The position numbers and the translations under genes are program-made. A model generated the notes under the pieces. The model was not told the DNA's origin and did not search any database. It worked only from the letters and a program-made list of their open reading frames with translations. From Rhizobium sp. ASV20 (GTDB lineage Bacteria; Pseudomonadota; Alphaproteobacteria; Rhizobiales; Rhizobiaceae), in assembly GCF_016429015.1 (NCBI RefSeq), contig NZ_JAELTU010000008.1:19191-83190 (forward strand): 64,000 bases of DNA. The letters are read 5' to 3'. This document shows, piece by piece, positions 1 to 64,000 of this stretch; positions within the stretch are counted from its first letter, which is position 1, and each line of letters begins with the position of its first letter.

Positions 1-1
1 G

Positions 2-979
2 TTGCGGGCGATCCATCTGGAGATCGATCGGCGATCCGTGAATCCCTGCACAGGCGTAATGACGCTGGCGCGCGTCTGGCGCGTGCTTCGTGCTGAGAAA
101 CCCGATTTTCTGCATCAGGTTGCTCTCAAGCCGATCCTGATCGGCAGTCTTGCGGCAAGGTTGAGCGGCATTTCCCGGCTGGTCAACGCGGTTGTCGGTG
201 CCGGCTATATGTTTTCGTCCGATACCCTGACAGCTCGGCTGCTGCGCCCGCTGGTTAGGCTCGGCCTGAAATCGCTTCTCAATCCGCGCGGCAGCAAGGT
301 GGTCTTTGAAAACACCGACGACCTCGGGACTTTTGTTGAGAAGGGCTATGTCCGTGGTGAAGATGCGGTGCTGATCGCCGGCGCCGGCGTAAACCCGGAT
401 GCCTATCCGCAGGCGGATGTGTCGTCGTCACCACCTTTGGTCGTGCTTGTGGCGCGATTGCTGTCGGACAAGGGCATTGGCGAATTCGTCGAAGCGGCTC
501 AGAAGATCAGGCGCGCCGGGATCGCCGCAAGGTTCGCCGTGGTCGGCGACATGGATCCGGACAATCGTGCCTCGATCGATGCTGCTACCATCGAGAGATG
601 GCGAGGCGAGGGGGATGTCGAGTTTTGGGGGTTTCGCAGCGATGTGGCCGCGGTCCTCGAGCAGGCAGCCATTGCTTGTCTGCCGTCCTATCGCGAAGGG
701 CTTCCGAAATCCCTTCTGGAGGCGATGGCGGCGGGTCTGCCTTGTGTTTCCACGGATGTGCCGGGCTGTCGGCTCGCCGTCCAAGACGGCGACAACGGTC
801 TTCTCGTCCCCCCTCGCGATACGGAAGCACTGCGACGTGCGCTGGTAATCCTCATCGAGGATCCCGGCTTGCGCCGCCGGATGGGAACACGTGGCCGCGC
901 CCGCGTCGAAGCCGAGTTTTCCTCGCAACGAGTGATCCGGCAAACCTTGGATCTTTATCAACAGATGGACATTTATTGA
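2..979 (+). CDS. Glycosyltransferase family 4 (5' end outside window)
   Basis: The reading frame is open at the left edge, so the N-terminal acceptor-domain start is missing; the TTG at position 2 is unlikely to be the real start. The 325 visible residues show the second Rossmann half of a GT-B enzyme: a strand and glycine-rich turn near residues 145-155 (LVVLVARLLSDKGI), an EFWGF segment near 205, and the donor-binding E-x7-E region near 232-240 (YREGLPKSLLEAMAAG). This is the GT4 pattern of nucleotide-sugar-dependent retaining transferases. It lies just upstream of the O-antigen operon on the same strand and was probably part of it before the transposon inserted 35 bp past its stop. The sugar specificity cannot be read from sequence. 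Confidence 0.85.
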   Translation: MRAIHLEIDRRSVNPCTGVMTLARVWRVLRAEKPDFLHQVALKPILIGSLAARLSGISRLVNAVVGAGYMFSSDTLTARLLRPLVRLGLKSLLNPRGSKVVFENTDDLGTFVEKGYVRGEDAVLIAGAGVNPDAYPQADVSSSPPLVVLVARLLSDKGIGEFVEAAQKIRRAGIAARFAVVGDMDPDNRASIDAATIERWRGEGDVEFWGFRSDVAAVLEQAAIACLPSYREGLPKSLLEAMAAGLPCVSTDVPGCRLAVQDGDNGLLVPPRDTEALRRALVILIEDPGLRRRMGTRGRARVEAEFSSQRVIRQTLDLYQQMDIY

Positions 980-1008
980 AGATGCATACATGGCAGGGCA
1001 ACTTGCAA

Positions 1009-1013
1009 TATAT
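1009..1013. repeat. Target-site duplication, left copy (TATAT)
   Basis: TATAT directly abuts the outer end of the left inverted repeat and is repeated exactly at 5128-5132 outside the right inverted repeat. Five-base duplications are the hallmark of Tn3-family transposition. Confidence 0.85.
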
Positions 1014-1051
1014 GAGGTCCGAATAGCAACGGAACAGAAAACCTACATAAG
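1014..1051 (+). repeat. Left terminal inverted repeat of Tn3-family element
   Basis: A 38-bp repeat starting GAGGTCCGAATAGCAACGG and ending CCTACATAAG. It matches the reverse complement of 5090-5127 at 36 of 38 positions (differences at repeat positions 7 and 31). The layout resembles the 38-bp ends of Tn3. Confidence 0.9.
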
Positions 1052-1337
1052 CCATCGCTGGATGGCGGAAACCGTCCAATGCATGGCTTCGTCGTATCTC
1101 TTCACGTCCGCCGTAAAGCCACGTGCATGCCTAGGCCAATCAGTATTGTTTCACCCAGCCGTTGAACCAGTCTTTGCGCCCTGTTGGACCGCTTCAGCTT
1201 CCTTATGATAAGGCCCGCAAGTAAGACGCACATAATGTCCGCGAATGTGAATATGGCGTTCACGACGGTTCTGTGAATGGTGAGCTAGGCCCAGACAGGG
1301 AAGCTTGCGGAGCTATCAACGAACTGGGGAAGAAAGG

Positions 1338-1727
1338 TCATGAATAGATCGCAGTCTTGCAGCTCAAAGCCTCTGCAGTGACGCCTTCTGCGAGCGCCTT
1401 TCGCGCGGACTTTGTCGCTTTAGGAGATAACTCCTCGGTGCTTACCTCTTGCGCTCTAAACAAGCAGATACCAGGACAGATAAGGTAGAGCGCGCCCACA
1501 AGTTTAACGACAGTATAGGCCATCGGAATGGCATGGAAGAGTGCCGACAATCCCGTTGCTGCTACGATAATATTGTATATAAGCTCCGATATGGATGCCA
1601 AACACTGCCATTAATCCCGCCCGCCGGCCATCGTGCGGGCTGTCGCATAGAGCATAGCCGGGCCTGGAATGAAGGCGAACACCGATGCGGTGATTGTGAA
1701 TGCAAGCAGGACTTCGAAGGTTGGCAT
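1338..1727 (-). pseudogene. LysE/RhtB-family exporter, frameshifted remnant
   Basis: Reading the minus strand from the ATG at 1727 gives an N-terminus typical of LysE/RhtB amino-acid exporters (LLAFTITASVFAFIPGPAML), then a frame break within the GGRRAGLMAVFG segment near 1620, then family sequence in a second frame (ALFHAIPMAYTVVKLVGALY) followed by LFRA. No further homology follows; the C-terminal half of the roughly 205-residue family is missing. Functional members export amino acids or homoserine lactones across the inner membrane. It sits between the left repeat and the resolvase, where Tn3-family elements carry passenger genes. Confidence 0.8.
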
Positions 1728-1895
1728 CGGACATTTTTCTGATGAATAGGCTTTCGGCCAGGGCTCGGCAATGTGGCAGCTTCAGTCTAAACCACTCCAA
1801 CAAACCCCAGTTTGATGTGGCGCTGCGAACCTGATCACAAAAAGTCTGGAGAAGCAGCCAAATTTCATAAATACCCGTGCAGAAACCTGTAGCTG

Positions 1896-1920
1896 ATAAA
1901 CTTCCTCCATCTAAGTTTAT
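1896..1920. other. 8-bp dyad upstream of tnpR, possible res subsite
   Basis: ATAAACTT and AAGTTTAT form perfect 8-bp arms around a 9-bp spacer, 20 bp upstream of the resolvase start. Tn3-family res sites consist of such dyads next to tnpR; only one subsite is obvious here. Confidence 0.45.
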
Positions 1921-1939
1921 GTAAAGTAGGGAGCGCCCG

Positions 1940-2464
1940 GTGCTGACAGGCTATACGCGGGTTTCAACTAGCGAGCAGAATCTCGATCTCAAGCGGGACG
2001 GTCTTGAGCGGGCTGGTTGTGAGAAGATCTATGATCACGTGTGCTCGGGGCGCACCATCGGCCGATCCTTCCCGCATGTCGTCGGCGTGATGAACGATCT
2101 GCAACAACGCGGGGTCAGCCTTAAGGTGTTGACTGGCGATACGGACACGACCACGACGATTGGCACGCTTGTGTTCGTCACCTTGGCCGAATTTGAGTGC
2201 GATCTTATACATGAGCGGACGATGGTGGGACTTGCGGCGGCGCGCACCCGTGGCAGGGCCAGCGGGCGGCCGTGTGTAATGACCCGCAAGAAGTTGAAGG
2301 GAGCCATGGCGATGATGATCAACAGGGGCAACGCCGCTGCCGAATTCGACGTCTCCTTGTCTATCCTCTATGCCTATGTTGATGCGAAGAGCAAGCCATG
2401 CGCGCGAGCCAACGAACTGCTCGCCCGGCGTTCAACGAAGCGCGACGCCGCAGCCCAGGCCTGA
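1940..2464 (+). pseudogene. tnpR: Tn3-type serine resolvase with internal deletion
   Basis: A 174-residue open frame with a GTG start after AGGGAG. The N-terminus carries the serine-recombinase motif with catalytic serine near residue 9 (YTRVST), and the conserved block LAEFECDLIHERT followed by AARTRGRASGRP leads into a C-terminal helix-turn-helix. About 25-30 residues are missing after CSGR: the strand that normally reads VVWKLDR is gone and only GRS of DRLGRS remains (TIGRSFPHVV). The conserved Asp/Arg of that loop are therefore lost, and I expect the protein to be catalytically dead although the frame stays open. Its stop overlaps the start region of tnpA. Confidence 0.8.
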
Positions 2465-5085
2465 CGACTTTGCCGGTCGGTTTCCTGAGCGACAACCAAG
2501 TACGGGAGTATGGCCGCTTTCCGGCCGAACTGACACGGAGTCGCTTGGCCCGTATTTCCATCTTGACGACGCCGACCGTGCATCTGTTGCCTTGAATCGC
2601 GGCGATCACAATCGCCTGGGTGTTGCTGTCCAACTTGGCTCAGTGCCCATGTTCGGCGTGTTTCTGGAAAAGCCGGAAGAGTTTCCCGTTTCGGCCCAGA
2701 GCTGTATTGCTAGCCAGCTTTCCGTTGCCGAGCCAAGGGGACCGATCACAGAATATGCCCGCAGTGAGGCACGGTGGCGACATGCGCCGCGTATCCGGCA
2801 GCAATATGGCTATCGGACTTATACCGATCGTGGCGTCGTGTTTCGGCTCAGTTGCTTTTTGTATACCCTGTGCTGGACGGTGTTCGATCGACCTTCCGCT
2901 CTGTTCGAACGAGCCGTCGCATGGTTGCTGGAAGGCAAGGTGCTTCTGTCCGGCAAGTCTGTGCTGGAAAGAGCAGTGGCGAAAGTTCGCGTACGGGCAA
3001 CCAACCGGCTTCATCAATTGCTGATCGGATCGATAACGCCAGAACAGCGCATACGCCTCGACAGCCTGATCGTGGTTCCGGAGGGCAAGCGGCGAAGCCC
3101 GCTCGACCGACTGCGTGATGGCCCCCACATTCAAAGCGGCCGTGAGATTAGTCGTGCTCTCGGCCCACTTGAAGAAATCCGCATTATTGCCAGCGGACTG
3201 CAAACTATGGACGGCTTGCCACCCGGTAAGGTAACGGCGCTGGCGCGGTTTGTCAGCTCAGCGAGGGCTCAAGCCGTTTCGCGCCTGCCGGACGATCGGC
3301 GCGCTGCAACCTTGCCGGCCTTGCTCGCCGGCCTTGATCTCGGTGCAGCTCCGGCCGGTCGTCCTCTACTGGAAGCGATTGATTATCTTCGTGTCGTTCA
3401 GTCCGGTCGCAAGCGTGCCGGTCCACCGCTGACGGCGTTTACGCGGAAGATATGGCTCTTGCAGTTAAAGTCCACCGACGGCTCTGTTGATCTCGCGGTA
3501 TATAAACTCTGCGTTCTCGACGAGCTTCGCCGCGCCATTCGCTGACGTGACATCTCTCCCATACCTCTCTACGCTATGCTGATCTGCGCAAGAGTTTGCT
3601 CTCAGGTCCTGCATGGGACGCCGCCCGACCAACCGTCTACCGGATGGTCGGGGTGTCTACTGTCACAGATGAAGAGCTCCGGCTCTTATCGAACCGACTC
3701 GATCTGGCCTTCCGAGAAATCGGCGATCGTATCCCAATGAACCCGGCCGGCACGGTGGTCAACACGACGGAAGGTCCGGACCGGTCCCTCGAACGGCTGG
3801 AAAAGATCGAGGAGCTCGCAAGACTGATCGCGTCGCGTGCTGCGGTTAACGCCCAGCTGCCAAGGCTCGATCTATCGGAGCTGTTAATGGAGATGCATGC
3901 GAGAATCGCCTTCGCGAACCTTTTCACTCCGGTCGGTGAAGGCGGCTCGCGCGCGGAAAACATCGCGACCAGCATCTGCGCCGTACTTGTCGCCGAGGCG
4001 GCCAATATCCGCTTCGAGCCTCTGATCCGTCTCGATGTCCAGCCGTTTCGACGCTCTCGACTGAGCTGGGTCAAGCGGAATTTTCGACGGGCCGAGATGT
4101 TGATTGCTGCAAATGCTGCCCTCGTCGCTGCGCAGAACGCCATTCCGCTGGCGAGCAAAATGGGGCAGTGGTGATGTGGCATCTGCCGATGGATTGCGGT
4201 TTGTCGCCCCGATCCGCGCCATACATTCCGGCCCCAATTCTCGATATTTTGGGCAGGAGCGCGGTGTCTCCTGGTACAATGTCGCCTCCGATCAGTTCAC
4301 CGGCCTCAACGCCATGACTGTCCCCGGCACTCTATGTGACAGTCTCAACTTGTTCGCTATCGTGCTGGAGCAGGAAACTGAGCTTCAGTCGACCGAGATC
4401 ATGACTAATACAGCTGGATATACCGATACGATTTTCGGCATATTCTACCGGCTCGGCTACCAGTTCAGCCCTCGCATCGTCGATATCGGCGGCGCGAGGT
4501 TCTGGCGGACAGATGCCAAGTCCAACTACAGTCTCCTCGAGACATCGCCTCGAACAGGATCAACGGCTTGCCGGCTCGCTGAAGCTCAGCGTCGTCCACG
4601 CAGCGGGCCTCACGCGGACCCTTCAGGCCAACGAGCGTCCACCCCGTTTTTCCCGCGCCCTGCAGGAACTCGGCCGGCTCATCAAGACCCTATATCTACT
4701 GCGTTTTATCGACGATGAAAGCTACGGACGCCGTACCCACATTCAGCTCAATTGTGGCGAGGGTCGGCACCAATTCTCCCGCGTCACCTTTCATGGAAAG
4801 CGAGGCGGAATGCGCCCGCGTCATCGCGGTGGCTAGGAGAATCAGCTCGCGGCGCTCGGCCTTGTCGTGCTCTGGAATACGATCTACATGGATGCGGCGA
4901 TCGACCAGCTCGTGACAGAAGGCGATGAGGTCAGGCCGGAGGGTGTTGTGCACCTATTGCCGCTTGGCTTCTGACAGATCAACATGTTCGGGCGATGGGC
5001 TTTCACCCTCCCGGAATTCGCAGCTCGTGGCGAACTCAGGCCGCTGCGCGATCCGAAAGCCGCCGATCCGGACGACGAGCCCTGA
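2461..5085 (+). pseudogene. tnpA: Tn3-family transposase, multiply frameshifted
   Basis: A full-length-scale transposase (family about 970-1000 residues) can be followed through at least four frames. It opens with TTLPVGFLSDNQVREYGRF from a CTG at 2461 where an ATG would be expected. A frame break near 2553 leads into YFHLDDADR and the DUF4158 region to 3545. The middle part resumes at 3570-4174 (YADLRKSLLSGPAWDAARP), and the catalytic domain follows (ASADGLRFVAPIRAIHSGP, TNTAGYTDTIFG, GYQFSPR) to about 4510. The C-terminal part spans 4560-5085, including an in-frame stop before QINMFGR, and ends GELRPLRDPKAADPDDEP. It cannot make a working enzyme. Confidence 0.88.
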
Positions 5086-5089
5086 AATC

Positions 5090-5127
5090 CTTATGTCGGT
5101 TTTCTGTTCCGTTGCTATTCAGACCTC
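5090..5127 (-). repeat. Right terminal inverted repeat of Tn3-family element
   Basis: A 38-bp repeat whose minus strand begins GAGGTCTGAATAGCAACGG. It is 36/38 identical to 1014-1051 and begins 4 bp after the transposase stop, as usual for Tn3-like elements. Confidence 0.9.
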
Positions 5128-5132
5128 TATAT
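5128..5132. repeat. Target-site duplication, right copy (TATAT)
   Basis: Exact copy of 1009-1013, immediately outside the right inverted repeat. Confidence 0.85.
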
Positions 5133-5273
5133 AAGCTCTGTTGACCGAAAACGGGAGTTCCTATATCTCGGGGTTGAATCCATCGTCTTTCTAACCCATT
5201 CGCGATCCGCTTGTGTCATTAGAAATGAAACGGCGTTATCCGATCAATACTGCAGATTGCCACGGTAATAAAT

Positions 5274-6377
5274 ATGAAGAAAATTGCCCTTATCACAGGT
5301 GTTACCGGTCAGGATGGAGCGTATCTGGCAGAGTTTCTGCTGGAGAAAGACTACGAAGTTCATGGCCTGAAGAGAAGAACATCTCTTTTCAATACGAATC
5401 GTATTGATCATCTGTTTCAGGATCCGCATGTTTCTGATGGACGTTTCGTCCTTCACCACGGAGATATGACGGACTCATCGAGCCTCATCCATGTCATCCA
5501 GAAGGTGCAGCCGGACGAGATCTATAATCTCGCCGCGCAGAGCCATGTGGCAGTCAGCTTCGAGGAGCCCGAATACACGGCCAATTCCGATGCGCTTGGT
5601 GCATTGAGAATACTCGAGGCTATCCGCATTCTCGGACTGACCAAGAAGACGCGGTTCTATCAGGCAAGCACGTCGGAGCTTTACGGTCTCGTCCAGGAAG
5701 TTCCGCAGCGGGAAACGACGCCTTTCTATCCACGCAGCCCTTATGCGGTCGCCAAGCTTTACGCCTACTGGATCACTGTGAATTATCGCGAAGCCTACGG
5801 GATCTATGCCTGTAACGGCATCCTTTTCAACCATGAGAGCCCGAACCGCGGCGAGACTTTCGTGACTCGGAAAATCACGCGCGCCCTGGCTCGCATCAAG
5901 CTCGGCCTTCAGCAGAAGCTTTATCTCGGCAACATGGATGCCAAGCGCGACTGGGGCCATGCGCGCGATTATGTGGAAATGCAGTGGCTGATGCTTCAGC
6001 AGGAGACCGCTGAGGACTTCGTCATTGCCACCGGCGTGCAGTACAGCGTCCGCGACTTCGTGGATGCGGCTGCGAAGGAACTGGACATGCAGATCCGTTG
6101 GGAAGGCGAGGGCGTCGACGAAAAGGGCTATTGGGTCAATCCCGGCGATGTGGCCGCATCGGGCCCGATCGTTGAAGTCGATCCCCGCTATTTCCGTCCT
6201 ACCGAGGTGGAAATGCTTCTCGGCGACGCCACGAAGGCAAAGGCCAAGCTGGGCTGGGAGCCGCGGATTAAGTTTGCCGAATTGGTTGCCGAGATGGTGC
6301 GCGAAGACCTTATTTCCGCCCAGAAGGACGAGTTGGTGAAGCAGCATGGTTATGATGCTTTCGATCGCCGTGACTGA
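5274..6377 (+). CDS. gmd: GDP-mannose 4,6-dehydratase
   Basis: Converts GDP-D-mannose to GDP-4-keto-6-deoxy-D-mannose, the branch point for GDP-L-fucose, GDP-colitose, GDP-perosamine and related donors; cytoplasmic, NADP-dependent SDR. The N-terminal [15 protein letters not shown] is the dinucleotide motif, STSELYG carries the catalytic Ser/Thr-Glu pair and [10 protein letters not shown] the YxxxK motif. [15 protein letters not shown] is close to the diagnostic Gmd signature, with Asn where Arg is usual. At 367 residues it is normal in length. It is the first intact gene after the transposon and probably heads the operon running to 16348. I see no convincing promoter in the 141 bp after the right repeat. 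Confidence 0.96.
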
Positions 6378-6417
6378 CACGGCTCATCTGTAAGCCATTC
6401 CAACATTGCGGAGTCGC

Positions 6418-7341
6418 ATGCGAATATTGATAACCGGTGGCCGCGGCATGGTCGGTCGAAACTTCATCGACCATGAGGGTGCGGCCGAACACGAGATACT
6501 TGCGCCGAGCAGCCGCGATCTCGATCTGCGGGATTTCGCTTCGGTCAGCACGTGGTTCGCAAAGCACTCGCCCGATGTCGTCGTGCATGCCGCAGGCCGC
6601 GTCGGCGGCATCCAGGCGAACATCAGCGAACCGGTTGCCTTTCTGATGGAAAACCTCGACATGGGCCGCAACGTCGTTATGGCGGCCCGCGAGGTAGGCG
6701 TCAAACGGCTGCTGAATCTCGGAAGTTCGTGCATGTACCCGCGCAACGCTCCAAACCCGCTGTCGGAAGACAAGGTTCTGACCGGCGAGCTTGAGCCGAC
6801 GAACGAAGGCTATGCGCTTGCGAAGATCCTTGTCGCGCGGTTGTGCGACTATATCGTCCGGGAGGATGCGAGCTTCCAGTACAAGACGTTGGTCCCCTGC
6901 AATCTCTATGGGCGGCACGACAAGTTCGATCCTAAGCATTCCCATCTGGTGCCTGCGATCATCCACAAGATCCATGAGGCGAAGAAGAGCGGCTCGAACG
7001 AGGTCGAAGTCTGGGGGACGGGGAACGTCCGGCGGGAATTCATGTATGCCGGTGATCTGGCCGACTGTATGTGGCGCGCGCTCAAACATTTCGACACGTT
7101 GCCGCCGTTGATGAATGTCGGCCTCGGCGCTGATCTTTCCATTCTCGACTACTACAACGCGGTTGCACGGGTAATCGGCTATTCTGGTGGTTTCGTGCAC
7201 GACCTGACCAAGCCCGAGGGCATGGCGCAGAAGCTCGTGAGCATAGACAGGCTTGAGGAGTGGGGCTGGCGCGCAACAACCACTCTCGACGAAGGTATTG
7301 CGCAGACTTACCAATTCTACACGCAAGGACTTCAAGCATGA
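6418..7341 (+). CDS. fcl: GDP-4-keto-6-deoxysugar 3,5-epimerase/4-reductase (Fcl or ColC type)
   Basis: A 307-residue SDR. The dinucleotide motif is GGRGMVG at the N-terminus; LGSSCMYP holds the catalytic serine and YALAK the Tyr/Lys pair. VPCNLYGRHDKFD and HSHLVPAIIHK are typical of GDP-L-fucose synthase. I chose the ATG at 6418, preceded by GCGGAG, over the upstream TTG at 6406. Fcl makes GDP-L-fucose from the Gmd product. ColC, a homologue, does the equivalent job on the 3-deoxy intermediate to make GDP-L-colitose. Because the next gene is ColD-like, I cannot decide which substrate is used, or whether both are. Its stop overlaps the next start (ATGA). Confidence 0.9.
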   Translation: MRILITGGRGMVGRNFIDHEGAAEHEILAPSSRDLDLRDFASVSTWFAKHSPDVVVHAAGRVGGIQANISEPVAFLMENLDMGRNVVMAAREVGVKRLLNLGSSCMYPRNAPNPLSEDKVLTGELEPTNEGYALAKILVARLCDYIVREDASFQYKTLVPCNLYGRHDKFDPKHSHLVPAIIHKIHEAKKSGSNEVEVWGTGNVRREFMYAGDLADCMWRALKHFDTLPPLMNVGLGADLSILDYYNAVARVIGYSGGFVHDLTKPEGMAQKLVSIDRLEEWGWRATTTLDEGIAQTYQFYTQGLQA

Positions 7342-8531
7342 GCAACGGCAGCTATTCCCTAGCCACATCCACCTGGGACGAAGCGGAATACCAGGCGATC
7401 CAGCGTGTCATAGAGTCCAACATGTTCACCATGGGGCCTTATGTACGGGAATTCGAGGAGAAGTTTGCGGCCTATACGGGTAGCCGCTATTGCGTGATGG
7501 TGAACTCCGGTTCTTCGGCAAACCTGCTGATGGTCGCTGCCCTGCGTTTCCGCAAGGAAAATGCCCTGCTGGCCGGCGAAGAGATCATCGTGCCTGCCGT
7601 CTCCTGGAGCACCACCTACCATCCGCTGCAGCAATATGGGCTCAAGCTCAAGTTCGTGGACGTTGATGGGGACACGCTTAATTACGACCTTCAGGCGCTT
7701 TCCGAGGCGGTCACCGACACGACGCGCGCCATCATGGTCGTCAATCTTCTGGGTAACCCGAACGATTTCGACGCGATCAACAAGATCGTCGGTGATCGAA
7801 ACATTATCGTCATCGAAGATAACTGCGAATCCCTCGGCGCGGAGCTCGGCGGTCGCCAGGCCGGCACCTTCGGGCTGATGGGCACCTACAGCTCGTTCTT
7901 CAGCCACCATATTTCCACAATGGAAGGTGGAATGGTGGTGACGGATGACGAGGAGCTCTATCACATCATGCTTTCCGTGCGTGCCCACGGCTGGACGCGT
8001 AACCTGCCGAAGAATAATCTCCTGACCGGAACGAAGAGCGACGACGCCTTCGTGGAATCGTTCAAGTTCGTTCTTCCCGGCTACAACCTGCGTCCGCTGG
8101 AAATGAGTGGCGCGATCGGCATCGAGCAGATGCGCAAGTTGCCGACCATGGTTTCCGAACGCCGGAAGAACGCCGAGAAGTTCCTGGAGCTGATGCGCGA
8201 TTACCCGCAGTTCCGCACGCAGAAGGAAATCGGCAAGAGCAGTTGGTTCGGATTCAGCCTGATCGTGGAAGCGGATGCTTCCTTCAAGCGCGCCGATGTC
8301 GTGCGTGTTTTCGATGCCCGTCGGATCGACGTGCGCCCTATCGTGGCCGGAAACTTTGCAAAGAACGAAGTGCTACGGTGGTTCGATTACGAAATTCATG
8401 GCGAGCTGAAGAATGCTTACGATCTCGACGTCAACGGCCTCTTCATCGGCAATCATCATTACGAACTCGGAGAACAGTTCGAAATTCTCCGTGCCGCGCT
8501 GAATGAACTCATCTGGCCGGCAAACAGATGA
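7338..8531 (+). CDS. colD: ColD-like GDP-4-keto-6-deoxy-D-mannose 3-dehydratase
   Basis: A 397-residue member of the DegT/DnrJ/EryC1/StrS PLP fold. Where aminotransferases of this family keep the Schiff-base lysine, this protein has histidine (SSFFSHHISTMEGG, His190/191). That replacement is known from ColD and the E1/RfbH dehydratases, which use PLP or PMP to remove the C3 hydroxyl. The long blocks VRAHGWTRNLP and FKFVLPGYNLRPLEMSG resemble ColD of E. coli O55 and Yersinia as I recall it. Partners gmd and fcl/colC lie directly upstream, which fits a GDP-colitose pathway. The ATG at 7338 overlaps the fcl stop, and its own stop overlaps wzm, so translation is probably coupled. Confidence 0.88.
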   Translation: MSNGSYSLATSTWDEAEYQAIQRVIESNMFTMGPYVREFEEKFAAYTGSRYCVMVNSGSSANLLMVAALRFRKENALLAGEEIIVPAVSWSTTYHPLQQYGLKLKFVDVDGDTLNYDLQALSEAVTDTTRAIMVVNLLGNPNDFDAINKIVGDRNIIVIEDNCESLGAELGGRQAGTFGLMGTYSSFFSHHISTMEGGMVVTDDEELYHIMLSVRAHGWTRNLPKNNLLTGTKSDDAFVESFKFVLPGYNLRPLEMSGAIGIEQMRKLPTMVSERRKNAEKFLELMRDYPQFRTQKEIGKSSWFGFSLIVEADASFKRADVVRVFDARRIDVRPIVAGNFAKNEVLRWFDYEIHGELKNAYDLDVNGLFIGNHHYELGEQFEILRAALNELIWPANR

Positions 8532-9394
8532 GCGCGGATGCTGACGATACAGCCGCTGTTGGCGAGCATGCTGCCGGGCCGGTAACCGTGATCACCTCCA
8601 CGCCTGACGGTCAGGGCTATTGGCGGGAGCTATGGGAAGGTCGCGAGCTGCTGGGCATGATGGTCTGGCGTGACATGGTCGTGCGCTACAAGCAGACTGC
8701 CATGGGCCTTAGCTGGGCGCTGGTGCGGCCGCTTGCCACGATGCTGGTCTTTTCGCTGGTGTTTGGCAAGATCGCTAAACTGCCTTCTAATGGTGCGCCC
8801 TATGCGCTGATGGTCTTTGCGGGCCTGCTACCGTGGCTGTTCTTTTCGGCTACCCTGTCGGACGGAAGCAACAGTGTCGTCGGCAATGCGAACCTCGTGT
8901 CGAAGGTCTATTTTCCACGCCTGATCATTCCGCTGGCCTCCGTTATGGTCGGGTTGGTGGATTTCGTCCTGGCGCTGCTGGTCTATCTGGTGATGTCGTT
9001 CGCCTATGGCATGCCACCGGGTCTGACAATCCTGTGCCTGCCGCTTTTCCTGCTGCAGCTGTGTCTACTCATCCTGGGCGCCAGCCTTTGGGTTGCGGCT
9101 ATGAGCGTCTGGTATCGCGATTACCGTCATCTGCTGCCAGTCGTCCTTCAGCTCGGCGTCTATCTTTCGCCAGTCGGCTTTGCGAGCAGCGTGGTGCCCG
9201 AGCAATGGCGCATGTTGTACGCTCTCAATCCGATGGTCGGAATCATCGGCGGCTTCCGCTGGAGCCTGCTCGGTGAAACGCAGGACCTGCGATTGGTCGA
9301 GGTAATCCTGTCCCTGCTCGTGACCCTTGTTATGCTGTGGACCGGGCTGCGCTTCTTCCGTCGCAGCGAGCACCACTTTTCGGATGCGATCTGA
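8528..9394 (+). CDS. wzm: O-antigen ABC transporter permease (Wzm type)
   Basis: A 288-residue inner-membrane protein of the ABC-2 type. A cytoplasmic N-terminal region with the interface helix ELLGMMVWRDMVVRYKQT is followed by about six hydrophobic segments from residue 60 onward (for example LATMLVFSLVFGKI and MVGLVDFVLALLVYLVM) and a C-terminal FFRRSEHHFSDAI. It should form the channel that exports undecaprenyl-linked polysaccharide with the ATPase encoded next. It overlaps the ColD-like gene by 4 bp, and the wzt start lies 2 bp after its stop. Confidence 0.93.
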   Translation: MSADADDTAAVGEHAAGPVTVITSTPDGQGYWRELWEGRELLGMMVWRDMVVRYKQTAMGLSWALVRPLATMLVFSLVFGKIAKLPSNGAPYALMVFAGLLPWLFFSATLSDGSNSVVGNANLVSKVYFPRLIIPLASVMVGLVDFVLALLVYLVMSFAYGMPPGLTILCLPLFLLQLCLLILGASLWVAAMSVWYRDYRHLLPVVLQLGVYLSPVGFASSVVPEQWRMLYALNPMVGIIGGFRWSLLGETQDLRLVEVILSLLVTLVMLWTGLRFFRRSEHHFSDAI

Positions 9395-9396
9395 TC

Positions 9397-10635
9397 ATGG
9401 GCAAGAGTATTATTGTCGATGGAATCTCGAAGAAGTTCAGGATCCATCATCAGGAAGAGAAGAAGGGTGTCCGCCGCGGAGTTCTTGGAAGAATTCTGAA
9501 AGGCGGGGCGTCGAAGGAGGCCTCGTCGGACGAGGACTTCTGGGCGCTGCGCGATATTAGTTTCGATGTCGAGCATGGCGAGCGCATGGCGATAGTCGGT
9601 CGCAACGGCGCCGGAAAATCGACGCTGCTGAAGATTCTCTCTCGCGTTATGTCGCCGACGGAAGGTCGCATCGAAATCCGGGGGCGGCTGAGCAGCCTGC
9701 TGGAAGTCGGAACCGGCTTCCATCCCGAATTGACCGGCCGCGAGAACGTCTATCTCAACGGCGCTCTGCTTGGCATGTCGCGCAACGAGGTGCGCAAGAA
9801 ATTCGACGCGATCGTCGATTTCGCGGAGGTGGAACGTTTTCTGGATACGCCCGTCAAACGCTACTCGAGCGGGATGTATGTGCGGCTGGCCTTTGCCGTT
9901 TCGGCTTTCCTCGAACCGGATATCGTCGTTCTGGACGAGGTCCTGTCGGTCGGCGACGCGCGGTTCCAGCAGAAGTCCTACGCAAAGATGCGTGAGCTGG
10001 CCTCGCAGGGACGGACCGTGCTTTTCGTCAGCCACAGTATGAGCGCCGTTAAGGACCTGTGCGAGACGGCAATTCTCATCGAGCACGGCCGCATCAAGCA
10101 GAAGACACGCGTTGATGATGCGATTGGCGACTACATGCGGCATGCCATGCATGTCGATGGCGCAAACATGCCGCTGGAGACGGATCAGATCGATCTGCTC
10201 GCGATGCATGTCACCCAGGGCGGACGCAAGAACCCGAACTTCAACTTCGAGGGTGACCTGCCGATCAATATCGAGTTGATCTACCAGGTGAAGGAATCCC
10301 TGAGGGATTTCCGGATGGGCTTCTATATCAAGAGCGTCTTCGGCGAGATAATTTCCCGGGTTCTCCTTGCTGATCGTGCCCCCGACATGGAAAGCGTCGA
10401 GCCGGGTACCTATCGTGCGAAGGCGCAGATTCCGGCGAGCTTCCTGGTGGCCGGCGACTATGTGCTGGAGGTCCACTCCAGCCAGTTTGGTGTGCGGGAT
10501 TTCTTTGCCAGCAATGCGCTGCAGCCGTTCCGCATCGGCCGCCCGACATTGTTCAACCTGCAGCATGAGCGCGAGCAGACATTCGGTCATGTCTATCTGC
10601 AGCCTCAGTGGCAACTCGAACGGATCTCCGACTGA
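9397..10635 (+). CDS. wzt: O-antigen ABC transporter ATPase with C-terminal glycan-binding domain (Wzt type)
   Basis: A 412-residue protein. The first 240 residues are an ABC ATPase: Walker A GRNGAGKST near 68-76, signature YSSGM near 160 and Walker B IVVLDEVLSVGD. An unusually long insertion of about 25 residues precedes Walker A, as in many Wzt proteins. Residues from about 265 to the end form a beta-rich extension containing SLRDFRMGFYIKS and FLVAGDYVLEVHSS, which matches the Wzt C-terminal domain that reads the modified non-reducing end of the O-polysaccharide in strains with end-capped glycans. This suggests chain termination by a capping modification. I preferred the ATG at 9397 to upstream in-frame codons because it follows wzm by 2 bp. 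Confidence 0.93.
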   Translation: MGKSIIVDGISKKFRIHHQEEKKGVRRGVLGRILKGGASKEASSDEDFWALRDISFDVEHGERMAIVGRNGAGKSTLLKILSRVMSPTEGRIEIRGRLSSLLEVGTGFHPELTGRENVYLNGALLGMSRNEVRKKFDAIVDFAEVERFLDTPVKRYSSGMYVRLAFAVSAFLEPDIVVLDEVLSVGDARFQQKSYAKMRELASQGRTVLFVSHSMSAVKDLCETAILIEHGRIKQKTRVDDAIGDYMRHAMHVDGANMPLETDQIDLLAMHVTQGGRKNPNFNFEGDLPINIELIYQVKESLRDFRMGFYIKSVFGEIISRVLLADRAPDMESVEPGTYRAKAQIPASFLVAGDYVLEVHSSQFGVRDFFASNALQPFRIGRPTLFNLQHEREQTFGHVYLQPQWQLERISD

Positions 10636-10637
10636 CG

Positions 10638-11633
10638 ATGCTGGATATCAAGCTGACCACATGTGCGCCGAACTGGCCTTGGGCACGACAGACGCCCAAG
10701 GGCAGGCTGCAATGGGGTCCGTTCCGGTTCCATGTGGACCAGCCCGTTGAGCGGTGCGACGCATGGGTGGTGTTTGAATCTCTATCCGCGCCTGATGAAA
10801 CCGTCTGCGCGCCGGAAAACGTCGTCTTCATCGCAGGCGAACCGGATTCCGTCGGTTCCTACAGGCAGGCATTCCTGCAGCAATTTTCCCATGTCATCAG
10901 CGGGCGCAGCGACCTTTGGCATGACGGGCAGATCAGATTTCAGCAGGGCCATCCCTGGTTCGTCGAGAAAAGCTTTGATGAACTTGCGGCAATGCAACCT
11001 TTCCCCAAGCAGCGGGACATCTGTGTCATCTCTTCAGACAAAGCCTTTACGGATGGTCACCGGGCCCGGCTGGAATTCGTCGACAAGCTGAAGGCCAGCT
11101 TTGGCGACCGCGTCGATGTCTGGGGCCGCGGGATCCGTGATTTCGACAGCAAATGGGATCTTCTGTCGCCATACAGGTTCGCAATCGTACTGGAGAACTA
11201 TGCGGGGCCTGACTGGCTGACCGAGAAACTGCCGGACGCCTTGCTTGCCTATTGCTATCCGATCTATCACGGTTGCAGCAATCTGGAGCGTTACCTGCCT
11301 GACAATGCATGCCTGCGGATCGACATGGGCGATCCGGAAGCCGCCCTGAAAGACATCGAGCACCTCCTGAATGTGCCTGATGCCTATGAAAATCGGCTGG
11401 CGGATATTGCCGACGCTCGCCTATACTACCTCTATAGCTTGCAGTTCTTCGCCAATATCTCGACTAGATTGCAGGCCCTCATGGTCGATGGTCCAGCGGA
11501 GAGGATCATGTTGAAACCCAACGCTGATTTTCCGGCTGTGGTAGCACAGGAAGCGCCGGTGGAGATGAATGCATTACCGGGCGGAATGCTTGGCAGAATA
11601 TATGCCAGGTTCCTTGGCCGCGGAAGCAGATAA
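10638..11633 (+). CDS. GT10 family alpha-1,3/4-fucosyltransferase-like protein
   Basis: 331 residues from the ATG two bases after wzt. The middle contains the GT10 donor-binding region: a YRFAIVLENYAG segment near residue 185 followed by DWLTEKLPDALLAYCYPIYHG, close to the family pattern (x-FENS-x-n-YVTEK-x-DA-x-LAG-x-PIYYG). A second conserved patch reads VDVWGRGI. GT10 enzymes transfer L-fucose from GDP-fucose in alpha-1,3 or alpha-1,4 linkage; eukaryotic and Helicobacter members build Lewis epitopes. The C-terminal heptad-repeat tail of the Helicobacter enzymes is absent. A colitosyltransferase role is possible given the neighbouring ColD-like gene. Confidence 0.82.
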   Translation: MLDIKLTTCAPNWPWARQTPKGRLQWGPFRFHVDQPVERCDAWVVFESLSAPDETVCAPENVVFIAGEPDSVGSYRQAFLQQFSHVISGRSDLWHDGQIRFQQGHPWFVEKSFDELAAMQPFPKQRDICVISSDKAFTDGHRARLEFVDKLKASFGDRVDVWGRGIRDFDSKWDLLSPYRFAIVLENYAGPDWLTEKLPDALLAYCYPIYHGCSNLERYLPDNACLRIDMGDPEAALKDIEHLLNVPDAYENRLADIADARLYYLYSLQFFANISTRLQALMVDGPAERIMLKPNADFPAVVAQEAPVEMNALPGGMLGRIYARFLGRGSR

Positions 11634-11642
11634 CGGAAAGCC

Positions 11643-12515
11643 ATGGCCGGACGCGCGATCATCTCAAGGTTGAAGAGGCTGATTTCCAGATCGGCACAGC
11701 TGATTGTCGCGCAGGGACTTCGTCCGGAAGCCGCTGCATTGCTTGGAATTTCTCGCCATGGAGTGGCGGGTGACCAGAGTCAGCGCGCTGCTGCTGAATG
11801 GATATTGCGCCTTGCCGTGGCGCGAGGTCCCGCCGATCTGCTCACGGCTTCAGAATCGCGCGAGGAACGTCTTGCGAAGACACCGAGTGCCGCCGCCATG
11901 GAATGGGCGCGCTGGGTCGCTAGGGATTGCGTGGCGAGCGATGTGCATGGCGCGCTGGAGATGCCGCTTGTCAACAGCATCGATTCCGACAGCGTCACCG
12001 CGCCGTTCCTTGCCGGTGAAAACATAAAGGTAATGCAGGGCAGCATAATTTCGTCGGACAGCCAGATAGGCGGAAATACCTATATCGGCTTCAACTGCCA
12101 TGTGACCAAGGCGCAGATCGGCCGCTATGTTTCCATCGCCGACGGCGTTCTGGTCGGGCCTGGAGAGCATTTCCTCGATCAGGTATCGACCAGTTCGCTT
12201 TTCTACGAAGAGCCTTATGCGAAGCTGACCCGCGCCGACTGCGTCATCCATAACGATGTCTGGATAGGCGCGTCGTGCATCATAAGACGCGGTGTGACGA
12301 TAGGCACTGGAGCGGTCATAGGAGCCAACTCTTTCGTCAACCACGATGTCGAACCGTTTTCGATCATTGCCGGTTCGCCCGCACGGCACATCGGCTATCG
12401 ATTTCCGCAAGACAAGATCAAAGTCCTTCTCGAAAGTCGCTGGTGGGAGCTGCCGGCTTCCGAGGCCAGGCAGCGCATAGACATGCTCACATCGGAGCTG
12501 AAGTTATCGTCATGA
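11643..12515 (+). CDS. Left-handed beta-helix (hexapeptide) acetyltransferase
   Basis: 290 residues. Residues 1-105 are helical and unrecognised. From about residue 125 hexapeptide repeats appear (IISSDSQIGGNTYIG, VTKAQIGRYVSIADGVLVG), with an inserted loop around GEHFLDQVSTSS and a final set of coils (DVWIGASCIIRRGVTIGTG), then AGSPARHIGYRF. This is the CatB/VatD-type xenobiotic or sugar O-acetyltransferase pattern, using acetyl-CoA. Within this operon it probably O-acetylates a residue of the polysaccharide. It begins 9 bp after the GT10 gene and shares ATGA with the next gene. Confidence 0.8.
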   Translation: MAGRAIISRLKRLISRSAQLIVAQGLRPEAAALLGISRHGVAGDQSQRAAAEWILRLAVARGPADLLTASESREERLAKTPSAAAMEWARWVARDCVASDVHGALEMPLVNSIDSDSVTAPFLAGENIKVMQGSIISSDSQIGGNTYIGFNCHVTKAQIGRYVSIADGVLVGPGEHFLDQVSTSSLFYEEPYAKLTRADCVIHNDVWIGASCIIRRGVTIGTGAVIGANSFVNHDVEPFSIIAGSPARHIGYRFPQDKIKVLLESRWWELPASEARQRIDMLTSELKLSS

Positions 12516-13372
12516 TTGTTAGCCGACTAATCGGTGGCCTTGGCAACCAGATGTTTCAATACGCTGTGGGGCGGGCGCTGGCCGAAAGGCGCGGCGTTCC
12601 ATTCCGCATTGATCGGCGCGCGTTCTCGGACTACAAGACGCATGCCTTCGGTATGTGTTGCTTCCAGGCATCGCTGTCGGACGCCCCGGAAAATCACCTG
12701 CCTCGTGCGCCAAGCGAAAGTCGTCTGCAGCGTCTGCTGCGAAGGTTTCTGCCTGCGCCGCTGTCGATTTACACGGAGCGCGCATTTACGTTCGACGAAC
12801 AGGTGCTGAGCCTGCCGGACAATACCTACCTGGACGGCTATTGGCAGTCCGAGAAATATTTCAACGATTTTGCTGACGTCATCCGGGCGGATTTCACGGT
12901 ACGTCATCCGCCGAGTGCCGCAAACCAGCGTTGGCTTGAGCAGATCGCGGCCACCCATTCCGTATCGCTGCATGTCCGTCGGGGCGACTACGTCTCGACG
13001 CCGTCGTCGGCGGCATTCCATGGGACCTGCGGTCTCGATTACTACGAGCGCGCGATTGCCTATCTGCGTGAAAGGACTGGCCTCGAGCTGGTCGTCTATG
13101 TCTTCTCCGACGATCCCGACTGGGTTGCCGCCAACCTGAAACTTCCCTGCGCGATGCATCTCGTGAGCGACAACGATGCGGCGACGAACTACGAGGACCT
13201 GCGGCTGATGACGGCCTGTCGGCACCATGTCATCGCCAACAGCTCGTTCAGCTGGTGGGGTGCATGGCTGGATGGCCGGCCTGATTCTATTACGGTCGCA
13301 CCCGCGCAGTGGTTTGCCGGGAGCACGCCCGATCCGCGCGACCTGCTTCCGCAACGATGGGTACGGCTATGA
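12512..13372 (+). CDS. GT11 family alpha-1,2-fucosyltransferase-like protein
   Basis: 286 residues, complete. The N-terminal SRLIGGLGNQMFQYAVGRAL is a hallmark of GT11, followed by SLHVRRGDYVS near residue 155 (HxRRGDY GDP-binding motif) and ANSSFSWWGAWL near 250. GT11 enzymes attach L-fucose alpha-1,2; the colitosyltransferase WbgN of E. coli O55 is, as I recall, related. The start at 12512 overlaps the stop of the acetyltransferase and its stop overlaps the next start, so expression is probably coupled. Confidence 0.88.
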   Translation: MIVSRLIGGLGNQMFQYAVGRALAERRGVPFRIDRRAFSDYKTHAFGMCCFQASLSDAPENHLPRAPSESRLQRLLRRFLPAPLSIYTERAFTFDEQVLSLPDNTYLDGYWQSEKYFNDFADVIRADFTVRHPPSAANQRWLEQIAATHSVSLHVRRGDYVSTPSSAAFHGTCGLDYYERAIAYLRERTGLELVVYVFSDDPDWVAANLKLPCAMHLVSDNDAATNYEDLRLMTACRHHVIANSSFSWWGAWLDGRPDSITVAPAQWFAGSTPDPRDLLPQRWVRL

Positions 13373-14445
13373 ACGGTGAAGGCGCCGTCCCGGCGCTAAG
13401 CGTGGTTATCCCGACCTACAATGCAGAAAAGCACGTGGCCGAGGCGGTTGCGAGCGTTCTCAGCCAGGATTTTGCCGATTTCGAGCTTCTGCTGGTGGAT
13501 GACGGCTCGACGGATGGCACGAGCGCCATCCTGCAGTCCCTGACGGAGGATCCTCGGGTAAGACTGCTCCGCAACGGCCAGAACATGGGCCTGATCGCCA
13601 CGCTCCATCATGCCTACGCGCAATGCAGGGCGCCGCTGATCGCGCGCATGGATGCGGACGACATATGTGATCCTGCACGTTTTGCATGGCAAGTTGCCTT
13701 CCTCAGGGCCAATCCAGATGTGGCGATAGTAGGCGGAGCCATCCGCTTCTTTGGCAACGTGTCGCCGAACGACTTTCATTTCCCGATGGATCATGCGGCC
13801 ATACAGGTCGCCATGCTCTTCTATTGCCCGCTTGCCCATCCCGCCCTGATGTTCAGGCGGGAGCTGATCGACCAAGGCCTCATGCAATATGACGACGCCT
13901 TCCGCCATGCAGAGGATTATCATCTCTGGAGCCGCCTGCTGCTGAAGGTCAAAGCGGCCAACCTACACGAGGTTGTCCTGAACTACCGCCTGCATGCGCG
14001 GCAGGTGAGTTCGGATTCGTCAGACAAGCAATATGCGGCCTCCCTGCGGGTTCGGCGGCAGATGCTGGAGGAAAGCGGCGTCGTTCCGGAAGATGAAGAG
14101 GTCGCACTGCATGAAAGCGTGATCCTGGAGCGACCGCTGCCGGTGCCGGATTATATGGCAAGATTGGCGGCATGGTTCCGGCGGCTGGAGCGGGCGAACG
14201 AGGACAGCGCCTACTGGGACGCTGCAGCGCTGCATTCGCTGCTTCGCGGTAAGTTCCTTGCAACGGCGCAGAGGACCGGATCAAGTCTTGCCAAGCTCTC
14301 GGACGATCCGGCCACCAGGCCCTACGTGTCCAGCGACGATGTTGGGCTCGCGAGGGAGTGGCAACGCCAGCGCCTGATCGTGCGCGTGAAGCGGCGTGTC
14401 AGGACATTGCTTTGGCGGCTTTCAACGAAAATCGGGAGGTCGTGA
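13369..14445 (+). CDS. GT2 family glycosyltransferase
   Basis: 358 residues. The GT-A fold begins at LSVVIPTYNAEKHVAEAV, with LLVDDGSTDGT near residue 40, the DxD metal site in ARMDADDICDPARF near 95 and a PLAHPALMFRR acceptor-loop segment. The C-terminal 100 residues are helical and carry no recognised domain. It is likely an inverting transferase building the repeat unit at the cytoplasmic face of the membrane. Specificity cannot be inferred. Confidence 0.88.
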   Translation: MNGEGAVPALSVVIPTYNAEKHVAEAVASVLSQDFADFELLLVDDGSTDGTSAILQSLTEDPRVRLLRNGQNMGLIATLHHAYAQCRAPLIARMDADDICDPARFAWQVAFLRANPDVAIVGGAIRFFGNVSPNDFHFPMDHAAIQVAMLFYCPLAHPALMFRRELIDQGLMQYDDAFRHAEDYHLWSRLLLKVKAANLHEVVLNYRLHARQVSSDSSDKQYAASLRVRRQMLEESGVVPEDEEVALHESVILERPLPVPDYMARLAAWFRRLERANEDSAYWDAAALHSLLRGKFLATAQRTGSSLAKLSDDPATRPYVSSDDVGLAREWQRQRLIVRVKRRVRTLLWRLSTKIGRS

Positions 14446-15374
14446 TGGACGAGCGTCGGGCAACTCCGGCGGATCTAGTGAGCATCGTCATGCGCACAGT
14501 CGGTGGCCGGCCTCGCGAAATCCGCCGCGCTCTGGAAAGCGTCATGGCCAATATCTGGCGGCCTCTCGAGGTGGTGATCGTCTACCAGGGGCCGGATGAC
14601 GGGCAATGGGCCGACATGCAGACGCTGCCGGGCGCATTTCCGGCGTTGTCGATCAGCGTCATCAGGAATGCCGGGCTGGGAGACAGGCGCGCCGAAAATC
14701 TCAACATCGGCTGGGAGGCGGCGAGAGGGCGCTATCTGGGCTTCCTCGACGATGACGACACGCTTGAGCCCCGACATGTCGAGCTTCTCCGGAAGGCAAT
14801 AGAAGAAAGCGGGCGCGCCTGGGCCTATGGGCAGGTCGTCTTGCGCAAGGAAGACGAGTCGTTGCAGGTGGTGTCGGAAACCCGTCCCTTCCGAAGACAT
14901 GCCTTTTCCCTAAAGGCTCTCTGGGAGGAGAATTTCCTGCCGATCCACAGCTTCCTGATCGACCGGACGAGATTGCATGAAATCCTGCGGAGTAGGCCGT
15001 TCTGCGAGGAGCTGGACCGCTCTGAGGACTGGGATTTCCTGCTGAGGCTGGCCTTCCGTCACGAGCCGGCCGTGTTGGAGGACTTTACCGCAACCTATTA
15101 CATCAGCACCGGCGCTCGGAACACGAACCTCTCGCTGACCAGCGGTGCGGCCGACGAAGTGCGCAAGCGCCTCAATCTGCAAGCCTGGGAGCGGTGCGAA
15201 TTGCTGGTCGAACAGCGGAAGGCTGCGCTGATCGCTCCCCTTTGGTGGGCGCAAGGCTACTTTGTAACCGAGACGCCCCAGTCGCAAGATGATACACCGA
15301 AGCAGGCTACCCGCAGGACGTTTCGCCAGCGCGCCCTGCGCAAACTGATCAGAATTTTGGAGCGATGGCTTTGA
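14445..15374 (+). CDS. GT2 family glycosyltransferase
   Basis: 309 residues from the ATG that shares its A with the previous TGA (TGATG). The motif LVSIVMRTVGGRPREIRRAL replaces the usual VSVIIPTYN opening. GRYLGFLDDDDTLEPRHVELL near residue 100 supplies the DxD site, and ELDRSEDWDFLLRLAF near 195 matches the ED motif often containing the catalytic base. The tail is basic and unassigned. One of three consecutive GT2 genes in the operon. Confidence 0.87.
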   Translation: MDERRATPADLVSIVMRTVGGRPREIRRALESVMANIWRPLEVVIVYQGPDDGQWADMQTLPGAFPALSISVIRNAGLGDRRAENLNIGWEAARGRYLGFLDDDDTLEPRHVELLRKAIEESGRAWAYGQVVLRKEDESLQVVSETRPFRRHAFSLKALWEENFLPIHSFLIDRTRLHEILRSRPFCEELDRSEDWDFLLRLAFRHEPAVLEDFTATYYISTGARNTNLSLTSGAADEVRKRLNLQAWERCELLVEQRKAALIAPLWWAQGYFVTETPQSQDDTPKQATRRTFRQRALRKLIRILERWL

Positions 15375-16348
15375 AGGTTTCCATCTGCGTCCCTGCATAC
15401 AAGCAGGTCGAATTCCTCCGCGAGACCTTGCGATCGGTGGAGGCGCAGGATTTCACCGACTACGAAATCATCATTACCGATGATTCGCCCGACTCCAGCG
15501 TGCGCGATCTGGTTACCGAGTTCTCCTTCGGTGATAAACTCCGCTATTTCCACAATTCGCCTGCACTGGGCTCGCCGCTCAACTGGAACGCGGCCGTGGC
15601 ATTGGCACGAGGAGAATACGTCAAGATTCTGCATCATGACGACCATTTCATCCGACCCGATGCATTGCGGCTCTTCGTGAAGCTTCTCGACGAAAATCCG
15701 GATGTCGATTTCGGTTTTTGCGCCACGCGCGTTAATCATGTCGACAGCGGTCTCCAGCGCATCCACCGTCCGACGGACAAGCAGCTCGACGATCTGAGGG
15801 CGGATCCCGCGAGCCTGTTCATCGGCAATTGCATCGGCGCGCCCAGTGCGACGATCAGCCGGCGTTCAGGCAATCTGGATTATGATGGCCGGATGAAATG
15901 GTTGGTCGACATCGACTACTATTTCCGAATGCTCGTGCAGAACCGCAAATTCGCATTCACCGCCGAGGCGCTGATCTCGACGCCGACCAATGCCACCCAT
16001 CAGGTGACCGAGATTTGCCGAGACGACATTCAGGTCGAACTCGGCGAAGCGATGCTCCTGTTCGAACGTTTCAATGCGCAGCAGCGTGAAAACCCATTAG
16101 TGAAGGGCGGCTGGATGAACCTTTTCCGGCGCTTCAAGATCCGCCGGCTTGGCCAACTCTCCACCTATGGAATTTCCATATCCGGAGATCGGGGGTATTT
16201 CCTTCCGTTGATGAGGTGGAGCCGGTGGTCTCTCTTAATGGAACCACGATTGACACTTACTAAAATATTCTACCGCCTATATCCCCACGTCCCGGCACCT
16301 GTCAGGCAGGTTCTCAAGTTCGTGTCTGGCCGGGAAGTACGGCACTGA
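15365..16348 (+). CDS. GT2 family glycosyltransferase
   Basis: 327 residues, overlapping the previous gene by 10 bp. It opens with VSICVPAYKQVEFLRETL, followed by EIIITDDSPDSS and GEYVKILHHDDHFIRPDAL, where the usual DDD motif is HDD; KWLVDIDYYFRML resembles the catalytic-base region. It is the last intact gene of the polysaccharide operon. A broken rfbC follows after 19 bp with a good AGGGAG ribosome site, so the operon once continued into dTDP-rhamnose genes. Confidence 0.88.
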   Translation: MALKVSICVPAYKQVEFLRETLRSVEAQDFTDYEIIITDDSPDSSVRDLVTEFSFGDKLRYFHNSPALGSPLNWNAAVALARGEYVKILHHDDHFIRPDALRLFVKLLDENPDVDFGFCATRVNHVDSGLQRIHRPTDKQLDDLRADPASLFIGNCIGAPSATISRRSGNLDYDGRMKWLVDIDYYFRMLVQNRKFAFTAEALISTPTNATHQVTEICRDDIQVELGEAMLLFERFNAQQRENPLVKGGWMNLFRRFKIRRLGQLSTYGISISGDRGYFLPLMRWSRWSLLMEPRLTLTKIFYRLYPHVPAPVRQVLKFVSGREVRH

Positions 16349-16367
16349 AATATTTAAAGGGAGTGCC

Positions 16368-16941
16368 ATGCTTTTTGAAAGGCTGAAGATAGCAGGCCCG
16401 GCTTTGATAACGCCGAAAAGATTCGGCGATGTCCGGGGCTGGTTTGTGGAAAGCTTTCGGGTGGCGGTCTTCGAGGCAGAAGTCGACTATTATAAATTTG
16501 TCCGGGACAATTCGTCGATGTCAGCCGAGGTTGGCACGGTCCGAGGCCTGCATTTCCAGCTGGAGCAAAGGTACAGGGGAAGCTCGTCTCCTGCACGTCG
16601 GGGGCTCTGCTCGACGTGGCAGTCGATATCCGTACCGGCTCGCCGACCTTCGGCCAGTTCGTCGCCGAGGAGCTTGCTGCGGCGAACGGCCGGCAGTTGT
16701 GGGTGCCGCCGAGCTTTGCGCACGGTTTCTGCACGCTGCAGCCGAACACGGTCATCAGCTACAAGGTCACCGATACTACAGCCCTGAGCATGATCGCGGG
16801 CTGGCATGGGATGATCCGGACGTGAATATAGGTTGGCCCGTCTCGCCCGGGAACGCTATCCTTTCCGACAACGACCGCAAGCAGCCGACACTGGCCAATC
16901 TTGGCCATGCCTTTCAATATAAGGCGGCTCCGGTCCGCTGA
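16368..16941 (+). pseudogene. rfbC: dTDP-4-dehydrorhamnose 3,5-epimerase, frameshifted
   Basis: The first frame reads MLFERLKIAGPALITPKRFG, then DVRGWFVES and VRGLHFQLE, which is RfbC. A break near 16565 moves the reading to the frame giving AVDIRTGSPTFGQFVAEEL and WVPPSFAHGFCTLQPNT, and a second break near 16778 moves it again to YYSPEHDRGLAWDDP and GWPVS. Together these make a near full-length RfbC of about 190 residues in three frames. The intact enzyme epimerises dTDP-4-keto-6-deoxyglucose in the rhamnose pathway. Confidence 0.9.
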
Positions 16942-16960
16942 TCTCGGTAGGGGAAACAGT

Positions 16961-17580
<620 letters not shown>

Positions 17581-17948
17581 GCTGCGGCTCGCCGAAACCC
17601 GTGACAGCCTCAATGTTGTGGGCGATCCGACGTTGACTCTCGACATCGCCGACAGCGTGATTGCCGTTGCTGCGAAGCTGATTGGCAGCGCTGCCGCGGA
17701 ACTGCGCGGCATCTTCCATATGACCGGTTCCTGCGAGGCGACCTGGGCGGATTTCGCCGAGGAAGTATTTGCGGCCGCAGCGCTGCGGGGCATGCCGGGT
17801 GCAAGCGTCGGGCTTATTCCATCCAGCTAATACCCGACACCCGCAAAACGCCCGGCCAATTCGAGGCTCGACTGCCAGTATCTTCAGGCCTCTCCCGGCA
17901 TTCTTCTTCCCGACTGGAAGAAATCAACAGCAACCGTTATCGAGCGTC
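17581..17948 (+). pseudogene. rfbD: dTDP-4-dehydrorhamnose reductase, C-terminal remnant fused to rfbB
   Basis: From LRLAETRDSLNVVGD onward the frame reads as the C-terminal third of RfbD (LDIADSVIAVA, ELRGIFHMTGSCEATWADFA). A stop codon at 17828 interrupts it, and the family tail YPTPAKRPANSRLD and LPDWKKSTATVIERL continues beyond it. The N-terminal two-thirds and the end of rfbB were removed in one deletion, leaving an open rfbB-rfbD junction near 17580. Confidence 0.87.
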
Positions 17949-17975
17949 TTGGTCTCGTCGGAATGGGGGAAATCA

Positions 17976-18222
17976 ATCAAGGGCATAACCCTCACGGGTG
18001 GTAGCGGCACACGCCTGCATCCGATGACACATTGATGCTCGCCGGCATCCGTGATGTGTTGATCATATCCTCGCCTCGTGATCTGACGTTGTTCTAGGCC
18101 CTTCTCGGAGATGGTTCGCGGTGGAGCATTTCGCTTTCCCATGCGGAGCAGCCTTCGCCGGATGGACTTGCGCAGGCCTATATCATCGGCGCCGATTTTG
18201 TGGGCGACCAGCCCGCTTCGGC
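17976..18222 (+). pseudogene. rfbA: Glucose-1-phosphate thymidylyltransferase, N-terminal remnant
   Basis: KGITLTGGSGTRLHPMT is the nucleotidyltransferase signature of RfbA, but the start codon is ATC (17976-17978) where ATG is expected. About 25 residues are missing before MLAGIRDVLIISSPRDLTLF, an in-frame TAG follows, and the sequence ends at [17 protein letters not shown]. The rest is replaced by transposon sequence on the other strand from about 18225. Confidence 0.87.
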
Positions 18223-18224
18223 TA

Positions 18225-18660
18225 GATCAGCCGATCGAGAGGCACTAGACCATCGGTCAAGCCGATGGCGCCCTCTTGTGCCCAGGCAGCAAGTTCGAGC
18301 CGTAATGGCTTTGGTCAAATCGAGGAAGCCGTGGTGCTGTTTGATCGTGGCCAAATGCTCGTATTGTATGGCTCCCCGGCGGCCAAAGAGCGCGATCACT
18401 TCGGCGTTGGCCTTTACCTGCTCGGCAAAATGATCGAGCATGACGGCGGGCAGCAGTTCTTCGCGATGCTGATACCGACCTGAAAACCTCAAACAGCAAA
18501 GCTGCAGCGCATAGCTTAGCCGGGTCTCCGGCGACCGGCATTGATTCACAACGGCAGGTTCATCGGAGTCGAGCGTATAGAGATGCAAGACCTCGGCTTC
18601 CGTGCCCGGCAACGGCAAGGTTGCATTTCTTGCTTTCTGGTTATGGAAATTCGCGCCGGA
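18225..18660 (-). pseudogene. tnpA: Tn3-family transposase, N-terminal fragment
   Basis: The minus strand reads LPGTEAEVLHLYTLDSDEPA, then [32 protein letters not shown] and [13 protein letters not shown], which is the DUF4158 N-terminal region of Tn3-family transposases. It stops abruptly next to the rfbA remnant, and the expected first residues are altered. It differs clearly from the transposase at 2461-5085, so it comes from a separate element. A resolvase fragment is divergently oriented 130 bp away, as in Tn3 itself. Confidence 0.82.
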
Positions 18661-18790
18661 ATTCAAAATCCTTTCAGAAACTGCTTGCCTTACGATGGAG
18701 TATTGAAAGAGGATTGTGAAAGGATTTTCGCCTCGATTCATCACGGGAATTGGCGGGGTTGCGCAAACTACCGTTGATGAAAGGACCCCG

Positions 18791-19010
18791 ATGTTGACCA
18801 GCTACGCCCCGGTGAGCAAGGGAGACGAGTAATCGAACATGAGGCCTAAGCTCGCGCCTTGTCCGCCGTTGGCTGCGCGCGTGTTCGAAGAAAGGGCGTC
18901 CGGCGAACGCTGGGATCGACCCCAACTGCACCGCATGCTCGATCAGTTGCGCCACGGCGACACCGTGATCGTGTGGAAGCTGGATCGCCTGCCGCGCTCG
19001 TTGAAAGAAC
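18791..19010 (+). pseudogene. tnpR: Serine resolvase fragment, interrupted
   Basis: From the ATG at 18791 the frame reads LTSYAPVSKGDE and then hits a stop. The family sequence resumes at about 18875 as ARVFEERASGERWDRPQLHR and MLDQLRHGDTVIVWKLDRLPRSLK. After that the resemblance ends, although the frame stays open to 19192 with unrelated residues. Residues between the N-terminal motif and ARVFEE are missing. It carries exactly the catalytic-loop part that the resolvase at 1940 lacks. Confidence 0.8.
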
Positions 19011-19410
19011 CCGCATCTGAAATCCTGCCCGAAATTGCCGAGCAGGTCGTTCACCGGTTCATGGATCAGCAATATCGTCAAACTCTTTATCAGCCGGTTA
19101 GAATGCTCGGCGACAAGACCCGGCGTCAAGCCGCGAAACCAACCACTGGCCGCCGCAAGATCGCCGAACGGCTCAAATATCTCGAAAACTAGTCTTCACG
19201 GCAGCCCGACTCAGCATATCCTATGGCAACATACAGTTTCGAGTGGATGTGGCGCGAACTGAACATCCTCGATCTCCGTCACTAGCCGTTAGCGTATATC
19301 GCTATCTCAACAATATACTGAGGCCAGGAATAACGGGTGCAGCCGCATTATCCCACTATCGCATCCGTAACAACGAGGAGCCCACTCTGTCCATATGCGA
19401 TAGCCCGGTG

Positions 19411-20433
19411 TCAGCCCTTGGCCTTCCCGGCAGCGTTGTCGAACGATTGATAAAAATGCCATGTGCTTGAGCACATGTCATCAAGCGTCCGGCTGGCTGT
19501 CCAGCCCAGGACGAGCATGGCCTTGTCAGGATTTGCAAAGCATGCAGCAACGTCGCCGGGGCGGCGTGGCGCGACATTGAAAGCCACTTTCTGACAGCTT
19601 GCCTTCTCGAATGACTTGATCATCTCCATCACGCTGTAGGCCTGACCCGTGCCCAGATTGAATGCGTGCCATCCCGCGTTCGAGATCAGAAACTGCAGGG
19701 CCATCGCATGGCCCTCGGCCAGATCCATCACGTGGATATAATCCCGCAAGCCGGTACCGTCGGGCGTTTCGTAATCGTCGCCGAAGATACTGAGAACCGT
19801 TCTCTCACCCGTGGCGACCTGCGCTATGAAAGGCATGAGATTATTGGGCTTGCCGGCCGGCCGCTCACCGAGGCGAGCCGTTTCATGGGCACCCGCCGGA
19901 TTGAAATAGCGCAGACAGGCGATATGCCAGCCTCCATCTGAGGCGGCGACATCGCTGAGCATTTCCTCTATATGCAGCTTGCTCCGCCCGTAAGGGTTTG
20001 TGGCGCTTGTGGGATGGTTCTCGTCGATCGGCAGATATTGAGGTTGGCCGTAAACCGTTGCGCTGCTGCTGAAAACCAGTGTCTTGATGCGCTCGGCCTC
20101 CATCGCCTCCAGAAGACTGATCGTCCCCTGGACGTTGTTTGCATAGTAGTCGATGGGTTTTTCAACCGATTCGCCGACGGCTTTCAGACCGGCAAGATGC
20201 ACGACGGCCTCGATCTGCTGGCTTCGAAGCGTGCTTTGCAGGAAAGCGGTATCGCGTATGTCTCCACGCACGAAAACACATTTTTCATCGGTGATGGCAT
20301 TGATCTGGCCGGCGACGCTGGCGCTGCTGTTCGACAGGTTGTCATAGAGGACGACGCTATGACCCATTTGCGCGAACACCACGGCGATATGGCTGCCAAT
20401 ATATCCAGTGCCGCCCGTCAAAAGAATTTTCAT
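19411..20433 (-). CDS. galE: UDP-glucose 4-epimerase
   Basis: 340 residues, complete. It has MKILLTGGTGYIGSHIAVVF at the N-terminus, VVHLAGLKAVGESV, catalytic FSSSATVYG, the NPYGRSK Tyr/Lys motif and RYFNPAGAHETARLGE, all classical GalE of the longer E. coli-like type. It interconverts UDP-glucose and UDP-galactose in the cytoplasm. I place the start at the ATG at 20433, where the Rossmann motif begins; an in-frame upstream extension would read through a hexanucleotide repeat. It is the only intact gene between 16349 and 24162 and is paralogous to exoB at 31351. Confidence 0.93.
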   Translation of the reverse strand: MKILLTGGTGYIGSHIAVVFAQMGHSVVLYDNLSNSSASVAGQINAITDEKCVFVRGDIRDTAFLQSTLRSQQIEAVVHLAGLKAVGESVEKPIDYYANNVQGTISLLEAMEAERIKTLVFSSSATVYGQPQYLPIDENHPTSATNPYGRSKLHIEEMLSDVAASDGGWHIACLRYFNPAGAHETARLGERPAGKPNNLMPFIAQVATGERTVLSIFGDDYETPDGTGLRDYIHVMDLAEGHAMALQFLISNAGWHAFNLGTGQAYSVMEMIKSFEKASCQKVAFNVAPRRPGDVAACFANPDKAMLVLGWTASRTLDDMCSSTWHFYQSFDNAAGKAKG

Positions 20434-20455
20434 CGAAAGCCCGTCGAGGTTGTGT

Positions 20456-20483
20456 CCAATGCCAATGCCAATGCCAATGCCAT
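20456..20483. repeat. GCCAAT hexanucleotide tandem repeat
   Basis: About four to five tandem copies of GCCAAT lie 23-50 bp upstream of the galE start on its 5' side. Six-base units keep frame, so changes in copy number would alter spacing rather than frame. Confidence 0.8.
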
Positions 20484-20562
20484 TTCTACCTATCATATAT
20501 AGTGAGTTAGGGCCGCCGCGCCAATCGCAAAGATACCCTGAAGAGTCGTGCCAGGCTCTACC

Positions 20563-21045
20563 GCTGCGACAGAAACAGCTGAGTCCCGAAGCCGATGAAG
20601 ACGATCGTGAGGCCGATATCGATCTTGCGTTTGACTCTGAGGTAACCTGTCGTGGCGGCCGGATGGGTAATCAGGCTGATCAGGCATACATGGTAAAGGG
20701 TCGAGATCGTCGCCGTGAAGAGCGATGCGACGAAAAGCGCCGACTTGGGGTTGGCGAGGTTGGTGGCAAGCCCCATCCGATAGGCCCTCGCCAGAGGAAC
20801 CGTGGTGCGTGCCGTTACCATCTCAGGCACCATGCCGCGCGCCTTGTGGAGATCGAGGAATACCTTCAGACCGAGCCAGCCTGCCACGCCTCAGCAGAAG
20901 GTGCCGGTCAGCGTTCCGCTGGTAGCGACGATCGCCACCTTGCGCGGCGTTGTCAGGCAGCAACGGATAATGAGCAGGGTGTTTGTCCCGGGGTGATGCA
21001 GGCGATCGTCCATATTGCCGCGACGGAAATGAGGAAAATTGGCAT
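20563..21045 (-). pseudogene. LysE/RhtB-family exporter, frameshifted
   Basis: From the ATG at 21045 the minus strand reads MPIFLISVAAIWTIACITPG; a shift then leads to NTLLIIRCCLTTPRKVAIVA, a stop at the end of GTLTGTFC, and a third stretch GWLGLKVFLDLHKARG, YRMGLATNLANPKSALFVAS to about 20563. These are ordered LysE/RhtB segments of a protein of about 205 residues. It is not the same gene as the remnant at 1338-1727. Confidence 0.85.
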
Positions 21046-21157
21046 TCCCATGGTGAGCTTTCGGCAAAAACATGCCCCGGAAACGGAGATCCGGTCAATA
21101 CGCCTTTGCTATGCCTCCCGCCCGATTTCTCAGCCTGCATCCAAACGTGGGATAATC

Positions 21158-21352
<195 letters not shown>

Positions 21353-21389
21353 CTATCGACCGTACTGGGGGCAGATCGCGTTGCATCGG

Positions 21390-22131
21390 GCTTACAATAT
21401 CACCAGGATCGTGGGCTCGCTGCGTTCCTCCGTCCAGATGGAGTTTGCCATCGACGAGGAAGTCGCCCATATAGCGCTTGGTAACACGGTCGTCTGGGAA
21501 GTGGCCCCAGCCGGTAATATCCTCTTCCTTAAGGCGCGAGAGAATCAGCCGGTCACGAACATCTCCTTGGTCACAACACGTCGTGATGGTTCGACGGGCA
21601 GTTACCAGATGGAATTGACGGCCCGAGATGATCCGGTTGCAGCGGGCTAGGACACTTATTTCCATGTCAAATATCGTTCTCCGGCCGATGATACGGAACG
21701 CCGTCGTCAGGAGGCGCTCGCACGAAGCCAGGCAGCACAAGCTGGACAAGCAGACACGGTACTGGCTTTGCAAGAGCAATATGGGCCTCGCAACTGGCAT
21801 TATTCGGCAGAGGGATCAGGAGCCTTGGAACCGAAGGCAATCTATGACAACGGCAAGATCACGACCATCGCCTTCATCGGCAATCTATGTGGAAAACTCC
21901 GACGGCACCGAGAGCCTGGTATCTAAGTCGGTTGCCGGTGATCTTGTGCTCGTTCATGCGATCAGTCGCAAATTCATTCTGCGGCGGGGAGGAGACGTTC
22001 TCTGCATCTTCAACGAAGCCCACAATCCGACGGGCATCAATCCCAACACCAGTACAACATCGCCTTCGGTGGAGCGCGTCATGAAAGCGCATACGGCTGG
22101 TGCCGCAACAGTAGGAGCCCATGGCGGATGA
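21390..22131 (+). pseudogene. virB9: VirB9-like type IV secretion protein, frameshifted
   Basis: The first part reads VGSLRSSVQMEFAIDEEVAH, then LGNTVVWEVAPAGNILFLK and QPVTNISLVTTRRDGSTGSY, a VirB9/CagX domain. A frame change near 21650 leads to segments such as ALQEQYGPRNWHYSAEGS, and the C-terminal part returns at 21880-22100 as YVENSDGTESLVSK, KFILRRGGDVLCIFNEA and NPTGINPNTSTTSPSVERV. VirB9 is an outer-membrane-associated core component. The signal peptide and N-terminus are missing. Confidence 0.87.
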
Positions 22132-23187
22132 GGCGGAAGACCGGATCCCAGGTGAACGTGCTGAGACGGATGTCAGCCCGCGGACCGACGCCAGTCCATT
22201 CCTGAGGGGCGGTGCCGTGGTTCTTGCGATGGTCGCTTTTGTTGGGATTTCGCTGTGGTCGATGCGTGACCGGCAAAAGACGGAGACGACAAAGCCCGAC
22301 CATGCCGTTATTCGCCAGACGGCTGACTTCGAGCCCGCGAAGGAAGAGGTAGAGCTGGCTGCACCGCTTCCCGACGTGCTTCTACCGACGCCTGCGCCAA
22401 AGCAACAGCTCACACCTGCTGAGGACACTTTGTTGGACTCTGCCCGCCGGTGATGGCTTATAATGGACAGCAGTCCTCATCGCAACGCCGCGACACAGCC
22501 GCCGCCATGTCGCAAGACCCTGGTTCCAATTATCTCCCCGTTCCAGGCAGCCTCGAGGACGCTCCACCTTAAACTGAGGATCAGCGTTTCAACAGAATAT
22601 TGACGCCGACCCATCCGGAAAGACCACGCGCCAGCATGCTCGGCAATCGTGATGTGCTCTCCAATAACGGCCGGGTGGTTCTGATGGAGAAAGGAACCCA
22701 GATCGTTGGAGAATATCGAGGCGGCTTGAACCGCGGCTGGAAGTGTCTGTGCGTGCTTTGGAACCGCGCAAAGACGCCAAAAGTTGTGATGATTACACTC
22801 GCCTCGCCCGCAACGGACGCACTTGGACGGGCTGGCATGGATGGCTACGTAGACACGCATTGGTGGGAGCGCTTCCGCAGCGCCATCCTGCTCTCCATCG
22901 TTGGTGATGCGACGACCTATGCCGGTAGCCGGCTGCAGGATAGTGACGTTCAAGCGCAGAATACGACGACGGCTGGCCAACGCGCAGCAACGACCGCTGT
23001 CGAGCAATCTATCAAGATTGTGCCGACATTGACAAAGCATCAGCGCGAACTCGTCTCGATATTTGTCGCCCGCGATCTCGATTTTTCCGACGTCTATAGC
23101 CTGCGTGTCACTGAACCTCGCAACAGGATCCTCGGTCGGGCGATATTGGGGGATTTCAGGCCCCGATCGACGCTCGTGACGAAGTAG
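22121..23187 (+). pseudogene. virB10: VirB10-like type IV secretion protein, broken
   Basis: The N-terminal 110 residues are open (22121-22453), with a single membrane segment GGAVVLAMVAFVGISLW at about 28-46 and a proline-rich stretch, as in VirB10. A stop follows. The C-terminal beta-barrel domain continues from 22600 in another frame (NNGRVVLMEKGTQIVGEYRG, ASPATDALGRAGMDGYVDTH, FGSA-like RFRSAILLSIVGDA). A piece of the domain before DVLSNNGRV appears deleted after SMLGNRD. VirB10 spans the periplasm and links inner and outer membrane parts of the channel. Confidence 0.87.
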
Positions 23188-23194
23188 GGGGAAG

Positions 23195-24162
23195 ATGGCG
23201 GAAGCTTCAGATGCTGGCGTCGTGCGCGAATTGCTTTTGCCACTATCTCGCTTCTTGAAGGATACGTCGCTCTATGAGATCGTCGTTAACCACCTGGCTG
23301 AAGTCCTGACTGAGGGCGTGGAGGGATCGCGGCACAGTGCACTGGCGGATCTTAGCTTCGGGAAGCTCATGCGTCTGGCTCGAGTCATTGCGAGCTATTC
23401 GAACCAGGCAATCAACGAGGCCCGGCCGCTCTTGTCGGCCTTCTTGCCAGATGAAGATCGGATTCAAATCGTTGTTCCGCCGACAACGAGCGAGGGCACG
23501 GTCAGCGTCACGATCAGAAAGCCGTCGTCAGTGACGCTGACGTTAGATGATCTCGAAGCGGGTGGGTTATTTTCCCATGTCTCCTCGCCGAACCGTTCTG
23601 TCGAATCCTCCAATACGAAGTTGGACAAGATCCTTAAGGCAAGCAATTACGCGACGTTTCTGCGCGCGGCGGTGCTTGCGCTCAAGAATATCATTATCTC
23701 GGGCGCGACCGGATCGGGCAAGACCGCGCTGTCGAAGGCATTGATCCGGGATATCCCGGAGCATGAGCGGATAATCTCGATCGAGGATACGCCAGAGCTG
23801 GTCATCTCACAGCTCAATCACGTCAGGCTTTTCTATTCGAAAGGAGGGCAGAAGCTGGCGAAAATCAGCGCGAAGGATTTGCTTGAATCGTGCCTCAGGA
23901 TGCGACCCGATCGCATTCTTTTACAGGAGCTGCGCGACGGTTCGGCCTTCCATCACATTCGCAATGTCAATTCAGGGTATCCCGGATCGATCACAACGGT
24001 GCACGACGATTCCGCGGCGCTGAGATTTGAGCATCGGACGGAGGTCGTCACCTTGAGCGCAGCGATATTCATAGTTTGGTCGATGTCGCGATCGATATCA
24101 TTGTCCAGTGCAAGCGGATCGACGGGCGGTTTCGGGTAAACGAGATTTATCTTGAGCGATGA
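23195..24162 (+). pseudogene. virB11: VirB11-like secretion ATPase, frameshifted near the end
   Basis: The frame is open from 23195 through the N-terminal domain, Walker A ISGATGSGKTALSKAL near residue 170, IISIEDTPEL and the MRPDRILLQELR region to TTVHDDSAALRFE. It then runs into foreign sequence. The genuine family end (SLVDVAIDIIVQCKRIDGRF, then RVNEIYLER) is in another frame and stops at 24160-24162. VirB11 is the hexameric cytoplasmic traffic ATPase. Part of the segment between is deleted. Of the three secretion genes this one is least damaged. Confidence 0.87.
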
Positions 24163-25548
24163 TCATGCTCTCACGACCGCTTCTTTCCGGTTCCCGTTAG
24201 ACATCATCAAGTACTCCCCCTTCAGCCGCATATGACACCAACAGGCGAAAGCCGAGGAGGCGAAGGCGAGGCTTTCGCCGATCGCGAGGCGATTGTTGGA
24301 GTTGCTGAGCATGGTCAGTGAGAAGAAGACCAGGCATAGGACATAGGCGTGCCAGGCTGCGCGCGGGATAATCCCTGCCTTGCGGGCTCTCCATGCCGCG
24401 CGGAGGAAGACACCGAGCATCAGGGCCATGACGGCCGCGCCGAACAGGCCGAAGCGCACCAGGATTTCCAGATAGCCGTTGTGCAGCAGCGTATATTGAA
24501 TGTGCGAATAGCGCGTCTCCGCCCAACGCTCGAGCCATTGGTTGCCCCAGCCGAAGATCGGCGCGGAGGAGAAGACCTCCCAGCTGTTGGCCCAGAGCTG
24601 CAGGCGCTCGTCCATCGATACCGGGGTGTTGGCGGAGCTGATCGCATTTGAAACGACACCGCCCACATCGTGGCTGCCGGTGACGCCTTCCACCATGGAA
24701 AGGGCGGCCGATACGGTCGGCCCGGCCGTCTTGTCGAGATTGTGCCGGACGCCGTAAATGCCGGCGACGAGCAGTGCGGCGACGGCCACGATGGCGATGA
24801 CGCCGCTTTTCATGCGCAGATAGGTCAACGTGACGAGTGCGAGCAGCGGCATGGTGATGCCGAGCGAGAGCCAGACACCTTTCGATTTGGCGCCATAGAT
24901 GGCGATGAAACAGAGCGCGAAGATGAAGGGCGAAGCGATATAGGCGAAGCGCGCAATCCGGCGGTCGCTGGACTTTTCCGTCAGGTAATGCAGCAGCCAG
25001 AACAGGGTGAAGATTATGATCATGCCACAGGCGACGGCGCCGTGGATCTGGTTGTTCATGATCAGCGGGCGAATGGTCTCGCCGGCGAACACTTCGTGCA
25101 GATGCTGGGTGGCCACCAGCATGATCAGAACCATCGCGAAATAGGCCGCGATGATCTTCTCCATCACCTCTTCATAGAGCAGGAAGGCGACACCCATGAT
25201 GGGGAAGAAGAAGGGGAAAGCATAGAGCCAATCCGAAGCGCCGATATCGTGCTGCGGCGTCAGCCAACAGATGATCGCGAAGCGAACCATGACGTAAAAT
25301 GCCCAGCCCATGCAGAGCCAGCCGACCCAGTCCGTTCGCGGCTTAACCGGCGCTTTCATGTAATAGTAGAGGGCGATCAGCGAGAGCAGCGCGGTCGCAT
25401 AACGGTAGGCATCGCTTTCGACGACGGTCGGCGAAGCCACCAGCAGCCAAAGCAGACCACCGATGATTGCCATGGCCTTTGGCATGACGCTCGATGCCTT
25501 GGTCATGGCCGGAGCGCGGGCGGCTGGATCGGCAGATAGTATGTTCAT
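24163..25548 (-). CDS. O-antigen ligase/polymerase family membrane protein
   Basis: 461 residues with roughly ten to twelve hydrophobic segments (for example AMAIIGGLLWLLVASPTVV, IIAAYFAMVLIMLVATQHL and AVMALMLGVFLRAAW). The large periplasmic loop before the last helices contains GWGNQWLERWAETRYSHIQ, then TLLHNGYLEILVRFGLFG; the xHNxYLE pattern is the signature of the Wzy_C/O-antigen ligase superfamily. It may be WaaL-like (joining O-antigen to lipid A-core) or an exopolysaccharide polymerase. With an ABC-dependent O-antigen system next door, a ligase is the more useful guess. I start it at the ATG at 25548 where hydrophobic sequence soon follows. Confidence 0.82.
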   Translation of the reverse strand: MNILSADPAARAPAMTKASSVMPKAMAIIGGLLWLLVASPTVVESDAYRYATALLSLIALYYYMKAPVKPRTDWVGWLCMGWAFYVMVRFAIICWLTPQHDIGASDWLYAFPFFFPIMGVAFLLYEEVMEKIIAAYFAMVLIMLVATQHLHEVFAGETIRPLIMNNQIHGAVACGMIIIFTLFWLLHYLTEKSSDRRIARFAYIASPFIFALCFIAIYGAKSKGVWLSLGITMPLLALVTLTYLRMKSGVIAIVAVAALLVAGIYGVRHNLDKTAGPTVSAALSMVEGVTGSHDVGGVVSNAISSANTPVSMDERLQLWANSWEVFSSAPIFGWGNQWLERWAETRYSHIQYTLLHNGYLEILVRFGLFGAAVMALMLGVFLRAAWRARKAGIIPRAAWHAYVLCLVFFSLTMLSNSNNRLAIGESLAFASSAFACWCHMRLKGEYLMMSNGNRKEAVVRA

Positions 25549-25807
25549 GTGCGAGTCATCCAATGTCGTCGTCCCCCTTCGTCCACATTCGATATCCCTG
25601 TTTGGCCTGCCGAAGCGCTCATGACGGCCCCCTAGGAGCGCAAAGGGGCAGGAATACGGCGTTTTCACAGCGAGGTGCTATCTCGCCAGACGATTTCGCC
25701 GGATGCATGCCAGAGCGCTTCCGCTTTGCATTGAATCGCGCGCGCCATCTTCTTGTCTTTTATGCATTCCGGACGGAAACCCGCTGCGCGCTTTTCCCGG
25801 AATTGCT

Positions 25808-26401
25808 CTAATGCGTTACTCCATCGCGCCGAACCACCTTCAAAACCGTCAGAATGATGATCTTGAGATCGAGGAGGAAGGAGCGGCGGCGTAGATATTC
25901 TTCGTCCAGTGCCACCTTTTGCGGAATCGGCAGCTCATCGCGGCCGTTGACCTGCGCCCAGCCGGTGAGGCCGGGGAGAAGCGCGTCGACGCCGCGCTCG
26001 GAGCGCAGCGCAATCAGATCATGCTGATTGAAAAGGGCAGGCCTGGGACCGACAATGCTCATTTCGCCCCTCAATATGCACAGGAGCTGCGGCAGTTCGT
26101 CGAGGCTGGACTTGCGCAGAAAGGAACCGATCGGCGTCAGATAGATCTTGGGGTCTTTCAGCAGGTGCGTGGCGACAGCAGGCGTATCGGTGCGCATGCT
26201 GCGAAACTTCGGCATGCGGAAAATCTTATTTTCACGCCCGACCCGGTCGGACCAGTAGAGCACGGGGCCTGGAGACGTCAGCCTGACGGCAAGAGCGACG
26301 ATCAGAATCGGAATGGAAAAGACGATGGCCGCGGCGAGGGCGGCGAGAAAATCGAAAATGCGCTTGGCGATCGTATAAAGCATCGTCTCTTGCAGTTGCA
26401 T
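25808..26401 (-). CDS. Initiating sugar-1-phosphate transferase (polyprenyl-phosphate, WreU/ExoY type)
   Basis: 197 residues. One N-terminal membrane hairpin (FLAALAAAIVFSIPILIVAL) is followed by the bacterial sugar transferase domain: PGPVLYWSDRVGRENKIFRM, PKFRSMRTDT, LRKSSLDELPQL, IVGPRPAL and PGLTGWAQVNGRDEL. Such enzymes start polysaccharide synthesis by moving a sugar-1-phosphate onto undecaprenyl phosphate at the inner membrane. The ATG at 26401 is supported by CGGGAG 5 bp upstream; an earlier ATG at 26452 lacks a ribosome site. The divergent reductase at 26572 makes the R. etli WreU/WreQ pair (QuiNAc) a plausible analogue. Confidence 0.88.
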   Translation of the reverse strand: MQLQETMLYTIAKRIFDFLAALAAAIVFSIPILIVALAVRLTSPGPVLYWSDRVGRENKIFRMPKFRSMRTDTPAVATHLLKDPKIYLTPIGSFLRKSSLDELPQLLCILRGEMSIVGPRPALFNQHDLIALRSERGVDALLPGLTGWAQVNGRDELPIPQKVALDEEYLRRRSFLLDLKIIILTVLKVVRRDGVTH

Positions 26402-26571
26402 CGTCTCCCGCACGAGGGCGGTAACGGCGGTTTGATATTTTGTGCATCTCATATTGCGGATGGGTGCACAACTGGCTTGCTCCAGATTCCCCGGTCTTGT
26501 TCCGGGCCGATATCCGGTGCAAAGCATCGAGACAATGACGGCTGACATGAACGAGCGGAGGCAACGGACGG

Positions 26572-27507
26572 ATGATCCTGATAACCGGAGCGACGGGTTT
26601 TGTCGGGCAAGCGCTTTGCGCAGAGCTTGCGCAACGGCAGATGGCCTATCGGCCGGTGAGCCGTTTGCCGCGGCCGGGTTACATTGCCGTCGGCGCGATC
26701 GATGCCGTGACCGATTGGTCCGACGCTCTAGCCGGCGTCGATGTCGTCATGCATTTGGCAGCGCGCGTTCATGTCATGAACGAAAGTGCCGCCGATCCGC
26801 TCGCCGCGTTTCGCGCCATGAATGTCGATGCTGCGGTCAATCTGGCACGTCAGGCAGCGAGAGCCGGCGTCAGGCGTTTCATCTTCCTGAGTTCGATCAA
26901 GGTCAACGGTGAGGAAACCGCACCGGGAAAGCCGTTCAGGGCTTCGGACGTGCCGCATCCTGAGGATGCCTATGGTCGTTCGAAGCTGGAGGCGGAGGAG
27001 GCTTTGATTGCCATTGGCGCGGAAACCGGCATGGAGATCATCATCATCCGGCCGCCGCTCGTTTACGGCCCCGGCGTGAAGGCGAATTTCGCCAGCCTGA
27101 TGAAATGGGCATCGAAACCGTTTCCCTGGCCGTTCGGGATGGTTCGAAACCGCAGGTCGCTCGTTTTCGTCGGCAATCTCGTCGATTTCATGCTGGTTTG
27201 CAGCGTGCACCCAGCCGCCGGAAATCGCGTCTTTCTGGTCAGCGACGGAGTGGATCTCTCGATCGGCGAATTGATTGCCAAATTGTCGTCGGCGCAGGGA
27301 AAGAAGGCTCTGATGCTGCCAGTGCCGCCGGTGCTGCTGGAAGGACTTGCGGCTCTACTCGGACGCCGTGCGGCGGCGCGGCGTCTGCTCGGTTCGCTTC
27401 AGGTCGATATCGGCGAGACGAAAGCGGCCACCGGCTGGTCGCCACCCTATTCGGTCGAGCGGGGGCTAGAGGCGACGGTTGCCGGTTCGGGGACGAGGGG
27501 CGGCTGA
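26572..27507 (+). CDS. NAD-dependent sugar-nucleotide epimerase/reductase (WreQ/WbpV-like)
   Basis: 311 residues, extended SDR. LITGATGFVGQALCAELAQR binds the dinucleotide, VVMHLAARVHVM and FLSSIKVNGE hold the catalytic serine region, DAYGRSKLEAE the YxxxK, and IIRPPLVYGPGVKANF the substrate loop. This combination fits the family of 4-keto reductases such as WbpV, and WreQ of R. etli, which makes UDP-QuiNAc from UDP-4-keto-6-deoxy-GlcNAc. It starts after GGAGG and is divergent from the initiating transferase by 170 bp. The matching 4,6-dehydratase is not in the window. Confidence 0.78.
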   Translation: MILITGATGFVGQALCAELAQRQMAYRPVSRLPRPGYIAVGAIDAVTDWSDALAGVDVVMHLAARVHVMNESAADPLAAFRAMNVDAAVNLARQAARAGVRRFIFLSSIKVNGEETAPGKPFRASDVPHPEDAYGRSKLEAEEALIAIGAETGMEIIIIRPPLVYGPGVKANFASLMKWASKPFPWPFGMVRNRRSLVFVGNLVDFMLVCSVHPAAGNRVFLVSDGVDLSIGELIAKLSSAQGKKALMLPVPPVLLEGLAALLGRRAAARRLLGSLQVDIGETKAATGWSPPYSVERGLEATVAGSGTRGG

Positions 27508-27524
27508 ACCGGCTCTGGAACCCG

Positions 27525-28811
27525 CTAGAGGCTCCAGACGGAATGTCCGCGCAGCAGGGGATTGTTGCGGTCGAGCGCCGCCTTGACGTCGACGACTACG
27601 CCGTTTTCCTTCAGCAGATTGAGAATATTCGCAGCGTCGGCGGCCAAATAGGATTTGTGCGGCACAGCAAGAACGACGGCGTCGAGCTTGCCGAAATCCT
27701 CAAGTGCTGCCAGGCGTATGCCATATTCCTCTTCAGCCTCGGCATGGTTTGCCATCGGGTCATGTACCAGCGGCTCCAGGCCGAACTGATGCAGCTCGCG
27801 GATGATATCGGGTACGCGGCTGTTACGCAGATCCGGCACGTTTTCCTTGAAGGTCAGGCCGAAAATGCCGATGCGGGCACCGTTGATCGGCCTCTTTGCC
27901 GCGACAAGCATCTTGATGAGCTTCTGGGCGATGAAAGCGCCCATGCCGTCATTGATGCGGCGACCTGAGAGGATGACTTCCGGGTGGTATCCGAGTTCTT
28001 CGGCCTTGGCCGTCAGATAATAGGGATCGACGCCGATGCAGTGGCCGCCCACCAGGCCGGGGGTGAAGGGCAGGAAATTCCATTTCGTCCTTGCCGCCTT
28101 CAGCACGTCGGCGGTGCGGATATCCATCTTCTCGAAGATGATCGAAAGCTCGTTCATCAATGCGATGTTGACGTCGCGCTGGGTGTTTTCGATCACCTTG
28201 GCGGCCTCGGCAACCTTGATGCTCGGGGCGCGGTGGACGCCTGCCTCGACCACGGCGCCGTAGACGGCGGCGATCCTTTCCAGCGTTTCTTCGTCATCGC
28301 CGGCGACGACCTTCACGATGCGCTCGAATGTGTGTTCCTTGTCGCCCGGATTGATGCGCTCCGGTGAGTAGCCGACATGGAAGTCCACGCCTTGCCGCAG
28401 GCCGGAAACCTCCGCCAGCACCGGGCCGCATACTTCTTCGGTCACGCCGGGATATACGGTCGATTCGTAGACGACGATCGAGCCTTCACGCAAAACCTTG
28501 CCGACCGTGCGCGAGGCGGAGATCATCGGCCTCAGATCGGGCTGTCGATTCTGGTCGATCGGCGTCGGTACGGCGACGATGAAGATATCCCGATCGCTGA
28601 GATCCTCGATCTCGCTGCTGATGCGCAATCCGCTCGACTGCAACCGGTCGAGCGAAACCTCGCGGGTATCGTCCTCGCCAGCCTTCAGCGCGGCGACGCG
28701 CGAGGTCTTTATGTCGAAACCGACCACATCATGAAATTTCTCGGCGAGCGCGATCGCGACGGGAAGGCCTACATAACCCAGGCCGATAACGGCAATTTTT
28801 TCGTTCAACAC
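27525..28811 (-). CDS. tviB: UDP-N-acetylhexosamine 6-dehydrogenase (TviB/WbpO type)
   Basis: 428 residues. N-terminal NAD domain IAVIGLGYVGLPVAIALAEK, YESTVYPGVTEEVC, the middle helix KVIENTQRDVNIALMNELSI and the catalytic cysteine in GLVGGHCIGVDPYYLTAKA. C-terminal domain GLTFKENVPDLRNSRVPDII. The enzyme oxidises C6 of a UDP-HexNAc (or UDP-glucose) to the uronic acid with two NAD+. Length and motifs fit the TviB/WbpO/CapL branch rather than UDP-glucose dehydrogenase Ugd. The start is a GTG at 28811 with GAGG six bases upstream. It converges on the reductase gene with 17 bp between stops. Confidence 0.88.
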   Translation of the reverse strand: MLNEKIAVIGLGYVGLPVAIALAEKFHDVVGFDIKTSRVAALKAGEDDTREVSLDRLQSSGLRISSEIEDLSDRDIFIVAVPTPIDQNRQPDLRPMISASRTVGKVLREGSIVVYESTVYPGVTEEVCGPVLAEVSGLRQGVDFHVGYSPERINPGDKEHTFERIVKVVAGDDEETLERIAAVYGAVVEAGVHRAPSIKVAEAAKVIENTQRDVNIALMNELSIIFEKMDIRTADVLKAARTKWNFLPFTPGLVGGHCIGVDPYYLTAKAEELGYHPEVILSGRRINDGMGAFIAQKLIKMLVAAKRPINGARIGIFGLTFKENVPDLRNSRVPDIIRELHQFGLEPLVHDPMANHAEAEEEYGIRLAALEDFGKLDAVVLAVPHKSYLAADAANILNLLKENGVVVDVKAALDRNNPLLRGHSVWSL

Positions 28812-28829
28812 AATTTACCTCGAACAATC

Positions 28830-28897
28830 CACCTGAATTAGCCCAAATCGGAAGTTCCTGTCAGCGGCAATATTTGCTTTCAGGAACATTTCAGGTG
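28830..28897. promoter_or_regulatory. Nested inverted repeats upstream of the dehydrogenase gene
   Basis: CACCTGAA (28830-28837) pairs with TTCAGGTG (28890-28897), and GTTCCTG (28854-28860) pairs with CAGGAAC (28881-28887) inside it. It lies 19-86 bp upstream of the GTG start, so it could be a 5' UTR structure or an operator region. No regulator is identified. Confidence 0.45.
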
Positions 28898-29072
28898 CCA
28901 GTCGCATGAATGTGATGACCGACTCCCCGCTTTGCAACAGGCTCGAGGCCAAGGCATTGCGGCGTGCCGTCGCCGCGGTTTTCGGGAGGTGGATAGGATG
29001 CCTATCGAAACTTTCTGCCGACGAACCTATTTATTGAGGTAGGACTTATCTTATCCGAAAGCGTGGTTCGCA

Positions 29073-29261
29073 ATGCGAAACAGCTATCTAAAACAGTTAC
29101 GGACCCAGAGAGAGGCGCTTGAAGCCAAGCTCGAGCTGCATATAGCGCGCTATTGTTTTGGCGATGGAGAGGTGGACGACGGCACCGAGGCGGAGCTGCG
29201 GCAACGCATTGCGGAATTGTCCGACGAAATCACCGTGCTTGAAACCCAGTGGGGTGAATAG
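29073..29261 (+). CDS. Small coiled-coil hypothetical protein
   Basis: 62 residues, charged, with two heptad-like helices (LKQLRTQREALEAKLELHIA and ELRQRIAELSDEITVLETQW) separated by a Gly/Asp-rich turn (FGDGEVDDG). No signal peptide or membrane segment. No recognised domain. Its 3' end overlaps the convergent ClpP-fold gene by 112 bp, so one of the two ends may be shorter than drawn. Confidence 0.5.
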   Translation: MRNSYLKQLRTQREALEAKLELHIARYCFGDGEVDDGTEAELRQRIAELSDEITVLETQWGE

Positions 29262-30307
29262 TCCGACGATCGCGGGACGCAGTCGCCACCTTGCTGCATC
29301 TGGATGGTACTCGGTGCGATATCAGGTGCCAGAAAATCCTGCACGGGGTTCAGCTGCGAACTCCCAAAGGGTGGATTGGCAAAAACAGCCGCTAAATCCG
29401 TAGATGCGGGCGCCTGGCAGGCCGAAAATGGCTGGCCGGTTGCGCATGAGCCGGCCTTGATCAGGTCATCGGCGGAGGCCTTGTCAGTTTGCAGGCCGAT
29501 CTTCACTGCCTCATCCGGTGCAATGAGCCGTATCGAAGTTGGAGCGGCACTCATCGCCATATCCAGTATCGACCGATCAACGCCCATTTCCTTGAAGTAA
29601 GCGAGGAATTTCGATCGTTGCGATTTTGACAGTTTCGTACTGTCGTGCTGTCCGACAAATTTGCGGCTGACTTCCTGGCGACTGACGAGGCGCTTCTTGC
29701 CGTTAACGATCTGATACCTCATCCGGTAGATGATCCGCTCCTGATTATAGGTCGTTCTGACCTGATGGACTCCCACGATACTGAACGGGCTGACGACGCG
29801 CCTGACGCCAGCAGCCAGCACGAAAGGGCAGGCCGAAAAACATCTGCTACCTGCAGAATAGGCAATGCCTTTCGATCCGGCTCGCCAGCCGTCGGCGCAG
29901 AGCGGCTGGTTGTTTGGACAGGATTTTAGCCTGGTTCCAGCCACTGCCACTGACAGGCCGCGCTTCCGGATGATTTCACCCATTGCCATTGCGGCGTCTA
30001 CATTTCCGCCGGGCGAGTTCACGATTATCGGCAGTTTCCTGTTGCCGACGCTGGCCAGAAGTTTGCGCAAGTCGGCGGGAGACCTCGCATCGATCATGCC
30101 TTCGGCCGCGATCCAGTCCATGCAACCATCGGGTCGACAGTCGCCGGAGCTGGGGTCGGCATGAACGAGCATGAACTGCATCGGCGCGCCCGGCGCTTGC
30201 GCCGCCGCTGCTGCCGTTAATGCAAAGAGCCCCAGTCCCGCTGCGGCGCCGAGCCGACAGATACGAGCAATACGACGCGCAATATGCGAGAAAGCTATGA
30301 GAATCAT
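29150..30307 (-). CDS. Secreted ClpP/crotonase-fold protein (COG3904-like)
   Basis: 385 residues. A basic N-terminus with a hydrophobic stretch (LGAAAGLGLFALTAAAAAQA) looks like a Sec signal cleaved near residue 36. The mature part contains IIVNSPGGNVDAAMAMGEII, the Gly-Gly oxyanion motif of the ClpP/SppA fold, and SAGSRCFSACPFVLAAGVRR where the serine of the nucleophile region is expected, then GVHQVRTTY. Family members are periplasmic proteins of unknown substrate. Cysteine pairs near 58-62 and 124-131 may form disulfides. A GGGAGG lies 11 bases before the ATG. Confidence 0.78.
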   Translation of the reverse strand: MILIAFSHIARRIARICRLGAAAGLGLFALTAAAAAQAPGAPMQFMLVHADPSSGDCRPDGCMDWIAAEGMIDARSPADLRKLLASVGNRKLPIIVNSPGGNVDAAMAMGEIIRKRGLSVAVAGTRLKSCPNNQPLCADGWRAGSKGIAYSAGSRCFSACPFVLAAGVRRVVSPFSIVGVHQVRTTYNQERIIYRMRYQIVNGKKRLVSRQEVSRKFVGQHDSTKLSKSQRSKFLAYFKEMGVDRSILDMAMSAAPTSIRLIAPDEAVKIGLQTDKASADDLIKAGSCATGQPFSACQAPASTDLAAVFANPPFGSSQLNPVQDFLAPDIAPSTIQMQQGGDCVPRSSDYSPHWVSSTVISSDNSAMRCRSSASVPSSTSPSPKQ

Positions 30308-30517
30308 GAAACGATGCCTCCCAACACCGGTTCGATGGAGAGCCAGTAAAGCACAACCCGGTTAAGCAAGCGGATACAACCTTGGTCTGTAGCGCGCTTC
30401 CATCGTTCAGTTGACGTTCAGCTGCAGCGTTTTGTGAGGCCGAAGCGCAGGCATCTCGACAGGAGCGGTTGTTCGGCGCGATAAGGTTGGAGACGATCGA
30501 AGCGCGCGAGGACACCC

Positions 30518-31201
30518 ATGAAGCCGAGCCTGCCTACTTTATTGAGCATTAACGGCGGCTATGTCGATACAGCTGGCTTCCTGGCCCTGCATGGCCTGTT
30601 CACCGCCCATGTCACAGGTAATTTCGTCACGCTCGGCGCTGCTCTGGCATTGGGGACTTCGGGGGCTGTCGCCAAGCTGCTGGCGTTGCCAATGTTCTGC
30701 GTCGTCGTCTTCCTTGCTCGTCTCGTGGGCGGCGATCTTACGCGGCGCAAGTTGCCGACACTGCAGATCATCCTGACGCTGAAATTGCTGTTGCTGATGC
30801 TGGCCGCGATCCTGGCCTTGCGCTTCGGCCCGTTTGGCGACGGCGACGGCTGGCAGGCGATCCTGACCGGCATGACGCTCATCGCGGCCATGGCCATTCA
30901 GACGACCGCGCATCGCATCCATCTCGGCTCGACGCCGCCGACAACGATGATGACAGGCACGACGACGCAGATCATGATCGACATTGCCGATCTGCTCTAC
31001 AGAGCCAAGCCCGAAGAGAAGGCGGCGATGAAAGTGCGGCTTGCCCGCATGGGAACCGCCGTCGGTGGCTTTGCGCTTGGCTGCGCCGCGGCAGCGGCGC
31101 TTTTCCTGCTCGTCGGCATGGCCTGTTTCCTCGTTCCGCCGGTTCTGGCGCTTGCTGGAATCCTCATGCATGCCGGCGATGCGGAGGCAAAGCCGGCTTA
31201 G
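30518..31201 (+). CDS. DUF1275 (YoaK family) membrane protein
   Basis: 227 residues with six hydrophobic segments. The opening LLSINGGYVDTAGFLAL, then FTAHVTGNFVTLGAAL is the DUF1275 signature, and a second conserved block reads AHRIHLGSTPPTTMMTGTTT. Function unknown; inner membrane. Start ATG 30518 follows GAGGAC. It stands alone between two promoter-sized gaps. Confidence 0.88.
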   Translation: MKPSLPTLLSINGGYVDTAGFLALHGLFTAHVTGNFVTLGAALALGTSGAVAKLLALPMFCVVVFLARLVGGDLTRRKLPTLQIILTLKLLLLMLAAILALRFGPFGDGDGWQAILTGMTLIAAMAIQTTAHRIHLGSTPPTTMMTGTTTQIMIDIADLLYRAKPEEKAAMKVRLARMGTAVGGFALGCAAAAALFLLVGMACFLVPPVLALAGILMHAGDAEAKPA

Positions 31202-31350
31202 CTTCCGCTCTCCGTCCATTCTTGACGATGCCAATCTTGCTCCTTTCTCCCGCCTTGCAAGTCGGCTACAGCTCTCTAAGTGTACGCGTCGGATCGAACG
31301 GGTCCGCCGCGCTTGAGGCGGCAAATCCTCGTCGTTATTAAGGGGTAGTC

Positions 31351-32334
31351 ATGGCAGGAGAAACGGTACTTGTGGTGGGTGGAGCCGGCTATATCGGTTC
31401 GCACACATGTCTGGATCTGGCGAACAAGGGGTTTCAGCCCGTCGTCTACGACAATTTCTCCAACGGCCATCGTGAGTTCGTCAAATGGGGACCGGCGGAG
31501 GAAGGCGACATCCGCGATCGGGCGCGTCTCGACGAGGTGCTTGCCAAATACAAGCCTGCGGCCATCCTGCATTTCGCTGCGCTGATCGAGGTGGGCGAGT
31601 CGGTCAAGGACCCCGTATCTTTCTATGAAAACAACGTCATCGGCACGCTGACCCTGCTTTCGGCCGCTCAGGCGGCCGGCGTGAAAGCCTTCGTCTTTTC
31701 CTCCACCTGTGCCACCTATGGTCTGCCGCAGAGCGTGCCGCTCGATGAGAGCCACCGGCAGGTGCCGATCAATCCCTACGGCCGCACGAAATACATCGTC
31801 GAGCAGGCACTTGCCGACTACGACCAGTACAAGGATCTACGTTCCGTCGTGCTGCGCTATTTCAATGCTGCGGGCGCCGATTTCGAGGGCCGCATCGGCG
31901 AATGGCATACGCCGGAAACCCATGCCATCCCGCTCGCCATCGAGGCCGCTCTCGGCCGTCGCCAGGGCTTCAAGGTGTTCGGCAGCGATTATGACACCCG
32001 CGACGGCACCTGCGTGCGCGACTACATCCATGTGCTCGATCTCGCCGACGCCCATGTCCGTGCTGTGGAATACCTGCTGCGCGGCGGCGAATCCGTTGCT
32101 CTCAATCTCGGCACCGGCACGGGAACGACGGTGAAGGAGCTGCTCGGAACGATCGAAACCGTGTCGAACCGGCCGTTTCCGGTCGAATATGTCGGCCGTC
32201 GCGAGGGCGATTCCACGACGCTTGTCGCCAACAACGACAAGGCCCGGGACATTCTCGGCTGGTCGCCGCAATATGATCTGACCCGCATCATCGAATCCGC
32301 GTGGAACTGGCATGCCAAATCCAATCAGCACTGA
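31351..32334 (+). CDS. exoB: UDP-glucose 4-epimerase (ExoB type)
   Basis: 327 residues. VLVVGGAGYIGSHTCLDLAN, ILHFAALIEVGESVKDP, FVFSSTCATYGLPQSVPLDE, INPYGRTKYIVEQAL and LRYFNAAGADFEGRIGEWH give near-identity in my memory to ExoB of Sinorhizobium meliloti. The enzyme supplies UDP-galactose for succinoglycan-type exopolysaccharide and LPS. AAGGGG precedes the ATG. It overlaps the following phosphonate-hydrolase-like gene by 23 bp, which suggests co-transcription. Confidence 0.94.
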   Translation: MAGETVLVVGGAGYIGSHTCLDLANKGFQPVVYDNFSNGHREFVKWGPAEEGDIRDRARLDEVLAKYKPAAILHFAALIEVGESVKDPVSFYENNVIGTLTLLSAAQAAGVKAFVFSSTCATYGLPQSVPLDESHRQVPINPYGRTKYIVEQALADYDQYKDLRSVVLRYFNAAGADFEGRIGEWHTPETHAIPLAIEAALGRRQGFKVFGSDYDTRDGTCVRDYIHVLDLADAHVRAVEYLLRGGESVALNLGTGTGTTVKELLGTIETVSNRPFPVEYVGRREGDSTTLVANNDKARDILGWSPQYDLTRIIESAWNWHAKSNQH

Positions 32335-33868
32335 GCGCGCTTCCGGGGGCAAGCGTCCGAACGTCCTGCTGATCTCGGCCGACCAATGGCGGGGAGATTG
32401 CCTCTCCGCCGTCGGGCATGAATGCGTCCGGACGCCGAATGTCGATGCGCTGGCCAAGGAAGGCGTGCTTTTCCGTCGCCATTATGCCGGTGCAGCGCCC
32501 TGCTCGCCGGCACGGGCGACGCTCTATACCGGCCTCTATCAGATGAACCATCGCGTTTGCCGCAACGGTTCGCCGCTGGATGCCCGTTTCGACAACGTCG
32601 CGCTCGCGGCCCGTCGGGCCGGCTACGACCCGACGCTGTTCGGATATACGGATACCGCGCCGGACCCGCGCGGCCGCGATCCGCATGACCCGCATCTGAC
32701 GACTTATGAAGGTGTTCTGCCCGGTTTTACCGCGCGGCAGCTATTGCCCGAACATGAAAAGCAGTGGCTTTCCTGGCTGCGCTCGCGCGGCCATGCCGAT
32801 GCCGTCAGCCGCGATATCCATATTCCGGTCGGCGCTGCGCCGGGCGAGATTTCCAACAATGCGCCCGCCTATTCCAAGGATGAGACGCAGACGGCCTTCC
32901 TGGCGGGTGAATTCATCCGCTGGCTCGGCGAGCAGGATGCGCCGTGGTTTGCGCATGTATCCTTTCTGAGGCCGCATCCGCCATTCTCGGTGCCGGAACC
33001 CTATAACCGTATGTTCTCAGCTGCCGATGGCCCGGCCTTTGCGCGGGCAGCCGATCGCGAGACGGAGATGGCTGTGCATCCGTTGCTTGCCTTTGGCCTG
33101 CCGCAGATCGGCAAGGGCGGGTTCATGTATGGCGGCCAAGGTCCGATGGCAGACTGGACGGCACAGGATCTGTCGGCGATCCGCGCCGTCTATTATGGTA
33201 TGATCGCCGAAGTCGACGCACAGCTGGGCCGGATCTGGCAGGCGCTGAAGGATGCCGGCGCCTGGGACAACACGGTAATCGTCTTCACCTCCGACCATGC
33301 CGAGATGATGGGCGATCACTGGATGCTCGGCAAAGGGGGATTTTATGACGGCAGCTACCATGTGCCGCTCGTCATTCGCGATCCCGGCCAGCCTGCCACG
33401 CATGGCCGGCACGTGGACCGTTTCACCAGCGCTGCCGATGTCTTCCCGAGCCTGTGTGACCGGCTGGGGATCGCGCCGCAAAACCATGTCGATGGCGAAA
33501 CCCTATTGCCTTTCCTCGACGGTTCCTCGCCGGATAACTGGCGCAAGGCGGCATTCTGGGAGTTTGATTTCCGCGATATCGCTGATGAGAGCTTTGAGCG
33601 GCATTTCGGATTGAAATCCAATGCCTGCAACCTCTCCGTCATCCGCGACGAGAAGTTCAAATATGTCCATTTCGCCGGTCTTCCGCCGCTCTTGTTCGAT
33701 CTGACGAAGGATCCGATGGAACTTTCAAACGTCGTGGATGATGCGGCGTATGCGCCAATGCGGCTTGCCTACGCGGAAAAGCTGCTTTCCCTGCGGGCGG
33801 AACATCTGGACCAGACCCTCGCCTATACCGAGTTGACGGAAAAGGGGCCGGTTTCACGCCGGCCCTGA
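32312..33868 (+). CDS. Phosphonate monoester hydrolase-like sulfatase-superfamily enzyme
   Basis: 518 residues, alkaline phosphatase superfamily. NVLLISADQWRGDCLSAVGH supplies the metal-binding Asp, and Cys64 in APCSPARATLYTG (CxxxR) is the residue converted to formylglycine in this family. TSDHAEMMGDHWMLGKGGFY near residue 330 carries the second Asp-His metal pair. Length and motifs resemble PMH of R. leguminosarum and Burkholderia, promiscuous phosphonate/phosphodiester/sulfate hydrolases. No signal peptide, so cytoplasmic. A formylglycine-generating enzyme is not in the window. Confidence 0.85.
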   Translation: MPNPISTERASGGKRPNVLLISADQWRGDCLSAVGHECVRTPNVDALAKEGVLFRRHYAGAAPCSPARATLYTGLYQMNHRVCRNGSPLDARFDNVALAARRAGYDPTLFGYTDTAPDPRGRDPHDPHLTTYEGVLPGFTARQLLPEHEKQWLSWLRSRGHADAVSRDIHIPVGAAPGEISNNAPAYSKDETQTAFLAGEFIRWLGEQDAPWFAHVSFLRPHPPFSVPEPYNRMFSAADGPAFARAADRETEMAVHPLLAFGLPQIGKGGFMYGGQGPMADWTAQDLSAIRAVYYGMIAEVDAQLGRIWQALKDAGAWDNTVIVFTSDHAEMMGDHWMLGKGGFYDGSYHVPLVIRDPGQPATHGRHVDRFTSAADVFPSLCDRLGIAPQNHVDGETLLPFLDGSSPDNWRKAAFWEFDFRDIADESFERHFGLKSNACNLSVIRDEKFKYVHFAGLPPLLFDLTKDPMELSNVVDDAAYAPMRLAYAEKLLSLRAEHLDQTLAYTELTEKGPVSRRP

Positions 33869-33874
33869 TCGGTA

Positions 33875-34381
33875 TCAGCCAAGCGCGCCGAGATAATTCA
33901 GCTTGCCGACCGGCAGGCCACGGCTGCGCAGGATGTCGTGTGCCGTGGTCACGTGGAAGAAGAAGTTCGGCAGCGCGAATTTTGCCAGATAATCCTCGCC
34001 CTTGAAGGTGATCTTATTGCCTCCTGGCGAGATCGTTATCTCCCGCGTTTCGCTGCCTTCCATCGTGGCCGGTGTGATTGTTGCCAGGAAATCCTGCGTT
34101 TTCTTCAGGCGTTCGCGCAAATCGGCTACGGTCATTTCATTGTCTTCGAAACGCGGCGCATCGATGCCGGCGAGCCGGGAGATGGTGAGCTTCGCGGTAT
34201 CGGAGGCGCGTTGGTATTGGCCGGAGAGCGGCAGCATGTCTTCGATGAGGCGTGCTGCGATGATCTCGCTCGCATCGATACCCTTTTCAGAAGCATAGGC
34301 TTCGATCTTGTCGAGATAGGCCGAAAGGTTTTGCAGGCCGCGTTGAAAGACGGGGACCGAGAAACTGTACATCGAGGGCAT
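33875..34381 (-). CDS. DUF1993 family protein
   Basis: 168 residues. Opening SMYSFSVPVFQRGLQNLSAY, middle RLIEDMLPLSGQYQRASDTA and end LPNFFFHVTTAHDILRSRGL, GKLNYLG are the DUF1993 pattern, a four-helix DinB-like fold with conserved histidines. Function unknown. GGAGAAAAGAC precedes the ATG. It converges on the phosphonate-hydrolase-like gene with 6 bp between stops. Confidence 0.88.
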   Translation of the reverse strand: MPSMYSFSVPVFQRGLQNLSAYLDKIEAYASEKGIDASEIIAARLIEDMLPLSGQYQRASDTAKLTISRLAGIDAPRFEDNEMTVADLRERLKKTQDFLATITPATMEGSETREITISPGGNKITFKGEDYLAKFALPNFFFHVTTAHDILRSRGLPVGKLNYLGALG

Positions 34382-34857
34382 GTCTTTTCTCCGTTACGGG
34401 CCGCCGTCGGCGGCCGGGATCAGTATTATCCTACCCCGTTCCCATGGCGATGGAATAACCGTTTCATCGGACAGGGTGCCGCTATGTAGGTGCGGGGGCC
34501 GACACTTGCATCGGCTCTGACGCATGCCGCACGACAATGTGCAGCGGTTTTGTGGCATCGGCAGGCATAAAATCAGAAAATTGAGGCACAGGAAGCGAAT
34601 CTGAAAGATCGCGATGCGGCTTGGCAGGGAATCGGCCTTCGCCGCGTTTGGCGCCGCCGCCCAAATTTGTATTGACCTTTGTCTTTAAAAATGGAATGAA
34701 TATTCCGTACTTGAAATTTTACGGTTTGTTTGTTCCGTTTTGTCGATGTGACCGGCATGGGAGTGCCGGTTGAATTGATTGAAAGGCCCCGCGGTCGAGA
34801 CCGGGGGTTCCGGCATTCAGGAGGGGTGTGGCCGGGCACCGTATCTGGGAGGAAAAC
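34382..34857. promoter_or_regulatory. Divergent intergenic region ahead of the sugar ABC operon
   Basis: 476 bp with no credible ORF. It contains a perfect 5-bp-arm palindrome GGAATGAATATTCC at 34693-34706 in an AT-rich patch, followed by ACGGTTTGTTTGTTCCGT (34721-34738), a plausible operator or promoter zone for the CUT2 operon. I cannot name the regulator; no repressor gene is adjacent. Confidence 0.45.
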
Positions 34858-35787
34858 ATGAAGAAATTCATTCTTGGTTCGGCAATGGCGTTGATGCTGT
34901 CGACTGCCGCTCATGCCGAGACGATCGGCGTGTCCATGGCACTGTTCGACGATAACTTCCTGACCGTTCTGCGCAACGGTATGCAGGACTATGCAAAGGG
35001 CCTGAACGGCGTGACGCTGCAGGTCGAAGACGCTCAGAACGACATCGCCAAGCAGCAGAGCCAGATCCAGAACTTCATCGCCAGCAAGGTCGACGCCATT
35101 ATCGTCAACCCGGTCGATACCGATGCGACCGCTGCCATGTCCAAGCTGGCCGCCGAGGCGAAGATCCCGCTTGTCTACGTCAACCGCGAGCCGGCAAATG
35201 TCGACAGCCTTCCGGACAAACAGGCCTTTGTTGCCTCCAACGAGCAGGAATCCGGCACGCTGGAAGCCAAGGAAGTCTGCCGCCTTTTGGGTGGCAAGGG
35301 CAAGGTCGTCGTCATGATGGGCGAACTGTCCAACCAGGCTGCGCGCATGCGCACCAAGGACGTGCATGACGTCATCGCCACCGACGCCTGCAAGGGCCTC
35401 CAGATCGTTCAGGAGCAGACCGCTAACTGGCAGCGCACCCAGGGTGCCGACCTGATGACCAACTGGCTCTCCAGCGGTCTCGAATTCGATGCCGTCATCT
35501 CCAACAACGACGAAATGGCGATTGGTGCCATCCAGGCGCTGAAGGCTGCAGGCAAGTCGATGGACAAGATCGTCGTTGCAGGCGTCGACGCGACGCAGGA
35601 CGCGCTTGCCGCCATGCAGGCCGGCGACCTGAAGGTCACGGTGTTCCAGGACGCGGCCGGCCAGGGCAAGGGTGCCGTCGATGCGGCGCTGAAACTGGCC
35701 AAGGGCGATAAGATCGACAAGAAGGTTTACATTCCCTTCCAGCTCGTGACGCCGGCAAACGTCAAGGACTTCGTGAAGAAGAACTGA
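34858..35787 (+). CDS. Sugar/polyol ABC transporter substrate-binding protein (CUT2, MocB/inositol-like)
   Basis: 309 residues. A Sec signal ends at AHAET (residue about 21). The periplasmic binding protein type-1 fold follows: IGVSMALFDDNFLTVLRNGM, FIASKVDAIIVNPVDTDAT and IVVAGVDATQDALAAMQAG. It belongs with ribose, inositol and rhizopine binding proteins; the opening resembles MocB-type proteins as I recall, so myo-inositol or a derivative is a guess only. The ATG at 34858 follows GGGAGGA. It is the first gene of a binding protein-ATPase-permease operon to 38459. Confidence 0.9.
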   Translation: MKKFILGSAMALMLSTAAHAETIGVSMALFDDNFLTVLRNGMQDYAKGLNGVTLQVEDAQNDIAKQQSQIQNFIASKVDAIIVNPVDTDATAAMSKLAAEAKIPLVYVNREPANVDSLPDKQAFVASNEQESGTLEAKEVCRLLGGKGKVVVMMGELSNQAARMRTKDVHDVIATDACKGLQIVQEQTANWQRTQGADLMTNWLSSGLEFDAVISNNDEMAIGAIQALKAAGKSMDKIVVAGVDATQDALAAMQAGDLKVTVFQDAAGQGKGAVDAALKLAKGDKIDKKVYIPFQLVTPANVKDFVKKN

Positions 35788-35859
35788 TCGACTGACGATC
35801 GACGGATGCGGGCCTCAATGCCCGCATCCCCACAAATCCGATCTGCCCGGGAGGGAAAA

Positions 35860-37401
35860 ATGGTTGTGAGCCCATCCACCATGGCGGCGGTGCGCGCCAG
35901 CGGCGCCGTTCCCAATTCAGCCTTTCTGCTGAGCGCGGAGGGTATCCGCAAGGAATTCCCCGGCGTTTTGGCCCTGGACGACGTTTCCTTCAACCTGAAG
36001 CGCGGCACGGTGCATGCGCTGATGGGTGAAAACGGCGCGGGCAAGTCGACGCTGATGAAGATCCTTGCCGGCATCTATATTCCGGACCAGGGCGACGTAC
36101 GTCTCAAGGGCGTCGAAATCCGGCTCAAGTCACCGCTCGATGCGCTGGAAAACGGCATCGCCATGATCCATCAGGAACTCAACCTGATGCCCTTCATGAC
36201 GGTGGCGGAAAATATCTGGATCCGGCGCGAACCGAAGAACCGTTTCGGCTTCGTCGATCACGCAGCGATGCGGCGCAAGACCGAAGAACTCTTCGATCGC
36301 CTGAACATTTCCATCGACCCTGAAATCCAGGTGCGCGAGCTTTCGGTCGCAAGCCGCCAGATGGTCGAGATCGCCAAGGCGGTCTCCTATAATTCCGATG
36401 TACTAATCATGGACGAGCCGACCTCGGCTCTGACCGAGCGCGAGGTGGAGCATCTGTTCCGGATCATCCGCGACCTGCGCTCCCAGGGGATCGGCATCGT
36501 CTACATCACCCACAAGATGAACGAGCTGTTCGAGATCGCCGACGAATTCTCGGTGTTCCGCGACGGCAAATATATCGGCACGCACGCCTCCACCGATGTG
36601 ACGCGCGACGACATCATCCACATGATGGTCGGCCGCGAGATCACGCAGATGTTCCCGAAGGAGGAGGTGCCGATCGGCGAGACCGTCCTCTCGGTCAAGG
36701 ATCTCAGCCTCGACGGCGTGTTCTCGAATGTTTCCTTCGACGTCAGGGCCGGTGAAATTCTCGGCGTTGCCGGGCTGGTCGGCTCCGGGCGTTCCAATGT
36801 CGCCGAAACCATCTTCGGTGTGACGCCGGCATCATCAGGTACCATCCAGCTATTCGGCAAGGCGGCGAAGATTTCCTCGCCGGCGGACGCCATCCGCCAC
36901 CGGATGGCTTTCCTGACAGAAGACCGCAAGGATACGGGCTGTCTTCTCATTCTCAGCGTACTCGAGAACATGCAGGTCGCGGTGCTGCACGACAAGTTCG
37001 TGCGCGGCGGTTTCGTGCAGGAAGGGCCGATCGAGCAGGCCTGCGAGGATATGGCGAAAAAATTGCGCGTGAAGACGCCCAATCTCGACGAGCGGATCGA
37101 AAATCTCTCCGGTGGCAATCAGCAGAAGGCGCTGATCGGCCGGTGGATGCTGACCAACCCGCGCATCCTGATCCTCGACGAGCCGACGCGCGGCATCGAT
37201 GTCGGCGCCAAGGCGGAAATTCATCGTCTCGTCACCGAAATGGCGCGCAACGGCGTTGCCGTCATCATGATCTCGTCGGAAATGCCCGAGGTGCTCGGGA
37301 TGAGCGACCGCATCATGGTGATGCATGAAGGGCGAGTGACCGGATTCCTGGATCGCGCGGACGCAACTCAAGTGAAGGTGATGGAACTGGCCGCGCAGTG
37401 A
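35860..37401 (+). CDS. Sugar ABC transporter ATPase, duplicated (RbsA/MglA type)
   Basis: 513 residues with two ABC domains. The first has Walker [16 protein letters not shown] near 57 and Walker [20 protein letters not shown]. The second, from about 260, has the degenerate Walker [18 protein letters not shown], signature [15 protein letters not shown] and [19 protein letters not shown]. This tandem layout defines CUT2 importers. ATG at 35860 follows GGGAGG. The preceding gene ends 72 bp upstream. Confidence 0.94.
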
Positions 37402-37433
37402 CGCCGGCAACCGTCGCAAGGGAGGATTGAACC

Positions 37434-38459
37434 ATGGTTACCAAAGTTGCAGAGGCAACCGCCCCGGCAGTTACGCGGCCAAGACGTCGCCGTGTTCCGC
37501 CCGAACTCGGCATCTTCCTTGTGCTGATCGGCATTGCGCTTCTCTGCGAAGTTCTCGGCTGGATCTTCGTCGGCCAGAGCTTCCTGATGAACCTGCAGCG
37601 CCTGAAGATCATGATCCTGCAGGTTTCCGTCATCGGCATCATTTCCATCGGCGTGACGCAGGTCATCATCACCGGCGGTATCGACCTTTCTTCCGGCTCG
37701 GTCGTTGGCCTCACGGCGATGGTCGCCGCCAGCTTTGCCCAGTCTTCCACCTGGGCGCGAGCCGTCTATCCGGCGCTGACCGACATGCCGTTCTTCGTGC
37801 CGATCGGCATCGGCCTGCTGATCGGCCTGCTTGCCGGCTATATCAACGGCCAGCTCATCACGAAAACGAAGATCCCTCCCTTCATCGCAACGCTTGGCAT
37901 GATGGTCTCGGCGCGCGGCTTGTCGAAGCTCTACACCAAGGGCCAGCCGATCTCGGGCCTAACCGACCAGTTCAATTTCATCGGTTCGGGAATCTGGCCC
38001 GTCGTCGTCTTCCTCATCATCGCGGTTATCTTCCATGTCGTGCTGCGCTATACCCGCTACGGCAAGTTCACCTATGCGATCGGTGCCAATGTGCAAGCGG
38101 CGCGGGTCTCGGGCATCAATGTCGAGTCACATCTGGTCAAGGTCTATGCAATTGCGGGGCTTCTGGCGGGTCTCGCCGGCATCATTACCGCCGCTCGCGT
38201 GCAGACGGCTCAGGCCGGCATGGGCGTGAACTATGAGCTTGATGCGATCGCAGCTGCCGTTATCGGCGGCACCTCGCTGACCGGTGGCGTCGGACGCGTC
38301 GCCGGCACGGTGATCGGCACGGTCATCCTCGGTGTGATGATCTCGGGCTTCACCTTCCTCAATGTCGATGCCTATTACCAGGAAATCGCCAAGGGTTTCA
38401 TCATCGTCGCTGCCGTTGCCGTCGACGTTTATCGCCAGAAGAAGCGAGCCAAGCGCTGA
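37434..38459 (+). CDS. Sugar ABC transporter permease (RbsC type)
   Basis: 341 residues with eight to ten hydrophobic segments. [20 protein letters not shown], the [16 protein letters not shown] loop and [19 protein letters not shown] are the conserved BPD_transp_2 motifs. It forms the inner-membrane channel of the CUT2 importer. Start at 37434 after GGGAGG. A strong hairpin terminator follows at 38489. Confidence 0.93.
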
Positions 38460-38488
38460 AAATGCCCGACACATGATCAGTGCTCTTG

Positions 38489-38513
38489 AGGCGGGGTTTT
38501 ACCCCGCCTTTTC
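38489..38513 (+). terminator. Rho-independent terminator of the sugar ABC operon
   Basis: AGGCGGGG and CCCCGCCT form an 8-bp perfect stem around TTTTA, followed by TTTTCC, 30 bp after the permease stop. Confidence 0.85.
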
Positions 38514-38523
38514 CGTTTGAATG

Positions 38524-38546
38524 TGCAATTGCATGCAAATGCAAAT
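38524..38546. promoter_or_regulatory. Overlapping palindromes ahead of the dipeptidase operon
   Basis: TGCAATTGCA (38524-38533) and TTGCATGCAA (38529-38538) are overlapping perfect palindromes followed by TGCAAAT and a run of T. It lies about 100 bp before the dipeptidase start. Looks like an operator; the regulator is unknown. Confidence 0.5.
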
Positions 38547-38638
38547 TTTTTTCATTTGGGTATGGCGAATCCTGCCAGCTTTTCTATTCTGGCCGCTTTC
38601 CATCCGCCCCCAGCGGGGCACTTCATCCAGGGTAGGCG

Positions 38639-39709
38639 ATGCAATCCGTATTTGATGGTCATAACGACGTTCTTTTGAGGCTCTGGCATCATGCACGCGA
38701 AGGCGCCGACCCGATCGCCGAGTTCAGGGATGGAATTTCCAGCGGCCATATCGATGGGCCTCGTTCGCGTGCCGGCGGCCTAGCCGGCGGTCTCTGCGCT
38801 ATTTACATCCCGTCGAACGATCTCGTCTTTGCCGATCCGGACAGCAGCGGTCACTATTCGACGCCGCTGTCCGCCCCTCTGGAGCGGGCACCTTCGCTTG
38901 ATATTGCCCTTGAAATGGCGGCGATCGCGCTCAGGCTCGATCGCGCCGGTGCCTGGAAGCTTTGCCGCTCCACCTCGGAAATCCGCGATTGCATGGAAAA
39001 GGGTGTTTTCGCAGCTGTGCTGCACATGGAGGGCTGCGAAGCCATCGATGCGGATCTGACCGCACTTGAGGTTTTCTATGCCGCCGGTCTGCGTTCGCTT
39101 GGCCCGGTCTGGAGCCGCAACAACATCTTCGCCCATGGTGTGCCCTTCGCCTTTCCGAGTTCTCCCGATACCGGGCCAGGACTGACGGATGCGGGCTTCG
39201 CGCTGGTGCGCGAGTGTAACCGGCTCGGCATAGTCGTCGATCTCGCCCATATCACCGAGAAGGGCTTCTGGGACGTGGCCAAGACCTCGGATCAGCCGCT
39301 TATCGCCAGCCATTCCAATGCGCATGTGCTGACGCCGGTCGCGCGCAACCTCACCGACAAGCAGCTCGACGCCATCAAGGAGAGCCACGGCATCGTCGGT
39401 CTCAACTATGCAACGGCCATGCTGCGCGAGGATGCGCGTTCGGATACCAATACGCCGATCGAGGCCATGGTGCGCCATGTCGACTATCTGGTGGGGCGCG
39501 TCGGCATCGATTGCGTTGGCCTCGGATCGGACTTCGACGGCGCGACCGTTCCGGAAGAAATCGCTGATGCGGCGGGCAATCAAAACCTGATTGCCGCCCT
39601 TCGCAAGGCTGGCTATGCTGAAACCGATCTTGTAAAGCTGTGCAGGGAAAACTGGCTTCGGATCCTGGCCTCGGCCTGGAAGGAAGACAGCGGAAGACGT
39701 GCGTCCTGA
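38639..39709 (+). CDS. Membrane dipeptidase, peptidase family M19
   Basis: 356 residues, complete. DGHNDVLLRL (HxD zinc ligands) at the very N-terminus, LHMEGCEAID with the bridging glutamate near 127, VDLAHITEKGFW and ASHSNAHVLTPVARNL with the histidine ligands, and GLGSDFDGATVPEEI near the end are the M19 renal-dipeptidase motifs. It hydrolyses dipeptides, including D-residue-containing ones. No signal peptide, so probably cytoplasmic. It heads an operon with a peptide ABC importer, suggesting imported peptides are cleaved by it. AGGG precedes the ATG. Confidence 0.92.
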   Translation: MQSVFDGHNDVLLRLWHHAREGADPIAEFRDGISSGHIDGPRSRAGGLAGGLCAIYIPSNDLVFADPDSSGHYSTPLSAPLERAPSLDIALEMAAIALRLDRAGAWKLCRSTSEIRDCMEKGVFAAVLHMEGCEAIDADLTALEVFYAAGLRSLGPVWSRNNIFAHGVPFAFPSSPDTGPGLTDAGFALVRECNRLGIVVDLAHITEKGFWDVAKTSDQPLIASHSNAHVLTPVARNLTDKQLDAIKESHGIVGLNYATAMLREDARSDTNTPIEAMVRHVDYLVGRVGIDCVGLGSDFDGATVPEEIADAAGNQNLIAALRKAGYAETDLVKLCRENWLRILASAWKEDSGRRAS

Positions 39710-39744
39710 TATTGCGTAGAGTTTAAAAAAGGGGAATGAAAACA

Positions 39745-41385
39745 ATGATGATTACGAAGATGAGCCGCGGATTCCGCGCATTGTCTGCCGGCGCGGCTTT
39801 GTCGCTTCTGCTGATGGCGGCGCCGAATGCCTATGCCGCTACGCCCAAGGACACGCTGGTCGAAGGTTTCGCTTTCGACGATATTCTGAGCATGGATCCG
39901 GCCGAAGCCTATGAGCTGTCCGCCGCGGAAATCACCGGCAATACCTACAGCCTGCTCGTCCGTCTCGACATCAACGATACCTCCAAGATCAAGGCCGATA
40001 TCGCCGAGAGCTGGTCGGTCTCCGACGATCACCTGACCTATACGTTCAAACTGAAGCCAGGCCTCAAGTTTGCCTCCGGCAATCCGATCACCGCCGAGGA
40101 CGTTGCATGGTCCTTCGAGCGCGTCGTCAAGCTCGACAAGAGCCCTGCCTTCATTTTCACCCAGTTCGGCCTCAACGGCGACAATGTCACGGAAAAGGCC
40201 AAGGCCACTGATCCGAACACCTTCACCTTCACCGTCGACAAGCCCTATGCGCCGAGCTTCGTGCTCAACTGCCTGACGGCGACCGTTGCCGAAGTGGTCG
40301 ACAAGAAGCTGGTTCTCCAGCATGTGAAGCCGGTTACACCATCCGCCGACTACAAGTATGACAATGATTTCGGCAATGCGTGGCTGAAGACCGGCTTTGC
40401 CGGCTCCGGTCCGTTCAAGCTGCGCGAATGGCGCGCCAACGAAGCTATCGTTCTCGAGCGCAACGAAAACTACTATGGCGAGAAGGCGAAGCTGAACCGA
40501 GTCATCTATCGCTTCATGAAAGAAAGCTCGGCTCAGCGTCTGGCGCTTGAGAATGGCGATATCGATGTTGCCCGCAATCTCTCGCCGACCGACCTCCAGG
40601 CCGTGGAAAAGAACCCGCAGCTCGCTTCGACCAGCGCGCCCAAGGGCACGATCTACTACATGAGCCTCAACCAGAAGAATGCGAACCTTGCGAAGCCGGA
40701 AGTGCAGCAGGCGTTCAAGTGGCTGGTCGACTATGACGCCATCGGCAAGACCCTGATCAAGGGCATCGGCGAGATCCACCAGACCTTCGAACCGAAGGGC
40801 ATGCTTGGTTCGCTGGATGACAACCCGTTCAAGCTCGATGTTGCCAAGGCCAAGGAATTGCTGGCCAAGGCAGGTCTGCCGAACGGCTTCTCCGTGACGA
40901 TGGATGTCCGCAGCGTCGAGCCGGATACCGGCATCGCAACGGCGATCCAGCAGACGCTCGGCCAGGCCGGCATCAAGGTGGAAATCATCCCCGGCGACGG
41001 CAAGCAGAAGCTGACGAAGTATCGTGCCCGTGGTCACGACATCTATTTCGGTAACTGGGGCCCGGACTATTGGGATCCCCATTCCAACGCCGATACCTTC
41101 ACGACGAACGACGACAACTCCGATACCAGCACCAACAAGACGCTCGTCTGGCGCAACACCTGGACCTCTCCCGAGCTGGAGAAGGAAGCCAAGGCAGCGC
41201 TGTTTGAAGCCGATGCGACCAAGCGTGGCGCAATGTATCAGGACATCCAGAAGAAATTCCTGGAAGCCAGCCCGTTCGTCATCCTCTATCAGCAGACGGA
41301 AGTCGCCGGCTATCGCAAGGACGTGAAGGATTTCAAGCTCGGACCGAGCTTCGACAACAACTTCGTCTGGCCGATATCCAAGTGA
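39745..41385 (+). CDS. Peptide ABC transporter substrate-binding protein (SBP family 5)
   Basis: About 546 residues. Signal peptide with ALSLLLMAAPNAYAATP, cleaved near residue 32-35. The mature protein shows DILSMDPAEAYELSAAEITG, then YTFKLKPGLKFASGNPITAE, DVAWSFERV and SGPFKLREWRANEAIVLERN, the DppA/OppA signature region. Periplasmic. I chose the ATG at 39745, nine bases after AAGGGGA; the ATG at 39736 directly abuts that ribosome site and is less likely. Confidence 0.92.
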   Translation: MMITKMSRGFRALSAGAALSLLLMAAPNAYAATPKDTLVEGFAFDDILSMDPAEAYELSAAEITGNTYSLLVRLDINDTSKIKADIAESWSVSDDHLTYTFKLKPGLKFASGNPITAEDVAWSFERVVKLDKSPAFIFTQFGLNGDNVTEKAKATDPNTFTFTVDKPYAPSFVLNCLTATVAEVVDKKLVLQHVKPVTPSADYKYDNDFGNAWLKTGFAGSGPFKLREWRANEAIVLERNENYYGEKAKLNRVIYRFMKESSAQRLALENGDIDVARNLSPTDLQAVEKNPQLASTSAPKGTIYYMSLNQKNANLAKPEVQQAFKWLVDYDAIGKTLIKGIGEIHQTFEPKGMLGSLDDNPFKLDVAKAKELLAKAGLPNGFSVTMDVRSVEPDTGIATAIQQTLGQAGIKVEIIPGDGKQKLTKYRARGHDIYFGNWGPDYWDPHSNADTFTTNDDNSDTSTNKTLVWRNTWTSPELEKEAKAALFEADATKRGAMYQDIQKKFLEASPFVILYQQTEVAGYRKDVKDFKLGPSFDNNFVWPISK

Positions 41386-41406
41386 TAATCCGGCAGGATT
41401 AGTTCT

Positions 41407-42474
41407 TTGAGCACAGTCGAACGGAAAATGCAGGTGCGGCCCAAGAAGGGCCGTGCCGCTCCTTTTCTCACGGGGCTGCTACGGTTTCTTACCGTAGCGG
41501 TCACAACCTATCTTGGCCTTCTGGCCGTAACCTTCTTCATCGGGCGCGTTATCCCGATCGATCCGGCATTGGCGATCGCCGGCGACCATGCCCCCACGCA
41601 AGTGCTTGAGCGCCTGCGTCGCGAGATGCATCTCGACCAACCACTCTACCTGCAGTTCTATTACTACCTGATCAGCGCTCTGAGCGGCGATTTCGGCATC
41701 TCGGTGCTCACAACCAATCCCGTGATGGACGACATCAAGCGCGTCTTCCCGGCGACGATGGAGCTTGCGACTGTCGGCACGATCATCGGTGCCGTATTCG
41801 GCGTTCCCTTCGGCGTTCTCGCCGCTGTGCGCCGTAACAGTTTTATCGACCAGATCGTCCGCGTCATCGGCCTTGTCGGCTATTCGGTGCCGGTCTTCTG
41901 GCTCGCGATGGTGACGCTTGTCATCTTCTATGCGAAGCTTAACTGGGTGGCGTATCCGGGCCGTATCGATATCGCCTACGAATATACCTTTACGCCGATC
42001 ACGGGCTTCTTCCTGCTCGATAGCGCCCTGCAGGGGCAATGGGACGTCTTCTGGGACGTTTTCCGCCACATCATCCTGCCGGCATCGCTGCTCGGCTATT
42101 TCTCGCTCGCCTATATCAGCCGCATGACCCGCAGTTTCATGCTGAACGAGCTGGGGCAGGAATATATCGTGGCGGCTCGCGCCAAGGGTCTTTCCGAGAC
42201 GCGGGTGATCTGGGGGCATGCCCTGCGCAGCGCCATGGTGCCGTTGATCACGGTGATTGCGCTATCCTACGCAGGCTTGCTCGAGGGGTCGGTGCTGACG
42301 GAGATCGTGTTCTCCTGGCCCGGCATCGGCTTCTACATCACCAGCTCGCTGCGCAATGCCGATATGAACGCCGTCCTCGGCGGCACAATCGTGGTCGGCA
42401 CGGTTTTCATCGGCATCAACCTTATTTCCGATCTCTTGTATCGGACTCTCGATCCAAGGACTCGACGTAAATGA
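41407..42474 (+). CDS. Peptide ABC transporter permease (DppB type)
   Basis: 355 residues, six membrane segments, with the BPD_transp_1 EAA loop EYIVAARAKGLSETRVIWGH near 255. N-terminal helix LTVAVTTYLGLLAVTFFIGR and the conserved HLDQPLYLQFYYYL are typical of DppB/OppB. The start is drawn at the TTG at 41407 with AGGA upstream; the ATG at 41428 would remove seven residues. Its stop region overlaps the next gene (ATGA). Confidence 0.92.
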   Translation: MSTVERKMQVRPKKGRAAPFLTGLLRFLTVAVTTYLGLLAVTFFIGRVIPIDPALAIAGDHAPTQVLERLRREMHLDQPLYLQFYYYLISALSGDFGISVLTTNPVMDDIKRVFPATMELATVGTIIGAVFGVPFGVLAAVRRNSFIDQIVRVIGLVGYSVPVFWLAMVTLVIFYAKLNWVAYPGRIDIAYEYTFTPITGFFLLDSALQGQWDVFWDVFRHIILPASLLGYFSLAYISRMTRSFMLNELGQEYIVAARAKGLSETRVIWGHALRSAMVPLITVIALSYAGLLEGSVLTEIVFSWPGIGFYITSSLRNADMNAVLGGTIVVGTVFIGINLISDLLYRTLDPRTRRK

Positions 42475-43397
42475 CGGCTGAGACCACACAACCCAGCTTG
42501 CGGGACTGGTTGCTGTCCGATCGGCCGCAATCGCGCCGGCAGGCCAGACTCGGGCGCGCCTATGTCACGTGGCGGCAATTTTCCGCCAATCGCCTCGCCG
42601 TACTTGGCCTTCTCATCATCATCGGGCTCGTGCTGGTGGCTGCGCTTGCGGATGTCATTGCGCCGCATTCGCCCGTCATCGGCGACCTGACCAATGCTTA
42701 CCTGAAGCCACCCGGCACGCCCGGCTATCTTCTTGGAACAGACGATCTCGGGCGCGATATTCTCTCACGCCTGATCTACGGCTCGCGATGGACGCTCTAC
42801 ATCGTCATTCTGGTCGCGATCATATCGGCGCCGATCGGGCTGATCGTCGGCATGGTGTCCGGCTATCTCGGCGGCTGGACCGATACCATCCTGATGCGCA
42901 TTACGGATATCTTCCTTGCCTTTCCGAAGCTGGTGCTGGCGCTCGCTTTTGCTGGCGCGCTGGGCGCCGGCATCGAGAATGCCGTCATCGCCATCGCCAT
43001 TACCTCGTGGCCGCCCTATGCCCGTCTGGCACGCGCGGAAACGATGACCGTGAGGCACTCCGACTATATCTCAGCCGTGCAGCTGATGGGGGCTTCGTCG
43101 CTGCGCATCATCTTCCGCCACATCATGCCGCTCTGCATCTCCTCGGTGATCGTGCGCGTGACGCTGGATATGGCGGGCGTGATCCTGACCGCCGCCGGTC
43201 TCGGTTTTCTCGGCCTCGGCGCGCAGCCGCCTCTGCCGGAATGGGGCGTCATGATCGCCAGCGGCTTCAAATACTATCTCGACCAATGGTGGGTGGCGGC
43301 CATGCCCGGTATCGCGATCCTGATCGTCAGCCTCGGCTTCAACCTGCTCGGCGATGGCCTGCGCGACGCGCTCGATCCGAAGGAGAGCGGCCAATGA
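42471..43397 (+). CDS. Peptide ABC transporter permease (DppC type)
   Basis: 308 residues. An N-terminal cytoplasmic segment, then LAVLGLLIIIGLVLVAALAD, LLGTDDLGRDILSRLIYGSR (the DppC/OppC hallmark) and the loop YISAVQLMGASSLRIIFRHI near 200. Partner of the preceding permease. It starts within the upstream stop and ends within the downstream start. Confidence 0.93.
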   Translation: MTAETTQPSLRDWLLSDRPQSRRQARLGRAYVTWRQFSANRLAVLGLLIIIGLVLVAALADVIAPHSPVIGDLTNAYLKPPGTPGYLLGTDDLGRDILSRLIYGSRWTLYIVILVAIISAPIGLIVGMVSGYLGGWTDTILMRITDIFLAFPKLVLALAFAGALGAGIENAVIAIAITSWPPYARLARAETMTVRHSDYISAVQLMGASSLRIIFRHIMPLCISSVIVRVTLDMAGVILTAAGLGFLGLGAQPPLPEWGVMIASGFKYYLDQWWVAAMPGIAILIVSLGFNLLGDGLRDALDPKESGQ

Positions 43398-44227
43398 CAA
43401 CGATGCTCACAGTCGACAATCTCAAGGTTCGCTATCCCACGCGCACCGGCGTTATCGAAGCTGTGCGGGGTGTGTCCTTCACGCTTGGCCGGGAACGGCT
43501 CGGAATCGTCGGTGAGAGCGGCTCCGGCAAGTCACAGACCGGCAGAGCCATCATGGGGCTGACGCCGCCACACGCGCTTGTCAGCGCCGACAAGCTTGCC
43601 TTCAGCGACATCGACCTGCTGTCGTTGTCCGCCAAGCAACGGCGCTCCTTGCGTGGCAAGCGCATTGCCATGGTGCTGCAGGATCCGAAATACTCGCTCG
43701 ATCCTGTCATGACCATCGGCAAGCAGATCACCGAGACGCTGCGCACACATGAGAAGATCGGCAAGGGAGAGGCGCGGGACCGCGCGCTTGCCATGCTCGA
43801 AGCCGTTCAGATCCGCGATCCCGGCCGTGTCTACGATCTGCATCCGCACGAAGTCTCGGGCGGCATGGGCCAGCGCGTCATGATCGCGATGATGCTGATT
43901 GCCGGTCCTGAACTGCTGATCGCAGACGAACCGACCTCCGCACTCGATGTCACCGTACAGCTCGATGTTCTCAAGATCATGGACAAGCTCGTGTCGGAGC
44001 GCGGCATGGGGTTGATTTTCGTGTCGCACGACCTGCGGCTGGTTTCCTCCTTCTGCGACAGGGTGCTCGTGATGTATGCCGGCAAGGTCGTGGAGGAGCT
44101 CAAGGCTAGCGAGCTTACCAATGCCCAACATCCCTACACGCGCGGCCTTCTGAACTGCATGCCCGTCATCGGTGAGAACAGGCATCCTCTGCCGGTGCTC
44201 GACCGCAAACCGGAGTGGGCAGCATGA
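43394..44227 (+). CDS. Peptide ABC transporter ATPase (DppD type)
   Basis: 277 residues. Walker A VGESGSGKSQTGRAIMGL near 37-50, signature VSGGMGQRVMIAMMLIAGP and Walker [30 protein letters not shown] is the C-terminal DppD/OppD segment, though the Cys-rich Fe-S tail of some members is short here. Its ATG at 43394 overlaps the previous stop. Confidence 0.93.
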   Translation: MTTMLTVDNLKVRYPTRTGVIEAVRGVSFTLGRERLGIVGESGSGKSQTGRAIMGLTPPHALVSADKLAFSDIDLLSLSAKQRRSLRGKRIAMVLQDPKYSLDPVMTIGKQITETLRTHEKIGKGEARDRALAMLEAVQIRDPGRVYDLHPHEVSGGMGQRVMIAMMLIAGPELLIADEPTSALDVTVQLDVLKIMDKLVSERGMGLIFVSHDLRLVSSFCDRVLVMYAGKVVEELKASELTNAQHPYTRGLLNCMPVIGENRHPLPVLDRKPEWAA

Positions 44228-44973
44228 CGGTGGCGCTTGCAGTTGACGGCCTCAACGTCGTCTATAACGGTTACTACGCGCTGGATGCGGTCAACGTCGA
44301 TGTCAACGGGGGCGAATCCTTCGGTCTGGTCGGGGAATCCGGTTCAGGCAAGTCGACGCTGCTGCGCGCAGTTGCGGGTCTTGCACCCGTCACCGGGGGC
44401 ACGATCCGCGTCGGCGGCGAACAGCTGAAAGGGGCAAGGCGCAGCAAGGCCTTCTATCGCCAGGTGCAGATGGTGTTTCAGGATCCTTACGGCTCCCTGC
44501 ATCCGCGCCAGACGATCGACCGGCTGCTGCTGGAGCCGCTGGCGATCCACGGTATCGCCAACGCGGAGACGCGAATTGCCAGGGCGCTTGATGAAGTGGG
44601 CCTCGGGAACGGCTTTCGTTTCCGCTATCCGCATCAGCTCTCCGGCGGCCAGCGTCAGCGTGTCGCCATCGCCCGGGCGTTGATCGTCGAGCCGTCCATC
44701 CTGCTGCTTGACGAGCCGACATCGGCACTCGATGCCTCGGTGCAGGCCGAAGTGCTCAACCTGCTCGAGCAGGTTCGCAAGGATCGCCAGCTGACATTCG
44801 TCATGGTCAGCCACGATCTCGGTGTCGTCACGCATATGTGTGAGCGTCTCGTGGTCATGCGCAACGGCGCTATTGTCGAGCGCCTGAGCGCCAAGGAGCT
44901 GGCGGCCGGCGACGTCAAGGAAGACTACACGCGCAATCTCATGGTTGCCAGCAAGGGCTTTGTCCGCACCTGA
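44224..44973 (+). CDS. Peptide ABC transporter ATPase (DppF type)
   Basis: 249 residues. GESGSGKSTLLRAVAGL, VQMVFQDPYGSLHPRQTIDR (typical DppF/OppF Q-loop), [20 protein letters not shown] and [19 protein letters not shown]. Second ATPase of the importer and last gene of the operon. It starts in the preceding stop (ATGA). Confidence 0.93.
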   Translation: MTVALAVDGLNVVYNGYYALDAVNVDVNGGESFGLVGESGSGKSTLLRAVAGLAPVTGGTIRVGGEQLKGARRSKAFYRQVQMVFQDPYGSLHPRQTIDRLLLEPLAIHGIANAETRIARALDEVGLGNGFRFRYPHQLSGGQRQRVAIARALIVEPSILLLDEPTSALDASVQAEVLNLLEQVRKDRQLTFVMVSHDLGVVTHMCERLVVMRNGAIVERLSAKELAAGDVKEDYTRNLMVASKGFVRT

Positions 44974-45002
44974 GTGGACGATTCCAGCCGGCTTGTTAAC
45001 CT

Positions 45003-45041
45003 AAAGCGGTCCAGAGTTTCGCGAAATCGCTGGACCGCTTT
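45003..45041. repeat. Perfect 12-bp-arm palindrome (terminator or dispersed repeat)
   Basis: AAAGCGGTCCAG and CTGGACCGCTTT flank AGTTTCGCGAAATCG-like loop sequence, 30 bp past the peptide-ABC operon. No U-run follows, so it may be a dispersed intergenic palindrome that also ends transcription. Confidence 0.65.
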
Positions 45042-45234
45042 AACTATCTGTTTTGATGGAATTCCTAACGGAAATCATCTGCTTCGCCTTTGCCGGAATG
45101 GCGTGGTGAGCGCGCCGTCGAAACACGACCAATCGTATAGACTATTGACACCTGCCGCAATTCTGTCATGATCTCGTTAATGGCGGTTAACTTTCGTGAT
45201 CCCGATCATGGGTCACACGTAAGTGGAGGCAGGC

Positions 45235-45423
45235 ATGTTTTTCATGGGTGGCATGACGATGGGTTATCTCCATCCGCCGGTACCGGCGAAACAGGAAGCC
45301 GCACGGTCAGCCTCTCTTTCCGATGAAAAGTGCCGCCGTCAGGCCGGACCTGCCGAAGAGCAGGCTGCCGATGTAAGCGCCATAGAGCGCAGCTTGATTT
45401 GGGCTCGTCGCATTCTCTGCTGA
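45235..45423 (+). CDS. Hypothetical small protein
   Basis: 62 residues from an ATG with GGAGGC six bases upstream. Methionine/glycine-rich start (MFFMGGMTMGYLHPP), then a polar, charged segment. No known domain. The ribosome site is the main support; codon use is unremarkable. Confidence 0.35.
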   Translation: MFFMGGMTMGYLHPPVPAKQEAARSASLSDEKCRRQAGPAEEQAADVSAIERSLIWARRILC

Positions 45424-45586
45424 TTTGGTTTTGCCGATCTTTTGAGCCCCAGCAATCCAGTGGTTTATTTTTTCTCGAGCGATCTTCTGGACGGAAATTC
45501 ATCTCTACCTAGTTGATAGGAAATGTATGAATGTCTGTTTCGAGTTTGGCACGAGGCGCATAAAGAAAAACGAACGGAGGCAACAC

Positions 45587-45745
45587 ATGGCGAATTTGGG
45601 CATTTCGAATGCGCATGTGAATCAGTTCGATGGTTCGAAGCGAGCTGCGAGGACGCGGCAGAAAATACAGACAGCCATTCACGTGGTGCTGTTCTCGGCG
45701 GCGTTCCTGTTTGTCGCGGCTATTGTTTGCGGCATCGTGGTCTGA
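45587..45745 (+). CDS. Small single-pass membrane protein
   Basis: 52 residues from the ATG at 45587, eight bases after CGGAGG, a better start than the upstream in-frame ATG at 45527. The N-terminal half is polar and basic (SKRAARTRQKIQTAIH); the last 20 residues are hydrophobic (VVLFSAAFLFVAAIVCGIVV), predicting one membrane helix with the N-terminus inside. Function unknown. Confidence 0.6.
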   Translation: MANLGISNAHVNQFDGSKRAARTRQKIQTAIHVVLFSAAFLFVAAIVCGIVV

Positions 45746-45753
45746 CTGAAGCC

Positions 45754-45791
45754 GCTTGCGGGTGAGGCGATCCGAGCGCGTCGCCGCAAGC
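45754..45791. terminator. Possible hairpin after the small membrane protein
   Basis: GCTTGCG (45754-45760) pairs with CGCAAGC (45785-45791), with a further GGCGA/TCGCC pairing possible inside. No T-run follows, so termination is uncertain. Confidence 0.35.
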
Positions 45792-46384
45792 CGTGCTCTT
45801 CCTAATTTCCTACAGGGATAACGGGCATTGAAGGCGTGGCCGACGTGGTTGTCGATGCCGCGCCTTTCGCGTGCTTGCCTCGCTTTCCGCACAGAGATCA
45901 AAAGATCGGGTGCAATTTGATATGCAAGCCTGATCAAGCTTGCACGCGATCGTGATTGGGCCGATATCGATCGTGTAAAGCCGCGACTCGCGGCGGCTGA
46001 TATTTATGTTAGCGAGAGACCGACAGGCCGAGGCGGCTGGACCCGACGCACAGGATCCGCCAATCGGTGGTGCTGTGTGGCGATCGAAGGCTTTTGGGTC
46101 ATCCGTATCGGGATGAAAGATGTCATGTTACGTCGAGGCAGCTTTCGAGATGGAGTGGCTTTTAGGCGGGTCTTGGACCGCAGGGCGGAAAAATGTCTAA
46201 TTCCGTCTCAAAAGCGCCCGATGCGGCGGTTACCCGGTCATCAAAATTTACGGTCGGTTGCTCTTCTCCGGTGGGGCAGCCGATCAGACAGTCGCATTTC
46301 TGCACTGTTTTGCGTCGTCGTTCGGCGGCAAGGAGGGAACTCTTTGGCTCCGATCGCATTTGATTGTCGGAACAGGAGAGTTTC
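45792..46384. other. Intergenic region ahead of opgC
   Basis: About 590 bp. I see no supported gene. An ORF at 46077-46388 has no ribosome site or family resemblance. The last 15 bases hold the opgC ribosome site (CAGGAGAG). Promoter position is not evident. Confidence 0.4.
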
Positions 46385-47599
46385 ATGAACTCAAGGGCTA
46401 ATATCGGCCCGGCAACGGCAAAACAGATCACCTTGCCGAAGCCGATGTCTCAGCGAGATACGCGTCTGGACGTCCTCCGAGCGTTGGCCCTGATCATGAT
46501 CTTCATCAATCATGTGCCGGGGCAGATTTTCGAGTTCATAACCTCCAAGAATTTCGGCTTTTCCGACGGCGCCGAGGCTTTCGTACTGATCTCCGGCATA
46601 TCGGTCGGCCTTGCCTATGGAACCCGCTTTTCTCCCGGCAGCAGGTTGTCGGTGGCGTGGAAAGCGGTCAGGCGAGCCTTCACGCTCTATACCGCCCATA
46701 TGATCACCACTTTCGTGACCTTGGTGCTCTTCATCTCCGGCGCGTGGATATTTCAGCAGAAGGGCTTGTTGTGCGAGGTGAATATCCTCGCCCTGCTCAT
46801 GGACCCGGCCGGCGGCATTCCGGCGCTCCTCACGCTTGGGCATCAGATCGGCTACAACAACATCCTGCCCATGTATGCCGCCCTGTTTTTGATGCTGCCG
46901 CTGATCATGCTCTTGGAGGCGAAGAGCCCCCTGTTGCTGCTTTTGGTTTCCGCCGGCGTTTGGCTGGTGTCGGGCATCTACTACATAGCGCCCCACACGA
47001 CGTTGCTTGAAGGTTTCTGGTTTCTCAACCCATTGTCCTGGCAGTTCCTGTTCGTTATCGGGTTTACCGCCTGCATGCACGTGAAGAAGGGCGGCCGGAT
47101 TCCCGCGCACCCGGCGCTGATCGCGCTTGCCGCTGTCTATGTTCTGGTGTCCTTCATCTGGGTCACGGACAAGCTCTGGGTGCTCGGCGACTATCTGGCG
47201 ATGCTAGGCCTCCCCACCGTGGTGACCGGCTTCGACAAAACCTTCCTGTCACTGCCGCGGCTGCTGCATGTGCTGGCTCTGGCCTATCTGATTGTCAGCG
47301 TGCCTGCGATTTCGCAGTTTCTGCGCCGTTCCGCCCATCATCCGCTGACGATCCTTGGACGGCATTCGCTCAACATCTTCGTTGCGGGTACGATTCTCGC
47401 GATGGCCGGCCAGGTTCTTCTTTACGTGACCCACAAGAGCCCCGTCGTCGGTGCGATCTATGTGGTGATCGGTATAGCCGCGCAGTTCCTCTATGCCTAC
47501 CATCTCGAGCACAAGCGGCTTCAGATTGCCGGCCAGCGGTCGGCAAAGATGCCGGCAGGAGCGGTAGCTGTGTCAGCCGGGACCGGGAAGCACCGCTGA
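46385..47599 (+). CDS. opgC: OpgC-like glucan succinyltransferase
   Basis: 404 residues with about ten membrane helices. RLDVLRALALIMIFINHVPG near residue 27 carries the acyltransferase-type histidine; FGFSDGAEAFVLISGISVGL and LTILGRHSLNIFVAGTI are OpgC/MdoC-family motifs. OpgC adds succinyl groups to osmoregulated periplasmic glucans from the inner membrane; in rhizobia and Brucella the substrate is cyclic beta-1,2-glucan. ndvA, the exporter of that glucan, lies 600 bp downstream on the other strand. The ATG at 46385 follows AGGAGAG. Confidence 0.88.
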   Translation: MNSRANIGPATAKQITLPKPMSQRDTRLDVLRALALIMIFINHVPGQIFEFITSKNFGFSDGAEAFVLISGISVGLAYGTRFSPGSRLSVAWKAVRRAFTLYTAHMITTFVTLVLFISGAWIFQQKGLLCEVNILALLMDPAGGIPALLTLGHQIGYNNILPMYAALFLMLPLIMLLEAKSPLLLLLVSAGVWLVSGIYYIAPHTTLLEGFWFLNPLSWQFLFVIGFTACMHVKKGGRIPAHPALIALAAVYVLVSFIWVTDKLWVLGDYLAMLGLPTVVTGFDKTFLSLPRLLHVLALAYLIVSVPAISQFLRRSAHHPLTILGRHSLNIFVAGTILAMAGQVLLYVTHKSPVVGAIYVVIGIAAQFLYAYHLEHKRLQIAGQRSAKMPAGAVAVSAGTGKHR

Positions 47600-48162
47600 A
47601 TTCGCTTGAATTGCGTGCAAGCAAATCAGATCGCGCAGTTCGGCCGCCGCCGAGCCGGAGCCGCTTCAGAAAGTCCGTATTTGTGACGTCTGGAGGCTGC
47701 ACTCGATCAAGGATTTCCCGATCTAGTCGGAAGTCTCCCCTATGAAGTGGAATGCTGCCGATCGCGACCAGTGGGCGGGCGTAATCAGCTTCAAGCGCAA
47801 GTTCTGATCCAGTCCCGACTGGACGCCGATGCCAATTCCTGGCGCCGCCCTGCTGAAGCAACCTCCGATCAGAAGATCGAAAGGCTCGGTGCTCCTACCG
47901 AGCCCCTTCTCTCGTTCGGTTGGCCGCGTCTTCCCGACAGAGGTTTCTTGCAAACAAGGCCGTCACCTAATCCTCCCCCGCGGGCGGGAGAGGATTAGGT
48001 GACGTGCGTGCGACGCGGTGGAGGTAAGGCACAGATCTTGCGCGGTAAGTCCCTCCCTTTCTCCGTTCAAACGGAGCTAAGGTTAGGATGAGGGATGTGG
48101 CTCCCTGTTGCGGTGCCATTGCGCTTGCCCGGCGAATGTCGTCCCTCCCAGAGCTTCGACAA
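47600..48162. other. Intergenic region between opgC and ndvA terminators
   Basis: About 560 bp without a supported gene, holding a strong inverted repeat (47961-48004) and sequence such as GCTAAGGTTAGGATGAGGG that looks like dispersed intergenic repeat material. Confidence 0.45.
47961..48004. repeat. Inverted repeat with 15-bp perfect arms
   Basis: CGTCACCTAATCCTC (47961-47975) and GAGGATTAGGTGACG (47990-48004) flank a GC-rich loop CCCCGCGGGCGGGA. Arm length and GC-rich core suggest a short dispersed palindromic element rather than a simple terminator. Confidence 0.7.
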
Positions 48163-48196
48163 CAAAAAACCGGGAGAGCGGCGCTCTCCCGGTTTT
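48163..48196 (-). terminator. Rho-independent terminator of ndvA
   Basis: On the minus strand AAAACCGGGAGAGC pairs perfectly with GCTCTCCCGGTTTT (14 bp, 3-base loop) and runs into TTTTTTG, 22 bp after the ndvA stop. Confidence 0.9.
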
Positions 48197-48218
48197 GATC
48201 TTGTACCGCTTGCGAAGA

Positions 48219-49988
48219 TCAGGCGGCTTCGCTTTCGGTGGCATATGCCTTGCGGACTTCTTCGTCCGTCAGGATACCGCTGGCGCGCAGCAGGGCGGCG
48301 AAGCGGCCGTTACTCTGGCTGAGCTCATTGAAGCTGCCATTCTCGACGATACGGCCGCTGTCCAGGAAGAGAACCATGTCCGCCTCGCGTACCGTCGACA
48401 GGCGGTGCGCGATGATGAAGGTCGTGCGGTTCTGACGCAGATTGTCGATCGCCGCCTTGACGCGGTTTTCGGTTTCGACGTCGAGTGCACTTGTCGCCTC
48501 GTCGAGCACGAGGATCGGTGCGTCCTTCAGAATGGCGCGGGCAATCGCGATACGCTGGCGCTCGCCACCCGAAAGCTTGTTGCCACGCTCGCCGACGCGG
48601 GTATCGTAGCCGCCTTCGCGGGTTTCGATAAAGTCGTTGGCGGCGGCAGCCTGGGCGGCACGGATCATTTCCTCCTGCGTCGCACCTTCGCGGCCAAGGC
48701 GGATGTTGTCGCTGATCGAGCGGTTCAGCAGGCCGGCATCCTGGAAGACGGTGGCGATGAAGCGGCGGAGCGACTTGCGCGTCACCTTGGTGATGTCGTG
48801 ACCGTCGACGAGGATCTGACCAGACTGCGGGTCGAAAACACGCTGCAGCAGGTTGACGAGCGTCGTCTTGCCGGCGCCGGTCGGGCCGACGATGGCGACG
48901 GTCTGGCCCGCCTTTACCTTGAAGGAGATGTTGTGCAGTCCTTGCGACGAATTGGCGAAGCCGAAGGAGACGTCGCGGAATTCGACCTCGCCCTTGACGT
49001 CCTTGATCTCGGCAAGACCAGCCGGCTCTTCGCGGTCACGGACAGAATCTTCGAGCGTATAGAAATCCACGAGCTTGGCGCGGGCTTCGAAAATCTGGTT
49101 GGCGAAGTTGCGCAGCTGCTCAAGACGACCGATCAGAACGTTGGCGAAGGCGATGAAAGTGATGAGCGCGCCAAGGCTCAGGCTGCCGTCCTGCACAAGC
49201 ACGGTGCCGATCATCAGGATCGCCATCATGGCAACGGTGGATGCCGTGCGGTTCAGAGCGCCGGCAAGGGCCCACCAGTCGAGAACCGGATACTGGGCGG
49301 CCAGCAGGCGTTCGGTGAACGACTTCAGCGCCTTGGTCTCGGCTTCGATGCGGTTGTAGCTGTGCAGTACGGAAACGTTGCTGATCGAGTCGCTCACATG
49401 TGAGAAGACGGTATTGTAATGGCTCTCGACCGAGGTCTGGCCATCCTTCGTCCGGTTCATGACCAGGCGGCCGATGATCCAGTAGAAGGTGCCGAGCAGG
49501 ATGAGCACGGCCGAAAGACGCAGGTCCATGGCCATGGCGGTCGGGACCATAACGACGAGCGCGACGGCAGTCGTCAGATGGTTGCGCATGAATTCGAGCC
49601 ACAGGCCGAACAAGGCTTCGCAGGCGCGCAGCAACGTGTTCAGCGCGCTCGCCGTGCCGCGCTGGCTATGCCAGGACAACGGCATCGAGATGATGCGGCC
49701 AAATGCCTCGGTAAGCAGGGATGCGCGGCGCCCATGCGCAAGGCGGTCAGCCTCGCGGGATACCACGATGAAGGCGACTGCGCTGAAGACGGCAAAGCCG
49801 GCCCACAACACCATGGTCGGCGTGACGGCTTCTTTCTTGGCAATCGCATCGAAGATGCGGCCGAACAGGACCGGTTCGTAGATGGTGGTCATCGCCAAGG
49901 CGATGTTTGCGATCACGACCATCCAAACGCGATAACGATACGCGCCAAGATACTTCAGGGCTCTCGCATAGACTTTGAACAGTGACAC
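48219..49988 (-). CDS. ndvA: Cyclic beta-1,2-glucan ABC exporter
   Basis: About 589 residues, an ABC half-exporter: five to six membrane helices in the first 290 residues, then Walker A IVGPTGAGKTTLVNLLQRVF, signature LSGGERQRIAIARAIL and LVLDEATSALDVETENRV. The opening SLFKVYARALKYLGAYRYRV is that of NdvA/ChvA, which export cyclic beta-1,2-glucan to the periplasm and are needed for nodule invasion or plant attachment. I set the start at the GTG at 49988, eight bases after GAGGG; a GTG at 49997 would add three residues. Neighbours expR and pyc are as in S. meliloti. Confidence 0.94.
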   Translation of the reverse strand: MSLFKVYARALKYLGAYRYRVWMVVIANIALAMTTIYEPVLFGRIFDAIAKKEAVTPTMVLWAGFAVFSAVAFIVVSREADRLAHGRRASLLTEAFGRIISMPLSWHSQRGTASALNTLLRACEALFGLWLEFMRNHLTTAVALVVMVPTAMAMDLRLSAVLILLGTFYWIIGRLVMNRTKDGQTSVESHYNTVFSHVSDSISNVSVLHSYNRIEAETKALKSFTERLLAAQYPVLDWWALAGALNRTASTVAMMAILMIGTVLVQDGSLSLGALITFIAFANVLIGRLEQLRNFANQIFEARAKLVDFYTLEDSVRDREEPAGLAEIKDVKGEVEFRDVSFGFANSSQGLHNISFKVKAGQTVAIVGPTGAGKTTLVNLLQRVFDPQSGQILVDGHDITKVTRKSLRRFIATVFQDAGLLNRSISDNIRLGREGATQEEMIRAAQAAAANDFIETREGGYDTRVGERGNKLSGGERQRIAIARAILKDAPILVLDEATSALDVETENRVKAAIDNLRQNRTTFIIAHRLSTVREADMVLFLDSGRIVENGSFNELSQSNGRFAALLRASGILTDEEVRKAYATESEAA

Positions 49989-50356
49989 GTCTGGCACCCT
50001 CTTTGCATAGGCAAAACTCGGAATGTCGGGATGCTACAGATCGCTACCTGAACCGGCGATTAACGGAATCCTACGCTGTTTTTCAAAGCGATTTTTCGCG
50101 TCATACGCGCGAGTAAATGTAGTTGACCCTATCGGTTTTGATTAAAATGTGACAGTTTGAAACTGCCTTGGTGTCGCGTTGCCATATCGCGAAAGATCTG
50201 CCATCTAAGGTTGAATGATAAAAATTTCGCCAAAAGCGTTTAACTTTGTGCCGGGCTGAGTATGTTGCCGGCGATTGGACGCGTTTTGGGCTAGGCGAGA
50301 CATCGATGGGAATGTCCGGGCGCCAGCAAGTCAGGCTGCAAAGCCAAGGGGTAGAT
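49989..50356. promoter_or_regulatory. Divergent ndvA/expR regulatory region
   Basis: About 370 bp, AT-richer than its surroundings, without an ORF of note. It contains a perfect 13-bp palindrome CAGTTTGAAACTG at 50153-50165. It must carry promoters for both ndvA and the LuxR gene; the palindrome could be an operator, possibly for ExpR itself. Confidence 0.5.
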
Positions 50357-51097
50357 GTGAATATCCATTCGTTATTACAACTGCTTGTGGTCATTGAGGA
50401 ATGCAAGCTTGCCAAGAATGTCGTTGCCGAACTGGAGCTGGTGCTTCGTTCCTACAAGTTCGATTTCTACGGCCTGCTGAAGCAACCGCGACCAAACATC
50501 GATCTTGCGAACTTCATGCTTGCCGGCCGCTGGCCGGAGAAATGGCCGCTGACCTACGAGAACAAGCGATACATGCTTGTGGATCCCGTTGCGCGTTATC
50601 TCGGGCGGGCGCAGCGGCCGTTCCGCTGGCGCGACGCCATGACCGCCCTCAAGAGCGATCCTTTGCGCCGCCGGATGGAACAGATGATGGCGGATGCTCG
50701 CGCCAACGGCCTGCTCGACGGCTACATTTTCCCGATTCATGGTCGTAACGGCTTGCTCGGCAGCATGACGATCGGCGGTGACGCGGTGGATCTGTCGCCG
50801 ACGGAGTTGTCTCTCTTCGATGCCGTGGCCAGAAAGACATTCTGGCGCCTGCTGGAGCTGCGCGATGAAGCGCAATCGCTGGAGGAGGCCGCCAATGTCG
50901 ATGCAAAATTGACCAAGCGCGAGATGGAAGTGCTTAGCCACCTGGCCGAAGGCATGACATCGATCGAGATCAGCCGCCTGCTTGTCATCTCCAACCACAC
51001 CGTCGACTGGTACATGAACAGCATCCAGGACAAGCTGAATGCAAAGAACCGGCAGCACATTGTTGCCATCGCTTTCAGAAACGGACTTATTCCGTAG
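50357..51097 (+). CDS. expR: LuxR-type quorum-sensing regulator (ExpR-like)
   Basis: 246 residues from a GTG seven bases after AAGGGG; upstream in-frame ATGs would give an atypical N-terminal extension. The autoinducer domain keeps the acyl-homoserine-lactone contacts of TraR: W-x3-Y in KWPLTYENK, Asp-Pro in MLVDPVARY and the Trp in FRWRDAM. The C-terminal HTH reads LTKREMEVLSHLAEGMTSIE, then ISRLLVISNHTVDWYMNSIQ. Its place between ndvA and pyc is that of expR in S. meliloti, which controls exopolysaccharide and motility. No luxI-type synthase is in the window. Confidence 0.88.
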   Translation: MNIHSLLQLLVVIEECKLAKNVVAELELVLRSYKFDFYGLLKQPRPNIDLANFMLAGRWPEKWPLTYENKRYMLVDPVARYLGRAQRPFRWRDAMTALKSDPLRRRMEQMMADARANGLLDGYIFPIHGRNGLLGSMTIGGDAVDLSPTELSLFDAVARKTFWRLLELRDEAQSLEEAANVDAKLTKREMEVLSHLAEGMTSIEISRLLVISNHTVDWYMNSIQDKLNAKNRQHIVAIAFRNGLIP

Positions 51098-51131
51098 CGG
51101 CAATAATTTCGATTTCCGACGGCCGGGGAAA

Positions 51132-51160
51132 TTGACACTTCTTGTGACAAGAAGTTAAGA
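51132..51160 (+). promoter_or_regulatory. Putative pyc promoter with an operator-like dyad in the spacer
   Basis: TTGACA (51132-51137), 17 bp, then TTAAGA (51155-51160). The spacer contains ACTTCTTG-TGA-CAAGAAGT (51137-51155), a perfect 8-bp-arm dyad. It is 53 bp before the pyc start. It could alternatively be a hairpin ending expR transcription. Confidence 0.55.
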
Positions 51161-51212
51161 ATTTTCTTCGCGGGTGCAGCATTGCCCGTTTCGATGCCGT
51201 GAGGAGACTGCA

Positions 51213-54200
51213 TTGCCCATTTCCAAGATCCTGGTAGCCAACCGTTCCGAAATCGCCATTCGCGTATTCCGCGCCGCCAACGAGCTTGGCATAAAAACGG
51301 TGGCCATCTGGGCCGAGGAAGACAAACTCGCGCTGCATCGCTTCAAAGCGGACGAAAGCTATCAGGTCGGCCGCGGTCCGCATCTTGCCCGCGACCTCGG
51401 GCCGATCGAAAGCTATCTGTCGATCGAGGAAGTCATCCGCGTCGCCAAGCTGTCCGGCGCCGATGCCATCCATCCCGGCTACGGCCTGCTGTCGGAAAGC
51501 CCCGAATTCGTCGACGCGTGCGATGCCGCCGGCCTCATCTTCATCGGGCCTCGCGCCGATACGATGCGCCAGCTCGGCAACAAGGTCGCGGCGCGCAATC
51601 TGGCCATCTCGGTCGGCGTGCCTGTCGTGCCGGCAACCGAGCCGCTGCCCGAGGATATGAAGGAAGTTGCCCGCATGGCCGAGGAAATCGGCTATCCGGT
51701 GATGCTCAAGGCCTCCTGGGGCGGCGGCGGTCGCGGCATGCGCGTCATCCGTTCCGAGGCCGATCTCGCCAAGGAAGTGACGGAGGCCAAGCGCGAAGCC
51801 AAGGCCGCTTTCGGCAAGGACGAAGTCTATCTTGAGAAGCTCGTCGAGCGTGCCCGCCACGTCGAAAGCCAGGTTCTGGGCGACACGCACGGCAATGTCG
51901 TGCACCTGTTCGAGCGCGACTGTTCGGTTCAGCGCCGTAACCAGAAGGTCGTCGAGCGCGCGCCGGCGCCCTATCTCACCGAGGCGCAGCGCCAGGAATT
52001 GGCCGCCTATTCGCTGAAGATCGCCGAAGCCACGAATTACGTCGGCGCCGGCACCGTCGAATATCTGATGGATGCCGATACCGGCAAATTCTACTTCATC
52101 GAAGTCAATCCGCGCATCCAGGTCGAGCATACCGTGACCGAAGTCGTCACCGGCATCGATATCGTTAAGGCGCAGATCCATATCCTCGACGGCTACGCCA
52201 TCGGCACGCCGGAATCGGGTGTTCCGAAGCAGGGAGATATCCGCCTCAACGGCCATGCACTGCAGTGCCGCGTGACGACCGAGGATCCGGAGCACAATTT
52301 TATTCCGGATTACGGCCGCATCACCGCCTATCGTTCGGCCTCGGGCTTCGGTATCCGCCTCGACGGCGGCACCTCCTATACCGGCGCGATCATCACCCGA
52401 TACTATGATCCGCTGCTGGTGAAGGTGACGGCCTGGGCGCCGAACCCGCAGGAAGCGATTTCGCGCATGCACCGTGCGCTGCGCGAATTCCGCATTCGCG
52501 GCGTCGCAACCAACCTCACCTTCCTCGAAGCGATCATCACTCACCCGAAGTTTCGCGACAACAGCTACACGACACGCTTCATCGACACGACGCCGGAGCT
52601 GTTCCAGCAGGTCAAGCGGCAGGACCGCGCCACCAAGCTTCTGACCTATCTCGCCGATGTCACCGTCAACGGTCATCCCGAGGCGCGGGGTCGTCCCGCA
52701 CCGTCGCCCAAGGCTGCCGAGCCGGTGGTGCCTTATATCGATAGTGCTATTCCGGATGGCACCAAACAGCTGCTCGACAAGCTTGGGCCGCAGAAGTTTG
52801 CCGAATGGATGCGCAACGAAAAACGCGTGCTGATGACCGATACGACGATGCGCGACGGCCATCAGTCACTGCTCGCGACCCGCATGCGCACCTATGACAT
52901 CGCCGGCGTTGCCGGCACCTATGCGCGCGCTTTGCCGCAGCTCCTGTCGCTCGAATGCTGGGGCGGCGCCACCTTCGACGTTTCCATGCGCTTCCTCACG
53001 GAAGACCCGTGGGAGCGCCTATCGCTGATCCGCGAGGGTGCGCCGAACCTGCTCCTGCAGATGCTGCTGCGCGGCGCCAACGGCGTCGGCTACACGAACT
53101 ATCCCGACAATGTCGTGAAGTATTTCGTGCGCCAGGCCGCAAAGGGCGGCGTCGATCTCTTCCGCGTCTTCGATTGCCTGAACTGGGTCGAGAATATGCG
53201 CGTGTCGATGGATGCGGTTGCCGAGGAGAACAAGCTCTGCGAGGCAGCGATCTGCTACACGGGCGATATCCTCAACTCAGCCCGCCCGAAGTACGATCTG
53301 AAATATTATACCGATCTCGCCGTCGAGCTGGAAAAGGCGGGCGCTCATATCATCGCGCTGAAGGACATGGCCGGTCTCCTGAAGCCGGCGGCCGCCAAAG
53401 TGCTGTTCAAGGCACTGCGCGAGGCGACCGGGCTGCCGATCCACTTCCACACGCATGACACCTCGGGCATTGCGGCCGCAACGGTGCTGGCTGCGGTCGA
53501 TGCCGGCGTCGATGCCGTCGATGCGGCGATGGATGCGCTGTCGGGCAACACGTCGCAGCCCTGCCTCGGTTCGATCGTCGAAGCCCTTAAAGGCTCCGAG
53601 CGCGATCCGGGCCTCGATCCAGAGTGGATTCGCCGCATCTCCTTCTACTGGGAAGCCGTGCGCCACCAGTATGCCGCCTTTGAAAGCGATCTCAAGGGAC
53701 CGGCTTCGGAAGTCTATCTGCACGAAATGCCGGGCGGACAGTTCACCAATCTCAAGGAACAGGCTCGTTCGCTTGGTCTTGAGACGCGTTGGCACCAGGT
53801 GGCGCAGGCCTATGCCGACGCCAACCAGATGTTCGGCGACATCGTCAAGGTAACGCCGTCCTCCAAGGTGGTCGGTGACATGGCGCTGATGATGGTGAGT
53901 CAGGACCTGACGGTTGCCGATGTCGAAAACCCGGCCAAGGATATCGCCTTCCCGGATTCGGTCGTCTCCATGCTGAAGGGCGATCTCGGCCAGCCGCCGG
54001 CCGGATGGCCGGAAGCGCTGCAGAAGAAGGCGCTGAAGGGTGACAAGCCCTATGTCGTGCGTCCGGGCTCGCTGCTTGCCGAAGCCGATCTCGATGCGGA
54101 GCGCAAGGTCATCGAGACCAAGCTCGAGCGCAAGGTCGACGATTTCGAATTCGCTTCCTACCTGATGTATCCGAAGGTCTTCACCGACTATGCACTTGCG

Positions 54201-54674
54201 GCCGACACCTATGGCCCGGTCTCGGTGCTGCCGACGCCGGCCTATTTCTACGGCCTCAAGGAAGGCGACGAGCTCTTTGCCGAAATCGAGAAGGGCAAGA
54301 CCCTCGTCATCGTCAATCAGGCGATGACGGCGACGGACGAGAAGGGCATGGTGACCGTGTTCTTCGAACTCAACGGCCAGCCGCGCCGCATCAAGGTGCC
54401 GGATCGTGCGCATGGCGCCTCCGGCAGCGCCATCCGCCGTAAGGCGGATGTCGGTAATGCCGCCCATATCGGCGCGCCGATGCCGGGCGTCATCTCCACC
54501 GTCTTCGTTTCGCCCGGTCAGGCGATCAAGGCCGGCGACGTGCTTGTCTCTATCGAAGCCATGAAGATGGAGACGGCGCTGCATGCCGAAAAGGACGGCA
54601 CGATCTCGGAGGTGCTGGTGCGCGCCGGCGACCAGATCGACGCCAAGGACCTGCTCGTCGTTTATGGCGCTTGA
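51213..54674 (+). CDS. pyc: Pyruvate carboxylase
   Basis: 1153 residues, matching the R. etli enzyme (about 1154). Biotin carboxylase domain 1-460 (ASWGGGGRGMRVIRSEADLA, FIEVNPRIQVEHTVTEVVTG); carboxyltransferase domain about 530-830 (TDTTMRDGHQSLLATRMRTY, FHTHDTSGIAAATVLAAVDA, ECWGGATFDV); C-terminal biotin carrier domain with the biotinyl lysine in SIEAMKMETALHA. It makes oxaloacetate from pyruvate, bicarbonate and ATP, an anaplerotic step, and is normally activated by acetyl-CoA. The start is TTG at 51213 directly after GAGGAGA, giving the known N-terminus PISKILVANR; the upstream in-frame extension is not family sequence. Confidence 0.97.
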   Translation: MPISKILVANRSEIAIRVFRAANELGIKTVAIWAEEDKLALHRFKADESYQVGRGPHLARDLGPIESYLSIEEVIRVAKLSGADAIHPGYGLLSESPEFVDACDAAGLIFIGPRADTMRQLGNKVAARNLAISVGVPVVPATEPLPEDMKEVARMAEEIGYPVMLKASWGGGGRGMRVIRSEADLAKEVTEAKREAKAAFGKDEVYLEKLVERARHVESQVLGDTHGNVVHLFERDCSVQRRNQKVVERAPAPYLTEAQRQELAAYSLKIAEATNYVGAGTVEYLMDADTGKFYFIEVNPRIQVEHTVTEVVTGIDIVKAQIHILDGYAIGTPESGVPKQGDIRLNGHALQCRVTTEDPEHNFIPDYGRITAYRSASGFGIRLDGGTSYTGAIITRYYDPLLVKVTAWAPNPQEAISRMHRALREFRIRGVATNLTFLEAIITHPKFRDNSYTTRFIDTTPELFQQVKRQDRATKLLTYLADVTVNGHPEARGRPAPSPKAAEPVVPYIDSAIPDGTKQLLDKLGPQKFAEWMRNEKRVLMTDTTMRDGHQSLLATRMRTYDIAGVAGTYARALPQLLSLECWGGATFDVSMRFLTEDPWERLSLIREGAPNLLLQMLLRGANGVGYTNYPDNVVKYFVRQAAKGGVDLFRVFDCLNWVENMRVSMDAVAEENKLCEAAICYTGDILNSARPKYDLKYYTDLAVELEKAGAHIIALKDMAGLLKPAAAKVLFKALREATGLPIHFHTHDTSGIAAATVLAAVDAGVDAVDAAMDALSGNTSQPCLGSIVEALKGSERDPGLDPEWIRRISFYWEAVRHQYAAFESDLKGPASEVYLHEMPGGQFTNLKEQARSLGLETRWHQVAQAYADANQMFGDIVKVTPSSKVVGDMALMMVSQDLTVADVENPAKDIAFPDSVVSMLKGDLGQPPAGWPEALQKKALKGDKPYVVRPGSLLAEADLDAERKVIETKLERKVDDFEFASYLMYPKVFTDYALAADTYGPVSVLPTPAYFYGLKEGDELFAEIEKGKTLVIVNQAMTATDEKGMVTVFFELNGQPRRIKVPDRAHGASGSAIRRKADVGNAAHIGAPMPGVISTVFVSPGQAIKAGDVLVSIEAMKMETALHAEKDGTISEVLVRAGDQIDAKDLLVVYGA

Positions 54675-54691
54675 CGGTCTGTAAAAATACG

Positions 54692-54723
54692 AAAGGGGCG
54701 AGCTCGCCGATCCCGCCCCTTTT
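54692..54723 (+). terminator. Rho-independent terminator of pyc
   Basis: AAAGGGGCG pairs with CGCCCCTTT (9 bp) and is followed by TG, 18 bp after the pyc stop. Confidence 0.8.
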
Positions 54724-54752
54724 GTGTAGATCCCCGTCGGAGTCAGCATTCC

Positions 54753-55574
54753 ATGACTGATCGTTTCCTGCGTGTTGGCCCATACGATGTTACCCTTCTG
54801 CTTGACGGGCTTTTTGAGGCGCCGGCCGACGTTTTGATCCATGCGGATGGCGATGCTGCAAGGCAGCGCGCGATCGAAGCCTGGGGTAGGCCAACGCTGC
54901 AGTTCGATGTGAACTGCTTTCTCCTCAGCGGTCCGACCGGTCTCGTCCTCGTCGATACGGGGACAGGTCCCTCGTGGGGCCAAAAACTCGGCCATGCGCG
55001 ATCGGCTTTGCAAGAAGCGGGCGTTTCGCCGGCCGACATCCGGAGCGTCTTGCTCACGCATTCTCACGGCGATCATGCTCTTGGCCTGTTCGATGGCGAC
55101 AAGCCTTATTTCCCACGGGCTGACGTGTTCATATCGGAGCCGGATCTTGCCCATTTCACCGATCCGGCGGCGCGCGAGGCGATGCCGGAGGCCAGACGCG
55201 GTGCCTTCAAGATTGCCGAGCAACTGCGGCGCATCTACGGGTCGCGCGTCAAACAGATCAAGGCAGGCGAAGTGCTGCCCGGGATAGAGGCGCTGCCGTT
55301 GCCCGGGCACACGCACGGCCATACCGGCTATCTGCTGCGCGGCGATGACAATTCCCTGTTGATCTGGGGTGATACCTTGCATCTGGGGGATCTGCAGCCC
55401 GGCGATCCCAAAATCGGCCTCACCTATGATCTCGATCCACAACAGGCGGTCAGAACCCGGCAAGCGGCTCTGGAAGAGGCCGCCCGCGAAGGCTGGATCG
55501 TCGCCGGAAGCCACATTACCGGCTTCTGCCGCGTACGACGCGCCTCCGGCGGCTACGAGATCCTGCCGGCGTGA
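54753..55574 (+). CDS. MBL-fold metallo-hydrolase
   Basis: 273 residues. The metallo-beta-lactamase motif LLTHSHGDHALGLF lies near residue 105, with further ligands in LPGHTHGHTGYLL near 190 and LIWGDTLHLGDLQ near 210. The N-terminal DVTLLLDGLF and VNCFLLSGPTGLVLVDTGTG are typical of quorum-quenching-lactonase-like and other small-molecule MBL hydrolases. No signal peptide. Substrate unknown. The gene starts 30 bp after the pyc terminator. Confidence 0.87.
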   Translation: MTDRFLRVGPYDVTLLLDGLFEAPADVLIHADGDAARQRAIEAWGRPTLQFDVNCFLLSGPTGLVLVDTGTGPSWGQKLGHARSALQEAGVSPADIRSVLLTHSHGDHALGLFDGDKPYFPRADVFISEPDLAHFTDPAAREAMPEARRGAFKIAEQLRRIYGSRVKQIKAGEVLPGIEALPLPGHTHGHTGYLLRGDDNSLLIWGDTLHLGDLQPGDPKIGLTYDLDPQQAVRTRQAALEEAAREGWIVAGSHITGFCRVRRASGGYEILPA

Positions 55575-55670
55575 AACATGGTATCGGCAAGAAAGCCGAT
55601 CTGCCCGATCCTTCAAAGAAGACGGCGGGACGCGCCGTAACAGCTGTGCGGGAATTATGGAGGTTGGGGC

Positions 55671-56129
55671 GTGACGGGAGCGATTTCCCTGCGAGCGGCA
55701 ACGGACGCCGATGTGGATGCCGTGAGGGCGTTGACGCGCGAGGCTTATGGCAAATGGGTGCCGCTTATCGGCCGCGAGCCGCTGCCGATGACGGCGGATT
55801 ATGCCGAAGCCGTGCGCAAGCATCGTATCGATCTTGTGGAGGCCGATGGCGAACTTGTGGCCCTGATCGAGATGGTGCCGGGTGGGGATCATCTGCTGAT
55901 CGAGAACATAGCCGTGTCGCCGCGCCATCAAGGGCGGGGCATCGGCAGGAAGTTGCTTGCCCATGCCGAACAGGTCGCGGCCACGCTCGGTCTCACCGAT
56001 CTCAGGCTCTATACCAACAAGCGCTTTGCCGAGAATGTGCAGCTCTATCTCAGACATGGCTACATGATCGACCGTGAGGAGCCGCTGAGGGACGGCTTCC
56101 TCGTCCATATGAGCAAACGCATCGCATAG
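55671..56129 (+). CDS. GNAT family N-acetyltransferase
   Basis: 152 residues from a GTG with GGAGG upstream. The acetyl-CoA loop is IENIAVSPRHQGRGIGRKLL near residue 85 (QGRGIG), followed by LRLYTNKRFAENVQLYLRHG, the usual end of the domain. Substrate unknown. It lies 96 bp after the MBL gene and may be co-transcribed. Confidence 0.87.
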   Translation: MTGAISLRAATDADVDAVRALTREAYGKWVPLIGREPLPMTADYAEAVRKHRIDLVEADGELVALIEMVPGGDHLLIENIAVSPRHQGRGIGRKLLAHAEQVAATLGLTDLRLYTNKRFAENVQLYLRHGYMIDREEPLRDGFLVHMSKRIA

Positions 56130-56140
56130 GCCGTCGCCGC

Positions 56141-57403
56141 TCAATAGCTCCGCTTTCCAATGGCGGCGGCCCAGATTGCCGCCAGCAGCGCGAGGAGAGC
56201 GGATGCGAGCATCAGCGTGAAGAGCATATGGATGGTTGCCGATTGCGCGATGAAAACCCCGCCGACGGAGCCGATGAGCGCGCCGCCGGCGATCCGCATG
56301 GCGGCAGCAAGCCCGGCGGCTGTCCCGACCATATCGGACCGGACCGACATGGCGCCGCTGTTGGCGGCCGGCATGGTGAGGCCATTGCCGATGCCGATGA
56401 AGATGCAGGGACCGAACAGCGCCAGAACCTCAGTCATACCCGAGAGCGACAGGACGAAGCCGATTGCAAGGCCGATGCAGGTCATAAGCCTTGCGACGAC
56501 AAGGATCGTGCCGAGCGGGATTCTTGCGCCGTAGCGTCCGGCCAGATAGCTGCCGAGGATGAAGCCGGCGGGAACCAGGCCCATATAGAAGCCGAGCCTG
56601 GCGCTGGAGCCACCAAGCGTGTCGCCTATCGTCAGTGGCGCGCCGCCGAGGAAAATGTAAAGCACGCCCATCGAGCAGGCCATGCAGAGCGTATAGGCCC
56701 AGAACCGCGCGGAACGCAGAAGCAGCCCATAGGAGGCGAGATAGTTTCCAGGCGCTGCCGAGGATGGCGATCGCGATCCCTTCAGTTCGCGCAGGGACAT
56801 GACGAAGGCGGCGATGCCGAAGATCGCCAGGACGACGAAGCTTGCCCGCCAGCCGAAAAGCTCATCCAGGGATCCGCCGAACAGCGGCCCGACCATCGGC
56901 GCCAGCGCCCATCCCATCGCGAGATAGCCGAACTTGCTGGCCGCTTCACGCTCGTCGGAGGTTTCCTTGATGATGACGAGGGCGACGGAATAGCAGGGAC
57001 CGATGCACGCCTGCATCATGCGGCAGAGCAGGAATATGCCGATATTCGGCGCGAGAATGCAGCCGATCGATGCAGCGATGAAAATGGCAAGCGCCGTCAG
57101 CACGACCGGTCTGCGGCCGAAGCGGTCCGATATCGCTCCCCCGATCGCTTCCAGCAACGCAGTCACGATGGAAAAGCCGGCAACCGAGAGGTTTACGAGA
57201 GCGAAATCGGCATGGAATGCGCCTGCGATCTTCGGCAGCGACGGCAGGATCATGTTGACGGGCAGCACCGCAAGTGCCGAAAGCAGGATGAGTGTCGTCA
57301 ACCTCGGCCGCACTGCGGCCCTTTCCGTCGTTGGGTCGTCAGTTGCCTGCTCTTGGGCTGCTTGCCCGGATGAATGGTCGATGCTGCTTTCGGTGCGCGT
57401 CAT
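56141..57403 (-). CDS. Multidrug MFS exporter (Bcr/CflA-like)
   Basis: 420 residues, twelve hydrophobic segments. VLPVNMILPSLPKIAGAFHA at helix 1, ISDRFGRRPVVLTALAIFIA (loop 2-3 DRxGRR motif) and GYLAMGWALAPMVGPLFGGS (motif C-like) define the drug-proton antiporter group; a short polar N-terminus of about 45 residues precedes it. It probably expels drugs or metabolites. The ATG at 57403 is preferred to the longer frame. Upstream on the same strand lie a 20-residue leader ORF and a terminator hairpin, so expression may be controlled by attenuation. Confidence 0.88.
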   Translation of the reverse strand: MTRTESSIDHSSGQAAQEQATDDPTTERAAVRPRLTTLILLSALAVLPVNMILPSLPKIAGAFHADFALVNLSVAGFSIVTALLEAIGGAISDRFGRRPVVLTALAIFIAASIGCILAPNIGIFLLCRMMQACIGPCYSVALVIIKETSDEREAASKFGYLAMGWALAPMVGPLFGGSLDELFGWRASFVVLAIFGIAAFVMSLRELKGSRSPSSAAPGNYLASYGLLLRSARFWAYTLCMACSMGVLYIFLGGAPLTIGDTLGGSSARLGFYMGLVPAGFILGSYLAGRYGARIPLGTILVVARLMTCIGLAIGFVLSLSGMTEVLALFGPCIFIGIGNGLTMPAANSGAMSVRSDMVGTAAGLAAAMRIAGGALIGSVGGVFIAQSATIHMLFTLMLASALLALLAAIWAAAIGKRSY

Positions 57404-57472
57404 GGGCCTTGTCCGTCGTCTAGATGGAAGGTCTGGGGAGATCTGACGAGGCGTCGCCCGGATTCGGGCAAT

Positions 57473-57496
57473 AAAAAAGGCCCCGTCAGGAGCCTG
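57473..57496 (-). terminator. Attenuator-type terminator upstream of the MFS gene
   Basis: On the minus strand AGGCTCC-TGAC-GGGGCCT forms a 7-bp stem (one G-U) followed by TTTTTTA, 70 bp before the MFS start and 32 bp after the leader-peptide stop. Confidence 0.75.
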
Positions 57497-57527
57497 TTTA
57501 CCGCGCATGGGTGCTTTCGCCGGATGG

Positions 57528-57590
57528 TTACACCATCCTGCCCATGCGCCTTCCTACCACTACGAGAACGAGTGCCGTGTTCATGGGCAT
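57528..57590 (-). CDS. Putative Leu/Val-rich leader peptide
   Basis: A 20-codon ORF translating as MPMNTALVLVVVGRRMGRMV and a stop, with a second in-frame ATG at 57584. Six consecutive Leu/Val codons lie at positions 7-12. Its 3' part lies in a strong hairpin (arms 57541-57549 and 57503-57511, 9 bp perfect; inner arms 57532-57538 and 57522-57528, 7 bp), and a terminator follows. A TTGACC box at 57621-57616 with TAGCTC 17 bp downstream puts transcription start close to the ATGs, so the mRNA may be leaderless, as described for the S. meliloti trpL attenuator. No ribosome site is visible. Confidence 0.6.
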   Translation of the reverse strand: MPMNTALVLVVVGRRMGRMV

Positions 57591-57606
57591 TAGAGCTAAA
57601 CGGAAA

Positions 57607-57629
57607 GCCGCGCATGGTCAATGCGCGGC
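57607..57629 (-). terminator. Hairpin at the end of the amino-acid ABC operon
   Basis: GCCGCGCAT and ATGCGCGGC form a perfect 9-bp stem with loop TGACC on the minus strand, then CTTTCC, 35 bp after the ATPase stop. Its loop and 3' arm overlap the putative leader promoter. Confidence 0.65.
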
Positions 57630-57663
57630 GTATTCTCCGGAGCGAGTACTCTAACAGGCGATT

Positions 57664-58425
57664 CTAGATGTCGTAGCTGTGGCCGGCGTTCAGCGTCGAG
57701 ATGAACTGCTTGGTGCGCTGCTGCGAGGGGTTGGAGAAGACATTGTGTGAAGAGCCGGTCTCGACGATGTTGCCGGCTTCGAGGAACACCACGTTGTTGG
57801 CGATCTTCGAGGCAAGCCGCAGGTCGTGTGTTGCCATGACCATAGTCGTGCCTTCTTTGGCAAGCTTGCCGAGCACGTCGACCACTTCCGCTGCAAGTTC
57901 CGGATCGAGCGCCGAGGTCGGCTCGTCGCAGAGCAGCACGCGCGGCGAGGGCGCAAGCGCGCGGGCGATGGCGACTCGCTGCTGCTGGCCGCCCGAGAGT
58001 GTCGAGGGCCACGCATCCATCTTGTGGGCCATGCCGACCTTGGTCAGCAGTTCCACGGCGCGGGCGCGCGCCTTGTCTGCCGGCCAGCGCAGGACGGTCG
58101 TCAGGCCCTCCATGACATTTTGGATCGCGGTCTGGTGCGGAAAGAGCTGGAAATTCTGGAAAACCATGCCGGTCTGGCGGCGGATTTTCTGGATGTCCTG
58201 CCAGGCCGGCTTTTTGCCTGGCTGAAAGGTGGCTGCCTCATCGCCGATGCGGACTGTTCCGGCGGTCGGGATCTCCAGAAGGTTGATGCAACGCAGCAGC
58301 GTGCTCTTGCCGCCGCCCGAGGGGCCGACGAGCGCCGTCACCGTGCCCTCCGGAAAGACGAGGCTGATATCTTTCAGGATGACGTTTTCGCCGAAGCGCT
58401 TTTCGATATGTGACAGCTCGATCAT
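57664..58425 (-). CDS. Polar amino-acid ABC transporter ATPase
   Basis: 253 residues. Walker [22 protein letters not shown]-loop [20 protein letters not shown], signature [20 protein letters not shown] and [18 protein letters not shown] are those of the GlnQ/HisP/TcyN family. It powers import together with the permease whose stop overlaps its start by 4 bp. Last gene of a binding protein-permease-ATPase operon. Confidence 0.93.
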
Positions 58426-59105
58426 GTCCTTGCCTCCTCCAGCGTGCCGCCGGAGCGGGCGAAGCGGCGTTCGAGGTAGCCCTGCAGCGTCGACAGGAAG
58501 GTGCTGAGCACGAGATAGATGATGGCGGCCTCGATATAGAGGATCAGCGGCTCATAGGTCGTCGCCACGATGCGCTGCGCGGCCTGGAAGAGTTCCGGCA
58601 CGGTGATGGCGGCGGCAAGCGAGGTATCCTTGACCAGCGAGATGAAGGTATTCGACAGCGGCGGCACCGCAACGCGGGCTGCTTGCGGCAGGATGGTGCG
58701 GCTCATGGCCTGGCGCCAGTTCATGCCGATCGAATAGGCGGCTTCCCACTGGCCCTTCGGTACGGAGGAGATGACGGCGCGGATGATTTCGGACGTATAG
58801 GCGCCGACGCTGAGGGTAAAGCCGATCACCGCCGCCGGGAATGCATCGAGCAGGATGCCGAGGCTCGGCAGGCCGTAGAAGATGACGAAGAGCTGCACCA
58901 GAAGCGGCGTGCCGCGGATCACCCAGACATAGAAGCGGGCGACGGCGACCAGCGGCGGCGGCCCGAACAGCCTTGTCACGGCGGTGATGAGGCCGAGCAG
59001 CAGGCCGAGGACGAAGGTGATCAATGTGAGCGGGATGGTGAAGACGAGCCCTGCCCAAAGCAGCGTGCCCAAAGACTCCCACATCAGTTGCAACCAGTGC
59101 TCCAC
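58422..59105 (-). CDS. Polar amino-acid ABC transporter permease
   Basis: 227 residues with five membrane segments. The HisM/GlnP-type features are VWVIRGTPLLVQLFVIFYGL, AYTSEIIRAVISSVPKGQWE and AAYSIGMNWRQAMSRTILPQ (EAA loop). One permease gene only, so the channel is presumably a homodimer. It starts 88 bp after the binding-protein gene, with a hairpin in between. Confidence 0.93.
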   Translation of the reverse strand: MEHWLQLMWESLGTLLWAGLVFTIPLTLITFVLGLLLGLITAVTRLFGPPPLVAVARFYVWVIRGTPLLVQLFVIFYGLPSLGILLDAFPAAVIGFTLSVGAYTSEIIRAVISSVPKGQWEAAYSIGMNWRQAMSRTILPQAARVAVPPLSNTFISLVKDTSLAAAITVPELFQAAQRIVATTYEPLILYIEAAIIYLVLSTFLSTLQGYLERRFARSGGTLEEART

Positions 59106-59130
59106 GCAGATGCGACCTTTCCATAAGAGA

Positions 59131-59158
59131 ATGCGTCCGGAGATGACCCCGGACGCAT
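59131..59158. terminator. Intercistronic hairpin between binding protein and permease
   Basis: ATGCGTCCGG and CCGGACGCAT form a perfect 10-bp stem with an 8-base loop. On the minus (coding) strand no U-run follows, so it probably causes partial termination or protects the binding-protein mRNA end rather than stopping all transcription. Confidence 0.65.
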
Positions 59159-59192
59159 CTTTTTCACAATTTAGCGTTTCTGCCTATTCCCC

Positions 59193-59966
59193 TTACTTCG
59201 AAACGTCCTGTCCGAAGTATTTCTGGGAGATCTTGGCATAGGTGCCATCAGCCTTGATGTCGGCCAAAGCCTTGTTGATAGCGGCCTGCAGCTCCGGCTC
59301 GCCCTTGCGGATGATGGCGGCGGAATAATCGGCATTGGCCTGCTGGGCGACGATCTTCACCGGCGCATCGGGCTTGTGCTTCTTGAAGTCGAGGAAGGAA
59401 AGGCTGTCGTTGATGGTGGCATCGGCGCGGCCGGTCAGCACGAGCTGGATCGACTGGTCGAAGCCATCGGTGCCGACGAGTTCGGCGCCGGACTCAGTGG
59501 CGAGCTTGCCGAAGTTGCTGGTCAGCGACTGTGCGGACTTCTTGCCCTTCAGATCGGGGAAATCCTTGATGTCGGTATTGCTGTCCTTGACGATCAGCAC
59601 GGCCTTGGAGGCGATGTAGGGATCGGAGAAGTCGTACTTCTTCTTGCGGGCATCGGTGACGCCGACTTCGTTGATGACGGTGTCGTAGCGGTTGGCGTCG
59701 AGGCCGGCGATCAGGCCGTCCCACTTGCCTTCCAGGAACTGCGCCTTGACGCCGAGCTTGGCGGCGATGGCTTCGGCGATCTCGACATCGAAGCCGGTGA
59801 GCTTGCCGCTCTCGTCATGATAGGTGAAGGGCGCATAGGTGCCTTCCGTGCCGACCTTCAGCACGCCGGCAGTCTGGATCGCCTTGAGATTGTCGCCGGC
59901 ATGGGCAGGCGCGAGAAGCGCAGCCTGCACAAGGGCGGCGGCGGCTACAGTCTTCAACCAGTTCAT
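59193..59966 (-). CDS. Polar amino-acid (cystine-like) ABC substrate-binding protein
   Basis: 257 residues. Signal peptide AAAALVQAALLAPAHAGD, cleaved near residue 23. Family-3 binding-protein core: LKVGTEGTYAPFTYHDESGK, then LTGFDVEIAEAIAAKLGVK, KWDGLIAGLDANRYDTVINE and DFSDPYIASKAVLIV. The TEGTYAPF and DESGKLTGFDVE segments resemble cystine-binding FliY/TcyJ, so L-cystine is a reasonable guess. The ATG at 59966 follows GGAAGA; the longer frame adds a basic tail not seen in the family. Confidence 0.92.
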   Translation of the reverse strand: MNWLKTVAAAALVQAALLAPAHAGDNLKAIQTAGVLKVGTEGTYAPFTYHDESGKLTGFDVEIAEAIAAKLGVKAQFLEGKWDGLIAGLDANRYDTVINEVGVTDARKKKYDFSDPYIASKAVLIVKDSNTDIKDFPDLKGKKSAQSLTSNFGKLATESGAELVGTDGFDQSIQLVLTGRADATINDSLSFLDFKKHKPDAPVKIVAQQANADYSAAIIRKGEPELQAAINKALADIKADGTYAKISQKYFGQDVSK

Positions 59967-60199
59967 CGTTTTCTTCCGTTTCTTGAGAGCGGTTTCGATC
60001 AATGCGGCATACATTGCAGAAATACCGCATCGAGAAAGCGTAGAAAACTGCGAAAGAAAGCGGCAAATGCGAATATTTTTCTCAAAGAGGGAGTGGTGGC
60101 GATTTTTGGTGAGAACGAGATGCCGGCGAATATCATTCGCCGCCGGAGGCGTCTCTCATCCGCGGTGAGTGCGGCATATCCAGCCGAGTTGTGGCGAAG

Positions 60200-60724
60200 T
60201 TAATGTGTCCGCTTGATCCCGCATGTTTTGATCCAGTCTGCCGGCAGTACGTTGACGGCGACATCTGGCTTCACTTCAACCAAGGCCATGCGGCTGTAGC
60301 TCCAGATGTACGGCACGCAATGTCTTAGAGCGGCGGAATGGACGTAAAGCTGAAATTCGCGGGGCACTTCGCGAATGGAATCGAAAAATGAGTGTTGAAG
60401 TTCCAGATCCGGCTGAAATTCGAAGATCGCCTCCCTTCTCTTCCAATCTGCATAGGTTCCGACTGAGAACACACCCAGAAGCATCCCTACAGCAAGAAAG
60501 ACTGGCGGGCGAAAAACCGCACCAAGCCAAGGCATGAACGTGCGAGAGGTTATGAGCGTGGCGAACGCAACAGTTGCGGTCAGCACAATTCCCTCGAACG
60601 GAATGCCAAGTCGATCCGCAAATGTGATAGAAAGTGCAATGAATGTATATATATTACCGCAGATCAGTAATGAGATAACACAATAAACGATGATGGAAAG
60701 CACGAGAGATATCAATACTTCCAT
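60200..60724 (-). CDS. Hypothetical membrane protein, AT-richer than neighbours
   Basis: 174 residues. Two to three N-terminal hydrophobic segments (LISLVLSIIVYCVISLLICG, GIVLTATVAFATLI, PVFLAVGMLLGVFSVGTYA) followed by a soluble C-terminal half with HSFFDSIREVPREFQLYVHS and aromatic residues. I recognise no family. The 5' end and upstream region are visibly AT-richer than the rest of the window, which hints at recent acquisition. Confidence 0.6.
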   Translation of the reverse strand: MEVLISLVLSIIVYCVISLLICGNIYTFIALSITFADRLGIPFEGIVLTATVAFATLITSRTFMPWLGAVFRPPVFLAVGMLLGVFSVGTYADWKRREAIFEFQPDLELQHSFFDSIREVPREFQLYVHSAALRHCVPYIWSYSRMALVEVKPDVAVNVLPADWIKTCGIKRTH

Positions 60725-61067
60725 ATGCTAATCCATCTGAATGAAGTTATAATTTTGAATTTACCAAGTTTGCCAGCTATTGAGTTGGCATCCATATTCT
60801 AACGGCTGCTGCGCCCCGAGACCGGCTGTAAGCAGTCTGATAAGAATTATCAAAATCAACTTATAATTGACAATGTGTTGCACAGCAACTTCTTGCTTGC
60901 CGTCATTGATGTCATTTGAGCGGGGAGACAATCTGATCTGCTTTTGGCAAAGCGCTTGTCATGCTATCGCTCAAGCTCTTCGGGACTGGCATTTTCGTAG
61001 CCCAAGTCCGGGCTCTACCCTATCGGCCCTCGCGTCGCCCGCTGCGACATCACTACGGTATTGATTG
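60725..61067. other. AT-rich intergenic region ahead of the LysR gene
   Basis: 343 bp between two divergent genes, AT-rich at 60725-60880. I see no ORF or RNA feature that I can support; it should contain promoters for both sides. Confidence 0.4.
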
Positions 61068-62006
61068 ATGCATCCGAGACTTCTCAGGACATTCCTCGCC
61101 GTCGCCCGCAACAGAAGCTTCACGCGCGCTGCCGAGGAGGTTCACCTCGCGCAATCGAGTGTCAGCGATCAGATGCAGACCTTGGAGGCAGAGCTAGGCG
61201 CCGAGCTCTTCGTCCGCTCGCGGCAAGGTTTGGATTTGACATCGGCCGGCAACGCCCTGGTCTCCTATGCCGAGGAAATCCTGTTGTTAGCGGACGAGGC
61301 GCGGATAGCCATCGCCGCTGCGGGCGGTTCCACGAAAGGAACCGTCACCATCGGCGCGCTTGAGACCATTGCTTCCGTCCGGTTGCCGGAATGGCTGGCC
61401 GGCTTTCAGGCGACACATTCGGACATCGCGCTTCGGTTGAAGATAGCCGGAACCGGCGAGTTGATGCGCAAGCTCGAAGCCGGTGAGCTCGACGTCGTCT
61501 TCTGTTTCGACGGCGGTGGCCTTGATGAGCGTTTTGTGAAGCGTGCGGTTGCCAGAGAAGCGCTGGTTCTCGTGGCGCCAAAGGGCGGCGCCTTTGACGG
61601 GCGACAGCCGGATCTGGCCGAACTTGCCACGGTCGATTTTCTGGCAACCGAGGTTGGATGCGTTTATCGCGCCCTGTTCGACAGAGCCTTTTCCGAGGCT
61701 GGTCTGGCGCCGCCGAGGCTTGCCGCAGAGGCCGGGAGCATCGGCGCGATTGCGAGGCTGGTCGCCGCGGGGGCCGGCATGGGACTGGTGCCGCGCCTAG
61801 CCGTCGCCGATGCCATCGATCGTGGCGAGATCAATGAGCTGCGCTGGCCCGGGCCGTCGCAAACTGTTACGCTTGTCATGATCTGGCGGCGCCGGCGCGT
61901 GCAGCCGCCGCCGCTGAAGTTGCTGCTGGCGGCTGCGGGGGAAGGCTTTGCGTCGGTTAAATCAACCGATGTCCGCCCTCAACATGCAGTACAGTTCCAG
62001 TCGTAA
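61068..62006 (+). CDS. LysR-family transcriptional regulator
   Basis: 312 residues. The N-terminal winged HTH reads LLRTFLAVARNRSFTRAAEE, then VHLAQSSVSDQMQTLEAELG and ELFVRSRQGLDLTSAG; the co-inducer domain follows from about 90 (GTVTIGALETIASVRLPEWL). The ATG at 61068 directly follows a TTG and is preferred. It converges on an SDR gene with 50 bp of 3' overlap, and the SDR may be a target. Inducer unknown. Confidence 0.92.
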   Translation: MHPRLLRTFLAVARNRSFTRAAEEVHLAQSSVSDQMQTLEAELGAELFVRSRQGLDLTSAGNALVSYAEEILLLADEARIAIAAAGGSTKGTVTIGALETIASVRLPEWLAGFQATHSDIALRLKIAGTGELMRKLEAGELDVVFCFDGGGLDERFVKRAVAREALVLVAPKGGAFDGRQPDLAELATVDFLATEVGCVYRALFDRAFSEAGLAPPRLAAEAGSIGAIARLVAAGAGMGLVPRLAVADAIDRGEINELRWPGPSQTVTLVMIWRRRRVQPPPLKLLLAAAGEGFASVKSTDVRPQHAVQFQS

Positions 62007-62691
62007 AGCCGTTGCCCATCAGATAGCCGATGGCGTCGGCTATATCCTCGGGCTGCCCAACACGTCCGGCCGGTAGCCGCTTGGCCATGGCATCCAGGGT
62101 CTCGTTTCTTTTGTCGCCGGCGACGAATGCCCAGATCGGCGTGTCAACCCAGCCGGGCGATACGGCGTTCACGCGGATCGGCGCCAGTTCGACCGCAAGC
62201 GCACGCACCAGTCCTTCCAGCGCCGCATTGATTGCCGCCACGACAGATCCGCGCGCCGAGGGGCGATAGGCTGCAATGCCGGAGGTGAAGGTGAGGGAGC
62301 CGGAAGGCGACAGTGCGGGCGCGCCGTGTTTCGCCAGCAGCAGTGGGCCGAAGAATTTGCTGTCGACGACCCTTTGGGCGGCGCTCAAGTCCACGTTAGG
62401 CAGGAGTTCATAGGCTCCCTCGATATCGGCAGCGGTGCTCACGATGTGATCGAGCGTGCCGATGCGATCGAACATGGCGGCTACCTCCGCCTCTCGAGAA
62501 ATGTCCATCGTCACCGTCGATAGTGCCGGATGCGACAGTTCCGCGCTGACACGGTCGAGCTTTTCCGCATTCCGTCCGGCGATGATGACTTCCGCTCCGG
62601 CGGTAAGGGATTGCTTCGCCAGCGCCAAGCCCATTCCCGAACTGCCGCCGACAATCAAAATCCTTGAGTTCGCTATATGTTTCAGTGCCAT
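61957..62691 (-). CDS. Short-chain dehydrogenase/reductase
   Basis: 244 residues. Dinucleotide motif ILIVGGSSGMGLALAKQSLT with GRNAEKLDRV, and a C-terminal part VNAVSPGWVDTPIWAF, then GRVGQPEDIADAIGYLMGNG. The active-site area reads FTSGIAAYRPSARGSVVAAI: the usual YxxxK is not present (Tyr then Pro-Ser-Ala and no Lys four residues on), so catalysis is questionable. I chose the ATG at 62691, nine bases after AGGA; one at 62700 is possible. Confidence 0.85.
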   Translation of the reverse strand: MALKHIANSRILIVGGSSGMGLALAKQSLTAGAEVIIAGRNAEKLDRVSAELSHPALSTVTMDISREAEVAAMFDRIGTLDHIVSTAADIEGAYELLPNVDLSAAQRVVDSKFFGPLLLAKHGAPALSPSGSLTFTSGIAAYRPSARGSVVAAINAALEGLVRALAVELAPIRVNAVSPGWVDTPIWAFVAGDKRNETLDAMAKRLPAGRVGQPEDIADAIGYLMGNGFTTGTVLHVEGGHRLI

Positions 62692-63087
62692 GTTTCTCAT
62701 TCCTACAACTAATGACCGCAGGGGGACACTTGGCAGAGACAGGCGGAGAGCGAAAACGGAGAAAACCGATGGCGCTATCGGCAAGTCCGATGGCGGCCTG
62801 GCAGCTGGATTTGAGGCAGGATGAAAAGAAACCTGATCGGCGCGCCACAGTTTCGGATGTCAACAATGCGAGAATGGAATAAACAACCATGAGGTGCGCA
62901 AACGATATCGAGGCCTTCCTGCTCGCGGTATCGTCAGCCGCTACGCCTCTATGAATGAGCAAGCATAGACTTGCCGGTGCAAGCAGGGTGTTTGACGTCG
63001 GCTACCGGCCTTTCGTCATCGTCCACATCGTTTGAGCGGCGGCAGCTAACCAAACTACAATACGGTCCGCTCTTGGAAACTCTTATC
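62692..63087. other. Intergenic region, no supported gene
   Basis: 396 bp between divergent SDR and GNAT genes. ORFs here (for example 62664-62882) lack ribosome sites and family resemblance. Promoters for both flanking genes are expected but not identifiable. Confidence 0.4.
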
Positions 63088-63618
63088 ATGCTATCGCTAA
63101 AACCCTTTTCGACAGAGCATTTCGCAGTTTTGTCCGGCTGGTTCGACAATGAGAGGGAGTTGGCTCAGTGGGGCGGTCCGGGCTTCAGCCATCCGCTTGA
63201 CGCTTCGCAGCTTGCTCCCCTGCTTCAGGCGGGCCATGGCGACCGCCCGGAGCGGCTCTGCTGGATGGCGGAGGACGAAAGCTCAAGCCCGGTGGGTCAT
63301 GTTCAGCTGGTCTATGATTGGCAGAACGGGGTGGCGCGGATAGCAAGGGTCGTGCTGGCGCCTGCCATGCGCGGCAAGGGCTTCGCCGCTCCGATGCTGA
63401 AGCTGGTTCTGGATAAGGCTTTCTCGGAAGAGGCAATCGAGCGGGTGGAGCTCAATGTCTACACCTGGAACGAGCCGGCCATACGCACTTACGCAAAACT
63501 CGGCTTTGTCAGGGAAGGCGTGCGGCGATCCTCCGCAAAGGTCGGGGACGAGCGATGGGATACCGCGATCATGGGCATGCTCCGAACCGAATGGAATGAT
63601 CTGACCGGGAGCATCTGA
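63088..63618 (+). CDS. GNAT family N-acetyltransferase
   Basis: 176 residues from the ATG at 63088. LKPFSTEHFAVLSGWFDNER opens the domain, GHVQLVYDW is the central strand, ARVVLAPAMRGKGFAAPMLK is the acetyl-CoA loop (RGKGFA) and NVYTWNEPAIRTYAKLGFVR the end, as in RimJ/RimL-type acetyltransferases. Substrate unknown. The longer in-frame extension upstream has no family sequence. Confidence 0.85.
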   Translation: MLSLKPFSTEHFAVLSGWFDNERELAQWGGPGFSHPLDASQLAPLLQAGHGDRPERLCWMAEDESSSPVGHVQLVYDWQNGVARIARVVLAPAMRGKGFAAPMLKLVLDKAFSEEAIERVELNVYTWNEPAIRTYAKLGFVREGVRRSSAKVGDERWDTAIMGMLRTEWNDLTGSI

Positions 63619-63636
63619 TCTGGTCGAACATCCGTG

Positions 63637-64000
63637 TCAGGCTCTTTGCCGCCTTTTCCATGCTTCCGTTATGGTCGCCACCAAGGCATCCAGCGGGTTG
63701 GTGGTGTCGATTTCGAGATCGTAGCGGCAATAGTCGTGCGTTTTCAGATGATGACGAGCTTCGCCGATACAGCGGTTGCCGCGCTCCCGTTCGCGGCGCT
63801 CGATCTCTTCGATCGGAGCATGCACACCAACCCAGAAAACGTCGAGATGCGCGAATAGACGGTTGAGCTGGTCGGCCCAGCTCTGCTCCTCGACGATGTG
63901 TTCCACGATCAGGTCGTTGCCGGCGGCGGCGAATGCGGCGATGGAGCGGTGAAATCCGTCGAAGAACTTGCTGCGTTCGCTGGGCGATCCATTTTCGGCA
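63637..64000 (-). CDS. Chloramphenicol phosphotransferase-like kinase (5' end outside window)
   Basis: The frame is open from the right edge down to a stop at 63637. Visible residues include GSPSERSKFFDGFHRSIAAF, AAGNDLIVEHIVEEQSWADQ, VFWVGVHAPIEEIERRERER and LEIDTTNPLDALVATITEAW, which fit the C-terminal two-thirds of CPT-like P-loop kinases. The Walker A motif would lie beyond the window. Such proteins phosphorylate small molecules; a resistance role is not shown. Confidence 0.75.
   Translation of the reverse strand, partial: AENGSPSERSKFFDGFHRSIAAFAAAGNDLIVEHIVEEQSWADQLNRLFAHLDVFWVGVHAPIEEIERRERERGNRCIGEARHHLKTHDYCRYDLEIDTTNPLDALVATITEAWKRRQRA

What the first reader, a model, noticed from the sequence alone, without database searches (positions are those of the whole stretch)
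57473..57630. Leaderless Leu/Val-rich leader peptide and attenuator upstream of a multidrug MFS gene
On the minus strand, in order: a promoter-like TTGACC-17-TAGCTC embedded in the previous operon's terminator; ATGs within a few bases of the expected transcription start; a 20-codon peptide with the run L-V-L-V-V-V; a strong hairpin covering the peptide end; a terminator with six U; then the Bcr/CflA-type exporter. This is the architecture of ribosome-mediated attenuation, known for trp, ilv and leu biosynthesis genes, but here it would control an exporter. It could sense charged Leu/Val-tRNA (export of branched-chain amino acids or analogues) or translation-inhibiting drugs that stall the leader ribosome. 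An alternative antiterminator pairing was not evident by eye. This is the best candidate in the window for an undescribed regulatory system.
Basis: partly seen in the sequence, partly recalled or inferred. Interest (0 to 1): 0.8.

Follow-up and report, generated by a model that had tools for sequence, protein, structure and literature searches.

The report
Starvation switch captured by an exporter
In front of a predicted exporter gene of a soil bacterium sits a second copy of the RNA leader that elsewhere precedes the gene for making valine, leucine and isoleucine, so this exporter is likely switched on when those amino acids run short.

Summary
At 57463-57582 (-) lies a full-length member of Rfam RF02502 (Atu_C8, filed as an 'sRNA'; 118.2 bits, cut-off 50). 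RF02502 proves to be the leader of ilvB (acetolactate synthase large subunit). All 170 loci read have a short ORF with at least three consecutive Ile/Leu/Val codons. The next gene is ilvB in all 108 non-paralogue loci read (37 same-genus, 60 same-family, 11 other families). In the genus, 27 of 37 genomes have a second copy: before a second ilvB (8) or, as here, before a Bcr/CflA-like MFS gene (19). In 10 of 16 exporter loci tested the first 16 codons still resemble those of ilvB, so the exporter appears to have taken over the leader with the start of the gene it replaced. The likely function is ribosome-mediated attenuation sensing charged branched-chain tRNAs, now controlling efflux. TTGAC lies 35-38 nt before the AUG in 156 of 159 family loci, which implies leaderless translation there, though not in other families. 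Against: no conserved antiterminator was found in folds, covariation or a scan of upstream partners, so the switching step is unresolved. Known kind (ilv attenuator), new variant (exporter).

The parts
57616..57621 (-). -35 box TTGACC, overlapping the loop of the upstream operon's terminator hairpin (57607-57629)
   Evidence: TTGAC lies 35-38 nt before the leader ATG in 156 of 159 Rhizobiaceae loci; such an overlap was found by a simple pattern in 6 of 54 loci scanned
57593..57598 (-). -10 box TAGCTC, 17 nt from the -35; start of transcription predicted at or next to the AUG at 57584
   Evidence: no start site measured
57528..57584 (-). leader ORF, 18 codons + TAA: MNTALVLVVVGRRMGRMV*; codons 5-10 are L V L V V V
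57463..57582 (-). RF02502 (Atu_C8) match, complete (model 1-122), 118.2 bits
57503..57549 (-). hairpin H1: GCGCATGGG (57549-57541) with CCCATGCGC (57511-57503); encloses GGATGG (57538-57533)/CCATCC (57527-57522), with the stop codon in that loop
   Evidence: changes on both sides in 6 of 9 outer pairs; inner hairpin covaries
57473..57495 (-). intrinsic terminator AGGCTCC-TGAC-GGGGCCT with a run of six T
57443..57452 (-). GCCTCGTCAG, complementary to the terminator loop and 3' arm (57489-57480); seen in most loci of the exporter/second-ilvB type; replaces the terminator in the predicted fold of the window's read-through RNA
56141..57403 (-). MFS gene, Bcr/CflA-like, 420 aa; exporter by family likeness only
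   Evidence: PF07690 2.4e-43; TIGR00710 179.3 bits, below its curated cut-off of 200.9; best solved relative 2gfp, Multidrug resistance protein D, 1.9e-20

Best explanation
This is a second copy of the ilvB leader (Rfam RF02502) standing in front of a predicted MFS exporter gene, and it likely works as a ribosome-mediated transcription attenuator that would let the exporter be transcribed when charged Leu/Val/Ile-tRNA is scarce. Shown: a promoter-like pair at a spacing to the AUG that relatives keep, an 18-codon ORF with six I/L/V codons, a conserved hairpin holding the stop codon, an intrinsic terminator, and homology of the whole unit to the leader that precedes ilvB in every non-paralogue locus read across the order. 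Inferred: transcription starts at or next to the AUG, so the leader is translated as a leaderless mRNA. With ample amino acids the ribosome reaches the stop codon and RNA polymerase stops at the terminator, leaving a ~110-nt RNA (the 'sRNA' of Rfam). On shortage the ribosome stalls on the L-V-L-V-V-V run and polymerase reads on into the exporter. The structural step from stall to read-through is not identified. Inferred for origin: a duplicated ilvB locus had its gene body replaced by the exporter while the leader and the first ~15 codons were kept.
For: RF02502 full-length match. The window's genome has two copies, one before ilvB (L001) and this one. The gene called ilvB is acetolactate synthase large subunit (TIGR00118 795.2 bits, cut-off 538.35) followed by the small subunit; the second ilvB also passes (659.3 bits) (one example of each). 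RF02502 is in 193 of 199 family genomes at E 0.001 or less, 187 over the cut-off; the six without are 1.2-2.0 Mb genomes. Downstream gene by tblastn: ilvB in 37 of 37 type-A, 60 of 60 family-level and 11 of 11 other-family loci; second copies in the genus are 19 exporter and 8 ilvB of 27; named pattern hits are 32 exporter, 2 ilvB and 1 neither, of 35. ORF with an I/L/V run of at least 3 in 170 of 170 (the script took the start that gave the longest run). Over the six codons I-L-V-V-G-x, pN/pS in frame against the two other frames: family-level 0.52 against 1.86 and 3.01 (45 distinct sequences); exporter/second-ilvB/named type 0.64 against 1.61 and 1.42; type A 0.33 against 4.63 and 0.92 (6 distinct). 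TTGAC 35-38 nt before the ATG in 156 of 159 Rhizobiaceae loci, against TTGAC in a control 50-nt stretch in 3 of 170. H1 and terminator covary. Found by the protein instead of the RNA: all 19 same-genus genomes with the exporter orthologue (of 37) have the leader; of the 48 best exporter-homologue loci handed out, 21 have it and 27, all 51% identical or less, do not. Exporter codons 1-16 match ilvB codons 1-16 with z of 5 or more in 10 of 16 loci tested (100 shuffles each, best of 11 ilvB partners); codons 15-30 do not (best z 0.6-2.6 in 6 loci). Attenuation of ilvBN by tandem Ile/Val codons is stated for Caulobacter (PMC4117421, passages); a leaderless attenuator in Sinorhizobium is trpL (PMC10117765 and PMC7298713, passages).
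Against: No conserved antiterminator. Minimum-energy folds keep the terminator wherever the printed output shows them (9 sequences, output cut). In RNAs ending before the terminator's 3' arm, the fold pairs the Val/Gly codons with the terminator 5' arm in the window and two type-A leaders, but this candidate (UAGGA with UCCUG in the window) forms in 61% of cells on 32 members and does not exceed shuffles clearly (42 of 500 reach the pairing level, 113 of 500 the covariation score). No upstream 5-6-nt partner of either terminator arm forms in full in more than 41% of 32 rows. The window's own exporter N-terminus resembles ilvB only weakly (z 4.3; 2.5 for its near relative L032). Over nine codons, pN/pS is 0.71 against 0.98 and 2.28 at family level, 0.79 against 0.94 and 1.46 in the exporter type, and 0.88 against 0.82 and 0.62 in type A, so the coding signal is confined to the core codons. 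The leaderless spacing is not seen in other families: TTGAC within 50 nt of the ORF in 1 of 11; there it lies 40-62 nt before the match. 7 of the 11 other-family matches are under Rfam's cut-off. No expression data for this locus. What the exporter carries is unknown.
Confidence: 0.72

Rival explanations
1. A stand-alone trans-acting sRNA, as Rfam files it; the exporter gene merely lies next to it and has its own promoter.
For: Rfam type 'Gene; sRNA'; the terminator is strong and no antiterminator was found; an attenuator-derived sRNA of Sinorhizobium, rnTrpL, acts in trans (PMC7298713, passages).
Against: The same gene, ilvB, follows in 108 of 108 non-paralogue loci read, starting 28-160 nt after the match in 17 of 18 parsed; the core codons show in-frame conservation; no sigma70-like promoter was found by the scan of 56500-58500, though that scan also misses the promoter argued for here. 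An attenuator may do both.
Confidence: 0.1
2. A drug-sensing leader: ribosome-targeting antibiotics stall the leader ribosome and induce the exporter, as for bmrB-bmrCD in Bacillus.
For: Exporter family is multidrug-like; ribosome-mediated attenuation of a multidrug pump by antibiotics exists (PMC4191407, abstract). The run L-V-V-V loosely resembles stalling motifs of macrolide-resistance leaders (recalled, from no call).
Against: The same peptide core precedes a branched-chain biosynthesis gene in 108 of 108 non-paralogue loci, where drug sensing would make little sense; the variable codons keep I/L/V rather than a fixed motif.
Confidence: 0.1
3. A relic: the duplicated leader came with the promoter and now only terminates or leaks at a fixed level, without sensing.
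For: No antiterminator; in one Mesorhizobium locus the gene behind it is interrupted after a few codons (L087).
Against: The leader is kept in 19 of 19 genus genomes with the exporter orthologue, found by the protein; its ORF has a run of six I/L/V codons in 15 of 19 and shows in-frame conservation of the core codons in the exporter type (0.64 against 1.61 and 1.42). The 32 named exporter loci were found by an exact pattern of hairpin and terminator, so only their ORF and promoter spacing count.
Confidence: 0.08

Closest known systems
Rfam RF02502 Atu_C8 (Rhizobiales sRNA)
   Same: Whole model matched above the cut-off; same hairpins and terminator.
   Different: Rfam calls it an sRNA; here 169 of 170 loci read have ilvB or its replacement as next gene, and the ORF is conserved.
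ilvBN leader attenuator of Caulobacter crescentus
   Same: Leader with tandem Ile/Val codons, terminator, ilvB-type gene (PMC4117421 passages; original work of 1994 cited there, not held).
   Different: Another order (recalled); sequence not compared here; controls biosynthesis, not export.
trpL/rnTrpL attenuator of Sinorhizobium meliloti
   Same: Leaderless small ORF starting at the AUG, terminated leader accumulating as an sRNA (PMC7298713, PMC10117765, passages).
   Different: Tryptophan; an antiterminator is described; regulates trpE. Its peptide acts on an efflux operon in trans, not by attenuation of the exporter itself.
bmrB-bmrCD of Bacillus subtilis
   Same: Ribosome-mediated transcription attenuation of a drug exporter through a leader ORF (PMC4191407, abstract).
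   Different: Responds to protein-synthesis antibiotics; ABC pump; no relation of the leaders is claimed or was tested.

Membership tests
Rfam RF02502 (Atu_C8) | covariance-model score above the gathering score | tested here: met
   118.2 bits against 50, model 1-122 complete
ribosome-mediated transcription attenuator | short leader ORF with a run of codons for the sensed amino acid, conserved as protein | tested here: met
   170 of 170 loci; pN/pS 0.52 in frame against 1.86 and 3.01 over the core six codons at family level; weak or absent over nine codons
ribosome-mediated transcription attenuator | intrinsic terminator between ORF and gene | tested here: met
ribosome-mediated transcription attenuator | antiterminator that excludes the terminator when the ribosome stalls | tested here: inconclusive
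   none found in folds, covariation or partner scan; the terminator 5' arm hardly varies within the family, so covariation has little power there
ribosome-mediated transcription attenuator | read-through rises on shortage of the cognate aminoacyl-tRNA | not testable with these tools
   needs reporter assays
leaderless mRNA | transcription starts at the AUG | tested here: inconclusive
   TTGAC to AUG distance of 35-38 nt in 156 of 159 Rhizobiaceae loci implies it; no start site was measured; not so in the 11 other-family loci
Bcr/CflA efflux transporters (TIGR00710) | score above the curated cut-off | tested here: not met
   best NCBIfam family but 179.3 bits against 200.9; MFS_1 PF07690 is met. 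Described as Bcr/CflA-like only

The most novel reading that the evidence does not exclude
An exporter has been wired into the branched-chain amino-acid starvation response by replacing a duplicated ilvB gene behind its own attenuator. The cell would thus detect a poison of branched-chain synthesis or charging by the damage it does (stalled ribosomes on L-V-L-V-V-V) and expel it, without any drug receptor; and the leader would switch by a route that needs no classical antiterminator.
Probability: 0.25. Interest if true: 0.82.

Novelty: new variant of a known kind. Interest (0 to 1): 0.6.

Why it matters
If true, three things follow. A public RNA family now labelled sRNA (RF02502) would be the ilvB attenuator of a whole bacterial order, leaderless in one family and with an unsolved switch. 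An efflux gene would be shown to have acquired amino-acid control by taking over the leader and first codons of a biosynthetic gene, a case of regulatory capture with intermediates still visible. And efflux would be tied to a metabolic starvation signal, which points to inhibitors of branched-chain synthesis or charging as the exporter's substrates and makes that idea testable.

Tried and rejected
Antiterminator: folds of truncated transcripts for 9 sequences and with the transcript cut before the terminator 3' arm for 13, both outputs cut; column-pair covariation on 147 leaders; a named candidate; a scan of upstream partners on 32 members: nothing conserved. The downstream complement GCCTCGTCAG lies after the U-tract, so it cannot act before termination; kept as an unexplained feature. 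Its shuffle z-scores are modest: means -1.54 (19 exporter loci), -1.59 (8 second-ilvB, none beyond -2), -1.38 (26 named), against 0.45 (34 type A) and 0.10 (60 family level). It replaces the terminator in the full fold of 3 of 5 read-through RNAs (window, L032, L039), only partly in L053 and not in L038.

Macrolide-type stalling motif: considered from memory only, not tested. Independent sRNA: see rivals. Literature: the searches listed no paper that I could see to describe RF02502 as an ilvB leader or an amino-acid attenuator on an exporter. Listings were capped, and beyond them I saw only: passages of PMC6234868, PMC3738593, PMC4201532, PMC4117421, PMC10117765, PMC7298713 and PMC2873474; no passage in PMC7486931; abstract and three sections (one in part) of PMC3927594; abstract of PMC4191407. 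The papers most likely to say so (the Agrobacterium deep-sequencing paper and the Caulobacter ilvBN paper) are not held, and a 2004 survey of proteobacterial attenuators is only recalled, so 'not in print' cannot be claimed.

Limits of the counts: the 60 family-level loci (58 genomes) were picked by me, mostly one per genus, from the printed list, which was itself capped. 157 of 159 leaders could be anchored for the codon test. One search used 16 of 51 exporter loci, chosen by me. Only 48 of the exporter homologues listed were examined for a leader.

Full report
What is there. On the minus strand of the window, between an ABC transporter operon that most resembles cystine transporters (below the curated cut-offs; Pfam) and an MFS gene, lies a compact unit: TTGACC-17-TAGCTC, ATGs at 57590 and 57584, an 18-codon ORF (from 57584) MNTALVLVVVGRRMGRMV*, a 9-bp hairpin H1 that encloses a second hairpin with the stop codon in its loop, and a terminator with six T. 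Rfam recognises it as RF02502, Atu_C8, 'Rhizobiales sRNA', full length, 118.2 bits.

What the family is. The window's genome has a second RF02502 copy, which stands in front of ilvB. Among the window's genome and 60 relatives the family rings in 48, 41 over the cut-off; in 199 genomes of the family in 193 (187 over the cut-off), the six others being genomes of 1.2-2.0 Mb; in 289 genomes drawn across the class in only 6. I read 170 loci: 37 type-A copies (one per genome of the genus held), 27 second copies of the same genus, 60 loci from other genera of the family, 11 from other families of the order (4 of these over the cut-off), and 35 named records found by an exact DNA pattern. By tblastn the next gene is ilvB in 37 of 37, 60 of 60 and 11 of 11; of the 27 second copies, 19 precede the exporter and 8 a second ilvB; of the 35 named ones, 32 exporter, 2 ilvB and 1 neither (an interrupted gene, L087). 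One ilvB and one second ilvB were named by NCBIfam as acetolactate synthase large subunit, the first followed by the small subunit.

The ORF is real. All 170 loci have an ORF of 15-21 codons with at least three consecutive I/L/V codons; 167 start with ATG, 3 with GTG (the start giving the longest run was taken). All were found with a model or pattern of the RNA, so presence alone is partly by construction; the substitution pattern is not. Over the core six codons pN/pS is 0.52 in frame against 1.86 and 3.01 in the two other frames at family level, 0.64 against 1.61 and 1.42 in the exporter/second-ilvB/named type, and 0.33 against 4.63 and 0.92 in type A (6 distinct sequences). Over nine codons the signal is weak: 0.71 against 0.98 and 2.28, 0.79 against 0.94 and 1.46, and in type A none (0.88 against 0.82 and 0.62). 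The two codons before the Gly are GUG or GUA in 109 of 114 family-level cases, and the Gly is GGA in 46 of 57, although GUA and GGA make up only 4% and 7% of Val and Gly codons in eight window genes; rare codons at the sensing site are usual in attenuators (recalled). TTGAC lies 35-38 nt before the first ATG in 156 of 159 Rhizobiaceae loci; such a fixed distance leaves the start of transcription at or beside the AUG. For the window copy this points to the ATG at 57584. In the 11 other-family loci TTGAC lies 40-62 nt before the match, so a short untranslated stretch is likely there and leaderlessness seems particular to this family.

The structure is real, the switch is not found. On an alignment of 32 diverse members (A1; 32 of the 170 chosen by me for spread) H1 and the terminator keep 96% of cells paired, with 33 cells changed on both sides; 0 of 500 shuffles reach these values (the structure came from the same alignment). 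The inner hairpin covaries strongly within the family. A classical antiterminator is missing: the terminator stays in the minimum-energy fold wherever a ribosome was placed, as far as the cut output shows, the best candidate pairing, Val/Gly codons with the terminator 5' arm, which does appear in folds of unfinished transcripts, is hardly better than shuffles, and no upstream segment is conserved as a partner of either terminator arm. The terminator 5' arm hardly varies within the family, so covariation there has little power. How a stalled ribosome leads to read-through therefore stays open.

How the exporter got it. Exporter orthologues (at least 55% identical) occur in 19 of 37 genomes of the genus, and all 19 have the leader directly upstream; of the 48 best exporter-homologue loci of two searches, 21 have it and 27, all 51% identical or less, do not. 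In 10 of 16 exporter loci tested, the first 48 nt of the gene align with the first 48 nt of an ilvB gene at z of 5 or more, each best with the second ilvB of Phyllobacterium sp. 628 (up to 11.9); codons 15-30 show no such likeness in the six loci tried. The 27 homologues without the leader align with the window protein only from residue 20-33 on, though several diverged leader-bearing ones also start late there. The simplest history is a duplicated ilvB locus whose gene body was replaced by the exporter behind codon ~15. The window's own N-terminus has drifted and shows this only weakly (z 4.3). A second, more distant exporter in another genus (L194, 48% identical) has its own leader, MRTELFLAVVVGRRMGNAA*, without the extension: perhaps an independent capture or a transfer.

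How it most likely works. By analogy with ilv attenuators (Caulobacter ilvBN, PMC4117421 passages) and the leaderless trpL of Sinorhizobium (PMC7298713, PMC10117765 passages): ribosomes that stall on L-V-L-V-V-V for lack of charged tRNA let polymerase pass the terminator. Homology and anatomy are shown; stall, read-through and amino-acid response are inferred. Why an exporter should respond to branched-chain starvation is open; export of the amino acids themselves in starvation would be wasteful, so expulsion of compounds that cause the starvation is my preferred guess (untested). A drug-sensing leader like bmrB (PMC4191407, abstract) is less likely because the same peptide core serves ilvB across the order.

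A feature of most loci of the exporter/second-ilvB type: behind the terminator lies GCCTCGTCAG or a variant, complementary to the terminator's loop and 3' arm. In one relative (L053) both sides have changed together. In the folded read-through RNA this pairing replaces the terminator in 3 of 5 cases. It is made too late to decide termination; its role is unknown.

Verdict. The sequence family is known (RF02502) but filed by Rfam as something else; the mechanism class is known; its use on an exporter through capture of the ilvB leader is the new part, as far as the searches named under Tried and rejected show.

Noticed in passing
Rfam RF02502; L001, L003-L031, L034, L059-L075, L111-L170: RF02502 is typed as an sRNA gene but precedes ilvB in 108 of 108 non-paralogue loci read and holds a conserved leader ORF: it looks like the ilvB attenuator of the order.
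   Followed up: yes
57443-57452 and 57480-57489; same place in most loci of the exporter/second-ilvB type: A segment after the U-tract is complementary to the terminator loop and 3' arm, with matched changes in L053; no such signal in the main ilvB type.
   Followed up: partly
L035, L038, L045-L050, L093: A second ilvB-like gene behind a second copy of the leader in eight Rhizobium genomes and a Phyllobacterium.
   Followed up: partly
L194 (1341-1500): In another genus an exporter 48% identical to the window's has its own RF02502 leader (MRTELFLAVVVGRRMGNAA*), possibly an independent capture.
   Followed up: partly
57607-57629; also L043, L083, L086, L094, L103: The leader's -35 box overlaps the loop of an upstream terminator-like hairpin; found by a simple pattern in 6 of 54 loci scanned (19 exporter + 35 named).
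   Followed up: partly
L065-L075: In the other families TTGAC lies 40-62 nt before the match, so the leader ORF there probably has a short untranslated stretch in front.
   Followed up: no
L087, about 60-130 nt after the leader: In Mesorhizobium metallidurans the gene behind the leader is interrupted after a few codons by unrelated sequence.
   Followed up: no
G012:C5:266065-267264 (L057, L188): The exporter gene of this relative shows one TAG inside the aligned frame.
   Followed up: no
L072, leader codons 2-5: In this distant relative the start of the leader ORF (GCGCACCACC) can pair with the H1 3' arm in place of the H1 5' arm in the predicted fold; a possible alternative structure not noticed in the others shown.
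   Followed up: no
NZ_CP092346.1, NZ_CP064188.1 and others: Leader plus exporter region also matches megaplasmid-sized Rhizobium and Phyllobacterium replicons: 9 of 27 plasmid records with a match cover at least 80% of the query.
   Followed up: no
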